Source: Bacteroidales bacterium
GTDB lineage: Bacteria > Bacteroidota > Bacteroidia > Bacteroidales > UBA3824
DNA length: 64,000 nucleotides
Assembly (NCBI GenBank): GCA_017412115.1
Contig: JAFPYR010000090.1
Coordinates: 1 to 64,000, forward strand
Direction of reading: 5' to 3'
Under the pieces are notes generated by a model. That model searched no databases. It saw nothing but the letters and a program-made list of their open reading frames with translations, and was not told where the DNA came from. Positions 1 through 64,000 of this stretch are shown one piece after another. A program made the translations under genes and the position numbers. How positions within the stretch are numbered: position 1 is the stretch's first letter; each line of letters opens with the position of its first letter.

Positions 1-132
1 GTCAGATGTTTGCCGCCGACTTCTTTCGGATTCCGCCTCGCGACGGACACCCTTGTCTTAGGCTATGTGATTCCCACTATCAGGGCTCACTCGGGACTTC
101 CACCCATTAGACTTCGCTCGTGCCGAGCATAC
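1..132 (-). mobile_element. 5' end of a group II intron (partial, domain I)
   Basis: Read on the minus strand, this stretch begins with GTATG at 132-128 and continues with GTCTAATGGGTGGAAGTCCC. It then has GGTGTCCGTCGCGAGGCGGA and a run ending in GGCGGCAAACATCTGAC. This order resembles domain I at the 5' end of bacterial group II introns, upstream of the maturase gene, as I remember those introns. The rest, including any reverse transcriptase, lies left of the window. It starts immediately after the T-run of the terminator at 133-173, the insertion preference known for class C introns. The first bases (GTATG rather than GTGYG) are slightly off consensus. No credible protein is encoded here. 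Confidence 0.72.
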
Positions 133-173
133 TAAAAAAAACGACTACCGAAAAAAGCATTTCGATAGTCGTT
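133..173 (-). terminator. Rho-independent terminator of the lipoprotein gene
   Basis: The arms AACGACTACCGAAA (140-153) and TTTCGATAGTCGTT (160-173) pair with one wobble. On the minus strand an eight-T run (139-132) follows. It lies 30 bases past the stop of the lipoprotein gene. The group II intron begins right at the end of the T-run. Confidence 0.88.
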
Positions 174-202
174 TGGTATATCATATTTTTACAGAAACAT
201 CG

Positions 203-1294
203 TTAATTGCTGCGCCGAACCGTGAGAACCGAATTTACATCATTCTTCTTGGAGTAGCCTTTGGGACGCACGACATTAGAATTAAAGTATACACTATTGA
301 TATTGCCGTCATTGCGGTCCCCTCCCGCCCAAAAAGTGTCGTAGAAGATGTTGTTGATACCCTCGTAGATAGCGGGAAGGAAAATACAGAGGTCTGTAGT
401 CTCATCGTATGTGCCTTCATCTTTCGTTTTGAAGACATAATAGCCTATCTTAGTATCATCCCATTTCCAAAAACAATTTTCATAAAGAGCAATCCACTCG
501 TCACGGGTAGGCAAATCAGCCAACTTTTTATCGTCTTCAAGATTATATCCAGTGCTTTGGGGATAAGATTCTTTTTTCTCGAAATAAACGTGTAGGTTAT
601 CAACAACAATGCCAAGATCAACGTATTTGTCAAGCCAAAGGGTATATGTACCAGTAACTCCGCTACCGTCAGCAGCTGTGGCTGTAATGGTAATTTTCTT
701 TGCACTTTCTTCAGTAGTAGGTGCGAGAATTGTTATAACACCGTTTTCGTCTACGGTAACAAGAGTTTCATCACTTGACGACCACGTAACTTTTTTGTCG
801 GCTGCTTTTTCAGGCAAAACCGTAACACTCAAGGTTTTACTTCTGCTTGTTTCTGTTCCCAATACGTATGGATTAGTTTCACTTGAAGTAAAACCGCTAC
901 TCGGATCTATTGTAATGCTTGTTACTTTACATATTTCCCATACAGCATAAAGAGTTACTTCATCGCTGGTTGCGGTGTATTCTGTAATGATTTCACCGTT
1001 TTCTGTTAAACTCCAACCCAAAAACTTGTAACCATCTTTTGTCAGACCCTCGCCTGTGGGCAAGGTGATTTTTGTACCTTTTTCAACGGTTTGGGCATCT
1101 GCTGTTCCATTGCCGCCCAAAATATTGAAAGTTACGGTAACTTTTTCGGACGTAACTTCGGTGTTGCCATTTCCCGAATTGTTTTCGACCGTGGTCTTTT
1201 CGGGCTCGGCTTTGTCATCATCGTGCTTGTTGCACGAAAAAAATGTTAGCGCAAAAACTAATGCGCTGAGCAATAAAAAATTAAACCTTTTCAT
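203..1294 (-). CDS. Surface lipoprotein with InlB-type repeat, Big2 domain and FISUMP/DUF1566-like C-terminus
   Basis: The 363-residue protein has a lipoprotein signal peptide with lipobox FFSC and lipidated Cys21, followed by an acidic HDDDK stretch. Residues about 51-120 form one Listeria-Bacteroides (Flg_new/InlB B) repeat, with FNILGGNGT, GYKFLGWS and VTLYAVWE. Residues about 123-220 form a Big2 bacterial Ig-like domain (SITIDPSSG, VTWSSSDETLVTVDENGVIT). The last ~140 residues, with LPTRDEWIALY, FWAGG and a final SVLTVRRSN, look like the FISUMP/DUF1566 fold of surface proteins. I infer an outer-membrane-anchored, exposed protein, perhaps an adhesin; the ligand is unknown. It is a single gene with its own terminator. 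Upstream are two more hairpins and decayed nuclease fragments, so the region looks recently rearranged. Confidence 0.8.
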   Translation of the reverse strand: MKRFNFLLLSALVFALTFFSCNKHDDDKAEPEKTTVENNSGNGNTEVTSEKVTVTFNILGGNGTADAQTVEKGTKITLPTGEGLTKDGYKFLGWSLTENGEIITEYTATSDEVTLYAVWEICKVTSITIDPSSGFTSSETNPYVLGTETSRSKTLSVTVLPEKAADKKVTWSSSDETLVTVDENGVITILAPTTEESAKKITITATAADGSGVTGTYTLWLDKYVDLGIVVDNLHVYFEKKESYPQSTGYNLEDDKKLADLPTRDEWIALYENCFWKWDDTKIGYYVFKTKDEGTYDETTDLCIFLPAIYEGINNIFYDTFWAGGDRNDGNINSVYFNSNVVRPKGYSKKNDVNSVLTVRRSN

Positions 1295-1328
1295 GGTAAT
1301 GTTTATTTTAAGTGTTAAATAAAAAAAA

Positions 1329-1368
1329 TCCCTTGCGGACAGTGTTAAAACGCACTATCCACAAGGGA
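1329..1368 (-). terminator. Hairpin with T-run in the leader of the lipoprotein gene
   Basis: TCCCTTGCGGACAGTG (1329-1344) pairs with CACTATCCACAAGGGA (1353-1368) apart from two wobbles. Minus-strand transcription then meets eight T (1328-1321). It lies 35 bases upstream of the lipoprotein start. It is either the end of an upstream transcript or an attenuator in the leader. Confidence 0.6.
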
Positions 1369-1390
1369 CAAGAAAACTATCATTTTAAAC

Positions 1391-1435
1391 TAAAGTCAAG
1401 CAGAGTAGACTTTTTACCCCCCCCTACTTGACTTT
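1391..1435. repeat. Inverted repeat enclosing a C8 tract
   Basis: AAAGTCAAG (1392-1400) and CTTGACTTT (1427-1435) are perfect inverted repeats. The loop holds eight consecutive C (1417-1424). The tract is intergenic, upstream of the lipoprotein gene on the minus strand. No TAnnTTTG promoter is obvious here. Confidence 0.6.
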
Positions 1436-1513
1436 TGTATCGTATTATTTATTTTAAATTTTTGCATTTTTTGTTTGGTGTTTTTTTAATTAGATAACAA
1501 CACACAAAAATTC

Positions 1514-1554
1514 CATAAAAAAAACTTTAGATTTTTTGGATTTCGTCTAAAGTT
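1514..1554 (-). terminator. Hairpin with T-run after the nuclease remnant
   Basis: CTAAAGTT (1547-1554) and AACTTTAG (1523-1530) form a hairpin. On the minus strand a run of T (1522-1515) follows. The right arm lies inside the last codons of the decayed reading frame ending at 1527. The 16-base loop is long, so the call is moderate. Confidence 0.45.
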
Positions 1555-1774
1555 AAGCAAGTATACCGCATGATTTTTTCAAGCGGTTCGTTGTCGGCTT
1601 TCATCAAAGGTCGGAAATCACAAGCAATACTTCTGGTTGAAGATATTTTATAGTTTTAACCAAACCATCACCTTCTAACGGCAACATGGCGTTAAGAAAA
1701 CTAATTGTCAAATCTTCGTTTCTACCGAAAATCTTTTTAAATAATATGTCAGCTCGTGGATCGTAGTATTTCAT
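1527..1774 (-). pseudogene. Decayed Rpn/PD-(D/E)XK-family transposase, N-terminal part
   Basis: From ATG at 1774 the minus strand reads MKYYDPRADILFKKIFGRNE, then a second run with ISFLNAMLPLEGDG and IKYLQPEVL. It stops after 56 residues at 1604. This opening is typical of the Rpn/TIGR01784 family (PDDEXK transposase-like, recombination-promoting nucleases), whose members are about 300 residues, so only the first fifth remains. A shift of frame continues as DFRPLMKADNEPLEKIM and ends in DEIQKI at 1527; I cannot assign that tail. The catalytic D-ExK core is absent, so it should be inactive. Confidence 0.75.
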
Positions 1775-1793
1775 CGCAGTACACTTTAATTTA

Positions 1794-1880
1794 TCAATTT
1801 ACTATCATTCGACGAAGTTCAGCAATTTGCTCAGTCGGAATTTTTAACATTTCAACCGCATTGAAAAAAATCAAAACCAT
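1794..1880 (-). pseudogene. Decayed Rpn-family fragment, probable C-terminal end
   Basis: This short minus-strand frame reads MVLIFFNAVEMLKIPTEQI and ends ELRRMIVN. It resembles the C-terminal helix of Rpn/PDDEXK transposase-like proteins. It lies 19 bases upstream of the N-terminal remnant of the same family, so the two are probably relics of adjacent copies or of one rearranged copy. With 28 residues the family call is tentative. Confidence 0.4.
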
Positions 1881-1889
1881 AAGACAAAT

Positions 1890-2561
1890 TCAATTAAATT
1901 CCATATAGACATCGTAACTTATGTATCTGCCACCCATTGATTTTAAATGCGGAGTAGAAAACTGACAGTCGATAATTGTCGGATTATCAAATTCTTGCAA
2001 CAATTTAGAAAGATAAACCAAAGCAATTTTTGAAGTTCCGGGCTCCAGAGAAAACATACTTTCGCCACAAAAAACACTTTCCACCATCACCCCGTAAAGT
2101 CCGCCGCAAAGTTTATCTTCTTCATTCCAAACTTCAACACTGTGAGCATAGTTCAATCGATGAAGTTTTTTGTATGCTTCAAGCAATTCACCGCCAAGCC
2201 AAGCTCCCTGATATTCAGCTCTTAATTTACTACAATTATCAATTACATCATCAAAAGCAGTATCAAAAGAAACTTTGTATTTGCGTTTGTTTAAAATCGT
2301 TCGCAAAGAATGAGATTGATGAATTTCTTTTGGAAAAATTACAAATCTCTGCATCGGACAATACCACAAAATCTCCGATTTGCCGTCCTCAGTAAAAAGA
2401 TACGCATCTTCCGCTTTGAATGGAAACCACGGAAAAATACCGTGTTGATACGCTAAAATTAACCTCTGAACACTCAAATCACCGCCTACAGCAAAGAGTC
2501 CATCCTCCTCCCCTCTCCTCGGATCAGGAAACCATATATCGTTATCTAATCTGACAATCAT
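1890..2561 (-). CDS. aat: Leucyl/phenylalanyl-tRNA--protein transferase
   Basis: Aat transfers Leu or Phe from charged tRNA to proteins with N-terminal Arg or Lys, tagging them for ClpS/ClpAP degradation in the cytoplasm. The 223 residues match the usual length. Family blocks are WFPDPRRGEEDGLFAVGGDL (10-29), HGIFPWF (40-46), FCGESMFS (164-171) and DCQFSTPHLKSMG near the C-terminus. Its ATG overlaps the stop of the Hsp70-like gene by four bases, so it is translationally coupled to the kinase/phosphatase operon as its last gene. A functional link to that operon is unproven. Confidence 0.95.
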   Translation of the reverse strand: MIVRLDNDIWFPDPRRGEEDGLFAVGGDLSVQRLILAYQHGIFPWFPFKAEDAYLFTEDGKSEILWYCPMQRFVIFPKEIHQSHSLRTILNKRKYKVSFDTAFDDVIDNCSKLRAEYQGAWLGGELLEAYKKLHRLNYAHSVEVWNEEDKLCGGLYGVMVESVFCGESMFSLEPGTSKIALVYLSKLLQEFDNPTIIDCQFSTPHLKSMGGRYISYDVYMEFN

Positions 2562-4072
2562 TGCATTACAGATATTTTTTTTACGATTCGGGTTCTGAAT
2601 CGCCCGATTTTTTTACCGCTGCGAAAAATATCCAAATCCACTTGAACCTCTTTTTGCCAAATCATAGCACACGGCTCTGCAATATCGCCCGGCATCAACG
2701 ACCTTCCGCTTGAAACAACTTTCAATTTACCAGGATTCAAAACTTCAAATTCTTGAAAAGCAGCACCTTTGCCCGGCGTAGGATCAAAAGTGTCAAGATA
2801 AATTTTCACTCCGGACTGCAATTGCGAAAGATTAACGTTTTCAACCTCACGATAAATTTTTTCTTGAGCAACGGGTTGTGAAATGTTTTCAACCTCAGGC
2901 TCCGTACCGGGCAAAAACATTGTAGAGTCTTCATCACACTGAGTAGAAACCTCATTTTCAGAGGGCAAAAAATCGAAAACTTCCATCAAAAAGTTCTCCG
3001 ACTCTTGAGTTGAAATATGCTGTAACTTATTGCCCGCCAAAGAATTAAACTCTTGCAAAATAGAGCGGTTGCCCAGCGGATTACCAACCAAAATTACATT
3101 TTCCAAACCGCTGATTTTAATATCGAACTCCGAGAGAAAACCGCTTGAAAAAAACGCAGAATATTGTCTCGAAATTTGATACGCCGTCTGACTCAAATCG
3201 TCAAAAGACAAAACAACCGAAATTTTATTACCCGGATTACAGGCAAAAACCGTTGAAATTTTAATCGTGCGTTTTTGAGTATTTTGTTCAAAATGACGGA
3301 TTACCGCCTCCGCTTTATCATAATGACGAATAATTTCAGCATTAATTTCTTCTGTATTGTCAGAATCGATAATATGTTCGGTAAGATTTACGGATTTAAC
3401 GATTTTTTCAGCGATAACCTTTACCATCGGGTCGATGCCGTAGCCTTTGAACTGACGGAAATTTTCACGTCTGAAAACTTTTTTATCGGCACTAACAACT
3501 GACATATTAAGATTGCAGCCTAATGCCTCCAAAACAGCAAAGCGTCTATCCTGACAAAACAGTCCGTTTTTCGATGCAAAATATTTAACTGCTAATGTAT
3601 CAGAGGTTTGAGTATTATTAATAGAAATATTTTTAGTCTTGAAATAATTGATGATTTTTTGCTTTGCTAAATCGGAAATATTGTCAGAAAAAACTCCGAA
3701 AGCATTAATCATAGTATTGTCATCGAAAGAAAAACTTTCAAAAACGCTTAATTTTTTATAATACAAATCCCTAACAGACTGTATTATACAATCAAAAAGC
3801 GTTAAATATCCCTGTTTTAAATCTCCGATTTCGTATTCGGCGTTTTCTTCTATATTTCTGATTAAATCGCCTAAATAAAGGTTTTGCCTATCACGGAAAT
3901 TTTTCTTGTAATCACCGCCAAAATCCGTTTGACGGCTGAAAGGATTAATCCTAAAATAAAAATAATATCTGTTGTCGTCAGTTGCCGACAAAATAGAAAA
4001 TTTGCCTTGAAACGGTTGCACTGCCGCCTGCAAATAATCATCGTTGAAATATAATGCTAAAAGTTTTTCCAT
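2558..4072 (-). CDS. Divergent Hsp70/actin-fold-like protein of unknown function
   Basis: I do not recognise a named family for this 504-residue protein. Two segments recall the Hsp70 actin fold: FAVLEALGCNLNMSVVS (178-194) sits where Hsp70 has its second phosphate loop, and GLENVILVGNPLGNRSILQE (322-341) resembles the 'I.xVVLVGG.SRIP.V' adenosine motif. The glycines and acidic residues needed for ATP hydrolysis are mostly missing, and there is no DLGTT at the N-terminus, so it may be a non-catalytic binding module. The C-terminal ~100 residues (after an acidic linker, about 375-400) look beta-rich, like an Hsp70 substrate domain. There is no signal peptide. It follows the PP2C gene by 20 bases and overlaps aat. 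I infer a cytoplasmic partner or substrate of the kinase. Confidence 0.6.
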   Translation of the reverse strand: MEKLLALYFNDDYLQAAVQPFQGKFSILSATDDNRYYFYFRINPFSRQTDFGGDYKKNFRDRQNLYLGDLIRNIEENAEYEIGDLKQGYLTLFDCIIQSVRDLYYKKLSVFESFSFDDNTMINAFGVFSDNISDLAKQKIINYFKTKNISINNTQTSDTLAVKYFASKNGLFCQDRRFAVLEALGCNLNMSVVSADKKVFRRENFRQFKGYGIDPMVKVIAEKIVKSVNLTEHIIDSDNTEEINAEIIRHYDKAEAVIRHFEQNTQKRTIKISTVFACNPGNKISVVLSFDDLSQTAYQISRQYSAFFSSGFLSEFDIKISGLENVILVGNPLGNRSILQEFNSLAGNKLQHISTQESENFLMEVFDFLPSENEVSTQCDEDSTMFLPGTEPEVENISQPVAQEKIYREVENVNLSQLQSGVKIYLDTFDPTPGKGAAFQEFEVLNPGKLKVVSSGRSLMPGDIAEPCAMIWQKEVQVDLDIFRSGKKIGRFRTRIVKKISVMQ

Positions 4073-4092
4073 TTTATTATCGTGAAAAAAAA

Positions 4093-4857
4093 CTATCCCA
4101 AATATCTGAAAATCACTGCCGTAATATTATCTTTACCGCCTGCCTCATAAGCCGAAGAGGTTAATTTTTCAGCCAAACCGTCGGAATTTTTCATCTCCTT
4201 AACAATTCTGAAAATCTGATTGTCGGTAAGAGCATCATGAACGCCGTCCGAAAAAGCCATCAAAATATCTCCCGCCTGCAACGGACGCGGCTCTGAAACG
4301 TCAATTTTCATCATGTTTAAATCCTGACCTATGGCTGAAGTCATAATATTACGTTTAGGATGCGTAAAAGCTTCTTCTTCAGTGATTTGTCCTGAATCCA
4401 AAAGTTGTTGTACGATAGAATGGTCATGCGTTTCGCGGCTCAAAACCCCGTCGCTGAAAAGATAAACCCGACTATCACCTATATTAATAGTGTAATAAAC
4501 ATTTCCGCTAACAAAAAATCCCGAAAGCGTTGTCCCGCAATTTTTGTACGAAGGGTCTTCAACGGATTTTTCCAAAACCTGACGCGCCGCTTCTTTTGCC
4601 GTCATAATCAAAAAATCCTTAACGCTCACCTCATTAGGCATATTGTTAAAAGCCTCGGAGAAAACATTAACGGTTCTTTGACTTGCAAAATCACCGTGTC
4701 CGTGTCCGCCGACACCGTCCGCAACAAAAATCAAACGCCTTAAATTTCTAACACCGGAAACATAAAAGCTGTCTTCTTGAGCTGGTTTGCGCCCCTGAAT
4801 ACTACTTGTTTCTACGACTTTGGCATTTGTCAGTATTTTTTTTAAAAGCGAAAACAT
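4093..4857 (-). CDS. PP2C-family protein serine/threonine phosphatase
   Basis: This 254-residue protein is a complete single-domain PPM/PP2C phosphatase (PrpC/Stp-like). Metal-binding and catalytic motifs are all present: RKPAQEDSFYV (23-33), ADGVGGHGHGD (46-56), GDSRVYL (127-133), SDGVHD (203-208) and GGKDNIT (240-246). There is no signal peptide or membrane segment, so it acts in the cytoplasm. It lies 8 bases downstream of the Ser/Thr kinase gene, the usual arrangement for a kinase and the phosphatase that reverses it. Likely substrates are the kinase itself and operon partners. Confidence 0.95.
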   Translation of the reverse strand: MFSLLKKILTNAKVVETSSIQGRKPAQEDSFYVSGVRNLRRLIFVADGVGGHGHGDFASQRTVNVFSEAFNNMPNEVSVKDFLIMTAKEAARQVLEKSVEDPSYKNCGTTLSGFFVSGNVYYTINIGDSRVYLFSDGVLSRETHDHSIVQQLLDSGQITEEEAFTHPKRNIMTSAIGQDLNMMKIDVSEPRPLQAGDILMAFSDGVHDALTDNQIFRIVKEMKNSDGLAEKLTSSAYEAGGKDNITAVIFRYLG

Positions 4858-4865
4858 AGTTTTTT

Positions 4866-6527
4866 TTAATTTTTTCTGTGGCTTAAATACCGTTTGTCGA
4901 TATAGCCCCGTTTACCCAAAGTTTTGACTTCGATGTATTGATACAAAACTTCGACTACTTCAACTTCTTGATTTTTAGAGCATTTCATTACGACTTTTCC
5001 GCCGACTTGTTCCAAAAGTTCGGTTTCGAGCTTAACATAAGCCTTATCACCGCGCGTAAATTCTTCTTGCAAAAGACTTTCGGTTGCCGAGGAAAAATTC
5101 GGAAATTTAAACCCGATTTTATACCATTTAATAAATCCTAATCCCAAAATCAAAAAAACAATTATCCACAGCAAAATTCTAAAAAGTTTTTTCATTGAAG
5201 ATTTTTCTTCAACTATTTGAGTGGAATTTTGCGAAAGCATTTGACGGCGACGTGCCTCTTCGTTGCGTTTTCGCTGAATCGCTTTTTCGATTTCATCGTT
5301 AATCATAGCCTCCACGATGTCTTTGTCGGCACCCGTTTTAGCTATTTCTTTATCTAATACAATTCTTTCGTTTCGTGTTATAACACCGTCTGCGGCATAT
5401 TCTTTTATCTTGTCTTCCAACCACTTAGGTATCGGAGAGGATACCGGCGTATAAGGCTGAACCATCAAAAGGTTGATTATTTCCTGACAATTTTGATATC
5501 TGTCTTGAGGCAAACTCATTGTAGCCTTGTCAGCAATCTCCCTAAAAACGGAATTCGTAATCAAAGGAAGCTTTCTTCTGTCGGGACTGCCCGCAAAAAT
5601 TTCCATTATAATCATTCCTAACGAAAAAATATCCGAGCGTTGATCCGCTTGAGAAGCATTTTTTTGTAGTTCGGGAGCGGCATATTTCGGCGTTCCGGCA
5701 TTTTTTAAAGTATCAACAACCGTATCGTCGGCAGCAAGCCCGAAATCTATGATTTTAACATTATCACCCTTGAAAGTTATCATTATATTTTCAGGTTTCA
5801 AATCACGGTGAAAAACCTGATGTTTGTGCATATATTGCAGACCTTCAAGGATTTGCATTACAATCGGAGTTATTTTCTGCGGTTTTATGTTTTCTTTGTC
5901 GGCAATAAAATCTTTCAGAGTCCTGCCATCAACATATTCCATATAATAATAAGGTCCGTTTTCGTCCTCGCCTTTACCGTAAAAATGCACGATATTAGGA
6001 CAATCAAGAGCGTAACCAGTATCAAACTCCTTGTAAAACAAGTCAATATAATTTTTATCGTTACGATATTTTTCTTTTATCCGTTTGATTATGACTTTTC
6101 TTCTTCCTAAATGAACGGCAGAATAAATGTCAGACATTGCACCCGAGGATTCAAGTTTTTTAATCTCGGTAAACTGCTGATTAAAATTTCCTGAATCAAA
6201 ATTAGCACCGCTGATAAAACCCGAAGCACTAGTGTCGTTTTCGGTTAAAAAGCCGGAGCCTGAATTTTCGTTTTCTGTTATAAATCCGGAACCCTCAGCG
6301 GGTTGTGCCGTCAAAAAGCCTGAACCTATTTCAGTAGGATATTCCGTATTAGAAATTCCCGTTGAAAATTTCAATTCAAGTTCTGCATGTTTGACAAGCA
6401 TAACAAACTGTCCGGCAGAAATTCCGATTTTTTGCGCCTCTGATAACAATTCGCTGCGCTTTGCCTCGGTCATTCCCGTCCTGACATACTGCTCTATCTT
6501 CTGTTTAAGTTGTTCAAAGTCAATCAT
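4866..6527 (-). CDS. Membrane Hanks-type Ser/Thr protein kinase with SH3-like extracytoplasmic tail
   Basis: This 553-residue kinase has five parts. Residues 1-53 form a small helical module. Residues 68-107 hold four 11-residue repeats built on SGF[LI][TS]. The kinase domain spans about 120-357, with VIIKR (Lys148), HRDLKPEN (240-247), DFG (261-263) and APE (284-286), so it is predicted active. A second helical module (about 368-412) resembles the first, with DGVITRNERIVLDKE against TGMTEAKRSELLSE. A membrane segment (451-468) is followed by an SH3-like domain (about 490-553, ending GYIDKRYLSHRKN) outside the cytoplasm. SH3-like tails often bind peptidoglycan or peptides, so it may sense the envelope. 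It is followed by PP2C at 8 bases and preceded by the coiled-coil lipoprotein gene. Confidence 0.92.
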   Translation of the reverse strand: MIDFEQLKQKIEQYVRTGMTEAKRSELLSEAQKIGISAGQFVMLVKHAELELKFSTGISNTEYPTEIGSGFLTAQPAEGSGFITENENSGSGFLTENDTSASGFISGANFDSGNFNQQFTEIKKLESSGAMSDIYSAVHLGRRKVIIKRIKEKYRNDKNYIDLFYKEFDTGYALDCPNIVHFYGKGEDENGPYYYMEYVDGRTLKDFIADKENIKPQKITPIVMQILEGLQYMHKHQVFHRDLKPENIMITFKGDNVKIIDFGLAADDTVVDTLKNAGTPKYAAPELQKNASQADQRSDIFSLGMIIMEIFAGSPDRRKLPLITNSVFREIADKATMSLPQDRYQNCQEIINLLMVQPYTPVSSPIPKWLEDKIKEYAADGVITRNERIVLDKEIAKTGADKDIVEAMINDEIEKAIQRKRNEEARRRQMLSQNSTQIVEEKSSMKKLFRILLWIIVFLILGLGFIKWYKIGFKFPNFSSATESLLQEEFTRGDKAYVKLETELLEQVGGKVVMKCSKNQEVEVVEVLYQYIEVKTLGKRGYIDKRYLSHRKN

Positions 6528-6552
6528 TTCTGTTTTTCCTATACCCTTTTTT

Positions 6553-7482
6553 TTATTTATCTAAGATAAAAGTATCATGTCCCTCTTTGCGATTCTCAAT
6601 AAAGAAATCCACGGTATATTTTCCTGCTGAAAGATTTTGAGTAGTTTTGTTCCACGTTACATTTTTAGAAATTTCACTGCCTTGATAATCTACCGTAGTT
6701 TTAACGGTGTAAGCAATTTGTTTGCCGTCGTATTCAAAATCACCTTCAGGATTTTGCAACAAATTGCCGCCCTCGTCAGTAATTCTGAAATATATATTAA
6801 TCGCACCTTTAGGAGCATCAGGATTTGCCTTTAATCTACAAATTATATTAAGAGACTGTATTTTTTTTGCTTTTCTTTCCTTGGGCTGAATAACTTTGAT
6901 AGAGCCGGTAATAATTGAAACTTTATTCGTTAAATCACTGACTGTTGTAGTTAATTCAGTATTCTCTTGAGTTAAATCGCTTACCTGAGTCTCAAGACCG
7001 CGGACTCTTGTTTTAAGTTCCGAGATTTCGGTTTGAGTTTGTTTTAGTTGCGCTTGTTTATCTTCTATTGAGGCAAACATAAGTTTTACGAGTTTTGACA
7101 TCGAAGCGTTTTTATAACCCGCATCCTGAAGCTCTTGCGCAAGTTCTTCGTTTTGAGAAATAAAACCGCGGATTTGATTGATATATGCTTGCAACTCTTT
7201 GTTTTGAGCACCCGTAGCTTTTCCATTTTTACGAATTACCACTTTCAAGGAATCAATTGATTTCTGAAAATGTTCAATACTATCCTGAATATTACCAAAC
7301 TGACTCAAATGCTTGTCGTAACTTATAAGAAGACTCGACTGCATACTGTCGCGTTTAACATATTCGTCTAAAATAGCATTTAGGCTGTCTATCTGATTAT
7401 CAGCAGTTTCCGAACCACACGAACAAAAAGTGGCAGTATAAATTGCCGAAACGACTATTAATAAACAAAAAATTTTATTCAT
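6553..7482 (-). CDS. Coiled-coil lipoprotein of the kinase operon
   Basis: The 309-residue protein starts with a signal peptide ending FCSC, with Cys22 the likely lipidated residue. A long coiled coil follows (about 28-190) with heptads such as TEISELKTRVRGLETQVSDL. The last ~100 residues are beta-rich (INIYFRITDEGGNLLQNPEG, GKYTVDFFIENRKEGHDTF) and look like an Ig-like domain. I know no named family. By position between a single-pass membrane protein and the membrane kinase, it could span the periplasm and pass a signal to the kinase tail. It starts 23 bases after the previous gene and ends 25 bases before the kinase. Confidence 0.75.
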   Translation of the reverse strand: MNKIFCLLIVVSAIYTATFCSCGSETADNQIDSLNAILDEYVKRDSMQSSLLISYDKHLSQFGNIQDSIEHFQKSIDSLKVVIRKNGKATGAQNKELQAYINQIRGFISQNEELAQELQDAGYKNASMSKLVKLMFASIEDKQAQLKQTQTEISELKTRVRGLETQVSDLTQENTELTTTVSDLTNKVSIITGSIKVIQPKERKAKKIQSLNIICRLKANPDAPKGAINIYFRITDEGGNLLQNPEGDFEYDGKQIAYTVKTTVDYQGSEISKNVTWNKTTQNLSAGKYTVDFFIENRKEGHDTFILDK

Positions 7483-7505
7483 ATTCTTTTTATGTATTAG
7501 TAATT

Positions 7506-8021
7506 TTATAATTGTACCAAATCTATTTTATAAGCATTATCGGTTTCGTCCTTGAAAATAATTTTTCCGGCAGATGTCCTATGAACCGAACCTTTGCCTA
7601 ACGGAACTTTTGAAATTTTCTCGTCAATGCTAAAATCAAAAGTATGGTTAAGGAAGTCAATATGACATTTGCACGCCGAGGCTATCGGAATAAAATCACA
7701 TTTCAAATCATAAACCATATATGTTTTGCCGTTTTCCTGATATATTTTTTTCACGGTAATCAAAACGCTTTTGCCGTCGTAATTACCTGAAAAAATGTGA
7801 ATTAAATCCTTTTCTTCAATCGGAATATTCTTTAATCCCGTGTATTTGCTGTCAGTAGTATTGCCGCTAAGACTCACAAATATAAAACCCGAAAGTATTA
7901 TAATTGCAAAAACGGCAATTAAAATATGAATAATTTTAGGTGTAAAAGACTTCTTACTCTCTGCAACAAGAGTCTTTTCTTCTTGTGTACTACCTATAGT
8001 GCTGTAATTGTTGTTATCCAT
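7506..8021 (-). CDS. Single-pass membrane protein, first gene of the kinase operon
   Basis: The 171-residue protein has a short cytoplasmic N-terminus (STIGSTQEEKTLVAESKK), one membrane helix (about 31-51, IHILIAVFAIIILSGFIFV) and a 120-residue beta-rich external domain with FSGNYDGKSVLITVKKIY and CKCHIDF. I recognise no family. The Ser/Thr-rich N-terminus ahead of the helix resembles the kinase's own tail and could be phosphorylated; this is inference. It is the first gene after the promoter at 8084-8113. Confidence 0.72.
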   Translation of the reverse strand: MDNNNYSTIGSTQEEKTLVAESKKSFTPKIIHILIAVFAIIILSGFIFVSLSGNTTDSKYTGLKNIPIEEKDLIHIFSGNYDGKSVLITVKKIYQENGKTYMVYDLKCDFIPIASACKCHIDFLNHTFDFSIDEKISKVPLGKGSVHRTSAGKIIFKDETDNAYKIDLVQL

Positions 8022-8083
8022 AATTAATTTCGTTACCCGTAGTTTTTTTGTTTTTTAGTTAATAACCGCATAAAAGTAAATTA

Positions 8084-8113
8084 CAAATATAAAACAAAAT
8101 ATTATTAAACAAA
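8084..8113 (-). promoter_or_regulatory. Promoter of the six-gene kinase operon
   Basis: On the minus strand TTTG (8113-8110), 18 bases, then TATATTTG (8091-8084) match the Bacteroidota sigma consensus TTTG/TAnnTTTG. It lies about 63 bases upstream of the first gene, in the divergent gap with the DUF1292 gene. Confidence 0.75.
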
Positions 8114-8171
8114 AGTATTTCGGCAAAATTAAAAAAAAATTAAAGAAAATTTTCACGCTTAAAAAATTATT

Positions 8172-8179
8172 TCTTACTT
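8172..8179 (+). promoter_or_regulatory. Probable -7 element for the DUF1292 gene
   Basis: TTACTTTG, one base off TAnnTTTG, lies about 38 bases before the start codon. The -33 region is TTTT rather than TTTG, so this is a weaker match. Confidence 0.4.
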
Positions 8180-8216
8180 TGCGCTTGAAAATAATCATTA
8201 AAAACGTTTAGAAAAC

Positions 8217-8534
8217 ATGAGCGAAGAATTACAAAACGAAGAAAATGAGATTGAAATTATCTCATTAAAAGACGAAGAAGGCAACGACCACGATTTTGAA
8301 ATCCTTGACGAACTCGAATACGAAGGTCAAAAATATTGCGCTTTGCTTCCTTATTACGAAAATCCTGACGATTTGGATTCCAAAACGGAAGAAGATACTG
8401 AAATTCTCATTCTTCATATTTACGAAGAAGACGGTGATGAAATTTGCGAAAGCATTGCCGATGAAGATCTTTTCGATAAGATTTCAGCACTTTTCGACGA
8501 AAGAATCGAAAAAATGTATGAAACTCAAGAATAG
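8217..8534 (+). CDS. DUF1292 family acidic protein
   Basis: This small, very acidic 105-residue protein has the DUF1292 (YrzB-like) pattern: IEIISLKDEEGNDHDFEILD, then YEGQKYCALLPY and EILILHIYEEDGDE, ending FDERIEKMYE. The family is cytoplasmic with no established role. It stands alone, divergent from the kinase operon, and is closed by a bidirectional terminator shared with recJ. Confidence 0.85.
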   Translation: MSEELQNEENEIEIISLKDEEGNDHDFEILDELEYEGQKYCALLPYYENPDDLDSKTEEDTEILILHIYEEDGDEICESIADEDLFDKISALFDERIEKMYETQE

Positions 8535-8557
8535 AATTGTTTTTCAAGAAAAAAAAG

Positions 8558-8591
8558 AAACGGGGCGTTAATTTTTTTTAACGCCCCGTTT
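8558..8591. terminator. Bidirectional terminator between DUF1292 and recJ
   Basis: AAACGGGGCGTTAA (8558-8571) and TTAACGCCCCGTTT (8578-8591) are perfect 14-base arms. A T-run follows on the plus strand and an A-run precedes, so it serves both converging genes. Confidence 0.93.
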
Positions 8592-8596
8592 TTCTC

Positions 8597-10351
8597 TTAG
8601 ATTCGTATATCCTTAATTCTCAATTGGATAGTTTTGTTATTTTTATACACGTTCAAATCTATCGTATAACAAATATCAAAAGGTTTTCCTGTCTTGATTT
8701 CTTGAATCAAATGACCCATTCCGAAAGCTATTCCGACCTTTGTAAAACCCGAATTATCAATTACTTCCAATCTTAAATGAGAATTATCCTTTCCGACGGT
8801 TTTTGAATTTAAATCCGTTACGCCGCAAGTTGAAAACACGGGCTCTGGATTTTCCGGTCCGAAAGGTTCAAACTGTTGAAGTTTTTCGTAAAAATCCAAC
8901 GTAATGGATTTAAAATCAAGCTCCTGCTCGATTTCTATTTTCGGTTTTTGTTGAGAAGAAAGTATATGATTTTTGACATAATTTTCAAAAGCCTGACGGA
9001 ATTTTTCAAAATTCTCGAATTTTAAACTCAATCCCGCGGCAAATTTATGACCGCCGAAAGCCGTTAAAAATCCCCGGCAACTGTCAATGGCATCATAAAG
9101 ATTGAAATCCGAAACCGAACGCGCCGAACCCGTCAAAATCTCGCCTACTTTAGAAAAAACTATCGTAGGACGAAAATAATGCTCCGTAAGCCTTGAGGCA
9201 ACGATTCCTACAACGCCTTTGTGCCAATTTTCGCCGAAAACAACGGTCGAGGTATTTTGCTGATTATCTTTGTCCTCAGATAAAATTTCAAGAGCGGATT
9301 CGGTAATTTTTCGATCCAAATCCTTACGGGTCTGATTATAAAAAGAAATCTCGTCAGAAAATTTTCTCGCCTCGCTAATATCCTCTGTTATAAGAAGTTT
9401 AACGGCATCTTTTCCGTAATGAATCCTTCCCGCCGCATTAATACGGGGACCAATCATAAAAACGGAATCAAAAATCGTTATTTTTTTGTCTTTCAAACCC
9501 GACTCCTCAATTATCGCTTGAAAAGACGTTAAAGGCTTGAGCTGAAATGTGTTACCCGAAAATTTAATTTCCTCACCGTTGAGTTTTTTCAATCCCCAAT
9601 ATGCTAAAATTCTGTTTTCGTCCACGATAGGCACGATGTCAGAACCGATGCTAACCGCCGTTAAATCAATATATTTGAGTAATCTTTCAAACGGAATATT
9701 CTGACGAATACAAAACGCCTGCATAAATTTGAAACCGACACCGCAGCCCGAAAGTTCGTTGAAAGGATACGTATTGTCAGAGCGTTTAGCGTCCAAAACG
9801 GCAACCGCCCGAGGCAATTCCAAACCCGGAGTGTGATGATCGCAAACGATAAAATCAATATTTTTGTAACGGGCATATTCAATTCTCGCATTGTCTTTGA
9901 TTCCGCAATCAAGAGCGATAATAAGATTGCAATGATTTTCAAAAGCGAAGTCCACGCCTTTGAAACTTACACCGTAACCTTCTGTGTATCTGTCTGGTAC
10001 ATAATAAAGCAAATGCGGATAAAATTCCCTCAAAAACGAATAAACTAATGCAACGGAAGTTGTTCCGTCCACATCATAATCGCCGTAAACGAGAATTTTT
10101 TCGTGTTTTTTCATTGCAAGAATAAGCCTGTCCACAGCCTTATCCATATCGTTGAAAAGAAACGGGTCGTGAAGGTTTTCTAATTTCGGACGCAAAAAAT
10201 TACGGATATTTTCCAACGAAAGTCCTACCCTCGAGGCTAACATCTTCGTTAAATGAACGTCTAAAAAATCGTTCATCTCAGAGCGTAATTTTTTTATATC
10301 ATCATCGCTAAAAGATTGATATTCTTTTATTTCCCAAACTTTTTCCGTCAT
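8597..10351 (-). CDS. recJ: Single-stranded-DNA-specific exonuclease RecJ
   Basis: RecJ degrades single-stranded DNA 5' to 3' in recombination and repair. The 584 residues fit the family. The DHH catalytic motifs are present: YGDYDVDGTTS (89-99), LDCGIKD (148-154) and VCDHHTPG (169-176). GPRINAAGRI follows in the middle of the protein, and the DHHA1 motif GGHKFAAGLSL lies further on. The C-terminal OB-fold half is complete. Its start overlaps the DUF2339 gene's stop by four bases, so the two are cotranscribed. Confidence 0.97.
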   Translation of the reverse strand: MTEKVWEIKEYQSFSDDDIKKLRSEMNDFLDVHLTKMLASRVGLSLENIRNFLRPKLENLHDPFLFNDMDKAVDRLILAMKKHEKILVYGDYDVDGTTSVALVYSFLREFYPHLLYYVPDRYTEGYGVSFKGVDFAFENHCNLIIALDCGIKDNARIEYARYKNIDFIVCDHHTPGLELPRAVAVLDAKRSDNTYPFNELSGCGVGFKFMQAFCIRQNIPFERLLKYIDLTAVSIGSDIVPIVDENRILAYWGLKKLNGEEIKFSGNTFQLKPLTSFQAIIEESGLKDKKITIFDSVFMIGPRINAAGRIHYGKDAVKLLITEDISEARKFSDEISFYNQTRKDLDRKITESALEILSEDKDNQQNTSTVVFGENWHKGVVGIVASRLTEHYFRPTIVFSKVGEILTGSARSVSDFNLYDAIDSCRGFLTAFGGHKFAAGLSLKFENFEKFRQAFENYVKNHILSSQQKPKIEIEQELDFKSITLDFYEKLQQFEPFGPENPEPVFSTCGVTDLNSKTVGKDNSHLRLEVIDNSGFTKVGIAFGMGHLIQEIKTGKPFDICYTIDLNVYKNNKTIQLRIKDIRI

Positions 10352-12342
10352 TTATCCTTAAAAAATTTTGAGTAAAGATACGAAATTAACAGGAAAATTC
10401 CGCCTTCCGTGAGAAAAATTACGGATTTTAATGCCAAAGATTGTTCCCAAGCATCGTAAAGAACTATTTTTAAGGCAGTTATGACAAAAATTGCAATTGA
10501 AGCATACCGTAAATGTTTTTTCTTGAGTTTGAATCCCACAACAAACAAAGCGGCCGCATAAACCGCAGCAAACAAACTCACTAACAATGATTTAATTTCC
10601 CTTTCAGAAAATCTCACCATAAATTCGTTCAAAAGGAAAAAGAGCAAAATAAGGCTCAAAACAAATTCCCTTGAAGCGTTATATTCTTCTTTCAACGAAA
10701 TTTTTAAGCTCACAACAAACGAAAGCAGGAAAACCGCAATTGAAAAAATTTCAACCGCCCTCGTACAGACAATTTCCGCTCTCAAACAAATAAAAATAAA
10801 TTCCAAAACTATCAGCAACGCCAAAAGCGGAATTTTGAAACTGTCATAAAATTTTATCTTCCTTAAAAAAAACAAACACGAAGAAAAATAAATCATTGAT
10901 ACGGAAATTTCCAAAATTCCATCGTTATTGCTGTTATAAAAGAAATTATGATTAATTGCAAAAATCAAGAGAAAAACTCCTAAATAAAATGCAGTTTTAG
11001 CATAAATTTCGTTTTTATAATCATAATACAGAAAAAAGTTCATCGCCGAGGCTATCAGCATTACAATAAAAAACGAATTTATAACGAACCTAAAATTCCA
11101 TCTGTCAGTAATACCAAGCAGTAAAATCGCGGACAAAAAGCTTAAAATCAAAATGCAGAACGAAAAATTTTCGTAAAAACGGTTTTGCTTTTTCTGACTC
11201 AAAAAATTAAAAGTATAAGCCTCAACAGCAAAAATCAAAAGTATAAGATGTTTTACATAATCCTTTAAAATCAGAAACGCAGCAAAATTAAACGTAAAAA
11301 CAATGAAATACAAATAATTATATTTAATACCGGGGCGCAAAAAAATCGCTAAAACATAGCACGAGGGAATTATCATCAAATACAATCCCGATTTCAAGGC
11401 TGTATTTGTATTAAGACAAATCCAAAATATTGTTATTAAAGTATTCAGCAGATTTAACACTAACATTTTTTTTGCGTCCCAAAGCGTAGAAAATGTCAAA
11501 AACAAAGCGAAAAACAGATAAAAAACAATAATATTTTTCATCATATCAGGCGCATCAAAAGCAGCAAAAATCAAAAAGTAATTAGTTATAATCCAAGAGA
11601 TTACAGCGGGAAAAGAATTCTTTTTTAAGAGAGAAACCGCTAAGGATAAAACCGAAAGCAAAAAAACAAATCCTATCCAAATCCAAAAATTAATTACCGT
11701 TAAGTAAAATCCCGCCCCTATCGGAGTAAAAAATATCAGCGGCAACGAGAACCCGAACAGCACAACCGAATAATGATATCCGACCGCACAAACAAAAAGC
11801 GCAATCAGTCCCGCAATAAAAAGGGATTGCGAGGAAGAAAAAATTTCAAAATAATGCTGCGAAACAAATGTCAGCGCATACGAAAAACCTACCGCTCCGG
11901 TAAAAAGAATTGACGAGAGAACTTTACGTTTTTCTTTGTTTTTATAAGAAAAAAACACCGAAACGACACTCAAAACATAGCCTAAAAAAACTTTAACGCC
12001 CGTTGAAAACAAATTTCTGTCAAACAGATATTTTACAAAAGCAATCAAACCGATGACCAAAATAATCACACCAATTTTTCCGATAAGATTTTGCGCCAAA
12101 AATCTCTCGGATATTTCTTGAGTCGCTTCTCTTGGAGGCGGAGTTTTTGTTGTGGAATTTTCCTCTGTCTGAGATACTTTTCTCAAAGGAACTTCTTCTG
12201 AACGCATTTTTCGTTTTAGGATTTCGATTTCTTTGTCAAGCTCAATCCTCTTTGATGCCAAGGCTGATAATTCCAAAGAAACTTTTTCCCTCTCCGACAA
12301 AAGCTCCTTTAAACAAGCCGTTAAATCTTTTTCATCGGTCAT
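10348..12342 (-). CDS. DUF2339 polytopic membrane protein
   Basis: The 664-residue protein starts with a cytoplasmic coiled coil (about 1-48, KELLSEREKVSLELSALASK) and a Pro/Thr linker. A large membrane part of many helices starts at IGKIGVIILVIGLIAFVKYL and runs to the C-terminus. This layout matches DUF2339, a conserved membrane family of unknown function. The coiled coil suggests contact with a cytoplasmic partner. It precedes recJ with a four-base overlap and follows the gamma-carbonic-anhydrase gene at 10 bases. Confidence 0.82.
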   Translation of the reverse strand: MTDEKDLTACLKELLSEREKVSLELSALASKRIELDKEIEILKRKMRSEEVPLRKVSQTEENSTTKTPPPREATQEISERFLAQNLIGKIGVIILVIGLIAFVKYLFDRNLFSTGVKVFLGYVLSVVSVFFSYKNKEKRKVLSSILFTGAVGFSYALTFVSQHYFEIFSSSQSLFIAGLIALFVCAVGYHYSVVLFGFSLPLIFFTPIGAGFYLTVINFWIWIGFVFLLSVLSLAVSLLKKNSFPAVISWIITNYFLIFAAFDAPDMMKNIIVFYLFFALFLTFSTLWDAKKMLVLNLLNTLITIFWICLNTNTALKSGLYLMIIPSCYVLAIFLRPGIKYNYLYFIVFTFNFAAFLILKDYVKHLILLIFAVEAYTFNFLSQKKQNRFYENFSFCILILSFLSAILLLGITDRWNFRFVINSFFIVMLIASAMNFFLYYDYKNEIYAKTAFYLGVFLLIFAINHNFFYNSNNDGILEISVSMIYFSSCLFFLRKIKFYDSFKIPLLALLIVLEFIFICLRAEIVCTRAVEIFSIAVFLLSFVVSLKISLKEEYNASREFVLSLILLFFLLNEFMVRFSEREIKSLLVSLFAAVYAAALFVVGFKLKKKHLRYASIAIFVITALKIVLYDAWEQSLALKSVIFLTEGGIFLLISYLYSKFFKDK

Positions 12343-12352
12343 AATTCTTTTT

Positions 12353-12868
12353 TTATTCTCTGTACCAATCGGCGTACATTGCGTAATTATCTACAATTCT
12401 GTTAATTAAATCTTTTTGAAGTTTTTCGTCAGTATCTTTGATTTTTTTAGCAGGACAACCGGCGTAAACACTTCCTTTTTCGGTTTTAGTACCTTTTGTA
12501 ACAACTGCTCCGGCAGCAATAATACAATTTTCCTCTATAACGGCATCGTCCATAACGATTGCTCCCATACCGATCAAAACATTATCTTTTATCGTACAGC
12601 CGTGAACGATAGCGTTATGAGCGATGGAAACATTATTTCCGATATTCAAAGGCGAGGTCTTGAATGTAGCGTGCAAACAAGCATTATCTTGAATATTAAC
12701 TCGGTTGCCGATTCTAATGGAATGAACATCACCGCGGATTACGGCATTGAACCAAACATTACAATTATCACCCATTTTAACATCACCGATAATAGTACAA
12801 TTATCAGCAAGCCAAATATTTTCTCCAAATTCAGGAGTTTTGCCCAAAAGTGTTTTTATTAAAGCCAT
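12353..12868 (-). CDS. Gamma-carbonic-anhydrase-like hexapeptide-repeat protein
   Basis: The 171 residues form a left-handed beta helix of hexapeptide repeats ending in a C-terminal helix, as in the YrdA/PaaY/CaiE family. The three zinc-binding histidines are at His66 (NACLHAT), His84 and His89 (SIAHNAIVHGC). GDVKMGDNCNVWFNAVIRGD is the family signature. Members are trimeric; some hydrate CO2 while others act on thioesters, so the substrate is open. It is the first gene of a unit with DUF2339 and recJ. Confidence 0.9.
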   Translation of the reverse strand: MALIKTLLGKTPEFGENIWLADNCTIIGDVKMGDNCNVWFNAVIRGDVHSIRIGNRVNIQDNACLHATFKTSPLNIGNNVSIAHNAIVHGCTIKDNVLIGMGAIVMDDAVIEENCIIAAGAVVTKGTKTEKGSVYAGCPAKKIKDTDEKLQKDLINRIVDNYAMYADWYRE

Positions 12869-12902
12869 GATTATTTCTTTTTTTGTAAAAAAAGTTTTTT
12901 TG

Positions 12903-12910
12903 CAAAATTA
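12903..12910 (-). promoter_or_regulatory. Probable -7 element for the gamma-CA/DUF2339/recJ unit
   Basis: On the minus strand TAATTTTG lies about 35 bases upstream of the start codon. The -33 region is T-rich without a clear TTTG. It is divergent from the promoter at 12938-12969. Confidence 0.5.
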
Positions 12911-12937
12911 TAAAAACTAAAGGATTAATAAAATTTT

Positions 12938-12969
12938 TTTGTCAGTTTTAAGCAAAAACTATATCTTTG
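12938..12969 (+). promoter_or_regulatory. Promoter of the BspA-like/PorE-like unit
   Basis: TTTG (12938-12941), 20 bases, then TATCTTTG (12962-12969) fit the Bacteroidota TTTG/TAnnTTTG consensus. It lies 31 bases before the ATG at 13001. Confidence 0.78.
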
Positions 12970-13000
12970 CCATTATTAGCGTAACTAAAAATTAATTCCT

Positions 13001-13972
13001 ATGAAAAAAATCCTGTTATTAATTTTTGCTGTTATGAACCTTGCATTAAAAGCGCAAGAGTTTAAAAACGGAACGTTTATTTACCGCATCACCGGAGAAA
13101 AAACTTCCGAAATTTTAGCTGCCGACCACAAAATGTCAGGCAACGTCATCATCCCGCAAAGCGTAAAATTCGGAGAAAAAACTTATACCGTAACAGCCGT
13201 AGCCGATACGGGATTCATTAAATGTCAAGGCATTACAAGCATAATTTTGCCCACCACAATTTGCAAAATCGGAAAAAGGGCGTTTTGCCGTTGCACCAAT
13301 CTCAATTCGGTAAACATTCCTTACAGCGTAAAAAAAATTCAAGAAGGAACTTTTTGTTATTGTACCTCGCTTTACGGTATCTCGCTTCCCGACGGTATAA
13401 CAGAAATCGGAGATTATGCTTTTGCTAACTGCAACAAAATCACAAAACTCAATCTGCCCGACAAATGCAAAAAAATCGGCATTAAGGCTTTTTATAATTG
13501 TTCAAAAATTCAAGCTCTGAAAATCACAGCCGAAATCGAAAGCATAGGATTAAGAGCTTTTCAAGGCTGTACGGCTTTAGTCAGAGTTGAAACCGAGCCG
13601 GAAAACATGCATTTCATGTCAAAAGAATCCGTCCTTTATACCAAAGACGGGAAAAAACTCATAAAATATCCCGCTAAAAAAGATACACAAATCTATACCG
13701 TTGAACCTTCGGTAAAAGAAATCATAGAATTTGCTTTTGAGGATTCGGAAAATTTAGGCATCGTAAAACTGCCTTCAGGACTTATTGAAATCCAAAATTA
13801 CGCATTCTCCAACTGCATAAACCTTCAACGAGCAGATATTCCGACAACTGTTAAAAAAATGGGTGAAGATGCGTTTTTCGGTTGTCCGAGACTTTCTGAG
13901 CAGAATCTTCACGGCGGAATCGATTTTATAGAATATAAATTAGAAGAAGGAATGATTGAAGATTTAGAATAA
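13001..13972 (+). CDS. Secreted BspA-like leucine-rich-repeat protein
   Basis: The signal peptide is MKKILLLIFAVMNLALKAQ. About nine LRR_5 (BspA/TpLRR) repeats follow, with the 23-residue pattern seen in ITSIILPTTICKIGKRAFCR and ITEIGDYAFANC. A break at about 200-235 (MHFMSKESVLYTKDGKKLIKYP) is typical of this family. BspA proteins bind fibronectin or other host proteins in oral Bacteroidota, but many free-living relatives exist. There is no T9SS C-terminal domain. The stop is 6 bases before the PorE-like gene, so the two are cotranscribed. Confidence 0.88.
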   Translation: MKKILLLIFAVMNLALKAQEFKNGTFIYRITGEKTSEILAADHKMSGNVIIPQSVKFGEKTYTVTAVADTGFIKCQGITSIILPTTICKIGKRAFCRCTNLNSVNIPYSVKKIQEGTFCYCTSLYGISLPDGITEIGDYAFANCNKITKLNLPDKCKKIGIKAFYNCSKIQALKITAEIESIGLRAFQGCTALVRVETEPENMHFMSKESVLYTKDGKKLIKYPAKKDTQIYTVEPSVKEIIEFAFEDSENLGIVKLPSGLIEIQNYAFSNCINLQRADIPTTVKKMGEDAFFGCPRLSEQNLHGGIDFIEYKLEEGMIEDLE

Positions 13973-13978
13973 TCAATT

Positions 13979-15889
13979 ATGAAAAAAATATTTTTACACC
14001 TTATAATTTTGTTATGCGTTTTTGAGGCTAATGCCCAAAACAAAAAGGCACAGGCTTTTTTTGAGGAAGCGTTAAAAAAATATTCGGCATTAGAATACGA
14101 GGCGGCTAAAGAATTATGTGCAAAAGCCTTAAAATCAGATCCGTCATTCGTTGAACCGTACCTTTTGGAAGCAGATATTGCGGCAAGCAATCGTAAATTC
14201 GACGAGGAAATTTCGTATCTGAATTCGGCTTTAAAAATAAAACCTGAGGACGAAACGATTTTAACCGGAATTGCCGATGCTTATTTTGAAAAACTTGATT
14301 ACAAAACCTCAATCGAATATTACAAAAAAGTTTTAGGCTTGGAGAGAGTCTCTCAAAAAAAACGCGATCACTGCGCTGAAAACATCGAAACGGCAAATTT
14401 CAGGATTTCAGCTTTAGAGAATCCCGTTGAGATAAAACCTAAAAATCTCGGACCTTACGTCAATACCGTTTACAACGATTATTTCCCCTCGATTTCTGCC
14501 GACGGACAGACTTTGGTCTATACGATAGAATTACCGCAAACATCTAATAATCCGTTACTTCCCGTAAGTCAGGAAGATATTTTCATAACGTACAGATTAG
14601 CGGGAAAACCTTGGCAACAGGCCCGCTCCATAGGTGCTGTTATCAACACCTCAAACAACGAAGGCGCACCTTATATTTCCTCTGACGGCAAAACATTGCT
14701 TTTTACTTCATGCACTTGTCCCGACGGCTTGATAAAATGTTGCGACATTTATTATTCGTATTTAAAAGAAGGCGGTTGGACGATTCCAAGAAAACTGCCT
14801 GCTCCCGTTAATACGAATTATTGGGAATCGCAACCGGCTTTCAGTGCTGACAATACGGTTTTGTATTTTGTCTCCAACCGTCCCGGCGGTTTCGGCGGCA
14901 AAGATATTTGGTATTCAAAACTTTTGCCGGGCGGAAAATGGTCTGAGCCCGTAAACGCCGGTGAAAATATCAACACTAAAGGCGACGAATCAAGTCCTCT
15001 GCTTCATGCCGACAACAAGACTTTGTATTTTGCCTCCGACGGGCACACCGGAATGGGCGGACAGGATTTATTCGTATCACATCTTCAAGAAGACGGCACT
15101 TGGGGCAAACCTATCAATTTAGGCTATCCAATCAACACCGAAAACAACGAAACAAGACTTGCCGTTTCGGTTTTCGGAAATTCGGCGATAATAGCCTCCG
15201 ACAGAGAGCCTAACAAAATGTTAGACCTTTACGAAATAGAACTTCCCCTTAGTTTAAGACCCACGAGAACGCTTTTGGTAAAAGCCGCCGTAAAAGACGC
15301 TAAAACTTCAAAGCCCGTGGCCGCCGATTACGAAATAGTGGATTTGGAGACCAAAAATATCGTTAATAAAGGCGTAACGAGTGAAGATTATGTTAATCTC
15401 ATGTTGTTTTTACCTCAAGGCAAGGATTACGCTCTTAATGTTTCTGCTCCGGGTTACATTATGAACTCTCTGAACTTTAGTCTTAAAAATATTCCCGATT
15501 CCATTAAAGAAAAATACATAGAAATTTCTATGGAAAAACTCTTGGCAGGAGGCACTTTAAGACTCGAAAACGTATTTTTTGATACGGATAAATACGACAT
15601 TAAACCGAAATCTTATTACGAATTGGATAAATTGGCAGACTTTTTGACACGAAACCCGAATGTAAAGATAGAAATCGGCGGACATACCGACAATTCAGGC
15701 TCTGAGGCTCACAACATAGAACTAAGCCGCAATAGAGCACAAGCAATCGTAAAATATCTTATTAGCAAGGATATTGATGCTAAACGACTGAATTTCAAAG
15801 GTTACGGTTCATCAAAACCGTGTGCTGACAACTCCACGGAGGAAGGTAAAGCCAAAAACAGAAGAACTGAAGTAAAAATTTCGGAATAA
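13979..15889 (+). CDS. TPR-PD40-OmpA protein, PorE-like architecture
   Basis: The 636-residue protein has a signal peptide (ending EANAQ). TPR repeats follow (about 25-135), then a PD40/WD40-like propeller (about 145-420, with YTIELPQT, LFTSCTCPDG, YFVSNRPGGFGGKDIW and YFASDGHTGMGGQDLF). Next come a carboxypeptidase-regulatory-like domain (about 430-510) and an OmpA peptidoglycan-binding domain (about 525-636, FDTDKYDIKP and GGHTDNSGSEAHNIELSRNR). This is the domain order of PorE, which ties the type IX secretion system to the cell wall in Porphyromonas. PorE is a lipoprotein, while here no lipobox is visible, so this may be a paralogue. It is the second gene after the BspA-like one. Confidence 0.85.
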   Translation: MKKIFLHLIILLCVFEANAQNKKAQAFFEEALKKYSALEYEAAKELCAKALKSDPSFVEPYLLEADIAASNRKFDEEISYLNSALKIKPEDETILTGIADAYFEKLDYKTSIEYYKKVLGLERVSQKKRDHCAENIETANFRISALENPVEIKPKNLGPYVNTVYNDYFPSISADGQTLVYTIELPQTSNNPLLPVSQEDIFITYRLAGKPWQQARSIGAVINTSNNEGAPYISSDGKTLLFTSCTCPDGLIKCCDIYYSYLKEGGWTIPRKLPAPVNTNYWESQPAFSADNTVLYFVSNRPGGFGGKDIWYSKLLPGGKWSEPVNAGENINTKGDESSPLLHADNKTLYFASDGHTGMGGQDLFVSHLQEDGTWGKPINLGYPINTENNETRLAVSVFGNSAIIASDREPNKMLDLYEIELPLSLRPTRTLLVKAAVKDAKTSKPVAADYEIVDLETKNIVNKGVTSEDYVNLMLFLPQGKDYALNVSAPGYIMNSLNFSLKNIPDSIKEKYIEISMEKLLAGGTLRLENVFFDTDKYDIKPKSYYELDKLADFLTRNPNVKIEIGGHTDNSGSEAHNIELSRNRAQAIVKYLISKDIDAKRLNFKGYGSSKPCADNSTEEGKAKNRRTEVKISE

Positions 15890-16005
15890 TTTTTATTAGT
15901 TTTTTTGTGATTTAATGTGTTGATTTTAAACAAGTTGGCTTTTTAAACACAATTAAGTGTAAAAAATATTATTAAATTTAATGTTAATAATTGAAAAAAA
16001 AATCT

Positions 16006-16013
16006 TAATTTTG
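16006..16013 (+). promoter_or_regulatory. Probable -7 element for the FGE-like gene pair
   Basis: TAATTTTG fits TAnnTTTG and would give a leader of about 100 bases before 16120. No clear TTTG is seen at -33. The 230-base gap has no other feature that I can see. Confidence 0.5.
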
Positions 16014-16119
16014 TCGAATAAGCCGAAAAATATGTTTTCGGATTGCAACATATAAACGTCGAGTGCGTTTATTAAATACACGAAAATATTAAAATCTCTA
16101 ACCAAAAAAAATTAGCAAG

Positions 16120-17037
16120 ATGAATAAAATTACGATTCTAATTGCAACTTTGTTATGTATATCGCTTGTTACAAATGCGCAGACAAAACCTCAAATGGTT
16201 TTGGTAGAAGGCGGTACATTCCAGATGGGAAACCCCGGAACTGCGGTACCTAAAGGCGATTCAGACGAAAGACCGGTTCATAAAGTAACGGTAAATAGTT
16301 TTTATATAGCTACAACCGAAGTAACCGTAAAAGAATACAAACAGTTCATTGACGCTGATGCGTCTACTACAGACTTTTTAAGCAAGAGGGAACACAAAAT
16401 GCCGTCTGCACCAGACTCGGCATGGTATGCAGAACACCCTGATACTAAAAAGTTTTATCCGTTGCCATCACAGCCGTGGTGGGATTGGCAAGATGCTTTA
16501 CCGATGCATCACATTACGTGGTATGATGCGGTATCTTATTGTAACTGGCTTTCACAAAAAGAAGGTTTGCAAAAATGCTATTCTCTTAATGCTGACGGCG
16601 GAATTGATCTCGACATTACCAAAAACGGTTATCGTTTGCCCACCGAAGCTGAATGGGAATTTGCTGCAAGAGGCGGCAACAAATCAAAAGGCACGATGTA
16701 TTCAGGAAGTGCCTCAGCAAATGCAGTATGTTGGTACGACGACTCTTCAAAACTCAAAGGTCCTCAAAAAGTCGGCACTAAGCAAGCTAACGAATTGGGT
16801 ATTTATGACATGAGCGGTAACGTTTGGGAATGGTGTTCGGATTATTACACCAAAGATTATTACTCAAAATCGCCCGAAAACAACCCCATCAACTTGAGCC
16901 CGACAGCTTACAGAGTATTAAGAGGCGGTTCTTGGCATTATCAGGTAGACCACGCTACCATTACTAGCCGCGACGGTCCCGAACCTCATTTTACCAATTA
17001 CAATTACGGTATGAGGCTTGCCCGCAGCAGCAACTAA
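16120..17037 (+). CDS. Secreted FGE-sulfatase (SUMF1)-fold protein without active-site cysteines
   Basis: After a signal peptide (ending VTNAQ) the 305-residue protein is one FGE/SUMF1 domain: MVLVEGGTFQMGN, DERPVHKVTVNSFYIATTEV, GYRLPTEAEWEFAARGG, GIYDMSGNVWEWCSDYY and RVLRGGSW. True formylglycine-generating enzymes have a Cys pair just after RGGS; here the stretch reads RGGSWHYQVDHATITSRDG with no cysteine. It is therefore probably a binding or structural member, as in the GldK/T9SS or ligand-binding branches. It sits 49 bases before a paralogue. Confidence 0.88.
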   Translation: MNKITILIATLLCISLVTNAQTKPQMVLVEGGTFQMGNPGTAVPKGDSDERPVHKVTVNSFYIATTEVTVKEYKQFIDADASTTDFLSKREHKMPSAPDSAWYAEHPDTKKFYPLPSQPWWDWQDALPMHHITWYDAVSYCNWLSQKEGLQKCYSLNADGGIDLDITKNGYRLPTEAEWEFAARGGNKSKGTMYSGSASANAVCWYDDSSKLKGPQKVGTKQANELGIYDMSGNVWEWCSDYYTKDYYSKSPENNPINLSPTAYRVLRGGSWHYQVDHATITSRDGPEPHFTNYNYGMRLARSSN

Positions 17038-17086
17038 TTGTTATCAGAAGATAAAAATTTAGTTTTAACCAAAAATATCGGTTTTT

Positions 17087-17899
17087 ATGAGACTCCCGAC
17101 TTTTATAGGCAAAAAATTGTTGATGACGGTTTTACTCCTGCCGGCAGTTTCCACTATTTCGGCTCAAATAGCCAATCCGCCGGCAATGATAGATGTTAAA
17201 GGCGGAACTTTTAAGATGGGAAACAAAGACGGCTACGAAGATGAACAACCCGTCCACAACGTAACATTGTCAGATTTTAGCATCGGCAAATACGAAGTAA
17301 CGGTTGCACAGTACAAACAGTTTTGTAACGAGACCAACCGAAGAATGCCCGCTGATCCTCCCGCTGCATGGTATGAGGAACATGACAAAGCCGTAAAATG
17401 GCAATGGAACGACAACCACCCGATTGTAAACGTTACGTATTTCGATGCGATAGCCTATTGCGACTGGCTTTCACAAAAATACGGCGGAAAATATTCCCTC
17501 CCGACCGAAGCTCAATGGGAATATGCCGCAAAAGGAGGCAAAAACTCTAAAAACTATGCATATGCAGGTAGCGACGATATTGACGAGGTTGCTTGGTACG
17601 ACGAAACAACGGGTGAAAAAGGAATACACCCCGTCGGAAAGTTAAAACCCAATGAATTAGGCATTTACGACATGAGCGGTAACGCTTGGGAATGGTGTTT
17701 GGACTATTACGGAAAATACACCTCCGCCTCTGTAAAAGATCCCGCCGGTCCCACTAAAGGAACTTACCGTGTAATACGCGGCGGCTCTTGGTATTACGTA
17801 GAAGACATGGCGAAAGTAACCTCAAGAGACGGTCCTCAGCCAAGATTTACGAATTATAATTACGGCTTCAGGGTTGTGAAAGTAAATGATACTAAATAA
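17087..17899 (+). CDS. Second FGE-fold secreted protein without active-site cysteines
   Basis: The 270-residue paralogue has an extended N-terminus with a signal peptide (ISAQ/I). A single FGE domain follows with MIDVKGGTFKMGN, DEQPVHNVTLSDFSIGKYEV, YSLPTEAQWEYAAKGG, GIYDMSGNAWEWCLDYY and RVIRGGSW. As in its neighbour, the region after RGGS (YYVEDMAKVTSRDGPQ) has no cysteine pair, so FGE catalysis is unlikely. The two genes look like a tandem duplication and end at a terminator. Confidence 0.88.
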   Translation: MRLPTFIGKKLLMTVLLLPAVSTISAQIANPPAMIDVKGGTFKMGNKDGYEDEQPVHNVTLSDFSIGKYEVTVAQYKQFCNETNRRMPADPPAAWYEEHDKAVKWQWNDNHPIVNVTYFDAIAYCDWLSQKYGGKYSLPTEAQWEYAAKGGKNSKNYAYAGSDDIDEVAWYDETTGEKGIHPVGKLKPNELGIYDMSGNAWEWCLDYYGKYTSASVKDPAGPTKGTYRVIRGGSWYYVEDMAKVTSRDGPQPRFTNYNYGFRVVKVNDTK

Positions 17900-17917
17900 T
17901 AATGAAATTCTTTAACC

Positions 17918-17950
17918 GCAACTGTCCGTATTTTCGGGCAGTTGCTTTTA
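17918..17950 (+). terminator. Terminator of the FGE-like pair
   Basis: GCAACTGTCCG (17918-17928) pairs with CGGGCAGTTGC (17935-17945) with one wobble, followed by a short TTTT run (17946-17949). It lies 18 bases after the stop. Confidence 0.8.
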
Positions 17951-18009
17951 AAAAAAAATATATATAGAGGGCCGCTAAAAAAGTAGTTTAATTTTTTTCT
18001 TGATAAATC

Positions 18010-18567
18010 ATGGTATTCTTTCGTTTTCTAAAAAAATGTTTCTCAAAACGGATTTTGTTGATTTCGGCGGCTGTATTTTTTTGTATAAACGATAGTTTCT
18101 CTCAACTTAATACAAAAGTTTACCTTTCACCGAGAATAAAAATCGGTTGGACTTTCTTTTCAGGATTCAATTACGGTCTTGATGTAACAATCGGACTTTT
18201 TAATATCAAAAAAGAAAATCCTGAAATCAATGTGTGCATTTGTCCGCAATACATGATGATTAATTACAAAGGAAACGTTCATACGATAATCTCGTTTAAT
18301 GCCGTTTTGGAATCGGATTATTACAGACTATGTTTGGGAATGGGAAAGGCCATCACGAAATGGGGTTTTCATAACAGAAATTCCAACAACGCTTTAGGTT
18401 ATAATATCAGCATGGCGCTAAGCACGGACAACCGCTTTACGCCGTGGATTGAAGGCAGCGTTTTCGCATTAAGCAACGGTTATTGGGAATTTTATGGACG
18501 GCCTTATTATTTATCGACTTCGATGTTTTTTAGACCAGAACCCTATATCCTTTACGAAAAAAAGTAA
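18010..18567 (+). CDS. Secreted or outer-membrane protein, unknown
   Basis: The 185-residue protein has a basic start (FRFLKKCFSKR), a hydrophobic signal segment and a likely cleavage at DSFSQ/L. The mature part is beta-rich with alternating aromatic residues (IGWTFFSGFNYGLDVTIGLF, YWEFYGRPYYL), suggesting a small outer-membrane barrel or surface protein. I recognise no family. It is followed 24 bases later by a methyltransferase-like gene. Confidence 0.6.
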   Translation: MVFFRFLKKCFSKRILLISAAVFFCINDSFSQLNTKVYLSPRIKIGWTFFSGFNYGLDVTIGLFNIKKENPEINVCICPQYMMINYKGNVHTIISFNAVLESDYYRLCLGMGKAITKWGFHNRNSNNALGYNISMALSTDNRFTPWIEGSVFALSNGYWEFYGRPYYLSTSMFFRPEPYILYEKK

Positions 18568-18591
18568 AAACATAACGATAAATCATTAATC

Positions 18592-19404
18592 ATGTGGCCA
18601 TTCGGTTTGGTAAAAATCTATAAAAGCGAAAATATAAATTCCCGATTCAGAAAAATTATCCGTAAAATGGGTTATGAATCGGGAATAGGCATTTATAACT
18701 ATAATTATCTGTGCGAAATTCAAAACTGGTCTACTCATATCTCTAACACGAGAAAATTCATAACAGATTGTGCAAGAAGATGTTGCGGCAGACGCACCTG
18801 CGTAGTTTTGGGCAGCGGCTGCTGTATTGACGTTCCCGTTTTGGAATTATCAAGAATGTTTGATACGGTTTTTCTCGTAGATTTGGTACACCCCGAAAAA
18901 GTGGTCAGAAAAATGTCCGAATTCAAAAACGTAAAATTCATAACCGAGGACATCACAAAAATCGTCAGCGAAACTTATTACAGCATAAACCGTTACAAAG
19001 ATTTTTGCGTTGATATTCTGATAAGTTCTCCGAATTACAGTTCGGGAAATTACGGCGATTTGCTTGAAAATTTTGATTTCGTGGTATCTGACAATATGCT
19101 TGCGTTTTTGGCACAGCCAATTATAAATTACCTCGCAAAATTGGAACTAATTGACGATATTTCGGCAAGAAACCTTCAACAGTTTATTCAGCAATACCAT
19201 TTAAAAATTCTCCCGAGGGGAAAATCCTGCATTATATCGCCCGTAAGCGAGAGAAAATTTAACTCTGACGGTCTTGAAATGTACGACAAATCAATTGTTT
19301 ACATTCCCAAAGAAACCGTAAGAGATTCAAAAACTTGGACTTGGCACTATTCCAACGTTCAAAATCATAAATTAGAATACGGTGTAAAGGCTTGGGAATA
19401 TTAA
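18592..19404 (+). CDS. SAM-dependent methyltransferase-like protein
   Basis: The 270-residue protein has a class I methyltransferase-like Rossmann core: VVLGSGCCIDVPVLELS (71-87) as motif I, VFLVDLVHP (93-101) as the acidic end of strand 2, and FITEDI for motif III. There is no signal peptide, so it is cytoplasmic. Cysteine clusters CARRCCGRRTC and GCC are unusual. Substrate and family are unknown to me. It sits between genes for exported proteins. Confidence 0.62.
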   Translation: MWPFGLVKIYKSENINSRFRKIIRKMGYESGIGIYNYNYLCEIQNWSTHISNTRKFITDCARRCCGRRTCVVLGSGCCIDVPVLELSRMFDTVFLVDLVHPEKVVRKMSEFKNVKFITEDITKIVSETYYSINRYKDFCVDILISSPNYSSGNYGDLLENFDFVVSDNMLAFLAQPIINYLAKLELIDDISARNLQQFIQQYHLKILPRGKSCIISPVSERKFNSDGLEMYDKSIVYIPKETVRDSKTWTWHYSNVQNHKLEYGVKAWEY

Positions 19405-19414
19405 AAAAAGAAAA

Positions 19415-20314
19415 ATGAAATACGTATTTAATGCCATAATACTGATTGTATTAATTCTTGTTTTCAGGGCGGCCTGCGACAAAGAGGAAGTAAGCAACGA
19501 AAGACAAATTTACGTTGTCCAAAACTCCAAACGCCCTTTTTTCGGAGCAAAACTTGTTAAAACCATAAAAAATACTTTACCGCAGCCGATACGCATTGCT
19601 GCTGACATTGACAACGATGTCCTTTACATTGCCTCTGAGGATTTAAAAAACTCAGGCACTATTTTCAAAACGGAACTTTACGGCAAAGTTTATGACGTTT
19701 TGAAAATAGACGATACTCTGAAAATCACAGGTTTAACAGTTAGCAAAGGAAATCTCTTTGCCGCCACAAGAAAAACCGTCATAAAATATTCTTTGGAAGA
19801 GGATTCACTCATAAAAAAATACGAAATTCCTTCCGCGCGTTCTTTGTGTTTTCTCGAAAAAGACAACAAAGGCACGGTTTATGCCTTAGACAATCAGGCA
19901 GGCTGTATCTTCAAAATCAACACCGATACCTCGGAAGTTTTTTTGAAAGATTCCCTCTGTTATGAATCCTCAACATTATGCTCTGACGGAACAGTTTTAG
20001 CCGCAGGAGTTCAAAACAAAATTTATATTTTTGACAAAAAAGGCGCAACCGTTTTTGCCACCTTGCCGTCAAAAATACGCGGAATAAGAGCCGACAGAAA
20101 AGGCAATTACATCGCAACTGACTCTAACGGAAACATTTACGCAGTTTCAAAAGACAGCGTTTCGGTTCTTTTCTTAAAGCAAGAGGACAAAACCGGTTAT
20201 GCCGATTTTGAATACATTGCGCAACAAAAACTCTTGTTGCAACCTTTTTCGTTCGGCATGAATATTTACGAATTAGGAAAATATTTTGAAAAAAATACGG
20301 AAAACGAGCAATGA
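19415..20314 (+). CDS. Beta-propeller-like lipoprotein
   Basis: The 299 residues start with a hydrophobic signal ending RAAC, with Cys21 as probable lipidated residue. The rest is made of repeating beta strands (PIRIAADIDNDVLYIASEDL, GLTVSKGNLFAAT, GTVYALDNQAGCIFKI, GIRADRKGNYIATDSNGNIY) like an SMP-30/NHL-type propeller. The ligand is unknown. It overlaps the DUF1573 gene start by four bases, so the two are coupled. Confidence 0.7.
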   Translation: MKYVFNAIILIVLILVFRAACDKEEVSNERQIYVVQNSKRPFFGAKLVKTIKNTLPQPIRIAADIDNDVLYIASEDLKNSGTIFKTELYGKVYDVLKIDDTLKITGLTVSKGNLFAATRKTVIKYSLEEDSLIKKYEIPSARSLCFLEKDNKGTVYALDNQAGCIFKINTDTSEVFLKDSLCYESSTLCSDGTVLAAGVQNKIYIFDKKGATVFATLPSKIRGIRADRKGNYIATDSNGNIYAVSKDSVSVLFLKQEDKTGYADFEYIAQQKLLLQPFSFGMNIYELGKYFEKNTENEQ

Positions 20315-21378
20315 AATATTTTTTTAGCATATTATTGTTTCTGACAGGATTTTTTCAAGAATCTTTTGCTCAGATAATGAATTTTGATTCTGACGAATAT
20401 GATTTCGGCAGCATCAACGAGCTTTCGGGTGCCGTATCGCACCGTTTTGAATATACCAATACGGGAAACCGTCCGCTTATAATTCATTCGGTAAAAACCT
20501 CCTGCGGCTGCACCTCGCCGGATTGGTCAAAACAGCCCGTCCCGCCTCAAAAAAAAGGTTACATAGACGTAACTTTTGACCCGAGGGACAGAGTCGGAAG
20601 TTTTTCAAAAAGCATTATAATAAAATCCAACGCCTCAAAAGACGATATTATTTTATACATTTCGGGCAATGTTATCGCAAGAGAAGAGCCCGTTTCGGCA
20701 GAATATCCTTTCACGATGTTTGATTTAAGATTAAAAACCAACACCGTGAATTTCAACCGTATACCTTTTGACCAAACGACTGAACAAACGATTGATGTAA
20801 TCAATCCTACAAAAGCAAATATCAAGGTCGAGGCTGACAAAGCTAATACATCCGGATACATAAAAATCGTTGCCGAACCCGAAATTTTAAAACCGGGAGA
20901 AAAAGGCATTGTAAAATGTATTTTCAATCCCGAAAAATACGGAAAATTCGATTATATAAATTTTGAAGTTCCGATTTTGGTGAACACTTACGCCTATAAG
21001 CTTATATTTAAAGCCTTTGTAACGGAGAGTCAGACAAAAGAAACTCAACAAAATTCGTCTGTCTTTACGCTCATAGACGACAAAGAAATTTCACTAGGAG
21101 ATTTCATGGAAGGCGATACGGCGGTTTATATTGTTAAATTTAAAAACACGGGCAATTCACCGCTGATAATCAGAGCGATACGCAATGCCTGCGACTGTTT
21201 GACCTACGAAACAAACGAAAAACCAATTAAAGAAAACCAAGAAGGTCAAATAAAAATTATGATTGATACTCATAACCGTCCCGGCAAACAAAGCCGTTAC
21301 ATAACGGTTATAACTAACAGTATTTCAACGCCTAACACGGTTTTGAAATTCAATCTCAACGTCAAAAAAACAGAATAA
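20311..21378 (+). CDS. Secreted protein with two DUF1573 domains
   Basis: The 355-residue protein has a signal peptide (ending ESFAQ). A DUF1573 Ig/ASH-like domain follows (about 23-125), with DFGSI, FEYTNTGNRPLIIHSV and the CGC motif at 65-67. A middle Ig-like part (about 135-235) precedes a second DUF1573-like domain (about 250-353), with SLGDFMEGD, FKNTGNSPLIIRAIRNACDC. DUF1573 proteins are common, exported and of unknown function in Bacteroidota. It follows the propeller lipoprotein with a four-base overlap and precedes DUF445 by 6 bases. Confidence 0.88.
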   Translation: MKYFFSILLFLTGFFQESFAQIMNFDSDEYDFGSINELSGAVSHRFEYTNTGNRPLIIHSVKTSCGCTSPDWSKQPVPPQKKGYIDVTFDPRDRVGSFSKSIIIKSNASKDDIILYISGNVIAREEPVSAEYPFTMFDLRLKTNTVNFNRIPFDQTTEQTIDVINPTKANIKVEADKANTSGYIKIVAEPEILKPGEKGIVKCIFNPEKYGKFDYINFEVPILVNTYAYKLIFKAFVTESQTKETQQNSSVFTLIDDKEISLGDFMEGDTAVYIVKFKNTGNSPLIIRAIRNACDCLTYETNEKPIKENQEGQIKIMIDTHNRPGKQSRYITVITNSISTPNTVLKFNLNVKKTE

Positions 21379-21384
21379 ATCTAT

Positions 21385-22590
21385 ATGGAAGAATTTATAG
21401 GAGAGTATTACGTATGTTTTTTGGTTCCCTTGATAAGCGGTTTGATAGGGTATTTAACTAATGTGCTGTCAATAAAAATGACTTTTTATCCGCTTGATTT
21501 TGTGGGAATTAAGCCGTTTTTAGGATGGCAAGGAATTATACCCTCCAAAGCAACCGCTATGGCTGAAAAATCCGTAGATTTATTAACGAAAGATTTATTC
21601 AAACCCAAAGAAGTTTTTTCAAAACTTGATGCCAAAGAAGTTGAAAAAATTTCGCACGAGGAATTTGCGTTGATGTCCTCCCAAATCACCTCCGCCGTTA
21701 TAAAAACCAAAATTTCAGGCACTTGGGATATAATTTCGGGCGGTTTTAAAAATAAACTCGAAAATCTTATTGCCTCTGTCATGCCGCAAGCCGTGGAAAA
21801 CATTATGGAAGATGTCAAAAAAAACATTGATTCCATTTTGGATTTAAAACTCCTCGCCGTAAACACCATGAAAGAAGACAAAGGCATGATTAATCATATT
21901 TTTCTTGATTTAGGCGGCAGACAATTCCGTTTTATTGAAAATTCAGGATTTTGGCTTGGTCTGCTGTTCGGTTTAGGACAAATTTTTACGGCAATTTACA
22001 CGACACATTGGCTGATGTTTGTAATTTACGGTGTTTTTATCGGATTCATTACCAACTTTTTAGCAATAAAACTGATTTTTGAACCCGCAGAGCCGAAAAA
22101 AATCGGCCCTTTCAAATTTTGGGGACTCTTCCTAAGAAATCAAAAAGAAGAAAGTTACCGTTATGCTAAAATTATCGCAGAAGAAGTTTTAACATCAGAA
22201 AACCTTTTCGATTATATTTTCCGCAATCAAAACAACGGAATTACAAAAGAAATTATCGCAAAACATCTCTCGGCTGCCGTTGATAAAGTTTTGGACAAGC
22301 AACACACGCTTTTAAAATTCTTAATAACCAACAACATGGTCAGCGAATTCAAATCCGTTTTGCTCTTTCATCTTGTAAACGAATTACCGCTCCATATAAA
22401 AGTTGTTTACCCTTATATCCGAAAGGCTCTTGACATCGAAAATACAATCGGAGAAAAAATGGCTAATCTTCCCCCGAAAAAGTTTATAGCCTTTTTGCGT
22501 CCCGCTTTTCAAGAGGACGAGTGGAAACTAATTACTGTAGGTGCAGTTTTAGGCGGAGTTGCAGGCTATTTGCAGTCGCTGTTAGTATAG
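21385..22590 (+). CDS. DUF445 family membrane protein
   Basis: The 401-residue protein fits DUF445 (YheB/YjiN-like). It has an N-terminal membrane helix with PLISGLIGYLTNVLSIKMTF, then the repeated family motif GFITNFLAIKLIFEP in the middle, and a last helix (ITVGAVLGGVAGYLQSLLV). Between them is a long helical cytoplasmic part. The function is unknown; related proteins have been linked to envelope or spore processes. It is the last gene of this run. Confidence 0.88.
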   Translation: MEEFIGEYYVCFLVPLISGLIGYLTNVLSIKMTFYPLDFVGIKPFLGWQGIIPSKATAMAEKSVDLLTKDLFKPKEVFSKLDAKEVEKISHEEFALMSSQITSAVIKTKISGTWDIISGGFKNKLENLIASVMPQAVENIMEDVKKNIDSILDLKLLAVNTMKEDKGMINHIFLDLGGRQFRFIENSGFWLGLLFGLGQIFTAIYTTHWLMFVIYGVFIGFITNFLAIKLIFEPAEPKKIGPFKFWGLFLRNQKEESYRYAKIIAEEVLTSENLFDYIFRNQNNGITKEIIAKHLSAAVDKVLDKQHTLLKFLITNNMVSEFKSVLLFHLVNELPLHIKVVYPYIRKALDIENTIGEKMANLPPKKFIAFLRPAFQEDEWKLITVGAVLGGVAGYLQSLLV

Positions 22591-22645
22591 TCTTAAATTT
22601 TCATTAAAAAAGGATTTGGGGGTAACACTCAAGGAAATAAAAGTG

Positions 22646-22653
22646 TAATTTTG
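22646..22653 (+). promoter_or_regulatory. Probable -7 element of the chemoreceptor gene
   Basis: TAATTTTG fits TAnnTTTG, 41 bases before the start at 22695. The nearest upstream TTTG is 27 bases away, more than the usual spacing, so only the -7 is well supported. Confidence 0.5.
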
Positions 22654-22694
22654 CGCAGTTTTTTTAGTGTTTCACAGTTTTTTTTGGGTATAAT

Positions 22695-24566
22695 ATGGAT
22701 TTAGTAACATCTTTTAGAAATTTGTCGCTCAGACAAAAACTCGGCTTCAGCCTCATAGCAGCGACTTTACCTTTGATTTTGGTTGCTCTCGTAATGTTTT
22801 TGCGCACCGGTAAAATTAACGAAGCAACGGCTGATTTATCAGAAAAACATCTTTTCATAATGAAATTCAGCGAGCAAGTTGACGAACACTCTTACGCCGC
22901 AATCGAAAATTTGAGAAAATTCATAGAGGAGGGTAAAGTTTCAAACGTTAACGATGTCAGCAAAAACATGAATCTCGCCATCGACGACCTTAACAATCTT
23001 GAAGTATTATTACAAAATGTAAAAGAAAACCAAGAATTGAACTCGACTTTCGAGAATCTGAAAGTCAATATAACCAAAATGAACGAAATTGCTCAAAAAA
23101 TAACCGCTAACGGCTCAATAATTTCCGTTGAAATCGAAAACAAACTCACGGAAATGCGTAAAGAGTACGTTAAAATAATTCAAAAAGTTGCTGATAATCA
23201 AAACCTTTTGGCAACTCAAGCCAATATTTCCGGCAACAAAAAAGTTTTGGCGGACGCAGGTTTGGCTGCCGTTTTGTCAGAAAAATTAATAAGGGATATT
23301 TATTCGAGCGTTAACAGGGATTCGTCACGCAATCAACAAGTTCTCAGGAGTTTAATTGCTAAACAAACGGATCTTCAAAACAAGATTTCAGACCTTATCC
23401 ACGGCTCCGACCTTGAAATTTTCAGAAAAGCCGTTAAAATCCGTAACGAATATTTACAACAGGCAATCTCTTACAACACCGCCGTTGCCAACGCATTAGG
23501 AAACGTTGAAACGTTGATGGAATTGAGCGACAAGGTTACCGAAGAATCTCAAATTCTTCAGGAAGCAGCCCACAAAATGGTTTTTGAAACCGCTGCCGGT
23601 ATTGACAAATCGCTTTCTTCAGCAAGAGTTTTCTTGATTTTAGGAATTATCGTAAGTATATTTTTGGTTTATTTGACAGCCCACAAGAGCGACAAAAATA
23701 TCGTCAAACCTTTGAAACGCGGTATTGATGAAGGTATGCGTTTAGCCGACGGAGATTTAAGACTCAACCTTGAATACACCGAAAAACAGGACGAGGTCGG
23801 AATGTTGCAAAATTCAATGGCACAAATGACTGAAAATCTTAAAAATATCGTTAAATCCATTGAAGGGAGTGCTACTGAAATTTCGTTTTCAAGCACGGAA
23901 CTCAACGAGGCAAGTATGCGCATGAGTCAAAGCGCTAACGACCAAGCAGCAAGTGCGGAAGAGGTTTCTTCGTCAATTGAGGAAATGGCCTCGGGCATTC
24001 AACAAAACAGCGAAAACGCAATGGAAACCGAGAAAATCGCTTTCCAAACATTTTCAACGATTCAGGAGTGCAGCAAAGCGGCTTTGGAATCAGTTTCAGC
24101 CATGAATGATATTGCTGCTAAAATTTCAATCATCGACGAAATCGCTTTTCAAACCAACATTTTGGCTCTTAACGCTGCCGTTGAAGCTGCCCGCGCCGGC
24201 GAACACGGAAAAGGTTTTGCTGTTGTAGCAGCCGAGGTAAGAAAACTCGCCGAAAGATGTGCTGTTGCCGCAAAAGAAATTGACAAAGTTTCAAAAGACG
24301 GACAAAGCATTGCTCAAACAACGGGCGAGGCTTTCAAACAGGTTTTGCCGGAGATTGAAAGAACGACGACTTTGGTACGTGAAATTGCAGCCTCCTGCCG
24401 CGAACAAGCCTCAGGCAGCGAACAAATTAACATCGCCGTTCAAAGGTTTAACACTACAACACAACAATTTGCCTCAATTTCGGAAGAAATGGCATCTAAC
24501 AGCGAAAATCTTTCAACCCAAGCCTCAAAACTTATCGACATGATAAAGTTTTTCAAAGTTGATTAA
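22695..24566 (+). CDS. Methyl-accepting chemotaxis protein, orphan
   Basis: The 623-residue protein has membrane helix 1 (17-36), a long helical periplasmic sensor (about 40-310), helix 2 (312-328), HAMP (about 330-385) and the cytoplasmic signalling domain. The hairpin tip is well conserved: [20 protein letters not shown] with [20 protein letters not shown]. Chemoreceptors signal through CheW and CheA, yet no che, flagellar or gliding genes lie in the window. The periplasmic part resembles the helical-bundle type; its ligand is unknown. It stands alone with its own promoter and terminator. Confidence 0.93.
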
Positions 24567-24596
24567 AAAAAAAGAAAAATACACTCAAAAAAGAAT

Positions 24597-24648
24597 ATAC
24601 CGCAGAAAAAAGCTTACGCAATGTAAGTTTTTTAGCGGTATTTTTTTT
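24597..24648 (+). terminator. Terminator of the chemoreceptor gene
   Basis: ATACCGC (24597-24603) pairs with GCGGTAT (24635-24641), extended inward by GAAAAA/TTTTT and GCTTAC/GTAAG. Eight T (24641-24648) follow. Confidence 0.9.
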
Positions 24649-24667
24649 AAATCTCAGTATATTGAAT

Positions 24668-24675
24668 TAAATTTG
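24668..24675 (+). promoter_or_regulatory. -7 element abutting the CHAT gene start
   Basis: TAAATTTG fits TAnnTTTG and ends only 4 bases before the ATG at 24680. If used, the transcript would be leaderless or nearly so. The -33 region is T-rich but lacks the G. Confidence 0.45.
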
Positions 24676-24679
24676 CACT

Positions 24680-26923
24680 ATGAAACACATTGTATATACG
24701 ACTATTTTATTAGTGTTTTTGTCTATAAATCTTCAGGCTCAAAACACTAAAGCTTTGTACCAAAAGGCTGACAGCCTCATTGAGGTAAGAGATTGGAAAA
24801 ATGCCGTTCTTTTTACGGACAGCATTTTGAATTTTTATAACGTTAAAACGGATTCTGCATATCAAAAAGCAATAGTAGCTAACACCAAATACGCCAATAA
24901 TTTAAGTTTTACGGACGAAATGTGTATAAAATGTCTTAACAAAAGCCTTGAATACACTAAAATTTTAAATAAACCGAATTCTGTTCTAAAAGTATATATC
25001 TATATTTTAAACACTTACTACCAAATAGGAAAATCCTACAAAGGCATACAAGTTTTTGAAGAGGCTTTCTCGTATTTTCTTTCTCACGAATGGCTCAACA
25101 ACTACAATTATGCGGATTTTTTAATGTTAGGCGGTGATTTATACAGAAGTAACTGCAATTATAATCAAGCACTTAAATATTACAAAGAAGTTTTGAAATA
25201 TGCCACAAACACCTCTGAGGCAACCCTTTATATTTCTTCCACCCAAAAAATCATTGACATTCTTCAACGCACCGGTTTTGACGTTCAGCAAATAGAATAT
25301 TACAAGGATTTAACGGTAAGAAAACACAACGAACTTGTTAAAAACAAATTAAACAGATACAATACCGACGGAAAATATTATTATTTCTTAGTGAATTATT
25401 ACAAATTCTTAAAACAATACGACAAAGCCTTAATCTATTGGGATTCAACCGTTAATGCCATAGACAAATTTCTTGACCAAAGGGTGGAATTAGACCCTGA
25501 CTTCAATCGCAACGATTACCTTAATATTGAAATTTGGGATTATGACGAAAGAATCATATTGCTTTGGAAAAACGACAATAAAAAAGAATTTTACAGACTT
25601 CTTTCGCTCATTGATACCAAGTTTAAAAACGAAATACGACTCAACACCGCTGAATTTTGTCAGCACGGCGGCGAATATTGTTGCAAGGATTTCGATTTCA
25701 AAAAAGCAGAACAACTCTATCAAAAATCCAATGAAATCTTAAAAGCAATCCATCAAGATACCTCTCTTATAGCTTTTCAGAATTATAACGGTCTGCTTAA
25801 CTGCAATCTTGCATTAAAAAAATATACCAAAACCGACAATTATATTTCAGAGGCTGAAAAACTTATCCCGCTGATTTTCAACTCCGAAAAAAATACAGAC
25901 GTAATAGCTTATTACGAAAACAAAGGTTTTGTAAAATATTTTTCGGGCGATAAAACCGCTTTGGAAAAAAATTTAATCAAAAGTGCGAGGCTAATGAGCG
26001 AAATTGTCAAAGAAAACTTCGGCTATCTCAACTCTGAGGCTTTGGCTCAATATTGGTCGAAATTGAAAGAAACATGTTCTAAAATTTTGACGGCAGCAAT
26101 CATTCTCAACGGCAATTATTCCAAGGAATTTGCGGAAAAAGTTTATCAAACCTCCGTCGGACAAAAAAACATCAATTTCATCTCGCAAAACCGTTTGCAC
26201 AAGGTAGCTAAACTCTCGATAGAACTCGAAAACAATTATTTTGAACTCATAACTTTAAAACGTAAACTTTTTGAGACTCAAGAGATTTTGTCGCCGCAAG
26301 AAAAAGCGGAAATCTACGTACTTATCAAAATCTACGAAAAAAGTCTGAGCGATTATTTCGACGAAACCGTTACGGAAGCCTTTTCTACTGATTTTCAGAA
26401 GATTAAATCAGCATTAAAAGATGGTGAAATTGCCGTAGAATTTACCGAAGTTTATCAATACGATGATGCTTTTATACATTCACATTCAGAATATTGCAAT
26501 TACGATTATGTTGCCCTTGCTTTCAGTAATCAGTCGGAGCAACCGCTTATAATTCCGCTTTTTAGCAGCAAAGAATTGGAAAATTTCAAACTCGAAAATT
26601 CCAAACTGTTAAAAGAAACCTTAACAGAGCGCACTCCTGAAGGTATTTCGTCGATTTATTCTGACAAAAATTTAACGGATTTTATATGGAAAAAAATTTT
26701 GGACAAATTTCCTTCCGTAAAAAAAATATGGTTTTCGCCCACGGGTTATCTTTATTCGTTAGCCTTGGAAAATCTTAAATGCGACTCTTTGAAAACGATG
26801 TCTGACATTTATAAAATGATTAGAATTTCTTCAACTTCAAATATCACGGCAAATGTAAGTAGCGAAAATTTTGATTTTTCAAGCATTGCGCTCTTTGGCG
26901 GTATTAATACGACATGGATATAA
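24680..26923 (+). CDS. TPR-CHAT protein, N-terminal part (frameshifted)
   Basis: The first 747 residues hold a signal peptide (ending LQAQ), a TPR-like helical array (about 22-470) and the start of a CHAT (caspase HetF-associated with TPRs) domain with AVEFTEVYQYDD, KKIWFSPTGYLYSLALENL and SSIALFGGIN. The frame then ends with TTWI and a stop. The CHAT catalytic half continues in the next frame from 26914. Adding one base after 26908 reads GGINYDMDINRQ and joins the halves into a protein of about 980 residues. This is a real frameshift, a programmed one or a sequencing error. A full-length product would be an exported caspase-like peptidase. Confidence 0.8.
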   Translation: MKHIVYTTILLVFLSINLQAQNTKALYQKADSLIEVRDWKNAVLFTDSILNFYNVKTDSAYQKAIVANTKYANNLSFTDEMCIKCLNKSLEYTKILNKPNSVLKVYIYILNTYYQIGKSYKGIQVFEEAFSYFLSHEWLNNYNYADFLMLGGDLYRSNCNYNQALKYYKEVLKYATNTSEATLYISSTQKIIDILQRTGFDVQQIEYYKDLTVRKHNELVKNKLNRYNTDGKYYYFLVNYYKFLKQYDKALIYWDSTVNAIDKFLDQRVELDPDFNRNDYLNIEIWDYDERIILLWKNDNKKEFYRLLSLIDTKFKNEIRLNTAEFCQHGGEYCCKDFDFKKAEQLYQKSNEILKAIHQDTSLIAFQNYNGLLNCNLALKKYTKTDNYISEAEKLIPLIFNSEKNTDVIAYYENKGFVKYFSGDKTALEKNLIKSARLMSEIVKENFGYLNSEALAQYWSKLKETCSKILTAAIILNGNYSKEFAEKVYQTSVGQKNINFISQNRLHKVAKLSIELENNYFELITLKRKLFETQEILSPQEKAEIYVLIKIYEKSLSDYFDETVTEAFSTDFQKIKSALKDGEIAVEFTEVYQYDDAFIHSHSEYCNYDYVALAFSNQSEQPLIIPLFSSKELENFKLENSKLLKETLTERTPEGISSIYSDKNLTDFIWKKILDKFPSVKKIWFSPTGYLYSLALENLKCDSLKTMSDIYKMIRISSTSNITANVSSENFDFSSIALFGGINTTWI

Positions 26924-27627
26924 ACCGTCAAAAAGAAATTGCAGGAAAGTACTTTTCAAAAGATAAATCACGTTATTGTCTTCGACAGCAAATTCCCGAA
27001 AACACTTCAGAATACAAATATTTGAATGCCGCTTATGAGGAATGTGATTATGTTTTGAAAAAAGCCAAGGATAAAAACGTTACATTTTTTTACGGAGATT
27101 CTGCCGTTGAAGAAAGTTTTAAATACTGTGTCCTAAAACGCCCTGAAATTATTCACATTGCCACGCACGGTTTTTATGACGAATATTTTTCGGGTGAAGA
27201 CGAGCTCAACGCACCGCTTTTTTCTTCGTCATTGGTTTTTGCCGGTGTTAACAACTATATGAAAAACAAAGACATACCGCAAAACATTGACGATGGTTTT
27301 CTCTCAGCAATGGAAATTTCGGAATATGACCTTTCAAATACTAAACTTGCCGTTTTGTCGGCGTGCGAAACGGGATTAGGATTTGTAAATTCCGACGGAA
27401 TTTTCGGGCTTCAAAGAGGTTTTAAACTCTCAGGAGCACAATCGGTTTTAATGAGCCTTTGGAGCATTTCTGACGAGGCTACCTCCATTTTTATGAGGAA
27501 ATTTTACGCATCGCTTTTAAGCGGAGAAACGCCTCACCAATCTCTTAGGATTGCCACTGATTATCTAAAAGAAGGCAACAGATTTTCGCACCCGTATTAT
27601 TGGGCAGGATTCGTATTAGTAGAATAA
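26914..27627 (+). CDS. CHAT (caspase-like) peptidase catalytic part, out of frame with its N-terminal half
   Basis: The 237 residues carry the catalytic half of a CHAT domain. His85 lies in HIATHGFYDE and Cys151 in LSACETGLG, the expected dyad of this clan CD (caspase/separase-like) fold. The fold ends with SGAQSVLMSLWSISDEAT and HPYYWAGFVLV, all well conserved. The ATG used here is an internal Met of the full protein and lacks a clear ribosome-binding site, so it is probably not an independent start. Conserved catalytic residues argue that the frameshift is recent or artefactual. Its 3' end overlaps the opposite-strand Fic-like gene by 31 bases. Confidence 0.85.
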   Translation: MDINRQKEIAGKYFSKDKSRYCLRQQIPENTSEYKYLNAAYEECDYVLKKAKDKNVTFFYGDSAVEESFKYCVLKRPEIIHIATHGFYDEYFSGEDELNAPLFSSSLVFAGVNNYMKNKDIPQNIDDGFLSAMEISEYDLSNTKLAVLSACETGLGFVNSDGIFGLQRGFKLSGAQSVLMSLWSISDEATSIFMRKFYASLLSGETPHQSLRIATDYLKEGNRFSHPYYWAGFVLVE

Positions 27628-28322
27628 TACGCCAGAAAATCTGCAATTTCTTTGTTTAATGCCTCAACATGAAATTCAGTCAGAGTCAAACGGGCAGTTG
27701 AAGGATTGTCACCGTTAATTATAGAGGAAACCAATTCTTTGTATTTGTCCTTTTGAGAAATCATGATTCTCGTGGGAATCAGAGAATTGCGTTTCTGAAT
27801 ATAATTCATTATCAACTTTGCCATACGGTTGTTAGCCGTTTTCCAAGGTTGAAGTTTTACTATTTCGTAAAAAGCGTCAAAACTTATAAAATAAGCATCA
27901 AGAAGATTCAAAGTATATAAATTCTGGCAAAGGATATTAAATCTCTCACAAAAATCGCAAAGTTCTTTTTCTTTCAAAGAAGATTCCTCAGTAAAATCCT
28001 GAGTTCTTTTTGTGAGCATTTTATGAAAATCATTTAATAAAGAAACTGTTAAAACAGCACCGGTTTTTGCTTTTTTAGAGGCGAGAGAATACGCATCAAA
28101 AAGGTCGGCAGCGATTTCAAAATCCGAAAATTTTTTGTTATCGGTAGTCAGTCCCATTCCGCAAAGTCTGCGAATATCGTAAAAATCGAGATTAGCACCG
28201 GCGAAAAATGCTGACTCGGCTATAATAGAATATAATCTATTGCCTGTATATCCGATTTGATGTTCGATGTCTAACGATTTGTATTTAGCGTTAGTATTAT
28301 AAAAATCTGCTTCTATACTCAC
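27597..28322 (-). CDS. Degenerate Fic-domain protein
   Basis: The 241-residue protein has the layout of a Fic protein. An N-terminal inhibitory-helix region comes first (IAESAFFAGANLDFYDIRRL), then a helical core and the active-loop region followed by RMAKLIMNYIQKRNSLIPTR. In active Fic AMP-transferases the loop is HPFxDGNGR; here 157-166 read LQPWKTANNR, so the catalytic His is Gln and the Asp and both Gly are replaced. AMPylation is therefore unlikely and a binding or regulatory role is more plausible. There is no signal peptide. It converges on the CHAT gene and overlaps its 3' end. Confidence 0.72.
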   Translation of the reverse strand: MSIEADFYNTNAKYKSLDIEHQIGYTGNRLYSIIAESAFFAGANLDFYDIRRLCGMGLTTDNKKFSDFEIAADLFDAYSLASKKAKTGAVLTVSLLNDFHKMLTKRTQDFTEESSLKEKELCDFCERFNILCQNLYTLNLLDAYFISFDAFYEIVKLQPWKTANNRMAKLIMNYIQKRNSLIPTRIMISQKDKYKELVSSIINGDNPSTARLTLTEFHVEALNKEIADFLAYYSTNTNPAQ

Positions 28323-28356
28323 GGTAAAATATTATTTTTAACTTCCTTTCAAAGTA

Positions 28357-28364
28357 CAAATATA
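28357..28364 (-). promoter_or_regulatory. Probable -7 element of the Fic-like gene
   Basis: On the minus strand TATATTTG lies about 35 bases upstream of the start. No TTTG at the proper -33 spacing is evident. Confidence 0.5.
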
Positions 28365-28475
28365 AAGCAAATTCTTTTTACGGAGATATTTTTAGAAAAA
28401 ATTTTACTTTTTTTTAATAATCCGATTTTTTTTATTACATTAGGGGCATTATTTTTATATCCCTCTATTTTTTCG

Positions 28476-28511
28476 GCCGTCCGTTTTTTTTTAAAATTCG
28501 GGCGGCTTTTT
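28476..28511 (+). terminator. GC-rich hairpin with T-run upstream of the small secreted protein gene
   Basis: GCCGTCCG (28476-28483) pairs with CGGGCGGC (28499-28506) with one wobble, and TTTTT follows. No plus-strand gene ends nearby, so it may be a leader attenuator of the gene at 28607 or the end of an unseen small RNA. The surrounding 284-base gap is otherwise very T- and A-rich. Confidence 0.5.
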
Positions 28512-28606
28512 CATTTTTTTTATTTTTTTTTGTGCATTTTTTATTTTTTTAAATCTAATTAGTATAAAAACAAAATAATCTATTAATTTATAAAATTTTT
28601 AATACC

Positions 28607-29020
28607 ATGAAAAAATTTTTTATGACATTGCTGTTCGCAGCATTTTTAGGTGTAATCGGTTTTGCACAAACAATCAGCGTTAAACACAACGTAATCACCA
28701 ACGGTGTTAAATCTATGCAAGTAAATATTGACTACCACATCAATACCAGCATACAGATATACACTGTATTAACCATTTACGATGCCAACGGAAACGTAGT
28801 TCGCGGTGACGGAGAAGACGGCTATATGATATACGTAGGCTCATCAATATTAAAGACATTTGCGAACCAAAATCAAACGACCTCTCATTCTATTTCATAC
28901 GCACAACTCGGAAAGTTTTTGAAGAAAAATACGACCTATTACGTATCAATGGATATTTACGACTATCAATCAAATGAGATGTTAATAGAAGGAGAACCCG
29001 TGGATTTTTATATTTATTAA
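28607..29020 (+). CDS. Small secreted protein, unknown
   Basis: The 137-residue protein has a clear signal peptide (MKKFFMTLLFAAFLGVIGFAQ). The mature part is beta-rich (TISVKHNVITNGVKSMQVNI, YTVLTIYDANGNVVRGDGED, YYVSMDIYDYQSNEMLIEGE) and looks like an Ig-like or small beta-sandwich protein. I recognise no family. It is monocistronic with a long AT-rich leader and its own terminator, which suggests separate regulation. Confidence 0.7.
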   Translation: MKKFFMTLLFAAFLGVIGFAQTISVKHNVITNGVKSMQVNIDYHINTSIQIYTVLTIYDANGNVVRGDGEDGYMIYVGSSILKTFANQNQTTSHSISYAQLGKFLKKNTTYYVSMDIYDYQSNEMLIEGEPVDFYIY

Positions 29021-29028
29021 AACCCAAA

Positions 29029-29061
29029 AGAGGAAATCTTTTTCAAGATTTCCTCTTTTTT
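29029..29061. terminator. Terminator between the small secreted protein and the UPF0210 gene
   Basis: AGAGGAAATCTT (29029-29040) and AAGATTTCCTCT (29045-29056) are perfect arms with a T-run after. It lies between converging genes and may serve both. Confidence 0.9.
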
Positions 29062-30425
29062 TAGTTCTTAAAACTATGAATCGGGGCAGGAATTCTGCCT
29101 TTTCTGTTAACAAAAACCGAACAGTCAAATTTATTAACGTCCATTATCGGCGCATGACCTAAAAGTCCGCCAAAATCAACCGTATCACCCGTTCTTTTAC
29201 CGACAACAGGAATTATTCTAACGGCAGTTGTCTTTTGATTGACCATTCCGATAGCGGCTTCATCAGCAATAATACCTGAAATCGTATTAGCCGAGGTATC
29301 GCCCGGAATTGCTATCATATCCAAACCTACGGAGCAAACACAAGTCATAGCCTCAAGTTTTTCAATCGTTAATGCTCCAGCATTAACGGCATCCACCATT
29401 CCTTGGTCCTCGCTCACTGGAATAAAAGCACCGCTAAGACCGCCGACATACGAACTTGCCATTACACCGCCTTTTTTAACCTGATCGTTCAAAAGTGCTA
29501 ATGCAGCCGTTGTACCGGGGGCTCCGGGGTGTTCAAGACCGATAACTTTGAGAATATCAGCGACAGAATCGCCTATTGCGGGAGTAGGAGCAAGCGAAAG
29601 GTCGATAATTCCGAAAGGCACACCCAAACGCCTTGAAGCCTCTTGAGCAACTAATTGTCCGACCCTCGTGATTTTGAAAGCCGTCTTCTTAATCGTTTCG
29701 CAAAGGGTTTCAAAATCGGCTTTTTCCAAATGCTCCAAAGCATATTTAACAACTCCCGGACCGCTGACACCGACATTAATTATAGCTTCAGCCTCCGAAA
29801 CACCGTGAAAAGCACCTGCCATAAAAGGATTATCGTCAGGGGCATTACACAAAACAACGAGTTTGGCGCAACCCAAAGAATCTTTATCTTTGGTTAATTC
29901 TGCTGTTTTTTTAACGGTTTGACCCATCAAACGGACAGCATCCATATTAATACCCGTTTTAGTGGAGCCGACATTAACGGAGCTGCAAATTCTCTCGGTC
30001 AAAGACAATGCCTCAGGAATTGAATGAATAAAAATTTCATCGCTCTTGGTCATTCCCTTTGAAACGATAGCAGAAAATCCACCTAAAAAATTAACACCAA
30101 TATTTTTAGCGGCCTCGTCCAAAGTCAAAGCAATTTTAACGAAATCTTTTTCGCTTTTGCACGCCGAAGCACCAACAATTGCGGCTGGCGTTATTGAAAT
30201 TCTTTTATTAACGATAGGAATGCCGTATTCTCTGGAAATAGCCTCACCCGTAGAAACGAGTTTTTCGGCATAACGGGAAATCTTGCTTTTAATTTTTCCG
30301 CAAAGCATATCAATATTGCCGTCAGCACAGTCTAAAAGGCTGATACCCATAGTGATAGTCCGCACATCAAGATTTTCGTGTTCTATCATCATATTGGTTT
30401 CGGCTACCTCATAAATATTAATCAT
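29061..30425 (-). CDS. UPF0210 (PFL-like, DUF711) protein
   Basis: The 454 residues match UPF0210/DUF711 throughout: [65 protein letters not shown] and the C-terminal [21 protein letters not shown]. The family has a formate-lyase-like fold, but its reaction is not known to me. It is paired, as in many Firmicutes and Bacteroidota, with a small ACT-domain protein 6 bases upstream. Confidence 0.93.
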
Positions 30426-30431
30426 AATAGG

Positions 30432-30704
30432 TTAGATTCTGTGCATTTTGTTGAAAATCTCTTCTTTTTGACATCTGATAACCACTCCGATTTGAGAGCC
30501 GAGTGCGGTTAAATCCGCAGAAATCTCGTCATGTTGCTTTTTAGCATTTTGCATATCGACTATCATCATCATGTTAAAATAACCCTGAACGATAGTTTGC
30601 GAAATATCTAAAATATTAATTGCATTGTCAGCGAGGTAGGTGCAGACTTTAGCAATTATTCCGACCGCATCTTTTCCGACGACGGTAATAATAGTTTTGT
30701 CCAT
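30432..30704 (-). CDS. ACT-domain protein, UPF0237 family
   Basis: The frame extends to 30764, but the ATG at 30704 is chosen. It starts MDKTIITVVGKDAVGIIAKV, the normal beginning of an ACT domain, and the promoter -7 lies at 30736-30743 inside the longer frame. The 90 residues then make one regulatory ACT domain, with TYLADNAINILDISQTIVQG and FNMMMIVDM. ACT domains bind amino acids or ligands. It is most likely the regulatory partner of the UPF0210 protein encoded 6 bases downstream. Confidence 0.9.
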   Translation of the reverse strand: MDKTIITVVGKDAVGIIAKVCTYLADNAINILDISQTIVQGYFNMMMIVDMQNAKKQHDEISADLTALGSQIGVVIRCQKEEIFNKMHRI

Positions 30705-30735
30705 TTTACTTAAACGTTTTTTTGAAAATTTTGTG

Positions 30736-30765
30736 CAAATATAAACGTTTTTAGTCAAAAACAAA
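30736..30765 (-). promoter_or_regulatory. Promoter of the ACT/UPF0210 unit
   Basis: On the minus strand TTTG (30765-30762), 18 bases, TATATTTG (30743-30736). It lies directly next to the hairpin of the ribosomal operon terminator, sharing its T-run. Confidence 0.75.
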
Positions 30766-30793
30766 AAAACCGAACTCTAAAAGAATCCGGCTT
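30762..30793 (-). terminator. Terminator of the ribosomal protein supercluster
   Basis: CCGAACTC (30770-30777) and GAATCCGG (30783-30790) pair through wobbles around a short TAAAA loop. On the minus strand seven T follow (30769-30763). It is 25 bases after rplQ. Confidence 0.8.
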
Positions 30794-30818
30794 TCTTGAA
30801 ATATCAAATTCACAAAAA

Positions 30819-31364
30819 CTATTCAGCTTTTGTTTCCTCTGCAGCGGGAGCAGCTGTCTCAGCAGCAGAAGTTTTTTTCTTACGTGAACGGCGTGTAGTT
30901 TTAGCAGCAGCTTTAGCAGCACCGCCTTTGCCCTGAGTGTAAGTTTCGTTGAAATCTACGAGTTCAATAAAACAAGTTTTAGCATTGTCACCAAGTCTGA
31001 AACCAGTTTTGAGGATACGTGTGTAACCTCCTTGACGGTCGTAAATTTTCGGAGTTACGGTTTCAAAAAGGGCTTTAACAGCTTTTTTATCTCTCAATTT
31101 AGAGAAGATATATCTGTGATTAGCCATACGTTTTACTTTGAAAGCCGCTTTTTCTTCGTCGTTTTTGGCATTTGATTCAGCATAAGTAACCTCAACTTTA
31201 GAAGCGGTAAGGAGGGGCTCAACGAAAGTGCGCAATTCCTTAGCTTTAGCAACCGTAGTATTGATTCTTTTAGCAAAAATCAAAGAAACGGCCATATTAG
31301 TAAGCATAGATTTCCTATGACCGTATTTTCTGCCCAAATGGTTGATTTTGTCTCTATGTCTCAT
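30819..31364 (-). CDS. rplQ: 50S ribosomal protein L17
   Basis: bL17 of the large subunit. The core starts [20 protein letters not shown] and covers about 125 residues. The remaining ~55 residues are an Ala/Lys-rich tail ([19 protein letters not shown], then acidic), as in other Bacteroidota. It is the last gene of the alpha operon, 37 bases after rpoA. Confidence 0.98.
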
Positions 31365-31401
31365 TTTTTCATTAATTATAGAGCATCACTGCCCGTTAAT
31401 A

Positions 31402-32394
31402 TTAATCTTTGTCAAGTTTGTACTTAGAAATATCCATACCGAAACTCAAATCCAAATTAGCGAGCAAGTCATCAAGTTCGGTAAGAGATTTTTTACCGAA
31501 ATTGCGGAACTTCAATAGGTCATTTTTGTTGAAAACAACCAATTCAGCGAGAGTTTCAACATCAGCAGCTTTCAAACAGTTGAGAGCTCTGACAGAAAGA
31601 TCCAAATCCACGAGTTTAGTCTTAAGGAGCTGACGCATATGAAGTATTTGCTCGTCAAATTCCTCACCTCCAGACTGTTCGGTAGAATCGATAGTAATCT
31701 TTTCGTCCGAGAACAGCATAAAGTGATGAATAAGTATCTTAGCTGCTTCTTTCAAGGCCTCTTTAGGCTGAATAGAGCCGTCAGTCAAGACCTCAATAAC
31801 CAACTTTTCGTAGTCGGTTTTTTGCTCCACCCTATAGTTTTCAGTAACGTATTTAACATTTCTGATAGGAGTGTAAATAGAATCCACAGCAATGACACCG
31901 ATTTCGCTGTCGGCAATTTTGTTTTCGTCAGCAGGCACGTATCCCCTACCCTTATTGATGGTAATTTCCATTGTAAGTTTTGTAGAGGGATCTATGTTGC
32001 AAATCAACTGTGTAGGATTAAGGATTTTGAAATTCGTTAAGAATTTTTCAATATCACCCGCCTTGAATTGTTCCTGACCGCTGATAGTGATAACTGCCTT
32101 TTCAAAATTCTGCCCGTCAACGATTTGTTTGAAACGTATCTTTTTGATATTCAGAATTATTTCGGTAACATCCTCAATAACGCCCGGAATAGTTGAAAAT
32201 TCGTGGTCTACGCCCTCTATACGGATAGAGGTGATTGCAAAACCTTCCAATGAGGAAAGTAATATACGCCTTAACGCATTGCCGATAGTTATACCGAAAC
32301 CGGGTTCGAGAGGACGGAACTCGAATTTTCCGAAGGTCTCGTCCGACTCCAACATTACCACCTTGTCAGGCTTTTGAAAAGCTAATATTGCCAT
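31402..32394 (-). CDS. rpoA: DNA-directed RNA polymerase subunit alpha
   Basis: The 330-residue alpha subunit dimerises to start RNA polymerase assembly. The N-terminal domain (about 1-230) has [20 protein letters not shown]; after an acidic linker the C-terminal domain (about 255-325) has [20 protein letters not shown] and [13 protein letters not shown] for DNA and activator contacts. It lies between rpsD and rplQ, the normal alpha-operon order. Confidence 0.98.
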
Positions 32395-32484
32395 TTGAAT
32401 TATTTAATTTATAATTTTCCGGTAAAAACAAACGGTAAGGACACAAAGAGAATAAAATAACTCCTTGCATCCGCCGTAAAAATA

Positions 32485-33093
32485 TTATTTAGAATAAAGT
32501 TCGACTATGAGCTGTTCCTTAATGTTTTCAGGAATATCTTCCCTTGCAGGAACATTCATAAATTTGCCTGCCATTTGAGAGCCGTCCCATTCCAACCAAT
32601 TGTAACGTGAACGGTTAGCACCCTGAACAGAATTTACGATTACCTCAAGAGCTTTAGATTTTTCTCTTACGCCCACGATGTCACCTTCTTTTACTTGATA
32701 AGAAGGAATACCGCAAACTTCACCGTTTACAACAATGTGTCTGTGAGCAACCAATTGTCTTGCTGCCGGTCTTGTAGGAGCAATACCTAATCTGTAAACT
32801 ACATTATCAAGACGGCTTTCAAGAAGTTGAATCAAAACTTCACCCGTAACGCCGTTTGCTCTTTGAGCTTTTTTGAAGAGATTAGAGAACTGACGTTCCA
32901 AAACACCGTAAGTATATTTGGCTTTCTGTTTTTCTTTCAACTGAGTGCCGTATTCTGATACTTTTTTGCGTTTCTTTTCCAAGCCGTGCTGTCCCGGAGG
33001 ATAGCCCTTTCTGTCCAAATATTTATCCGTGCCGAATATCGGTTCGCCGAATTTTCTTGCTATTTTTGATTTAGGACCTGTATATCTTGCCAT
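32485..33093 (-). CDS. rpsD: 30S ribosomal protein S4
   Basis: uS4 nucleates 30S assembly and often regulates the alpha operon. The 202 residues include the S4 RNA-binding domain with [20 protein letters not shown] and [10 protein letters not shown]. The N-terminus ([19 protein letters not shown]) lacks the zinc cysteines of some S4 forms. Confidence 0.98.
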
Positions 33094-33127
33094 TTTTGTA
33101 ATAATTTTTAATTTGGTTCTTAAAAAA

Positions 33128-33517
33128 TTATACTCTTCTTCTCTTAGCCGGACGGCATCCGTTATGAGGCAAAGGAGTTACATCAATAATTTCTACTACT
33201 TCAACGCCGGTGGTATGAATAGAACGGATAGCAGCTTCACGACCGCTTCCCGGACCTTTTACATAAACCTTAACCTTGCGGAGTCCTAAATCGAAGGCAG
33301 TCTTTGCGCATTCTGCTGCTGCCAATTGCGCTGCATAGGGAGTGTTCTTTTTAGAACCTTTGAAGCCCATCTTGCCGGCTGATGCCCAAGATATAACTTC
33401 CCCCGAAGCGTTGGTCAAAGAGATTATAATATTGTTGAAAGAAGAATGGATGTGAGCCTCGCCCGTTGCCTCTACTTTAACAACTCTCTTTCTCGTTACT
33501 TTACTTTTTTGTGCCAT
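33128..33517 (-). CDS. rpsK: 30S ribosomal protein S11
   Basis: uS11 of the 30S platform. The 129 residues include [38 protein letters not shown] and the C-terminal [18 protein letters not shown]. It follows rpsM by 10 bases. Confidence 0.98.
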
Positions 33518-33527
33518 TTTCTAAACT

Positions 33528-33905
33528 TTATTTAGTAGCTTTCTTCTTATTTGCAACGGTTTTCTTCTTACCCTTGCGTGTACGTGCGTTGTTTTTGGTC
33601 TTTTGACCTCTTACAGGAAGTCCGTTACGATGACGAATACCTCTGTAACATCCTATATCCATAAGACGTTTGATATTCATCGCAACCTCTGAGCGCAACT
33701 CGCCTTCTACCTTGAAATTATCATTGATAATCTGACGGATTTTAGCGATTTGATCATCGTTCCAGTCCTGAACCTTAATATCTTTATCAATTCCGGCTTC
33801 AGAAAGAATTTGATTAGCTCTCTGGCGACCGATACCGTAAATATAGGTAAGACCGATTTCACCGCGTTTGTTTTTTGGTAAATCTACACCAACAATTCGT
33901 GCCAT
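33528..33905 (-). CDS. rpsM: 30S ribosomal protein S13
   Basis: uS13 of the 30S head. The 125 residues start [20 protein letters not shown] and include [20 protein letters not shown] and [11 protein letters not shown] at the tRNA-contacting tail. Confidence 0.98.
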
Positions 33906-33992
33906 TATTTTTAATTTTTTACAGAATTTTCATTATTTTGCGGTTGCAAAGATATTAATAAATTTGCAATGCAAAACGTAATTTAACAAAAA

Positions 33993-34109
33993 TTAACCCT
34001 GACGCTGTTTAAATTTAGGATTAGATTTACATATAATGTAAACTCTGCCCTTCCTTCTTACAACTTTGCAGTCAGCAGATCTTTTTTTAACAGATGTTCT
34101 AACTTTCAT
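33993..34109 (-). CDS. rpmJ: 50S ribosomal protein L36
   Basis: A 38-residue bL36 reading [19 protein letters not shown] and ending NPKFKQRQG. Of the zinc ligands, Cys14 and Cys27 remain, but position 11 is Ser and position 33 Phe. It is thus closer to the zinc-free form usual in Bacteroidota. It lies between infA and rpsM, its normal place. Confidence 0.95.
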
Positions 34110-34127
34110 TTTATTTACTTAACTTTT

Positions 34128-34346
34128 TTATTTATACCTAAAAGATATTCGTCCCTTCGTCAAATCGTAAGGAGACATTTCCACTTTCACTCTGTCACCA
34201 GGAAGAATTCTGATATAATGCTGACGCATTTTACCCGAAATATGAGCAATTATCAAATGCCCATTTTCCAATTCCACCCTAAACATTGCATTAGACAATG
34301 CTTCAATAATTTTACCGTCTTTTTCTATTGAGGTCTGTTTAGCCAT
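34128..34346 (-). CDS. infA: Translation initiation factor IF-1
   Basis: The 72-residue IF-1 is a single S1-type OB fold with [20 protein letters not shown] and [20 protein letters not shown]. It binds the ribosomal A site at initiation. It is the first gene of a transcription unit with its own promoter at 34478-34508. In many Bacteroidota map sits just upstream; here it does not. Confidence 0.98.
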
Positions 34347-34477
34347 TATTTCTTTTATAAAGATTCAACAATCTTTGTTAAAATTTTAATCACCTACCTA
34401 AATCATTTTAGCGGTAATATTCTTATTTTCAGTGCTTTAAGATTAAAAACCTAAAAAATCAGCCGCTAATCACGCTG

Positions 34478-34508
34478 CAAAATTAAAATATTATCGCCAA
34501 ATTGCAAA
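34478..34508 (-). promoter_or_regulatory. Internal promoter for infA-rpmJ-rpsM-rpsK-rpsD-rpoA-rplQ
   Basis: On the minus strand TTTG (34508-34505), 19 bases, TAATTTTG (34485-34478), an excellent match to the Bacteroidota consensus. It is about 130 bases upstream of infA. Confidence 0.78.
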
Positions 34509-34549
34509 ACTTATCGGAAGGATATTTTCAATTTTTTCAAAAAAAAATC

Positions 34550-34641
34550 CGGCAAAAACAAATCCGGGCAAAAACATTCTTTACAGAAAGTTAAATAAAA
34601 CAATTCAATTCTCCAGTCCGGCAATCAATCCGTGCGGACTG
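34550..34641 (-). other. secY-infA intergenic region with hairpin and direct repeat
   Basis: The 382-base gap 34347-34728 has no gene. CAGTCCG (34614-34620) and CGGACTG (34635-34641) form a hairpin without a T-run. A near-perfect direct repeat AATCCGGCAAAAACA / AATCCGGGCAAAAACA lies at 34546-34575. A partial terminator of the upstream part or an RNA processing site are both possible. Confidence 0.5.
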
Positions 34642-34728
34642 AAGAACAGAATGTTTTATAAACGAATACCTTCTTATATAAACTTTGCAAAAATCAAATT
34701 ACCTTTTGCTCTATTTTAGGTATAAAAC

Positions 34729-36075
34729 TTACAAAGCTGCAACCGAACCTGTACGGCCTTTAATTCTACCACCTTTCATCAAACCGTCATAATGACGCAT
34801 CAAAAGGTGAGATTCAATCTGCTGCAACGTATCAAGTATTACACCTACCATAATCAACAACGAAGTTCCGCCGTAAAACTGAGCAAACTGATTGTTGACA
34901 TGGCAAAGAATAGCAAAAACAGGAAGTATGGCTATAAATGCAAGGAAAATAGAACCGGGTAAAGTAATTCTTGACATGATGTCATCAAGAAATTCTACAG
35001 TCTTACGACCGGGTTTAACGCCCGGAATATAGCCGCCTCTTTTTTTCATATCCTCTGCCATTTGTTGGGGACTAAAAGTGATTGCCGTGTAGAAATAGGT
35101 AAACACAATCACCAACAAGGCAAAAGTAAAATTGTACCAAAAACCGGTAAAATCAGCGAAAGCCGATGCGATACCGCTGGTAACTTCAGAGTTAAAATGG
35201 GTAAACATAAGAGGAATAAACATTAATGCCTGTGCAAAAATGATAGGCATAACGCCGGCTGCATTCACTTTGAGCGGAATATATTGTCTTACACCGCCAT
35301 ATTGTTTATTGCCGATAATTCTCTTTGCATACTGTACGGGAATTTTTCGTGTTCCCTGCACAAGAAGAATGGAAACGACAAAGACTAAGAGAAGCATTAC
35401 AAGTTCCACAATAAGAGCGATTGCACCACCGCCGGCAGTTTCACCGAACTTAGATGCAACCTCAGCACCGAGTGCAAACGGGAATCTTGCTATAATACCA
35501 ATCATAATCAAGAGCGAAATACCGTTTCCGATACCTTTATCCGTGATACGTTCACCCAGCCACATAATAAACATGGTGCCTGCCGTCAAGATAATTACTG
35601 ACGGGAAGGTAAATCCCCAAAAACCTGAAGTCAAAAATGCAGAATCAGGAAGTTGATAATGCAAATTGATAAGGTAACTCGGCGCTTGAACAAAAAGCAC
35701 TCCTACCGTCAAAAGACGAATTATACGGTTGATTTTTCTTCTGCCGCTTTCGCCTTCTCTTTGAAGTCTTTGGAAATAAGGCACTGCCATACCCAAAAGT
35801 TGCACGATAATCGATGCCGTAATATAAGGCATGATACCTAAAGCAAAAATTGAAGCATTAGCAAATGCACCACCGGAAAACATATTGAGAATAGACATGA
35901 TTCCGTCCTTTGTCTGCTCCGACAACTGTCCGATTTGATTCGGGTCTATACCCGGCAACACGATATGTGCACCGATTCTATAGACCATAATCAAAGACAA
36001 AGTTGCAAGTATTCTGTTACGGAGATCTTCTATTCTCCAAATGTTTTTAAGTGTCTGAATAAAGTTTTTCATCAA
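34729..36075 (-). CDS. secY: Protein translocase subunit SecY
   Basis: The 448-residue SecY is the channel of the Sec translocon in the inner membrane, with ten predicted helices. Typical stretches are GAHIVLPGIDPNQIGQL, a plug region MSILNMFSGGAFANASIFAL, GGVRQYIPLKVNAAGVMPII and the C-terminal LIMVGVILDTLQQIESHLLM. It follows rplO by 9 bases. Confidence 0.98.
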   Translation of the reverse strand: MMKNFIQTLKNIWRIEDLRNRILATLSLIMVYRIGAHIVLPGIDPNQIGQLSEQTKDGIMSILNMFSGGAFANASIFALGIMPYITASIIVQLLGMAVPYFQRLQREGESGRRKINRIIRLLTVGVLFVQAPSYLINLHYQLPDSAFLTSGFWGFTFPSVIILTAGTMFIMWLGERITDKGIGNGISLLIMIGIIARFPFALGAEVASKFGETAGGGAIALIVELVMLLLVFVVSILLVQGTRKIPVQYAKRIIGNKQYGGVRQYIPLKVNAAGVMPIIFAQALMFIPLMFTHFNSEVTSGIASAFADFTGFWYNFTFALLVIVFTYFYTAITFSPQQMAEDMKKRGGYIPGVKPGRKTVEFLDDIMSRITLPGSIFLAFIAILPVFAILCHVNNQFAQFYGGTSLLIMVGVILDTLQQIESHLLMRHYDGLMKGGRIKGRTGSVAAL

Positions 36076-36084
36076 AAAAAATTT

Positions 36085-36531
36085 TTACAACGTATTAACA
36101 GTTCCGTTCAAAGCTTCGATTGCTTCTTTAGCTGACTTTGAAAAAGCGTTAGCCGTAACGTTAAGTTTCTTTGTAAGTTTACCGTTACCCAAAACCTTAA
36201 CAATGTCATTTTTAGAAATCAAACCTTCCTTCTGAAGAACCTCAATTGTAATATCAGCGATATTCAATTTGTTTGCGAGGGTTTCAAGATCAGAAACATT
36301 GATTACTCTGTATTCAACCCTATTAACGTTGTTGAACCCGAATTTAGGAACACGTCTTTGAAGGGGCATCTGACCACCTTCAAAACCTACTTTATGAGAG
36401 TAGCCAGAACGGGATTTTGCACCCTTATGACCTCTTGTAGAGGTGCCGCCCCAACCCGATCCCTGACCTCTTCCTAATCTCTTCTTAGTATGAGAAGAAC
36501 CTTTAGCGGGTCTTAATTGTGACAAGTTCAT
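36085..36531 (-). CDS. rplO: 50S ribosomal protein L15
   Basis: uL15, 148 residues, with the glycine-rich N-terminus GRGQGSGWGGTSTRGHKG that threads into 23S rRNA and GFEGGQMPLQRRVPKFGF. Located between rpmD and secY as usual for the spc operon. Confidence 0.98.
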   Translation of the reverse strand: MNLSQLRPAKGSSHTKKRLGRGQGSGWGGTSTRGHKGAKSRSGYSHKVGFEGGQMPLQRRVPKFGFNNVNRVEYRVINVSDLETLANKLNIADITIEVLQKEGLISKNDIVKVLGNGKLTKKLNVTANAFSKSAKEAIEALNGTVNTL

Positions 36532-36547
36532 AATTATACTCTAAATA

Positions 36548-36730
36548 TTATTCGTTAATATTTTCAATTTTTAAAAGGTGTCTTACTTTGTTCACCTTAC
36601 CCAAGTTACAGGGTGTGTTTTCGAGTACGACACTTTGTCCGATTTTCCTAAGTCCCAAAGACTCCAAAGTCGCCTTTTGATCTTTAGGCCAGCCGATTTT
36701 GCTGCGGACCTGAGTTACTTTTATTTTCAT
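36548..36730 (-). CDS. rpmD: 50S ribosomal protein L30
   Basis: uL30, the short 60-residue bacterial form: KVTQVRSKIGWPKDQKATL and LGLRKIGQSVVLENTP. It sits between rpsE and rplO. Confidence 0.97.
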   Translation of the reverse strand: MKIKVTQVRSKIGWPKDQKATLESLGLRKIGQSVVLENTPCNLGKVNKVRHLLKIENINE

Positions 36731-36753
36731 CTGAGTTAAAAATTTTTAAATAA

Positions 36754-37272
36754 TTAACCGTTAAATACCGTATTGACATCAACACCTCTGTACTGAGAAA
36801 CGATGCTTGCATCTCTCAACATAGAAAGAGCTTTGATAGTCGCTTTTACGAGGTTGTGAGGGTTAGAAGAACCTTTTGATTTAGCCAAAACGTCTTTAAC
36901 GCCAACACTCTCCAAAACGGCACGCATAGCACCACCGGCTTTAACACCGGTACCGCTGGTGGCAGGTTTGATTAAAATATCGGCGCCGCCGAATTTGGCA
37001 ACCTGCTCGTGAGGAATAGTGCCTTTGTAAATGGGAACACGGATAAGGTTTTTCTTAGCGTCTTCAACGCCTTTTGCAACTGCGGTTGCTACTTCGTTAG
37101 CTTTGCCGAGTCCGTAACCTACGATACCGTTTTCGTTACCTACTACAACGATAGCCGCGAAAGTAAATGTACGGCCGCCTTTGGTAACCTTAGTAACACG
37201 ATTTACTTTAACAAGCCTGTCTTTAAGCTCCAAATCGTTAGTTTTAACTTTTCTGATACTTTGTGTTGCCAT
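36754..37272 (-). CDS. rpsE: 30S ribosomal protein S5
   Basis: uS5, 172 residues. The double-stranded RNA-binding part has [20 protein letters not shown] and [10 protein letters not shown]; the C-terminal part has [19 protein letters not shown]. It affects decoding accuracy at the 30S body-head junction. Confidence 0.98.
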
Positions 37273-37279
37273 AATTTAA

Positions 37280-37636
37280 TTAGAAATTTAAACCGCCTTC
37301 GCGGGCAGCTTCAGCCAAAGACTTAACCCTGCCGTGATACAAATAACCGTTTCTGTCGAAAACAACGTCGTTGATTCCGGCTGCTTTTGCTTTTTCAGCA
37401 ATAGCCTTGCCTACTAAAGCAGCCTGCTCGGTTTTCGTTACCTTCTGCTCAGAAATCTCTTTTACTCTTGAAGAGGTTGCGACTAATGTTTTACCGTTAA
37501 CATCGTCAATTAACTGTACAAAGATATTTTTATTACTTCTGAAAACGCAAAGTCTGGGACGCTCAGGCGTACCGGAAATTTTTTTGCGTATGCGGTATTT
37601 AATTCTTTGTCTTCTTTCCTGCTTAGATAAAGCCAT
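37280..37636 (-). CDS. rplR: 50S ribosomal protein L18
   Basis: uL18, 118 residues, binds 5S rRNA. It has [20 protein letters not shown] and the C-terminal [20 protein letters not shown]. Confidence 0.98.
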
Positions 37637-37672
37637 TTTACTACAATTTTTTTGATTAATTAAGCCCGGTTA

Positions 37673-38236
37673 CTACTTAGAAGAAGAAGCCGTCTTGCCG
37701 GCTTTTCTACGAAGCACTTCATCAACAAACTTAATACCTTTACCTTTGTAAGGCTCAGGAGCGCGGAATGAACGAATCTTAGCCGCAACTTGTCCTAAAA
37801 GCTGTTTGTCGCAACTCGTAAGAGTAATAATCGGATTAGAACGTTTTTCTGTTACAACACTTACTTTAACTTCTTCAGGAAGTTCCATAAGTATATTGTG
37901 CGAATAACCAACGGAAATATCAAGCAGCTGACCTTGAGAGGTAGCTCTGTAGCCGACACCGACCATTTCCTGTTTAATAGTAAATCCTTCGCTAACGCCT
38001 TTTACCATATTGGCTATCAAAGCCCTGTAAAGACCATGCAATGACCTGTGCATTTTGTCGTCGGTAGGACGAGATACTTTCAAGGTATTGTCCTCAACTT
38101 CTACTTTAATATCAGGATTTACTTTCTGCCTCAATTCACCAAGCTTGCCTTTAACGACGATAGTGTGATTTTTGTCGTCTACGGTTACTTGTACCCCTGC
38201 GGGAATTTGAACGGGCAATTTACCAATTCTTGACAT
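37673..38236 (-). CDS. rplF: 50S ribosomal protein L6
   Basis: uL6, 187 residues in two similar domains, near the factor-binding site. Motifs: MSRIGKLPVQIPAGVQVTV, then GVGYRATSQGQLLDISVGYS and the signature EPYKGKGIKFVDEVLRRKAG. Confidence 0.98.
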   Translation of the reverse strand: MSRIGKLPVQIPAGVQVTVDDKNHTIVVKGKLGELRQKVNPDIKVEVEDNTLKVSRPTDDKMHRSLHGLYRALIANMVKGVSEGFTIKQEMVGVGYRATSQGQLLDISVGYSHNILMELPEEVKVSVVTEKRSNPIITLTSCDKQLLGQVAAKIRSFRAPEPYKGKGIKFVDEVLRRKAGKTASSSK

Positions 38237-38256
38237 TTTTTTATATACCTAATTTA

Positions 38257-38646
38257 TTAATAAACGTAACAAATTACCTCACCGCCGACATTCTGCACTC
38301 TTGCTTCTTTGTCGGTCATAATACCTTTGGAAGTAGAAACGATTGCGATGCCAAGTCCGTTAAGAACTCTGGGCAACTCTTTGCAACCCTCGTACTTACG
38401 CAAACCAGGAGTTGAAACTCTGGTAATGCTTTGGATAGCAGATACTTTAGTTTGGGGATTGTATTTCAAAGCGATTTTGATAGCTCTGTTTTCATCATCA
38501 AACTTGTAACTCAGAATATAACCTTTCTGAAAAAGTATCTTGGTAATTTCCTTTTTTACCTTGCTCGTAGGTACCTCTACAATTCTGTGTTTTGCCATCA
38601 CGGCGTTTCTAATGCGGGTCAAGAAATCTGCAATAGTATCTGTCAT
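38257..38646 (-). CDS. rpsH: 30S ribosomal protein S8
   Basis: uS8, 129 residues, binds central 16S rRNA and commonly represses its spc operon. It has [20 protein letters not shown] and the C-terminal [20 protein letters not shown]. Confidence 0.98.
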
Positions 38647-38670
38647 TTTTCTTTAAATTTTAAAATAAAA

Positions 38671-38940
38671 TTACCAACTTGCTTTTTTAACGCCCGGTAA
38701 GAGACCGTTAGAGGCCATTTCACGGAACTGTATACGGCTGATGCCGAACATTCTGATATAACCCTTAGGCCTACCAGAAAGTTTACAACGATTGTGAAGT
38801 CTGATAGGATTAGAGTTGCGCGGAAGTTTCTGAAGTCCGACATAATCGCCGGCTTGTTTAAGAGCCTCCCTCTTAGCAGCGTATTTAGCTATAAGTTTTG
38901 CACGCTTTACCTCGCGCGCTTTCATTGATTCTTTTGCCAT
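38671..38940 (-). CDS. rpsN: 30S ribosomal protein S14
   Basis: uS14, the 89-residue form without CxxC zinc motifs. It has [20 protein letters not shown] and the C-terminal [13 protein letters not shown]. It sits between rplE and rpsH. Confidence 0.98.
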
Positions 38941-38946
38941 TTATTA

Positions 38947-39492
38947 TTACTTTTTGAACGGTAAACCAAAATTTTGCAATAATTTGAATCCTTCTTCATC
39001 GGTGTTTGCCGTGGTAACGAAAGTGATATTCATACCCATAATCTTGTTGACTTTGTCAATATCAATTTCCGGGAAAATGATTTGTTCTTTGATACCGAGG
39101 GTATAATTACCTCTGCCGTCAAATTTTCCGCTGATACCGTTGAAATCACGTATACGGGGAAGGGCGATAGCAATCAACCTTTCGAGGAATTCGTACATAC
39201 GGTCATGTCTCAAAGTTACCATAACTCCGATCGGCATACCTTTTCTCAAATGGAAGTTAGAAATATCCTTTCTTGAAAGAGCCGTAACGGGTTTTTGACC
39301 GCTAATGGCAGTAATCTCGGCCATTGAAGTGTCAACGATTTTTTTATCGGCAGTAGCATCGCCGATACCTTGGTTGATAACGATTTTAACCAATTTGGGA
39401 GCCTGCATAACACTCTTGTAGCCGAACTCTTTTTTAAGTGCGGGAACTATTTCTTCCCTGTACTTTTTCTTTAAAGATGGTACGTATTGCAT
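38947..39492 (-). CDS. rplE: 50S ribosomal protein L5
   Basis: uL5, 181 residues, binds 5S rRNA and the P-site tRNA. It has [40 protein letters not shown] and [19 protein letters not shown]. Confidence 0.98.
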
Positions 39493-39493
39493 T

Positions 39494-39826
39494 TTACTTT
39501 ATCTCCTTTTTATTTTCTGATTTTTTTGAATAACGTACTAATCTTTTTACGCCGTCTGCCTCAACAACTTTTCTGCCGATACGGGTAGGTTTGCCAGTCT
39601 CGGGGCAGATAAGCATAAGGTTAGAAAGGTGGATAGAAGCCTCTTTCTCAACGATACCGCCTTGATTGTTTTCAGCAGAAGGTTTCGTTGCCTTTTTCAC
39701 CATGTTTACACCCTCGACGATAGCACGGTTTTTCTTGATGAGAACCCTCAGAACTGTACCTTTCTGGCCTTTACAATCGCCTGAATTGACAATTACCGTG
39801 TCTCCTTTTTTAATGTGCAATTTCAT
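39494..39826 (-). CDS. rplX: 50S ribosomal protein L24
   Basis: uL24, 110 residues, an early 50S assembly factor. The KOW motif reads [20 protein letters not shown]; then [20 protein letters not shown]. Its stop is next to the start of rplE. Confidence 0.98.
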
Positions 39827-39856
39827 TTTTTTACTTTCAAAAAAACAGTTAAAAAA

Positions 39857-40222
39857 TTACAAAACCTCAGGAGCCAGAGAAACGATTTTCATATAGTTAG
39901 CACGGAGTTCCCTTGCTACCGGTCCGAAAATACGGGTACCTCTGAGTTCGCCCTGATTGTTTAGCAGAACAACGGCGTTGTCGTCAAATCTGATATACGA
40001 GCCGTCCTGTCTGCGGATTTCCTTATTGGTGCGTACCACAACCGCCTTCGATACCGTACCCTTCTTTACATCTCCAGAAGGAATTGCGCTCTTAACGGTT
40101 ACGACCACCTTGTCGCCAACAGAGGCATATCTGCGACCTGTTCCGCCGAGGACACGGATACAGAGTACTTCTTTTGCGCCGCTGTTGTCAGCTACAGTCA
40201 TTCTTGATTCTTGCTGTATCAT
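39857..40222 (-). CDS. rplN: 50S ribosomal protein L14
   Basis: uL14, 121 residues: [20 protein letters not shown], the [12 protein letters not shown] loop and [20 protein letters not shown] at the subunit interface. Confidence 0.98.
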
Positions 40223-40228
40223 AATAAA

Positions 40229-40504
40229 TTATTTAGCTTTTTCTACGATTTCTACCAATCTCCAGTTTTTACGTTTGCTCAAAGGGCGGGTTTCCATAAT
40301 TTTTACGGTATCGCCTACGTTGCATTCGTTTTTCTCATCATGAGCGATAAACTTCTTGGTACGGAGAATAAACTTTCCGTACTTCGGATGTCTCATTTTA
40401 CGTTTTACTTCAACAACGATGGATTTCTCCATTTTATTGCTTACTACCACGCCGATACGTACCTTTCTGAAGTTACGCTTCAATTCTTCCTTTACTTCTT
40501 CCAT
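40229..40504 (-). CDS. rpsQ: 30S ribosomal protein S17
   Basis: uS17, 91 residues, an OB-fold protein of the 30S body. It has [20 protein letters not shown] and [20 protein letters not shown]. Confidence 0.98.
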
Positions 40505-40515
40505 TATTAAATAAA

Positions 40516-40728
40516 TTATTGAGCGTTATTAATTTGTCTGCTGCGGAGCTCACATCTGAGCCTTGCAATATACTTTCTTTTGTCACGTATCTGAATCGGA
40601 GACTCCAAAGGAGTGATAGCGTGATTGAGTTTCATCTTGGTATAATCCAAAACGGCTGCATTCAGTTTTTCTTCCAATTCAGCGGTAGTCAATTCTTTAA
40701 TTTCTTTGTTTTGTACTGACTTTTTCAT
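40516..40728 (-). CDS. rpmC: 50S ribosomal protein L29
   Basis: uL29, 70 residues of two helices ([20 protein letters not shown], then [19 protein letters not shown]) near the peptide exit. Its start overlaps the rplP stop by one base. Confidence 0.97.
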
Positions 40729-41165
40729 TATTCTACACTTGTTGCAGGGTTGACATAATCGCGTCTTACGACAAATTTAGTTTTAATCGGAAGTTTCTGA
40801 GCTGCCAAACGGAAAGCTTCTTTAGCGATCTCGAACGGCACGCCGTCTGCTTCAAACATTATTCTACCCGGAGTAACGGGGGCTACGAAGTATTCGGGTT
40901 GACCTTTACCTTTACCCATACGTACCTCGGCGGGTTTCTTTGTTACAGGCTTATCGGGGAAGATTCTGATCCAAATCTGACCCTCACGCTGCATATAACG
41001 TGAAATTGCCTGACGGGCTGCCTCTATCTGACGACCCGTAATCCAGAAATTCTCCAATGCTTTGAGTGCAAAACTGCCGAATGCGATTTCATGTCCTCTT
41101 TGGGCAAGACCTCTCATGCGGCCTTTCTGCATTTTTCTGAATTTCGTTCTTTTTGGCTGTAACAT
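40728..41165 (-). CDS. rplP: 50S ribosomal protein L16
   Basis: uL16, 145 residues: [40 protein letters not shown] and [20 protein letters not shown]. It supports A-site tRNA binding. Confidence 0.98.
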
Positions 41166-41199
41166 TTTCTTTTACAAATTTAATAATTAAATTTAAGAA

Positions 41200-41901
41200 C
41201 TACTTTTGTTTTCTCTGACTGTTGAAATTAGTTTTTTTCTGAGGTTTAACATTTACGTTATTAGAAAGATCTCTTTTTCCGTAAACTTCACCTTTGCAAA
41301 TCCATACTTTGATACCAACGCAACCAACTTTTGTGTTAGCTACTGCCAAAGCATAGTCGATGTCGGCTCTGAGAGTGTGCAAAGGAATTCTACCTTCCTT
41401 GTAAGCCTCGGTTCTTGCCATTTCAGCACCGTTCAAACGACCTGAAATTACAAATTTGATACCTTCAGCACCCATTCTCATCGTAGAAGCCACAGCAGTC
41501 TTGATAGCACGGCGGTAAGCGATTTTGCCTTCAATCTGACGTGCTACGTTGTTAGCAACAATTACAGCATCCAATTCGGGACGTTTAATTTCGAGGATAT
41601 TAATCTGAACGTCCTTCTTAGTAATGTTTTTTAACTCTTCTTTGATTTTGTCAACTTCCTGTCCGCCTTTACCGATGATAATACCCGGACGAGCCGTATT
41701 TACCGTAACGGTAATAAGTTTGAGAGTTCTCTGAATAATTATTTTAGAGATACTGGCTTTAGAAAGACGAACGTTAAGATATTTTCTAATCTTGTCGTCT
41801 TCAACAATTTTATCAGAATAGTTTTTCGGATCAAACCATTCTGAATCCCAACCTCTGATGATTCCCAATCTGTTGCTGATCGGATTAGTTTTTTGTCCCA
41901 T
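41200..41901 (-). CDS. rpsC: 30S ribosomal protein S3
   Basis: uS3, 233 residues. The KH domain has [20 protein letters not shown]; the C-terminal domain has [20 protein letters not shown]. It forms part of the mRNA entry. Its start overlaps the rplV stop by one base. Confidence 0.98.
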
Positions 41902-42329
41902 TATTCTTCCGTTTTTACTTCTTTGTTGCCCAAAATTATGGTAACATGGTTTGACCTTTTTCTAATTCTGTAAGCCCTGCCCTGAGGAGCGGGACGAAGT
42001 CTTTTCAGCATCCTTGCGCCGTCTACTCTGATTTCTTTAACGATAAGACCGGCATCTTCGATATGTGCGCCTTCGTTTTTCTTTGTCCAGTTTGCAACTG
42101 CAGACTGCAAAAGTTTTCTCAACTTTATAGCTGCCTCTTGAGGAGAATACTGCAAAATATCCAAAGCCTTGATAACATCCTGATTTCTAATCAAACCGGC
42201 TACAAGACGCATCTTTCTGGGAGAAGTAGGATTATTTCTTAAAACTGCAAAAGCCAAATCTTTCTTTTGAGCTTTCAGTTTCTCTGCTCTTTCTTTCTTC
42301 TTGGTTCTATGCTTTTTTTCTTCTGCCAT
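41901..42329 (-). CDS. rplV: 50S ribosomal protein L22
   Basis: uL22, 142 residues. A basic N-terminal extension ([18 protein letters not shown]) precedes the core [20 protein letters not shown]. The beta hairpin [20 protein letters not shown] reaches into the peptide tunnel. Confidence 0.98.
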
Positions 42330-42358
42330 TTTCTTTTTTACTTTTAATGGTCTAATAA

Positions 42359-42625
42359 CTATTTCTTGTTGCCGCCGTGTCCTCTGAAGATACGTGTCGG
42401 CGCAAATTCGCCTAACTTGTGGCCTACCATATTCTCCGTTACATAAACGGGAATAAATTTGTTGCCGTTATGAAGGGCAATTGTGTGACCTACGAAATCA
42501 GGAGAAATAATAGAGGCTCTTGCCCATGATTTTATAACCGATTTCTTGCCAGACTCGTTCATAGCAAGAATTTTTTTCTCGAGTTTATAATCAATGAAAG
42601 GGCCTTTTTTAATTGAACGACTCAT
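42359..42625 (-). CDS. rpsS: 30S ribosomal protein S19
   Basis: uS19, 88 residues: [39 protein letters not shown] and [19 protein letters not shown]. It binds the 30S head with S13. Confidence 0.98.
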
Positions 42626-42648
42626 AATTTTCTTAAATATGCAATTAA

Positions 42649-43473
42649 TTATTTACTTCTTCTTTCTATAATAAACTTGTTTGAAAGCTTTTTAGGTCTA
42701 CGTGTCTTGTAACCCTTAGCCAACAAGCCTTTTCTTGATCTCGGATGTCCACCTGAAGCACGACCTTCACCACCACCCATCGGGTGATCTACCGGGTTCA
42801 TTACGACACCTCTGTTGTGAGGTCTGCGACCGAGCCATCTTGAACGACCAGCTTTACCTGATTTTTCAAGTTCATGGTCACCGTTTGAAACACTTCCGAT
42901 TGTAGCCTTGCATGTTACAAGTATCATTCTCGTTTCTCCTGAAGGAAGTTTTACGACTGCATATTTGCCGTCCCTTGCAGTAAGTTGAGCATAAGAACCT
43001 GCACTTCTTGCGAGTTTAGCGCCCTCACCGGGTCTGAGTTCAATATTGTGGATAATTGTTCCCAAAGGAATATCCGACAAAAACAATGCATTACCAATTT
43101 CAGGAGCTGCATCTTTGCCAGATTCGATTTTCTGACCTACCTGAAGTCCGTTAGGAGCGATGATATAGCTCTTTGCGCCGTCAGCATAAAAAACCAAGGC
43201 GATTCTCGCCGTACGGTTCGGGTCATACTCTATGGTCTTTACTGTTGCAGGAATACCGTCTTTGTCGCGCCAAAAATCCACGATTCTGTATTTCTGCTTG
43301 TGTCCGCCGCCAATATAGCGAACGGTCATCTTACCGGTGTTGTTTCTACCACCTGATTTCGCATAACCAAAAGTAAGCGATTTTTCAGGTTTAGAAGCCG
43401 TAATCTCGTCAAAAGTACTTAATACTTTTCCTCTTTGTCCCGGAGTTGTCGGTTTAAATTGTCTTACTGCCAT
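42649..43473 (-). CDS. rplB: 50S ribosomal protein L2
   Basis: uL2, 274 residues, needed for subunit joining and the peptidyl-transferase centre. The signature [18 protein letters not shown] with the conserved His is intact, as are [20 protein letters not shown] and [19 protein letters not shown]. Confidence 0.98.
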
Positions 43474-43475
43474 TT

Positions 43476-43829
43476 TTAAATATTGCTATAAAAATCGATA
43501 TTGTCCCCTTCTTTAAGAGTAACAACAGCTTTTTTGTAAGTTTTAGTTTTGCCGACGATATAACCAGCTTTTGTCATGCGTGATTTTACCTTACCGGCAT
43601 ATTTCATCGTATTTACTGCCACTACAGTAACATTATACAACTGTTCTACCGCCTCTTTAATCTGAATTTTATTGGCGTTAGGGTTTACAACAAAAGCGAA
43701 CTGCGCAAGAGTTTTTGTTCCTCTTGTGTCAGGTCTGCCTTTTTTGTTACCCTTTTTTCCCGTATGAATTGTCCTCGACGACAAAGCGGAGAATTTTTCC
43801 GTAACTATCGGTTTTTCAATGATTTCCAT
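43476..43829 (-). CDS. rplW: 50S ribosomal protein L23 with a basic insertion
   Basis: uL23 at the tunnel exit docks SRP and trigger factor. The frame is [31 protein letters not shown] and ends [12 protein letters not shown]. It is 117 residues against about 96 in Bacteroidota relatives I remember. The excess is a lysine/arginine/glycine stretch ([19 protein letters not shown], residues 21-39) near the first beta strand. Confidence 0.97.
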
Positions 43830-43842
43830 TACTTTCTAAAAT

Positions 43843-44475
43843 TTATTTGTTCTCGAAAATCTTGTTTAAAGCCTCAACTGCACTCTCCGTAAATACTAAT
43901 GCCTGAGCATCCAAAACATCGTAAGTCGTTAATTGATTGGCAGTTGTAATTTTGGATTTCTCCAAATTTCTTGACGACAAATATACGTTTTTATTTTCAC
44001 TCTGCAAAACCAAAAGTGATTTTTTATCGTTAATTTTTAAATTATTTTTCAAATCAACCATTTTTTTGGTTTTGGGAGCCTCAAATGTAAAGTCTTCTAC
44101 AACTATTATCTGTCCGTCTTGCGCTTTACAGGTGAGAGCCGACTTTCTTGCAAGGGCTTTTACCTTTTTATTAAGTTTGAAACTATAATCTCTCGGTCTA
44201 GGACCAAAGCATCTTGCACCGCCTACCATAACGGGAGAGTTAATATCACCCGAACGGGCACCGCCGGTACCTTTTTGTTTCTTCAATTTACGGGTAGAGC
44301 CGCTCATTTCGCTTCTTTCTTTAGCTTTGGCAGTACCCTGACGCTGATCAGCCAAGTAACGTTTTACGTCCAAATACATGGCATGATCATTAGCCTGAAC
44401 ACCGAAAATCTCATCAGAAAGAGTGATTTTTTTGCCGGTGTCCTGTCCGTTAATGTTTAAAACTGCTATTTCCAT
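43843..44475 (-). CDS. rplD: 50S ribosomal protein L4
   Basis: uL4, 210 residues. Its loop into the tunnel reads [20 protein letters not shown] and [20 protein letters not shown]. It often also regulates the S10 operon. Its start overlaps the rplC stop by one base. Confidence 0.98.
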
Positions 44476-45092
44476 TAGTCTTCAATGATTAAATATGAAC
44501 CTTTAGGTCCCGGAACGGCACCCTTTACTAACAATAAATTGTGTTCAGCGATAATTTTTACAACTTGAAGGTTGCGAACTTTGATATTGTCGCCGCCGGT
44601 ACGACCAGCCATACGCATACCCTTGAAAACTTTTGAGGGGTATGAAGATGCGCCTAATCCGCCCGGTGCTCTCAAACGGTTGTGCTGTCCGTGAGTTGTA
44701 CCGCCAACACCGTTGAAGTGATAACGTTTTACAGGTCCTTGATAACCTTTACCTTTGGAAACACCACTTACATTAACGAATTTTACGTCATTCAATGACT
44801 CAACTGTTACAGTGTCGCCTAATTTTACTTCTTGTTCAATATTTTTGAACTCAACTACTTTTACTTTAGGAGTAGTACCTGCTTTTTCAAAATGTTTAAG
44901 TTCAGGCTTTGACGTGTTTTTGGCTTTCTTATCGTCAAAAGCAAGCTGAACGGCGTTGTAACCGTCAGTTTCTACGGTCTTAACCTGCGTTACTACGCAA
45001 GGACCGGCTTCAATTACAGTAACGGGTACGTTTACACCGTCTTCGTTGAAAACTGAGGTCATGCCTACTTTTTTTCCAATAATTCCTGACAT
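44475..45092 (-). CDS. rplC: 50S ribosomal protein L3
   Basis: uL3, 205 residues: [39 protein letters not shown] and the [20 protein letters not shown] loop near the peptidyl-transferase centre. A 107-base gap to rpsJ is the longest inside the upstream part of the cluster. Confidence 0.98.
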
Positions 45093-45199
45093 TTTAACAG
45101 AATTTTTGTGGTTTACTTCAACGGGCTCTGCCGAGAGCGGTAAACCGATTTTTAATAACTTTTACGTGTGTTAAAAAATTGTTTTTAACTCTTTAATCA

Positions 45200-45505
45200 T
45201 CAAACTTTGATTTCTACCGAAACACCGCTGGGGAGTTCAAGTTTCATAAGCGCATCAATAGTTTTAGAAGTAGAACTGTAGATGTCGATTAATCTCTTGA
45301 ATGATGACAACTGAAACTGCTCTCTCGATTTTTTGTTAACGAAAGTAGATCTGTTAACGGTAAAAATCCTCTTGTGAGTGGGCAACGGAACGGGACCGCT
45401 GACTACTGCGCCGGTGCTTTTTACGGTCTTAACAATCTTTTCAGCTGAATTGTCAACCAAGTTGTGATCGTAAGATTTCAATTTGATACGAATCTTTTGA
45501 CTCAT
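45200..45505 (-). CDS. rpsJ: 30S ribosomal protein S10
   Basis: uS10, 101 residues, also a NusB antitermination partner. It has [20 protein letters not shown] and [20 protein letters not shown]. It follows fusA by 11 bases; tuf, often between them in other phyla, is absent. Confidence 0.98.
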
Positions 45506-45516
45506 AATTCTTTTTT

Positions 45517-47637
45517 TTATAACTGGTCAATAAATGTAATTTTACCTCTTACCGTGTCGATTATACCTTGTGAAATCTGGGGTGGAACTGGCTCATAATC
45601 CTTAAATTGCATTGAGGAAATTGCCCTTCCCGATGTTAAAGTGCGCAAAACAGTAACATATCCGAAAGTTTCTGCAAGCGGTACTACCGATTTGATAATC
45701 TTTACTTTAGCCTTTGAATCAGTGCTTATTACCTGTCCCCTGCGTTTATTAACATCGGCAATAACATCGCCCATATATTCCTCAGGCGTATCAACCGTAA
45801 GTTCCATTACAGGTTCCAATAATATTGCTTTTGCTTTCTCTGTTGCCGCTTTAAAAGCCTGTTTAGCAGCAATTTCAAAAGACAGAGCGTCTGAATCCAC
45901 GCTGTGAAAACTGCCGTCGATAAGTTCAACGGTAAGACTTTGCATCTTGAATCCTCCTAAAGGTCCGTTGTTCATGGCCTCTAAGAAACCTTTCTCAACT
46001 GCCGGAATAAATTCTTTAGGAATTATACCGCCTTTAATAGAGTTTATGAATGTTAGACCCGTTGCGTTTTCTTCAGAAGGCGAAACTCTAACGGTAATAT
46101 CAGCAAATTTTCCTTTGCCACCGGTCTGCTTTTTGAAGACCTCATGATGTTCTACCGTTTTTGTAATCACTTCTTTGTACGTAACTTGAGGCTTGCCCTG
46201 AGTGATTTCGATATTGTATTCACGTCTTAAACGGTCAATTAAAATATCCAAATGCAACTCGCCCATTCCTCTGATAATCGTTTGACCTGTTTCATTGTCG
46301 GTTTCAACTTTGAAAGTCGGGTCTTCCTCAGATAATTTATTAAGGGCAACATCCATTTTATCAAGATCTGCTTGAGTTTTCGGCTCAATAGCCACGCCAA
46401 TAACGGGATCCGGAAATTTTATTGATTCAAAAATTACAGGATGCTTTTGATCCGTTAAAGAATCACCCGTGCGAATGTCTTTGAATCCCACAGCACCGCA
46501 AATATCACCGGCTTCTACAAAGTCCAAAGCCTGTTGTTTGTTTGCGTGCATTCTGTAAAGGTTTGAAATCCTTTCTTTTTTACCCGTTCTAACGTTATAA
46601 ACCTGCTCTCCTGAATTAAGTTTTCCCGAATATACTCTGATGTAAACAAGCCGTCCTACAAAAGGATCTACGGCAATCTTAAAAGCCAAAGCAGCAAAAG
46701 GTTCTTTGCTGTCAGGTTTTCTAAGAATCTCAACGTCAGGATTTACGGGATCAACGCCTTTTACGGCACCTAAATCCAAGGGAGAGGGCAAATAAGCCGT
46801 TACAGCATCCAAAAGCTTTTGAACACCTTTGTTTTTGAGCGAAGAACCGCACAAAACAGGTACCGCTTTTAATGACACCGTTGCACTGCGAAGCACCTTT
46901 TTAATGTCCTCTTCGGATATTTTGGTGCTATCGTCCAAATACTTTTCAAGAAAACTGTCGTCGCCGAAATCTGCACAGCGCTCAAGCATTTTATCACGCC
47001 ATTCCGCTGCCAAATCCTGCAAATCGTCGGGAATTTCAGCAACCTCGAAATGCATTCCGTCGTCGCCGCTATTCCAAACGTAAGCTTTCATTTCAATCAG
47101 GTCTACGATACCTTGAAATTTGTCCTCGCTGCCGATAGGAATTTGTACAGGAATAGGACTTGCGCCCAATTTCTCTTCAATCTCCTGAACAACAGAGAAA
47201 AAATCGGCTCCGATTCTGTCCATCTTATTAACGAAGGCAATCCTCGGAACATTGTATCTGTCAGCCTGTTTCCAAACGGTTTCCGACTGAGGCTCTACAC
47301 CGCCTACACCGCAAAAAACTGCAACGGCACCATCCAAAACTCTTAACGACCTTTCAACCTCAACAGTGAAGTCCACGTGTCCGGGAGTATCAATAATATT
47401 AATGGTATGTTTTACTCCGTTATAAGTCCAATATGCGGTAATTGCGGCAGAAGTAATGGTGATTCCTCTCTCCTTTTCTTGCGACATCCAGTCCATTGTA
47501 GCCGCTCCGTCGTGAACCTCGCCCATTTTGTGAGTAACGCCGGTATAATAAAGTATACGCTCAGTAGTCGTAGTTTTACCTGCGTCTATATGAGCCATAA
47601 TTCCGATGTTTCTCGTGTTTTGAAGTGTATTGTCCAT
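45517..47637 (-). CDS. fusA: Translation elongation factor G
   Basis: The 706-residue GTPase drives ribosomal translocation. GTP motifs: AHIDAGKTT (15-23), DTPGH (84-88) and NKMD (138-141), with switch I around [10 protein letters not shown]. Domains II-V are complete, with [20 protein letters not shown] and [20 protein letters not shown] near the end. It sits between rpsG and rpsJ as in other Bacteroidota. Confidence 0.98.
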
Positions 47638-47674
47638 TTCGTTTAGCGTTCTATCAATGTTAATTTTTCAGTCG

Positions 47675-48151
47675 TTAGAATCTGAAGAAAGCGAAAGCCT
47701 TGTTGGCTTCTGCCATACGGTGCGTATCCTCTTTTTTCTTGAAAGCTGCACCTTCCTCGTTGTATGCTGCAACTATCTCAGCTGCAAGTTTTTCAGCCAT
47801 AGAATGTCCTGAACGGAGTCTTGCATAACGGATTAAGTGCTTTACGCCGATAGATTCTTTTCTATCAGGACGGATTTCCATAGGAACTTGGAAAGTAGCA
47901 CCGCCGATTCTGCGAGATTTAACCTCAACGTCCGGAGTAATGTTTTCCATAGCTTTTTTCCATACCTCGGTAGGAGTTTTGCCGGTTTCTTTGGTTTTTT
48001 CACCGACAAGTTCCAAAGCCTTGTAGAAAATTTTGAAAGCCACGCTCTTCTTTCCGTCAATCATCATATCGTTTACAAAGCGTGTAACAAGTACATCACC
48101 GTAAACGGGATCGGGAAGAATTACTCTTTTCTTTGGTTTTGATTTTCTCAT
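47675..48151 (-). CDS. rpsG: 30S ribosomal protein S7
   Basis: uS7, 158 residues, nucleates the 30S head. It has [39 protein letters not shown] and [19 protein letters not shown]. Confidence 0.98.
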
Positions 48152-48177
48152 CTCTTTACTTAATCAATTAATTTGAT

Positions 48178-48558
48178 TTACTTTTTCTGCTTAGGTTTCT
48201 TAGCGCCGTATTTTGACCTCTGCTGACCTCTGTTAGCAACGCCCGCTGTATCCAAAGTACCGCGGATGATGTGATAACGTACGCCCGGCAAGTCTTTTAC
48301 ACGACCGCCTCTAACCATTACGATTGAGTGTTCCTGAAGGTTATGTCCCTCACCCGGAATGTATGCATTCACTTCCTTCTTGTTAGAAAGTCTTACTCTG
48401 GCAACTTTGCGCATTGCAGAGTTAGGTTTCTTCGGGGTTGTGGTGTAAACACGCATACAAACGCCGCGTTTCTGAGGACAAGAATCCAATGCCGGAGACT
48501 TACTTTTTACCGTAATAGTCTTTCTACCTTTTCTTACTAATTGTTGAATTGTAGGCAT
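48178..48558 (-). CDS. rpsL: 30S ribosomal protein S12
   Basis: uS12, 126 residues, monitors decoding. [19 protein letters not shown] and [20 protein letters not shown] are intact, with the lysines whose change gives streptomycin resistance still wild type. It is the first gene of the whole supercluster and has its own promoter. Confidence 0.98.
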
Positions 48559-48593
48559 TTCTCTTATCTTTGAAATTTATACATTTTGGACTG

Positions 48594-48623
48594 CAAAATT
48601 AGTAATTTTTAGTTAATTACAAA
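48594..48623 (-). promoter_or_regulatory. Promoter of the str-S10-spc supercluster
   Basis: On the minus strand TTTG (48623-48620), 18 bases, TAATTTTG (48601-48594) fit the Bacteroidota consensus. The leader to rpsL would be about 30 bases. Confidence 0.75.
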
Positions 48624-49114
48624 TATTTTTTTTTGACTTTTTTGAAAGTTTTTTGATTTTTCTTATTTTTTATAGATTAAAACGTTATCAATCAATAAGT
48701 TAATACAGTATGTTAATTTTTTGTAATTTTTTATCCGCCTGATAATCGCTAAATTAATCTCATTCTAAGAAAAACAGACACCTAAAATTTTGTTAGCCTT
48801 TTAAAAAAAATAAAACTCAAAAAATTCACAATAATCCGTCACCTATTTTTTATCACCCCTTCTTAAAAAAAACGAAAACTTTTAAATACAATTTTACGTG
48901 ATGACAAAAGTAGTAATTAAATTATATATTTTTTATTACTTTTTTTATATTTAACATTATTTTACGAATAGTTTTAGCATTATAATATACATTTTAACAA
49001 CAAAAAGCGACACCACATTATATTATAACGGCATTTTTTACATACTGTTAATTAAAGTTAAAAAAGTACTTTAACATTACTTGCGAAACTACAATTCATG
49101 CTTGCAGTGCGATT
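48624..49114. other. AT-rich intergenic stretch without recognised feature
   Basis: About 490 bases with no plausible gene, RNA or terminator that I can see. The last part (about 49087-49113) contains ACTACAATTCATGCTTGCAG, an inverted, imperfect copy of part of the tandem unit that follows. Confidence 0.6.
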
Positions 49115-49415
49115 ACTCAAGCCTTGAGTACTAACGCTGCAAGGTGGAATTGCTATCACTCAAGGCTTGAGTACTAACGCTGCAAGGTGGAATTGCTATT
49201 ACTCAAGCCTTGAGTACTAACGCTGCAAGCCTGAATTGTAGTTACTCAAGCCTTGAGTAATAACGCTGCAAGGCTGAATCGTAGTTACTCAAGGCTTGAG
49301 TGATAGCTCTGCAATGGTGAATTGTCACCATGCAAAAAATGTGAAAGCCCGCTGCAATGGTGAATTATCACTTTACAAAAAATGTAAAGCAAGGCCGCAA
49401 GCAAGAATTGTTATA
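49115..49415. repeat. Array of seven 43-bp tandem units, five with a 15-bp palindrome
   Basis: Units start at 49115, 49158, 49201, 49244, 49287, 49330 and 49373, exactly 43 bases apart. Units 1-5 begin with ACTCAAG-S-CTTGAGT, a perfect palindrome whose centre base is C, G, C, C, G. The rest of each unit is close to NNTAACGCTGCAAGGNTGAA. Units 6 and 7 keep the period and the GCTGCAA..GAATT core but have lost the palindrome. There are no spacers, so it is not a CRISPR array. The period is close to four helical turns, so bound dimers would stack on one face. Confidence 0.93.
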
Positions 49416-49459
49416 AATCGTCCGCTGAAAAATAAGAAAAAACTTATTAAAAAACGGGC

Positions 49460-49494
49460 AAAAAAAAACAGCGCACAGTTTTCAACTTACGCTG
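49460..49494 (-). terminator. Terminator of the ftsZ-siaB-siaC end of the division cluster
   Basis: On the minus strand CAGCG (49494-49490) pairs with CGCTG (49473-49469), extended by AAGTT/AACT, and a long T-run (49468-49460) follows. It lies about 40 bases past the siaC-like stop. Confidence 0.75.
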
Positions 49495-49532
49495 CTTTTG
49501 TTATCAAAACATGGAATAACACATAAAATACA

Positions 49533-49910
49533 CTATTCGTCAATTTCGATAAGTTCAAAAGGTACATTAACAAGTTTTTTATACCTTGCGCCCAAAGCTT
49601 TCATATCCTCGTCAATTGATTCGTAAAACCAACGGACTCTGACATCGCCTTTTTCAGCAACTTTCTGAAGCAACAATATCACTTGTATAACCTGCTTACT
49701 CGAAGCCGTATTAACATACTCTAAATCGAAGTCAAACTGAGTCTGAACATTAGGCTCTTCAGCATATTGCTTTATCCAATCCAAAACAGGACGGTAAAAA
49801 TCAAGAGCATTCTCCGGTACCGAAATCTTAGAAATTTTAAAAATTCCGGATTCGGGATCGAATATTATTTCAGGGGTATCTTCAGTTTCTTCTCTAATAA
49901 ATTTTTCCAT
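49533..49910 (-). CDS. SiaC-family regulatory phosphoprotein (DUF1987)
   Basis: The 125-residue protein fits DUF1987/SiaC: PEIIFDPESGIFKISKISVP, ENALDFYRPVLDWIKQYAEE and FDFDLEYVNTASSKQVIQVI. The TASSK stretch holds the Ser/Thr that is phosphorylated by SiaB in Pseudomonas, where SiaC then controls the diguanylate cyclase SiaD. No SiaD-like GGDEF gene is in the window, so the output partner here is unknown. It lies 14 bases after the double SiaB gene. Confidence 0.88.
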   Translation of the reverse strand: MEKFIREETEDTPEIIFDPESGIFKISKISVPENALDFYRPVLDWIKQYAEEPNVQTQFDFDLEYVNTASSKQVIQVILLLQKVAEKGDVRVRWFYESIDEDMKALGARYKKLVNVPFELIEIDE

Positions 49911-49924
49911 ATCGTAAGTAATGT

Positions 49925-51079
49925 TTATTTTTTAGTTTTTACACTTGTCTGCAACAGATAGAACTGCTCATTATCATTAACCGGCAAGAATTTGTATTTC
50001 AAAGGTCTGTCGCTCTTAATCCTCAAATCAGAGAACCCTAAACCGGTCTTTTTAGCATCAGCAGTATCAAAATCCAAAAGAATATCATCGTAATAATCCG
50101 AAAGTTCGTCTTTTGTCATACCGTTTACAAACTCCAATCTCTCGGTAATAATAGCCTTAGCAGAGTCTTGAATAATATTACCCGATGTTAAAATCGTTTC
50201 ATTACCCATCTGACCCAAGAAAAATACTCCGGAGATTCCGGCGCCGCCGTTCTTATCAGATTTATGACCGTGTTTAATAATGTTTTGCAACATCTCCACC
50301 ATTACGTTTGAAATCTTAATCGTGGTAAGCGGCATACTATTCATTCTCGATTTTATAATCGCTAAAAGGCTCAACAAGTTTTCCTGATTGAAAAATCCGT
50401 TGAAATACAATAATATATTATCGGTGTTCATCTGCCTGTGCAATGCCTTAACACTCTCAAGCGAAGAATGATGACTATTGCCGTCAGGAGTACCGTATGA
50501 GGCATCCGTGGGAATCAAGGTTTGAAGATAAAAATAAGTAAACTCATCATCAAGTTTTTCAAAGCTGTAAAGCAACTTATTACCCGATTTCCTTGACATT
50601 TCAATCAATCCGAGCCCTGCACCGCCTTTATCAGAGATGTTTCCGTTAGAGAGAATCTCTCTGTGGAATTTCTTCAACTCGTCGGGAGTCAGCGAATTAA
50701 TAACATCAAGTTTGGATTTCAAACTTTCGATTTTGTCGTTAGCGACGATATTTCCTGTCGAAATATAATAACGTGCGCCGTTCTTCTGAATGGCAAAAAT
50801 TCCGGGAAATTTGTCAAAATCCTTATCATTAGCAATCTCTTCCTGATGATGGGTTATATTCTGCAAACCCTCCACCATGATATAATAAATACGTTTTTGC
50901 AAAGTAGCCTGAGATTGATTGGTTACTTTAGCAATATTGGTGTCAGCCAAAAAAAGTATCTTTTTGGTGATGCTGTGGTCAAAAAAACCTCTGTAAACGT
51001 ATTCAAAATCGTTGTCATGTATCCTCTGAAACAAAGGATAAGCAATCTCAAACAAATTCTGACCTGATTCTTGTGCCAT
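49925..51079 (-). CDS. Tandem double SiaB-type protein kinase
   Basis: SiaB proteins (DUF6272, GHKL-like fold) are about 180 residues and phosphorylate SiaC. This one is 384 residues and holds two copies. Copy 1 (about 1-190) has VEGLQNITHH (69-78), STGNIV (107-112) and KGGAGLGL (151-158). Copy 2 (about 210-384) has VEMLQNIIKH (261-270), TSGNII (298-303) and KKTGLGF (343-349). Both keep the N-box QNIxxH, but copy 2 has lost part of the glycine loop, so one half may be catalytic and the other regulatory. It is placed between ftsZ and siaC, 59 bases after ftsZ. Confidence 0.85.
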   Translation of the reverse strand: MAQESGQNLFEIAYPLFQRIHDNDFEYVYRGFFDHSITKKILFLADTNIAKVTNQSQATLQKRIYYIMVEGLQNITHHQEEIANDKDFDKFPGIFAIQKNGARYYISTGNIVANDKIESLKSKLDVINSLTPDELKKFHREILSNGNISDKGGAGLGLIEMSRKSGNKLLYSFEKLDDEFTYFYLQTLIPTDASYGTPDGNSHHSSLESVKALHRQMNTDNILLYFNGFFNQENLLSLLAIIKSRMNSMPLTTIKISNVMVEMLQNIIKHGHKSDKNGGAGISGVFFLGQMGNETILTSGNIIQDSAKAIITERLEFVNGMTKDELSDYYDDILLDFDTADAKKTGLGFSDLRIKSDRPLKYKFLPVNDNEQFYLLQTSVKTKK

Positions 51080-51138
51080 AACTTATTCTTAAAAAAATGT
51101 ATTAATAGTATTCTTATCAATGCAATAAAAATGCCAAT

Positions 51139-52587
51139 CTATTCCGCCCCAAGTTGGAATTTTTGGTATTTGCCTTCTTTATAGGCACCGATATTTAATT
51201 TTACATTTTTCCTTTGATACGCCGGAGTATCCTCGTACTCTTTTATCTGCTCATCTCTGAATGCAGAAAAATCTATACGTCTGAAATTTCCCGCAACCAT
51301 AACTGCGCCATCTTCGTCATCTTCCTCAGAATCAGAGTCTTCAGCCTCAGGATTTTCGTCGCCGCCGAGATCAATCTCGGTTGTGCCGACTTCTACTTTG
51401 TCGGGAATTTCATCCTCTGCGTTAGTAGTTTTTTTTTCAGTAGTAGTATCTTGTTCGTTCTTTTTTTCAGTAGTATTTTCTTCCTTTTCCTGCGGTTGTG
51501 ATTGCGGCTCTACTGAGGGCGCAAATGCCGGCTTAGGATTATCCAAATCGGCAAAGGTATTTTTAGGAACATAACCTCCAACCTCGTAAGGATTAAGAAT
51601 TTCTCTTGTATTGAAACCGGTTGCAATCAACGTAACGCATATCGAACTGTTGAGCGAGGCATCTCTTGTAGCACCCCAAATAAGGTCGGCATTAGAACCG
51701 GCTTTAGCTTGGATATACTCATTGACAAGACCGATTTCGTCAAGAGTAGCCTCCTCAGAGCCTGAAGAAATATTAACGAGGACGTTTTTAGCACCGTTAA
51801 TATCGTTGTTGTTCAAAAGGGGAGAATCCAAAGCCATTTGAACGGCTTTGATAGCACGGTTTTCGCCTTCGGCCTTACCCGTACCCATAAGAGCAACATG
51901 AGAATCCGTCATAACGGCTTTCACATCGGCAAAATCGACGTTAATATCACCCGTTACGGTAATAATCTCGGCAATACCTTTTACCGCCATGGTAAGAATG
52001 TTATCTGCATTTGTAAATGCTTCAGATGCAGACATTTTACCGTATATTTCACGGATTTTTTCGTTATCGATGATAAGAAGAGAGTCCACTTTGTCTGCCA
52101 ATTCGGCAAGACCGACAAGAGCTTGTCGTACACGTTTAGGACCTTCAAAACGGAACGGAATAGTAACTATGGCAACCGTTAAAATACCCATCTCCTTAGA
52201 AAGCGCAGCAATCACAGGCGCAGCTCCGGTACCCGTTCCGCCGCCCATACCTGCCGTTATAAACAACATTTTGGTAACATTGCCGTCTACAAGGACTTTG
52301 CGTATGTCGTCAAGACTTTCCGTTGCAGCATTTTTGCCGTTTTCAGGATTGTTGCCCGCCCCGAGTCCCTGAGTAAGAGAGACACCGAGTTGAATTTTAA
52401 CGGGAACTTTACTCTCCGAAAGCACTTGATTATCAGTATTGGAGATAATGAAATCCACATCTTTGATGCCGCATTCCGCCATGTGGCCTACTGCGTTTCC
52501 GCCGCCTCCGCCGACACCAAGCACTTTTATTATATTGTTTTTGGTTTCAAAATTAAAACCTAATATATCGTTTTCTTCCGCTACCAT
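51139..52587 (-). CDS. ftsZ: Cell division protein FtsZ
   Basis: The tubulin-like GTPase forms the Z ring. The 482 residues include GVGGGGGNAVGHM (24-36), the signature GMGGGTGTGAAP (113-124) and an NTD motif near 50-52. After the core (about 330) is an acidic, low-complexity linker (EDSDSEEDDEDGA) and a C-terminal peptide region DTPAYQRKNVKLNIGAYKEG as in Bacteroidota. The start is 47 bases after ftsA. Confidence 0.98.
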   Translation of the reverse strand: MVAEENDILGFNFETKNNIIKVLGVGGGGGNAVGHMAECGIKDVDFIISNTDNQVLSESKVPVKIQLGVSLTQGLGAGNNPENGKNAATESLDDIRKVLVDGNVTKMLFITAGMGGGTGTGAAPVIAALSKEMGILTVAIVTIPFRFEGPKRVRQALVGLAELADKVDSLLIIDNEKIREIYGKMSASEAFTNADNILTMAVKGIAEIITVTGDINVDFADVKAVMTDSHVALMGTGKAEGENRAIKAVQMALDSPLLNNNDINGAKNVLVNISSGSEEATLDEIGLVNEYIQAKAGSNADLIWGATRDASLNSSICVTLIATGFNTREILNPYEVGGYVPKNTFADLDNPKPAFAPSVEPQSQPQEKEENTTEKKNEQDTTTEKKTTNAEDEIPDKVEVGTTEIDLGGDENPEAEDSDSEEDDEDGAVMVAGNFRRIDFSAFRDEQIKEYEDTPAYQRKNVKLNIGAYKEGKYQKFQLGAE

Positions 52588-52633
52588 GATAAAGTATGTT
52601 AGAGATTTGTTGTTTAAAGTTCAAAATTTTAGC

Positions 52634-54022
52634 TTATACTTTGGAGCCTTCGGAATCTGCAAGAAAATCTTTAGCAATGCCGTTGGCAAAACTCTTGATT
52701 TTATTCCAAAAACCGCCGGACTTTTCTTTGGTTTCTTCAACTTTTTTGTCAGAAGTAGGATTTGAATCCTTTTTGCCGCCGCTTGAAGGAGTGTCTTGAT
52801 TTTGCAAACGTTTTTCGTCAGACATTTTTTTCATCTTGTCAAGACGGTCGTAATATTCGCTGCCTTTTATCAAAAGACCGACAGCTGCCGAATATTTTAC
52901 AGTCTGGGTATTATCACCGCCGTTACTTAAATACTCGTTTCTAACACCGCCTATTCTAACGTTTTCAACGCCTAAACGGAATCTTGTAAGTTGTGAAATA
53001 TTTTTCATCAAGGCACTTCCGCCCGTCAAAACGACACCTGCCGGAAGTTTTCCCGAATAACCGCGGCTCTCAATAAAATGAGCTATACCGCCCAAAATTT
53101 CATCTAAACGGGCATTTATAATATTAGCTAAATCTGCAAAAGAAATCTCCGTTGATCTGCCGAAAGCATTTACAACGGCGAGTTTTTTCTTAAAATCCTT
53201 TCCACAGAGAGCATAACCGTACTGAAGTTTCAATGCCTCAGCCTGACGGGGTATCAAATGGCATGCAGAGTTAATATCATTAGTTACGGAAACACCGCCG
53301 AAAGGCACAAAAGAGGTAGCCGCTAAAGCTTTGTCTTGGAAAACGGCAATATCGGTTGTGCCGCCTCCGATGTCAGCTACCAAAACACCGGCTTCTTTTT
53401 CTTCGTCAGTAAGCACAGCCTCTGCCGAAGCCAAAGGTTCGAGAATAATTTTTACGATGTTAAAACCGGCCATCTCAAAGGCTAAACGTATGTTTCTCAC
53501 AGAATTAACCTTTCCGACAGCAACGTAAAAATCACCGATAAGTTTTCTTCCTACGAAACCTACCGGATTGGGTCCGACCTCAGTCAAATCGACATGAAAC
53601 GACAAAGGAATCACATGGATAATCTCTTCGCCCGGCTCTTTACTAAGATTATACACCTCCTCCGTAAGCGAATCAACATCTCCTTGAACGATAGTCTTGC
53701 CGTTAGTGTCATTACCGTCGGTAATACATTTGGAATGAGAATATACGGTATCCCTTATATTCTGTCCTGCTATCCCTACAAAAACATTCTTAATGTCCGC
53801 CTGCTGCATACCGGCAGAGTTTTTACAACGGTTCATGGCCATTTTGACCGCTCTTGCGACTTCGCCTACATTTTGTACCGAGCCATGTATAACGCCGTTA
53901 GTCTCCGCCTCGCCGCAACCGAGAACGTTAAGTTTACCAAACTCATCTTTGATGCCGAGGATTGCTACAACTTTTGTAGTACCGATATCTACCGCGGCAA
54001 CGATTCTGTTTTTAGTAGTCAT
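52634..54022 (-). CDS. ftsA: Cell division protein FtsA
   Basis: FtsA is an actin-like membrane anchor for FtsZ. The 462 residues have AVDIGTTKVVAILG (10-23) as phosphate loop 1, ADIGGGTTDIAVF (215-227) as loop 2 and VVLTGGSALMKNI for adenosine. A Ser/Lys-rich linker leads to the amphipathic membrane-targeting helix FWNKIKSFANGIAKDFL. Confidence 0.97.
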   Translation of the reverse strand: MTTKNRIVAAVDIGTTKVVAILGIKDEFGKLNVLGCGEAETNGVIHGSVQNVGEVARAVKMAMNRCKNSAGMQQADIKNVFVGIAGQNIRDTVYSHSKCITDGNDTNGKTIVQGDVDSLTEEVYNLSKEPGEEIIHVIPLSFHVDLTEVGPNPVGFVGRKLIGDFYVAVGKVNSVRNIRLAFEMAGFNIVKIILEPLASAEAVLTDEEKEAGVLVADIGGGTTDIAVFQDKALAATSFVPFGGVSVTNDINSACHLIPRQAEALKLQYGYALCGKDFKKKLAVVNAFGRSTEISFADLANIINARLDEILGGIAHFIESRGYSGKLPAGVVLTGGSALMKNISQLTRFRLGVENVRIGGVRNEYLSNGGDNTQTVKYSAAVGLLIKGSEYYDRLDKMKKMSDEKRLQNQDTPSSGGKKDSNPTSDKKVEETKEKSGGFWNKIKSFANGIAKDFLADSEGSKV

Positions 54023-54064
54023 GCCAATTTTCTTTTTTAATGTTTCCTTAGCTGATATTTCTAT

Positions 54065-54880
54065 TTACAAAATATCCTTATTATTATTTGCAGAACGCTT
54101 TTTGCAGACAATCTGATCCTTGTATTTTACAGAAATCCGACTGTAAGTGTTCCACCCCGTTTTCTTTAAACCTTTGAAATAAAACTCTTTGAGGATATAC
54201 ATTTTTTTGTCATAATCCTCCATAGAGCCGATTGAAAGTATTTGCGATCCTAACATCGGGACAAGTTCGTATTCACCCGAAGAATTAACAAAAATCTGTT
54301 CAATCTGATCCCTCCAAAAATCATCTTTTAATATGAGCTGCGAAAGACGGAAAATATCGTAAGTGGTTTTGCCCGAGATACCTTCCTTATAATCCGCCTT
54401 GTAAATTTTGCCGTCGGAAAAATCAAACTTATCTTTGATAAATCCGTTAGCCACAATTACTTGCGAGGAATATTTGTCGGAAGTCGGGAATATTATCCCG
54501 TCGCCGTCAATATAATACGACTTTCCCTCGTTGTTGATAACCATAACAAGCGGATGCCTTTGAACGACATCAATTTTCAGCTTGCCCGATATTGTTTTAT
54601 AAATCGCAACACTCCTTATAAAAGGATGCTCCTGAAGTTTATTTTTAAGAACGAAAATATTGATACTGTCCATTTTGTAACCCTGAATATTAGGAATTAC
54701 GGAATAAATCAAGTCCAACACTTCGTTTGATTCCACAAAATGCGCCTCAAGCGAATCTTTGATAACAATATCAATAGAATCGCAACGCGTATTATGGAAC
54801 TTATTAAGTGCCAAATACATCATAAGCAGCAACGATAGAGCCGCTGCAAGTTTCAGTACTTTGCGCTTTGATACTTTCAT
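54065..54880 (-). CDS. ftsQ: Cell division protein FtsQ/DivIB
   Basis: The 271-residue protein has one N-terminal membrane helix (about 10-26, LKLAAALSLLLMMYLAL). A POTRA-like domain follows (about 32-105, with VIKDSLEAHFVESNEVLDLI and NIQGYKMDSINIFVLKNKLQ), then a beta domain. It links cytoplasmic and periplasmic division proteins. Family sequence is poorly conserved, so position between murC and ftsA is part of the evidence. Confidence 0.92.
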   Translation of the reverse strand: MKVSKRKVLKLAAALSLLLMMYLALNKFHNTRCDSIDIVIKDSLEAHFVESNEVLDLIYSVIPNIQGYKMDSINIFVLKNKLQEHPFIRSVAIYKTISGKLKIDVVQRHPLVMVINNEGKSYYIDGDGIIFPTSDKYSSQVIVANGFIKDKFDFSDGKIYKADYKEGISGKTTYDIFRLSQLILKDDFWRDQIEQIFVNSSGEYELVPMLGSQILSIGSMEDYDKKMYILKEFYFKGLKKTGWNTYSRISVKYKDQIVCKKRSANNNKDIL

Positions 54881-56293
54881 CTAACAATTTTCATTTTTCA
54901 AGCTCAATGCCAAAGGCTCAATCAAGCGGTCGATATTTCCTGCGCCTAATGTCAAAAGCACTTCAACGTTGAGTTGGGATACTTTTTTGAGTATTTCGTC
55001 CTTGCCGCTGATTAAATACGTGTTTTTGTTTTTCATCAAACCGGCAATCAATTTGGAATCTACTCCGACGATAGGTTTTTCCCGTGCCGGATAAATATCC
55101 ATCAAAATTACTTCGTCCAACAAATCAAGGCTTTTTGCAAAATCTGTTGCAAAATCCCTTGTTCTTGTATAAAGATGCGGCTGAAAAATTCCCGTGAGCT
55201 TCTTTCCCGGAAACAATTCTCTAACAGAATTAATCGTCGCTGAAAGTTCTCTCGGATGATGCGCATAATCGTCAATGTAAATTTTCTTATCGTCCTGATA
55301 ATGAAAATCCATTCTGCGTTTTACACCTTTGAAACTCTCCACACCTTTTATAATAAACTCGTCCTTGATGCCCGACAACTGAGAAGCTGCAATGCAAGCC
55401 ATTGAGTTTTCGACATTAACTCTGCCCCTTGCGCCCAAAAGTACATCCCTAAAAACGCCTTGAGGAGTTACTGCATCAATTCTGAAAAATCCGTTTTCCA
55501 ATCTGATATTTTCGGCATAATAATCCGCTGTTTTGTCAGAATCGGAATACGTATATTTTTTAATACCTTTAGTATCAATGAGTTCTTCAATTTTTTTATT
55601 GACAACAACTGCGCCGTCCTTTCTGCCTTTTTGAGCGAAAGCGTTGAAAGTTTCAATCAAATCCGCCCTATCCTTATAAATATCAAGGTGATCGGCATCA
55701 ACGTATGTTATAACCGAAACCTTAGGAGTCAGCCACAAAAATGACCTGTCAAACTCGTCAGCCTCGGCAACAAGCAAGGTTTGAGGATTCTCAAACGCCA
55801 ACTTCCCTTGAGGTAACATCAAATTGCTGTCCAAATTTTTGGAAATTCCTCCCAAAAATGCAAAATTATCCCCGCTGGAAGACCTTAAAATATTAGCGAT
55901 AACACTCGAACATGTTGTTTTACCGTGAGTTCCAGAAACAGCAATTAAAGTATAATTGTCAGAAATCATACCCAAAACCCGCGCACGTTTTATCATAAAA
56001 TACCTATTACCGGCAAAATATGAGAAAATTTTGTTGTCCTTCGGTACAGCGGGAGTAAAAACGACCATCGTTTTATCAGACTGCGCCAAACATTCCACAG
56101 GTATCAGCGAAATATCATCGTTATAAACGATATTAATGCCCTCAGCCTCAAGTTGAGCGGTAAGCGCAGTCTGAGTAAGGTCATAACCGTAGACCTTTTT
56201 ACCCAAAGAATTGAAATAACGCGCCAAAGCACTCATTCCAATTCCGCCGATGCCTAAAAAATATACGCAGTTGATTTTATCAAAATGATTCAT
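54881..56293 (-). CDS. murC: UDP-N-acetylmuramate--L-alanine ligase
   Basis: MurC adds L-Ala to UDP-MurNAc. The 470 residues include the Rossmann loop FLGIGGIGMSALA (12-24), the ATP loop GTHGKTT (121-127) and YIDDYAHHPRELSATI in the third domain. Order in the wall cluster is normal except for the lipoprotein gene upstream. Confidence 0.98.
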   Translation of the reverse strand: MNHFDKINCVYFLGIGGIGMSALARYFNSLGKKVYGYDLTQTALTAQLEAEGINIVYNDDISLIPVECLAQSDKTMVVFTPAVPKDNKIFSYFAGNRYFMIKRARVLGMISDNYTLIAVSGTHGKTTCSSVIANILRSSSGDNFAFLGGISKNLDSNLMLPQGKLAFENPQTLLVAEADEFDRSFLWLTPKVSVITYVDADHLDIYKDRADLIETFNAFAQKGRKDGAVVVNKKIEELIDTKGIKKYTYSDSDKTADYYAENIRLENGFFRIDAVTPQGVFRDVLLGARGRVNVENSMACIAASQLSGIKDEFIIKGVESFKGVKRRMDFHYQDDKKIYIDDYAHHPRELSATINSVRELFPGKKLTGIFQPHLYTRTRDFATDFAKSLDLLDEVILMDIYPAREKPIVGVDSKLIAGLMKNKNTYLISGKDEILKKVSQLNVEVLLTLGAGNIDRLIEPLALSLKNENC

Positions 56294-56337
56294 TTTTTAG
56301 TAAAAATCAGTCGTTTATTAATTTTTTTCTTCGTTAA

Positions 56338-57243
56338 TTAATTATATTCTTTAACATTTTCCTCTGAAATACTACCGAGCAACAATTCCGCACGGTTCAA
56401 ATAATTAGCAACGGCATCCTTATCGGTTTCTTTCTTTAAAAATTCCGTTAATGCACATACTAAATAATGTACGGCAGAAGAAATATTATCCTGATTATTA
56501 ACAAAAGTTTTTAAATCCGCACGACGGGATTTTATAAGGTTAAGTTTATAAGCCATAACGAGATTATGTTTACCCTCATAAGGCTGATAAACGTATTTCG
56601 TAAGTTTTTCTTCCGAAAAAGCGTTATCAGGAACGGCTTCTACGGCTGACTGATATTGTATGAAATTATTATTGACAACAGATTGTGCTTGTTTTGCATC
56701 ACGTGCCCAAATTTCCTCCAAAGCCACCAACAAAATTTTAGCGACATCGTTTTGGTCGTAACGAGTAGATTTGAGATGCGTGCCGATAGCTTTAGCGTAA
56801 AGAGTTGAGGCACTGTCACCTAAAGAGGACAACTCGCTTTGAATATTAAGACAGCACTGCGAAAAAGCATTTTGTTTGCCGGTAAAACCTTCGTCAGAAA
56901 GCAAAGCATACTCCTTAAAAGCCTGACGGTAAAGATTAAGAATGTTAATCTTCTTTCTAATGACAGTATCCACGAGGTTAGTAGGCTCATAACCAATGTA
57001 ACAATTTGATAATACGCCATTTAAAGCATTATCAAAACCGTCCTGAAAGGTCAGTTCATCCAAGCGTCCGTAAGATTGAGCCATTTTATCAACCGCAGTA
57101 GAGACCTGTTCAGCCAAACAAACCTCTGATTTGGTTTTACCCGAAAATGGAACGGCACTGCCTAAGTTCGTATTGCAAGCACTTGACAATAAGACTGTTA
57201 AAGCAGCAACCATAACATATATAAACAAACTTGTACGTTTCAT
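56338..57243 (-). CDS. Lipoprotein of unknown function inside the division cluster
   Basis: The 301-residue protein has a signal peptide ending LLSSAC, with Cys23 as lipidated residue. The mature part is helical, with many Asn, Gln and Tyr (KMAQSYGRLDELTFQDGFDN, CYIGYEPTNL, YDQNDVAKILLVALEEIWAR). It looks like a helical-repeat protein, but I recognise no family. It sits between murG and murC, 44 bases from murC, on the same strand, where Bacteroidota clusters I know have no gene. A role in envelope or wall assembly is inference only. Confidence 0.7.
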   Translation of the reverse strand: MKRTSLFIYVMVAALTVLLSSACNTNLGSAVPFSGKTKSEVCLAEQVSTAVDKMAQSYGRLDELTFQDGFDNALNGVLSNCYIGYEPTNLVDTVIRKKINILNLYRQAFKEYALLSDEGFTGKQNAFSQCCLNIQSELSSLGDSASTLYAKAIGTHLKSTRYDQNDVAKILLVALEEIWARDAKQAQSVVNNNFIQYQSAVEAVPDNAFSEEKLTKYVYQPYEGKHNLVMAYKLNLIKSRRADLKTFVNNQDNISSAVHYLVCALTEFLKKETDKDAVANYLNRAELLLGSISEENVKEYN

Positions 57244-57306
57244 ATCATTATAATTTTTTTCAGCGTAAAAGTAAATATTTTTTTTTGTTTGTCAAAACAT
57301 ACATAT

Positions 57307-58401
57307 TTATTTTTTTGCTAAATTTAAAATTTCCTTTGCAATAATATCAGATGAATTTAAAATTGCCAATTTTTTTATATTATTTTTAAGTAAAGTTTGT
57401 TTTTTTCCATCTTTACATAACTCATTGACAACCGTAAAGAACTTTTCTAAAGCTTCACTATCCTTCAACATCAACGCTGCCTCCTGATTTACAAGTGCTA
57501 AAGCGTTTTTGGTCTGATGATCTTCGGCAACATTGGGCGAGGGAACAAAAATAACAGGCTTTCCCGCAATACAAAGTTCCGAAACCGACAAGGCTCCCGA
57601 CCTTGAAACCACAACGTCAGCAGCCTTGTAAGCCAAATCCATACGCTTTATAAAAGGCATCGCATGAATATCAGGACAGTTTTTGGTTTGAAGTTCCTTC
57701 TCGATATTATCGTAATAATATTTTCCTGTCTGCCAAATTATCTGAATACCAGCATTTTGAAACTCTTCAACAAATTTCATAATGCTGTTATTGATAGTTC
57801 CCGCTCCAAGACTTCCTCCGATAGAAAGTACCGTAACTTTGTCTTTTTTCAAATTAAAAAAGTCCAACGCCTCGTCTCTCTCCGCTGTATTATTTATAAT
57901 ATCAGGACGGACGGGATTGCCGGTCAAAAGAATTTTATCCTTGTCAAAATATTTTTCCATATTCTGATAAGCGGTAAAAATTTTAACGGCTTTCTTTGCA
58001 AGAATCTGATTCGTAACTCCTGCATGAGAGTTTTGCTCCTGAAGTACTATAGGCACACCAGCCTTTGCAGCAGCTCTCAAAGCCGGTCCGCTCGCATAAC
58101 CTCCTACTCCGACAGCAATGTCAGGGGCAAAATCTTTAATTATTTTTTTTGCCATCGACATACACTTCAAAAGTTTGAAAGGCAGAGTTATGTTTTTTAA
58201 AATATTTTTTCGTTGAATACCGGCTGAAGGCAAACCTATAATTTTGAAGCCCGCCGCCGGAACTTTTTCCATTTCAATTTTACCCAAAGCACCGACAAAA
58301 AGAATTTCGATGTTTTCGTCAATTCTCTTGAGAGCTTGAGCAATTGCGATAGCCGGAAAAACGTGTCCGCCCGTACCACCGCCGGAAATTAATATTTTCA
58401 T
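57307..58401 (-). CDS. murG: UDP-GlcNAc--lipid I GlcNAc transferase MurG
   Basis: MurG makes lipid II at the inner face of the membrane. The frame opens further upstream, but the ATG at 58401 begins MKILISGGGTGGHVFPAIA, the normal MurG start. The basic 33-residue stretch before it would overlap the ftsW gene, so I exclude it. The 364 residues include VGVGGYASGPALRAA and VLSIGGSLGA, with VVSRSGALSVSELCIAGKPV for UDP-GlcNAc binding. Confidence 0.97.
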   Translation of the reverse strand: MKILISGGGTGGHVFPAIAIAQALKRIDENIEILFVGALGKIEMEKVPAAGFKIIGLPSAGIQRKNILKNITLPFKLLKCMSMAKKIIKDFAPDIAVGVGGYASGPALRAAAKAGVPIVLQEQNSHAGVTNQILAKKAVKIFTAYQNMEKYFDKDKILLTGNPVRPDIINNTAERDEALDFFNLKKDKVTVLSIGGSLGAGTINNSIMKFVEEFQNAGIQIIWQTGKYYYDNIEKELQTKNCPDIHAMPFIKRMDLAYKAADVVVSRSGALSVSELCIAGKPVIFVPSPNVAEDHQTKNALALVNQEAALMLKDSEALEKFFTVVNELCKDGKKQTLLKNNIKKLAILNSSDIIAKEILNLAKK

Positions 58402-58414
58402 AATTCTATATTTT

Positions 58415-59614
58415 TTATCCCGCAATAAACGGATAATCCTCAATTTCTTCCACTTCGGTTTTTTCTTCAATGTCTTCAACCGTTTCCTGTTTGCCGGCAT
58501 AACGCGAAACGTTGATTATCACCCCAACGGCAAAAGAGTTGAAAAGCATTGAAGTACCACCCATGCTCACAAACGGCAAAGGCTGCCCCGTTACAGGCGT
58601 TATATTGACCGCCACAAGCATATTCGCCACCGCTTGCAAAATTATATTTAGCGAAAGCCCTAACACCAAAAACGCAGGAAAAGTAGTTTCACATTTTTTT
58701 ACCGTTGCAATACACCGATAAAAAAATATCAAATAAACCGCAATAATTCCGATCGCTCCCGCAAGACCGCCTTCTTCGACAATAACGGCAAAAATAAAAT
58801 CGGAATACGGATGCGGCAAAACGTTACGTTGCTGACTGTTACCGGGACCTTTGCCGAAAATTCCGCCTAAAGCAATTGCAATTTTGGACTGTTGAGCCTG
58901 AAAATCATCACCGTGATTATCCTTAGGCGAGAAAAAAGTTTCAATACGCTTTGACCATGTCCCGACCCTTGAGTGGATTCCCGAGACTTTGGCGTATGCA
59001 ATAAAAAGCATAAAAGCCACGATTGCAATGCCTATCGTAGAAAGCAACCATTTAGATTTCATTTTGCCTATAAACAAAACCACTAATGAGGCAACCCCGA
59101 TTAAAAAGGCGGTTGAAAAGTTAGCAGGTAAAATTAAACCACAAACAAGACCGATTGCAATAATTGATTTTTTAAAACCATCAAACAAAGCCTCCGGGGA
59201 CTCTTGCGCTTTAGTAATTACTTTTGCTAAATAAATCATCAAAGCGACCTTCGCAAAGTCCGAAGTCTGAAACTTCACACCGACTAAAGGTATTGTAAAC
59301 CAACGTCTTGCCTCATTTGTGGAAGCTCCAGTAAAAAGAGTTAAAAGCAACAAAACGACGGCTGTCCACAACATAGGTGCTGCCAATTTGTGATAATATT
59401 TGTAAGGAAAATGACTTGCCAAAAACATCACTGTCAAACCTAATGCCATGAAACCCAAATGCCTGAGCATATAAAAAACGGTGTTGCCTCCTTTATACTT
59501 GTAAGCTAACATCGAGGTTGAACTGTAAACCTCGGCTATACTCACAAGCGAAAGGATCATTATCATCACCCAAATCGCTTTATCGCCTTTCAAAAAATCA
59601 AAAACCTTATTCAT
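58415..59614 (-). CDS. ftsW: Lipid II polymerase/division protein FtsW
   Basis: FtsW is a SEDS-family glycosyltransferase of the divisome. The 399 residues form about ten helices. Motifs are RRWFTIPLVGVKFQTSDFAK, YSDFIFAVIVEEGGLAGAIG and LFNSFAVGVIINVSRY near the end. An acidic cytoplasmic tail (EDIEEKTEVEEIEDY) follows. Confidence 0.97.
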   Translation of the reverse strand: MNKVFDFLKGDKAIWVMIMILSLVSIAEVYSSTSMLAYKYKGGNTVFYMLRHLGFMALGLTVMFLASHFPYKYYHKLAAPMLWTAVVLLLLTLFTGASTNEARRWFTIPLVGVKFQTSDFAKVALMIYLAKVITKAQESPEALFDGFKKSIIAIGLVCGLILPANFSTAFLIGVASLVVLFIGKMKSKWLLSTIGIAIVAFMLFIAYAKVSGIHSRVGTWSKRIETFFSPKDNHGDDFQAQQSKIAIALGGIFGKGPGNSQQRNVLPHPYSDFIFAVIVEEGGLAGAIGIIAVYLIFFYRCIATVKKCETTFPAFLVLGLSLNIILQAVANMLVAVNITPVTGQPLPFVSMGGTSMLFNSFAVGVIINVSRYAGKQETVEDIEEKTEVEEIEDYPFIAG

Positions 59615-59629
59615 CGCACAAAAAATAAT

Positions 59630-59726
59630 TCTTTTTCATTTTCATTTTTCACTTTTTTCAACTTTCAACTTTCAATTTTCAATTTTTAATTGTCAATTGT
59701 CAATTGTTAATTGTTAATTGTCAATT
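59630..59726. repeat. Low-complexity array of (T)CAA(C/T)TTT / TCAATTG / TTAATTG heptamers
   Basis: The gap between ftsW and murD is filled with short direct repeats. First come ATTTTTCACTTTTTTCAACT and TTCAACTTTCAATTTTCAAT, then repeated TCAATTG and TTAATTG heptamers. The repeats run into the last codons of murD (stop at 59714). Confidence 0.8.
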
Positions 59727-61090
59727 CTTCGTTTAACTTCGGCTTTGAATTGTTCGCCTCTGTCCTCGTAACAAGTAAAGAGGTCGAAACTTGCACACGC
59801 CGGCGACAACAAAACCGTCTGACCCGGCTCGGCGATTTCAACGCATTTATCAATACATTCTTTCATGCTTCTGACATCATAAACGGGAAGTTTTTCATCA
59901 AAAGCCTTGTGAATCGGAGTATTATCAACACCCATCGCAACAATTTTCACAACTTTTTCATCAACTTGAGGATAAATCATCGAATAATCATTGCCCTTAT
60001 CAACACCGCCCAAAATCAAAACGACTTTGCCGCTAACCGATTGTAATGCACATTTTACGGCATCAACGTTAGTGCCTTTGGAATCGTTAATGTAATTAAC
60101 ACCGTTTAAAACACCTGAAGGCTCAATTCTATGCTCAATCGGAGAAAAATTTTCAGCGGTAAGAAGCGCACCCGTTATGTCAATACCAAGATGCTGCATA
60201 ACAAGCAATGCTGACATTACATTGCAATAATTATGAACGCCTTTCAATTTGAAACGCTCTGATACATTGGTAATTATAGAAAACTCACCGTCAGAAGTCC
60301 TCATATCAATCGTATCCTCGTCAAAATACGCATAACTGCCTTTTCTGAGTTGCGTATCTTGTTCGGTGATAAAAAACGGATAAAGTTTCTGATTAAGACC
60401 GCGGTTCATAATTTCTTTTGCAATAAGTTCATCTTCAGCAAAATACACGAAACCGTCCTCATCCGTTTGATTCTGAATTATACGGAATTTTGATGCTGCG
60501 TAATTTTCCATTTTGCCGTCGTAACGGTCTAAATGATCGGGAGTTATATTCAACAATACAGCAACATCTGCTCTGAAATCATACATATCATCAAGCTGAA
60601 AACTTGACAATTCCAAAACATAATAATCAATTTTTTCTTTAGCCAAAGCAACCTGACGGGCAAAACTCATTCCGATATTTCCGCCCATTTCTACGTTTAC
60701 TTTTGCATCTTTCAACATCTTGTAAATCAACTCAGTAGTCGTTGTTTTACCGTTGCTGCCCGTAACGCATATAGTTTTGGTGGATTTATCCAAATAACGT
60801 CCCGCAAACTCAATTTCTGAAATTACGGGAATTTTTTTCTCTCTTGCCGCTTTTATAACAGGAGCTTTTTCGGGAATACCGGGTGATTTTATAATCTCTT
60901 GAGCATCAAGGATTTTATCCAAAGAGTGCCCGCCTTGTTCAAAGTCAATATCAAGAGATTTCAACTCCGATACAAAATTATCTTTAATCGCTGAGAAATC
61001 CGAAACGAAAACCTCAAAACCCTTTTTCTTTGCTAAAAGTGCCGCACCGACACCACTTTCGCCGGCTCCTAAAACTACTATCTTACTCAT
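59714..61090 (-). CDS. murD: UDP-N-acetylmuramoylalanine--D-glutamate ligase
   Basis: MurD adds D-Glu. The 458 residues have a Rossmann loop VLGAGESGVGAALLA (6-20), ATP loop GSNGKTTTTE (111-120) and NDSKGTNVDAVKCAL with GGVDKGNDY downstream. Its start overlaps the mraY stop by one base. Its last codons lie in the heptamer array. Confidence 0.97.
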   Translation of the reverse strand: MSKIVVLGAGESGVGAALLAKKKGFEVFVSDFSAIKDNFVSELKSLDIDFEQGGHSLDKILDAQEIIKSPGIPEKAPVIKAAREKKIPVISEIEFAGRYLDKSTKTICVTGSNGKTTTTELIYKMLKDAKVNVEMGGNIGMSFARQVALAKEKIDYYVLELSSFQLDDMYDFRADVAVLLNITPDHLDRYDGKMENYAASKFRIIQNQTDEDGFVYFAEDELIAKEIMNRGLNQKLYPFFITEQDTQLRKGSYAYFDEDTIDMRTSDGEFSIITNVSERFKLKGVHNYCNVMSALLVMQHLGIDITGALLTAENFSPIEHRIEPSGVLNGVNYINDSKGTNVDAVKCALQSVSGKVVLILGGVDKGNDYSMIYPQVDEKVVKIVAMGVDNTPIHKAFDEKLPVYDVRSMKECIDKCVEIAEPGQTVLLSPACASFDLFTCYEDRGEQFKAEVKRRIDN

Positions 61091-62346
61091 TATCTTATCT
61101 TTAACGTTAATACCGAAACCACAGCCAAAACAATTGCAACAATCAGAAACCTTGCAACGATTTTAGATTCGTGCATACCTTTTTTCTGAAAATGATGATG
61201 AAGCGGTGCCATCAAAAACAAATGCAATCCCTGACCATATTTTTTAATTGTCCGCTTAAAATACCAAACTTGTAACATAACACTCAGATTTTCAACGAGA
61301 AATATTCCGCAGAAAACCGGTATTAAAAGTTCTTTTCTGATTAAAACCGCTAAAACGGCAATTATTCCACCGATGGTCAAACTTCCGGTATCGCCCATAA
61401 AAATTTGAGCCGGATAAGCATTGTACCACAAAAAGCCGACCGTCGCACCGATAAAAGCCGAGGTAAAAACCACTAATTCGCCCGCTCTGGGAATGTACAT
61501 TATATTAAGGTACTGCGAAAAAATCACGTTGCCCGAAACGTATGCAAAAACAAGCAGTGTGGCAGCCGATACCGCCGAAGTACTTGAGGCAAGTCCGTCA
61601 ATACCGTCGGTGATATTGGCTCCGTTCGACACTGCGGTAATAATAAAGGTTACAATCAGAATAAAAATTATTCCGGCAACCCATCCGTATTTATTGCTGT
61701 CTAAAAACCAAACTATTTTTGAGTAATCAAACTCATTGTTTTTCAGAAAGGGAACGGTGGTTTTCAAAGACTTAACGTCAGAATAGGTTTTATGCTGTCC
61801 GGGAAGAGCCTTTTGTACGGGAGTCTCTTCTAAAAGTTCCTTAACGTCTTGAGTTTCAATCTTAACGTTTTCTCTGACAACAATATCGGGACTCATATAA
61901 ATAGCCGTACCGATAACAATTCCCAAGAAAATCTGACCGATAAGTTTATACGTACCTTTCAGACCGTCTTTATTTTTTCTGAAAATTTTGATATAATCGT
62001 CTACAAAACCAATCATACCAAGCCATATTGTTGTGAAAATCAGCAATATAATATAAATATTTCCTAATTCACACAACAAAATCACAGGCAACAAAATCGC
62101 ACCGATAATAATTATTCCGCCCATTGTCGGTGTTCCTGCTTTCTGATTCTGACCTTCAAGATAAAGGCTTCTGACAGTTTCACCGACTTGTTTTCTCCTC
62201 AAATATGCAATAAGCCTCTTTCCTGCCGACATCGTGAAAACAAGCGATATAATAACCGCCATTGCCGAACGGAACGAAATATAACTGAACAATCTCGCTC
62301 CCGGAAAATTAAACTGCTGTAAATAGTCAAATAAATAATATAACAT
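61090..62346 (-). CDS. mraY: Phospho-N-acetylmuramoyl-pentapeptide transferase MraY
   Basis: MraY makes lipid I in the membrane. The 418 residues include [29 protein letters not shown], the catalytic [14 protein letters not shown] and [17 protein letters not shown]. An insert of about 60 residues (about 160-220, with [19 protein letters not shown]) is typical of Bacteroidota MraY. Confidence 0.97.
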
Positions 62347-62387
62347 TTTTATCCATTTTTTTTAAGACGTTGCGCAAACAACGCCTC

Positions 62388-63845
62388 TTACGACAATGCC
62401 GCCGTAACTATTTCTTTATCGTCAAAATGATGTTTAACACCGTTAATTTCCTGATAGTTTTCATGACCTTTGCCGGCAATAAGAATAATATCGCCCGGTT
62501 TTGCCATCATGCTTGCCGTCTGAATAGCTGATTTTCTGTCTGTTATACGAACAGACTTTCTTAAATCCTCACTTTTAAGCCCCGCAAACATATCGTCTAA
62601 AATGCTATCAGGATTTTCAGTACGCGGATTATCCGAAGTTAAAATCACTTTGTCTGAAAGTTTGCAAGCTATCTGCGCCATCAACGGACGTTTCGATTTG
62701 TCACGGTCGCCGCCACAACCGCAAACCGTTATTAGTGTCGTAGGCGAACACAAATCTTTTCTGATATTGTTAATCGTATTCAAGACGTTTTCCAAAGCAT
62801 CTGGCGTGTGCGCATAATCCACGATAGCCGTTATTTTGTTAATATTAACAATATCAAACCTGCCCTTAACAGAATGTAATGCGCTCAATTTCGTTAAAAC
62901 CTCGTCTTGAGTCAATCCTAACAAAACTGCCGAAGAATAAACAGCCAAAAGATTATAAGCATTGAAAACTCCCGGCAAGAAACTCCACATCTCTTTGCCG
63001 CAAATATTGAGCAGCATACCCTCAAAACCACATTCCAAAATCGAAGCATTGAAATCGTAAAAACCTTTCAAACCATAAGTCTTGATTTGGGCTTTGGTAT
63101 TCTGAACCATAACTTTGCCGTTTTTGTCATCACCGTTAGTAAGCGCAAAAGCGTCTTTATCAAGATTGTCAAAAAACATTTTCTTAGCTCTGATATACTC
63201 TTGAAACGTTTTGTGATAATCCAAATGATCAAGCGTAATGTTTGAAAAAATTGCGAGTTTGAATTTCAAGCCCGAAATTCTTTTTTGAACCACAGAATGC
63301 GAACTAACCTCCATAAAACAATAAGTACAACCTTTTTCAACCATTTTCGAGAGAAGCGAATTTATAGTCAAAGGATCGGGAGTAGTGTTAGAGGTCGGAA
63401 AAACTTCGGTTTCAACATAGTTTTCAACAGTAGAGAGCAAACCTGATTTAAAACCGGCAGCTCTAAAAAGTTGATAAAGCAAGGTAGCCGTCGTTGTTTT
63501 GCCGTTAGTTCCCGTAACGCCTACAAGAGAAAGTTTTTCAGAGGGATAGCCATAAAAAGCGGATGCAATTTTTCCTAAACCGTCATGACTGTCCTCAACT
63601 TTGATATAACAAACCTCTTGCGAAAAATCTTTAGGAAATTCCTCACAAACCACAGCCTTAACACCTTTTTTAACAACATCGTCAATAAAAGCGTGTCCGT
63701 CTGCTTTCGTTCCTTTTACGGCAACAAACAAAGTATTATTGTTGATTTTCCTTGAGTCTGCCGTAACGTCATGGATTTCTACATTGTCCATAACGCCGTG
63801 AACTTCAAGGATTTTAATGCGTTCAAATATTTTTTTCAGTTCCAT
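62388..63845 (-). CDS. murE: UDP-MurNAc-tripeptide synthetase, meso-diaminopimelate type
   Basis: MurE adds the third stem residue. The 485 residues have GVTGTNGKTTTATLL (109-123), SNTTPDPLTI and the motif DNPR (405-408, SDNPRTENP). DNPR is diagnostic for the meso-diaminopimelate-adding enzyme, so the wall is mDAP-type. It follows the PASTA-containing transpeptidase gene. Confidence 0.97.
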   Translation of the reverse strand: MELKKIFERIKILEVHGVMDNVEIHDVTADSRKINNNTLFVAVKGTKADGHAFIDDVVKKGVKAVVCEEFPKDFSQEVCYIKVEDSHDGLGKIASAFYGYPSEKLSLVGVTGTNGKTTTATLLYQLFRAAGFKSGLLSTVENYVETEVFPTSNTTPDPLTINSLLSKMVEKGCTYCFMEVSSHSVVQKRISGLKFKLAIFSNITLDHLDYHKTFQEYIRAKKMFFDNLDKDAFALTNGDDKNGKVMVQNTKAQIKTYGLKGFYDFNASILECGFEGMLLNICGKEMWSFLPGVFNAYNLLAVYSSAVLLGLTQDEVLTKLSALHSVKGRFDIVNINKITAIVDYAHTPDALENVLNTINNIRKDLCSPTTLITVCGCGGDRDKSKRPLMAQIACKLSDKVILTSDNPRTENPDSILDDMFAGLKSEDLRKSVRITDRKSAIQTASMMAKPGDIILIAGKGHENYQEINGVKHHFDDKEIVTAALS

Positions 63846-63883
63846 AATATTTCAATTTTTTTAATTGTTGATTGTCATTTTTT

Positions 63884-64000
63884 TCATCCTAACTCAATCG
63901 TTACTTTCGTACCGGATTTAATAGCTGCACCGGGAGAAACAGATTGTTTTCTGACCATGCCCCTGCCAATAACCGTAACGTTAAGATTGTTTGTCCTTAA
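63884..64000 (-). CDS. ftsI: C-terminal PASTA domain of the division transpeptidase (partial)
   Basis: The last 38 residues of a gene entering from the right edge read TNNLNVTVIGRGMVRKQS and end PGAAIKSGTKVTIELG. This is the end of a PASTA domain, in the place where Bacteroidota carry the FtsI/Spo VD-type penicillin-binding protein, just before murE. Only the tail is seen, so the transpeptidase assignment rests on position. Confidence 0.8.
   Translation of the reverse strand, partial: LRTNNLNVTVIGRGMVRKQSVSPGAAIKSGTKVTIELG

Follow-up and report, generated by a model that had tools for sequence, protein, structure and literature searches.

Organisation of the Locus

Within the window, the whole 64,000-nt stretch of Bacteroidales DNA analysed here, six open reading frames lie on the minus strand. 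They encode, in order, a one-pass membrane protein of 171 aa (7506..8021), a coiled-coil protein with a lipoprotein-like signal (6553..7482), a Hanks-type Ser/Thr kinase of 553 aa with one transmembrane segment (4866..6527), a PP2C-type phosphatase (4093..4857), a protein of 504 aa called here pseudo-Hsp70 (2558..4072), and Aat, the leucyl/phenylalanyl-tRNA--protein transferase (1890..2561). Gaps of 23, 25, 8, and 20 nt separate the first five genes, and the pseudo-Hsp70 gene shares 4 nt with aat; judged from this spacing, the operon would be transcribed as a single unit. A perfect match to the Bacteroidota-type promoter, TTTG-N18-TATATTTG, is located on the same strand 5' of the first gene (8084..8113); 20 sites of this type are found in the window, with 4.9 expected by chance. 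Ten of the 11 relatives examined have the -7 box TATATTTG close to where the first gene begins; its apparent downstream position in L023 is an artefact of an automatic ORF start set too far upstream. The initial annotation is confirmed as to its six genes, the gene order, and the promoter, and also as to the absence of a vWA protein: a Pfam search of the operon's six products and of neighbouring proteins returned no vWA match.

The one-pass protein has a hydrophobic segment at residues 33-51 and a predicted periplasmic C-terminal domain, and matched no Pfam family; its homologues in two relatives bear an additional N-terminal helical module resembling that of the kinase. The coiled-coil protein begins with a hydrophobic segment (residues 4-22) and a lipoprotein-like signal (FCS|C) and ends with a conserved beta-like domain. 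Its gene is kept beside the kinase gene in relatives.

The Kinase and the Phosphatase

The N-terminal helical module of the kinase (residues 4-53; 6369..6518) is the first of two copies, the second of which follows the catalytic domain (residues 366-416; 5280..5432); aligned with each other by hhalign they score 18.3, the best of 60 column-shuffles reaching 13.7. Between the first copy and the kinase domain there are four SGF[ILV] repeats (6207..6323), whose number differs among relatives; a kinase paralogue encoded on contig C72 has them too. The catalytic domain (residues 121-352; 5472..6167; Pfam Pkinase, E 1.5e-43) has the features of an active Hanks-type enzyme, with K148, E167, HRD (240-242), and DFG (261-263) invariant in 10 kinase sequences. 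A single hydrophobic segment (residues 448-466; 5130..5186) separates it from a tail, about residues 490-553 (4869..5060), that would be extracytoplasmic. Of the kinase with an external SH3-like tail that had been proposed, the kinase is confirmed and the tail, conserved in the alignment, is SH3b-like by a sub-threshold match to Pfam SH3_3 (E 0.23). The best NCBIfam match is PknB_PASTA_kin, covering the kinase domain only and scoring 181 bits where 450 are required; no PASTA repeats were detected in the protein with Pfam, which sets it apart from the PASTA-type Stk kinases.

In the phosphatase (PP2C_2, E 1.5e-14; Stp1-like, E 2.1e-59) the metal-binding motifs DGVGG, GDSR, SDG, and DN are all intact, and the Asp columns are invariant in 13 sequences. 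Its best NCBIfam match, Stp1/IreP, is likewise below the cut-off.

A Protein with the Fold of Hsp70

Searches of pseudo-Hsp70 against Pfam and NCBIfam, and against the PDB with phmmer, gave no sequence evidence of an Hsp70, and none of 18 members of the family matches any Pfam model, PF00012 included, at E 0.01. The assignment was therefore based on structure. The AlphaFold2 model, compared by VIA with DnaK and Ssz1, the latter among its top structural matches, aligns over ~348 residues with Z of about 24-26, an rmsd of 4.3-5.4, and 9-14% identity. Residues 1-371 (2960..4072) form an Hsp70 nucleotide-binding-domain fold, recognised by VIA and by hhalign to DnaK. The description of the protein as divergent and Hsp70-like is accordingly upheld for the predicted fold, with no support from any sequence model, and pseudo-Hsp70 represents a family absent from Pfam and NCBIfam.

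The nucleotide site is altered. In place of GIDLGTT, the P1 motif of DnaK, there is ALYFNDD, as placed by side-by-side reading of the N-termini, and in place of the P2 motif DLGGGTFD there is EALGCNLN, as placed by the hhalign register. Pseudo-Hsp70 thus appears from its sequence to have dropped the residues used for splitting ATP, and would then have lost hydrolysis itself. The replacement is comparable to that in Ssz1, which functions without ATP hydrolysis.

The C-terminal beta domain (residues 405-504; 2561..2860) is the most conserved part of the protein and is modelled with a pLDDT of 96. Folded alone it has no clear match in the PDB (Foldseek E of at least 0.057; VIA Z of at most 6.3), and the weak resemblances to PDZ, galectin, and EndoMS domains, all with Z not above 6.3, were not trusted. 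Identity with the Hsp70 substrate-binding domain was considered and is not supported: full-length Foldseek matches span both domains, but their rmsd is 13-22 A; when this domain was folded separately, no substrate-binding domain appeared among the Foldseek and VIA matches listed; hhalign yielded only a 21-column chance match; and the model has no lid helices. Because the nucleotide motifs are replaced and no resemblance of the C-terminal domain to a substrate-binding domain was detected, the protein looks like a pseudo-Hsp70 with a beta domain of its own, and the canonical client-binding Hsp70 envisaged initially is not supported.

Between the two domains runs a linker with a pLDDT of about 30 in the model, predicted to be disordered, which contains the motif DEDSTMF (residues 380-386; 2915..2935). 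The acidic-Thr-x-Phe pattern is kept in all 15 genus members, and its T-M-F form occurs in six distant genomes; on sequence grounds Thr384 is the best candidate in pseudo-Hsp70 for a site phosphorylated by the kinase. A strict tie between the motif and an adjacent kinase was rejected, the motif being present without such a kinase in G190, G086, and G053 and absent from the kinase-bearing G093. The pattern [DE][DE]xTMF occurs one to four times per genome, and a genus-wide search for other proteins containing it brought up no recurring partner with an evident function. In G073 the linker has a stretch, SSGFTVEE, resembling the SGF repeats of the kinases.

Conservation of the Module

Of 18 genus genomes, 16 have all or part of the five-gene core (the one-pass membrane protein, the coiled-coil lipoprotein, the Ser/Thr kinase, PP2C, and the Hsp70-like protein), always in the same order; the one-pass protein was not detected in G003, G013, G016, and G017. 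Gut and rumen Bacteroidales have a conserved operon combining a kinase and a phosphatase with two envelope proteins and an Hsp70-shaped protein. The order kinase-PP2C-pseudo-Hsp70 is kept genus-wide although the last of these diverges to about 33%. Farther away, PP2C adjoins pseudo-Hsp70 in three more lineages (G034, G052, and G093, the last with a kinase as well), and most distant pseudo-Hsp70 genes have no neighbouring kinase, the gene being solitary in most other families. The module frequently adjoins recJ in the genus, and two distant pseudo-Hsp70 homologues have tubulin-like gene neighbours.

Conservation of gene order, chosen beforehand as the test that could refute the proposed operon, holds for the five core genes and fails for aat. 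The product is a genuine Aat (Leu_Phe_trans, E 1.7e-59; TIGR00667, E 6.9e-46, with 156.2 bits against the equivalog cut-off of 143.55), and its gene adjoins the module only here and in a 95%-identical sister genome, being located elsewhere in 14 of the 16 genus genomes with an aat match. Aat was therefore rejected as a functional member, and the suggested link to the N-degron enzyme is not supported; aat is probably a co-transcribed passenger outside the conserved module. A steadier neighbour is the gene of a multi-pass membrane protein with DUF2339, which comes next after pseudo-Hsp70 in 11 of 15 genus loci, G002 and G008 being among the exceptions. Here it is displaced and lies upstream of the module on the minus strand (10348..12342). 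Only passing mentions of DUF2339 were found in the literature.

Relation to Known Systems

The initial annotation knew of no description of such a system. Literature searches on Hsp70 pseudo-chaperones and on Hanks kinases of Bacteroidetes gave nothing, but the annotated E. coli locus yegD-yegI-(yegJ)-pphC(yegK)-yegL also unites an Hsp70-family protein, a membrane Ser/Thr kinase, and a PP2C. One paper discusses yegD-yegI-pphC-yegL as a kinase/phosphatase pathway, in which YegI is dephosphorylated by PphC (PMC13232886, citing Rajagopalan et al. 2018 and 2020). The E. coli locus differs in having yegD on the opposite strand and a vWA protein, YegL, and no lipoprotein or SH3b tail is annotated in it. 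YegD was rejected as an orthologue of pseudo-Hsp70: hhalign relates it to DnaK at 98.8% (E 6.5e-17) and to pseudo-Hsp70 only at E 0.44. As YegD is strongly DnaK-like and hardly resembles pseudo-Hsp70, the Hsp70 parts look separately recruited. The combination is not wholly new, the yeg locus joining an unrelated Hsp70-like protein to a kinase and PP2C.

With the PknB/PrkC-Stp pairs the operon shares an active-type kinase with one transmembrane segment, an extracytoplasmic sensor tail, and a neighbouring PP2C, but its kinase has no PASTA domains; helical modules flank the catalytic domain, accompanied by SGF repeats and the SH3b-like tail, and the operon adds envelope proteins and pseudo-Hsp70. 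Like the atypical Hsp70s Ssz1 and Hsp110, pseudo-Hsp70 has the nucleotide-binding-domain fold (~348 residues, Z about 25), and it departs from the Hsp70 family in its changed P1 and P2 motifs, in lacking a lid and any recognisable substrate-binding domain, and in giving no match to PF00012. The TerY-P triad of vWA, PP2C, and kinase likewise sets a kinase beside PP2C, whereas no vWA gene is present here. Switches of the GarA/OdhI type have a disordered segment whose acidic Thr motif is phosphorylated by Ser/Thr kinases; these proteins have an FHA domain and pseudo-Hsp70 has none, its Thr motif being a candidate phosphosite only. Finally, GAP1-N2 GTPase systems comprise clusters with tubulin, HSP70, or kinase/PP2C/vWA (PMC7159879). 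The clustering of Hsp70 with kinase and PP2C is common to both, as is the tubulin-like gene near the two distant homologues, and no GTPase or vWA gene was seen in the operon.

A Possible Mode of Action

Tentatively, and somewhat short of calling it probable, we favour an envelope-responsive kinase/PP2C switch that acts on pseudo-Hsp70 as an adaptor or scaffold, the link from kinase to pseudo-Hsp70 being inferred. The kinase would sit in the inner membrane with its SH3b-like tail outside, where the one-pass protein and the lipoprotein, as extracytoplasmic partners, would tune its activity. The active kinase would phosphorylate Thr384 in the acidic motif of the linker, and PP2C would take the phosphate off again. 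Pseudo-Hsp70 would serve as an adaptor rather than as an ATP-cycling chaperone, and phosphorylation would expose or withdraw its C-terminal beta domain, which would then bind a target; the best candidate is the DUF2339 membrane protein, the usual next gene. For this proposal speak the conserved module with its recurring PP2C-pseudo-Hsp70 adjacency, the intact kinase and phosphatase motifs, the Hsp70 fold with its altered nucleotide site, the preserved linker motif, and the usual position of DUF2339; against it speak the many distant pseudo-Hsp70 genes lacking a kinase neighbour, the loose tie between motif and kinase, the four genomes in which the one-pass protein was not detected, and the two, G002 and G008, in which DUF2339 does not come next. 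In its detailed form the proposal has phosphorylation of Thr384, in the linker joining the non-hydrolysing Hsp70 fold to the new beta domain, control whether an envelope target such as DUF2339 is bound; in this form it is possible but rather doubtful.

The kinase and phosphatase could instead form a general-purpose Stk/Stp pair that acts on many proteins, like PknB/PrkC, and pseudo-Hsp70 a housekeeping adaptor on the shared transcript, perhaps not a substrate at all. The best NCBIfam matches of the two enzymes and the solitary occurrence of pseudo-Hsp70 in most other families are in keeping with this, but the tight genus-wide gene order in the face of pseudo-Hsp70 divergence, the recurrence of the PP2C-pseudo-Hsp70 adjacency in three other lineages, and the conserved linker motif make it unlikely, if still a serious contender. 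Pseudo-enzymes commonly serve as scaffolds, and pseudo-Hsp70 might act upstream, as a cytoplasmic scaffold joining kinase and phosphatase or as a regulator of the kinase, rather than as the output; the SGF-like linker stretch that would speak for such a role is confined to one relative among those examined, and we regard it as quite improbable. A chaperone-type system that retains nucleotide and client binding and is linked to Aat/N-degron turnover would account for the Hsp70 fold and the hsp/aat overlap, but given the location of aat elsewhere in most genomes, the replaced nucleotide motifs, the C-terminal domain without detectable similarity to the DnaK substrate-binding domain, and the missing lid helices, it is very improbable. 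An anti-phage or conflict system, as proposed for some kinase/PP2C/Hsp70/tubulin clusters, is the least credible: PADLOC kinase profiles match the kinase domain and the tubulin-like neighbours of two distant homologues recall GTPase-tubulin-HSP70 systems (PMC7159879), but the PADLOC matches comprise a generic kinase domain and coiled coil only, with no system-specific proteins, so that these profiles give no support, and the locus is found in nearly every genus genome, often by recJ, and no neighbouring defence genes were seen.

Implications

What bacterial Ser/Thr kinases phosphorylate is rarely evident from sequence. As this operon brings together a kinase, a phosphatase, putative sensors, and a putative substrate in which one Thr stands out, the favoured switch on pseudo-Hsp70 is directly testable. 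The locus also adds an Hsp70-fold family, missing from Pfam and NCBIfam, that appears to have shed its ATPase residues, and the parallel with the yeg locus suggests that Hsp70-fold proteins have become associated with kinase/PP2C pairs on more than one occasion. If the proposed switch is true, it would represent a bacterial kinase readout based on an Hsp70 scaffold in place of an FHA domain.

Gene Order and Conservation

Five genes run along the minus strand from position 8021 downward, encoding a membrane protein (7506–8021), a lipoprotein (6553–7482), a kinase (4866–6527), a PP2C phosphatase (4093–4857), and a pseudo-Hsp70 protein (2558–4072). They are separated by gaps of 23, 25, 8, and 20 nt and are followed by aat (1890–2561), joined to the last of them by a 4-nt overlap. 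Positions 8084–8113 match the Bacteroidota promoter flawlessly, and in relatives its TATATTTG box recurs close to where the first gene begins. A strong terminator-like hairpin lies 3′ of aat (1328–1369), and none of comparable strength was found inside the operon. The stretch at 1330–1890, without a long ORF, holds this hairpin and apparent coding remnants.

The initial annotation had proposed a six-gene system including Aat. Of the 18 genomes in the window's genus, 16 carry all or part of the module; one of the two lacking it is 97% complete. The order lipoprotein–kinase–PP2C–pseudo-Hsp70 proved invariant wherever the contigs permit reading, but aat did not belong to it, being located away from the module in 14 of the 16 genomes with an aat match. 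The gene following that for pseudo-Hsp70, readable at 15 loci of the genus, is DUF2339 in 11, recJ in two, and aat in two, the latter being the window and its sister genome G014 (95% identical). The membrane protein gene precedes that of the lipoprotein in seven genomes of the genus and was undetected in four (G003, G013, G016, and G017). On the basis of this order, the next-gene counts, and the location of aat, the conserved unit is [membrane protein]–lipoprotein–kinase–PP2C–pseudo-Hsp70–[DUF2339]–[recJ]. In the window the DUF2339–recJ pair sits across a divergent DUF1292 gene (8217–8534) upstream of the operon, and aat occupies the downstream slot. One subclade has an ECF sigma factor gene in the place of DUF1292 (locus L027:12278–12826 and its equivalents elsewhere).

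Elsewhere in the window (24680–27627), translation reveals an apparent single TPR-CHAT protein split across overlapping frames (24680–26923 and 26914–27627), possibly by a frameshift or an assembly error.

The Pseudo-Hsp70 Protein

No sequence model recognised this protein (Pfam, NCBIfam, phmmer against PDB). Its AlphaFold2 model, built from 19 sequences, is confident (mean pLDDT 85.6), and residues 1–371 resemble Hsp70 nucleotide-binding domains (Z about 24–26 over ~348 residues, rmsd 4.3–5.4, identity 9–14%; Foldseek E as low as 7e-20), with Ssz1/RAC, DnaK, and Hsp110 near the top of the matches. A profile alignment with DnaK from the same order is consistent with this, matching in register across residues 119–355 (E 5.8e-5). 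Other residues stand in place of both the P1 and P2 motifs, which makes canonical ATP hydrolysis improbable.

The linker, residues 369–404, is predicted to be disordered. Every genus member compared (15 of 15) retains within it an acidic-Thr-x-Phe motif (DEDSTMF in the window, residues 380–386, with Thr384 as the candidate phosphosite); a T-M-F form is found in six distant genomes. The pattern [DE][DE]xTMF occurs only 1–4 times per genome, and no recurring partner was found among its other instances. The best-conserved part of the protein is the C-terminal domain, residues 405–504 (PGKG, SxR, FRTR), which folds confidently by itself (pLDDT 96) and has no clear match in PDB. In 198 genomes of the order it turned up solely within pseudo-Hsp70.

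The Kinase and Envelope Proteins

The catalytic residues of the kinase are invariant in the alignment. Its domain is flanked on each side by a copy of a ~50-residue helical module (hhalign score 18.3 between copies; at most 13.7 in 60 shuffles), and SGF[VIL] repeats of varying copy number lie between the first copy and the kinase domain. A single TM segment is followed by a conserved SH3b-like tail, for which Pfam support is weak (E 0.23). The helical module also opens the membrane protein in two relatives, which suggests contact between the membrane protein and the kinase, and it likewise begins a paralogous kinase elsewhere in the window's genome. This paralogue (contig C72, L039:1153–3126) carries four SGFVTAE repeats and has neither PP2C nor pseudo-Hsp70 adjoining. 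The same genome holds a further Ser/Thr system in which genes for an FHA protein, PP2C, and a kinase are consecutive (contig C102, L118:2835–7247), as well as a coiled-coil lipoprotein paralogue (C-terminal part) beside an MMPL-type exporter (contig C50, L120:3236–6483), a pairing also seen in genome G009 (L121).

Occurrence outside the Genus and Relation to Known Systems

A draw of 393 genomes from the order, covering 206 genera, yielded the pseudo-Hsp70 family in 11 of those genera, and a phylum draw of 395 yielded it in a single genome besides the window's own. Named records come from Bacteroidales and other Bacteroidota MAGs, many of them rumen-derived. PP2C lies immediately ahead of pseudo-Hsp70 in genomes G034 and G052, and G093 has the order PP2C–pseudo-Hsp70–kinase, but in other families pseudo-Hsp70 has neither kinase nor PP2C beside it; the link with PP2C is thus recurrent, not universal. 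In G052 the pair adjoins ftsZ, ftsA, and murC, a cell-division neighbourhood (L080:300–8932; neighbours named from translations). In G093 (L086:986–9566) and G687 (L087:368–6877) pseudo-Hsp70 is clustered downstream of a tubulin-like gene (in G687 a weak Tubulin_2 match, E 4.3e-6) and a gene of ~1200 residues without a Pfam match; the G093 cluster additionally contains PP2C and, on the opposite strand, a kinase. These clusters may represent another kind of system that uses the pseudo-Hsp70 family.

The earlier statement that no description of such a system was known is too strong, since E. coli yegD-yegI-pphC-yegL already unites Hsp70, kinase, PP2C, and vWA (PMC13232886; locus annotation), and kinase/PP2C/vWA as well as HSP70/tubulin clusters have been reported (PMC7159879). 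The combination of an Hsp70-type protein, a kinase, and PP2C is therefore already known, and the window operon is a variant of it. YegD matches DnaK well and pseudo-Hsp70 hardly at all; judged by these sequence comparisons, the likeness to the yeg locus lies in composition and does not extend to the descent of the Hsp70 part.

Proposed Mechanism

Computation yielded the fold, the replacement of the P1 and P2 motifs, the conservation of the linker motif, and the synteny; from here on we infer. The most economical reading is a kinase/PP2C switch with pseudo-Hsp70 as client: a membrane kinase would be tuned by its envelope partners and opposed by PP2C, and its main client would be pseudo-Hsp70, phosphorylated at the linker Thr. 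Signalling would then run from the envelope inward, the C-terminal domain of pseudo-Hsp70 would act as the effector, and DUF2339 may be the output.
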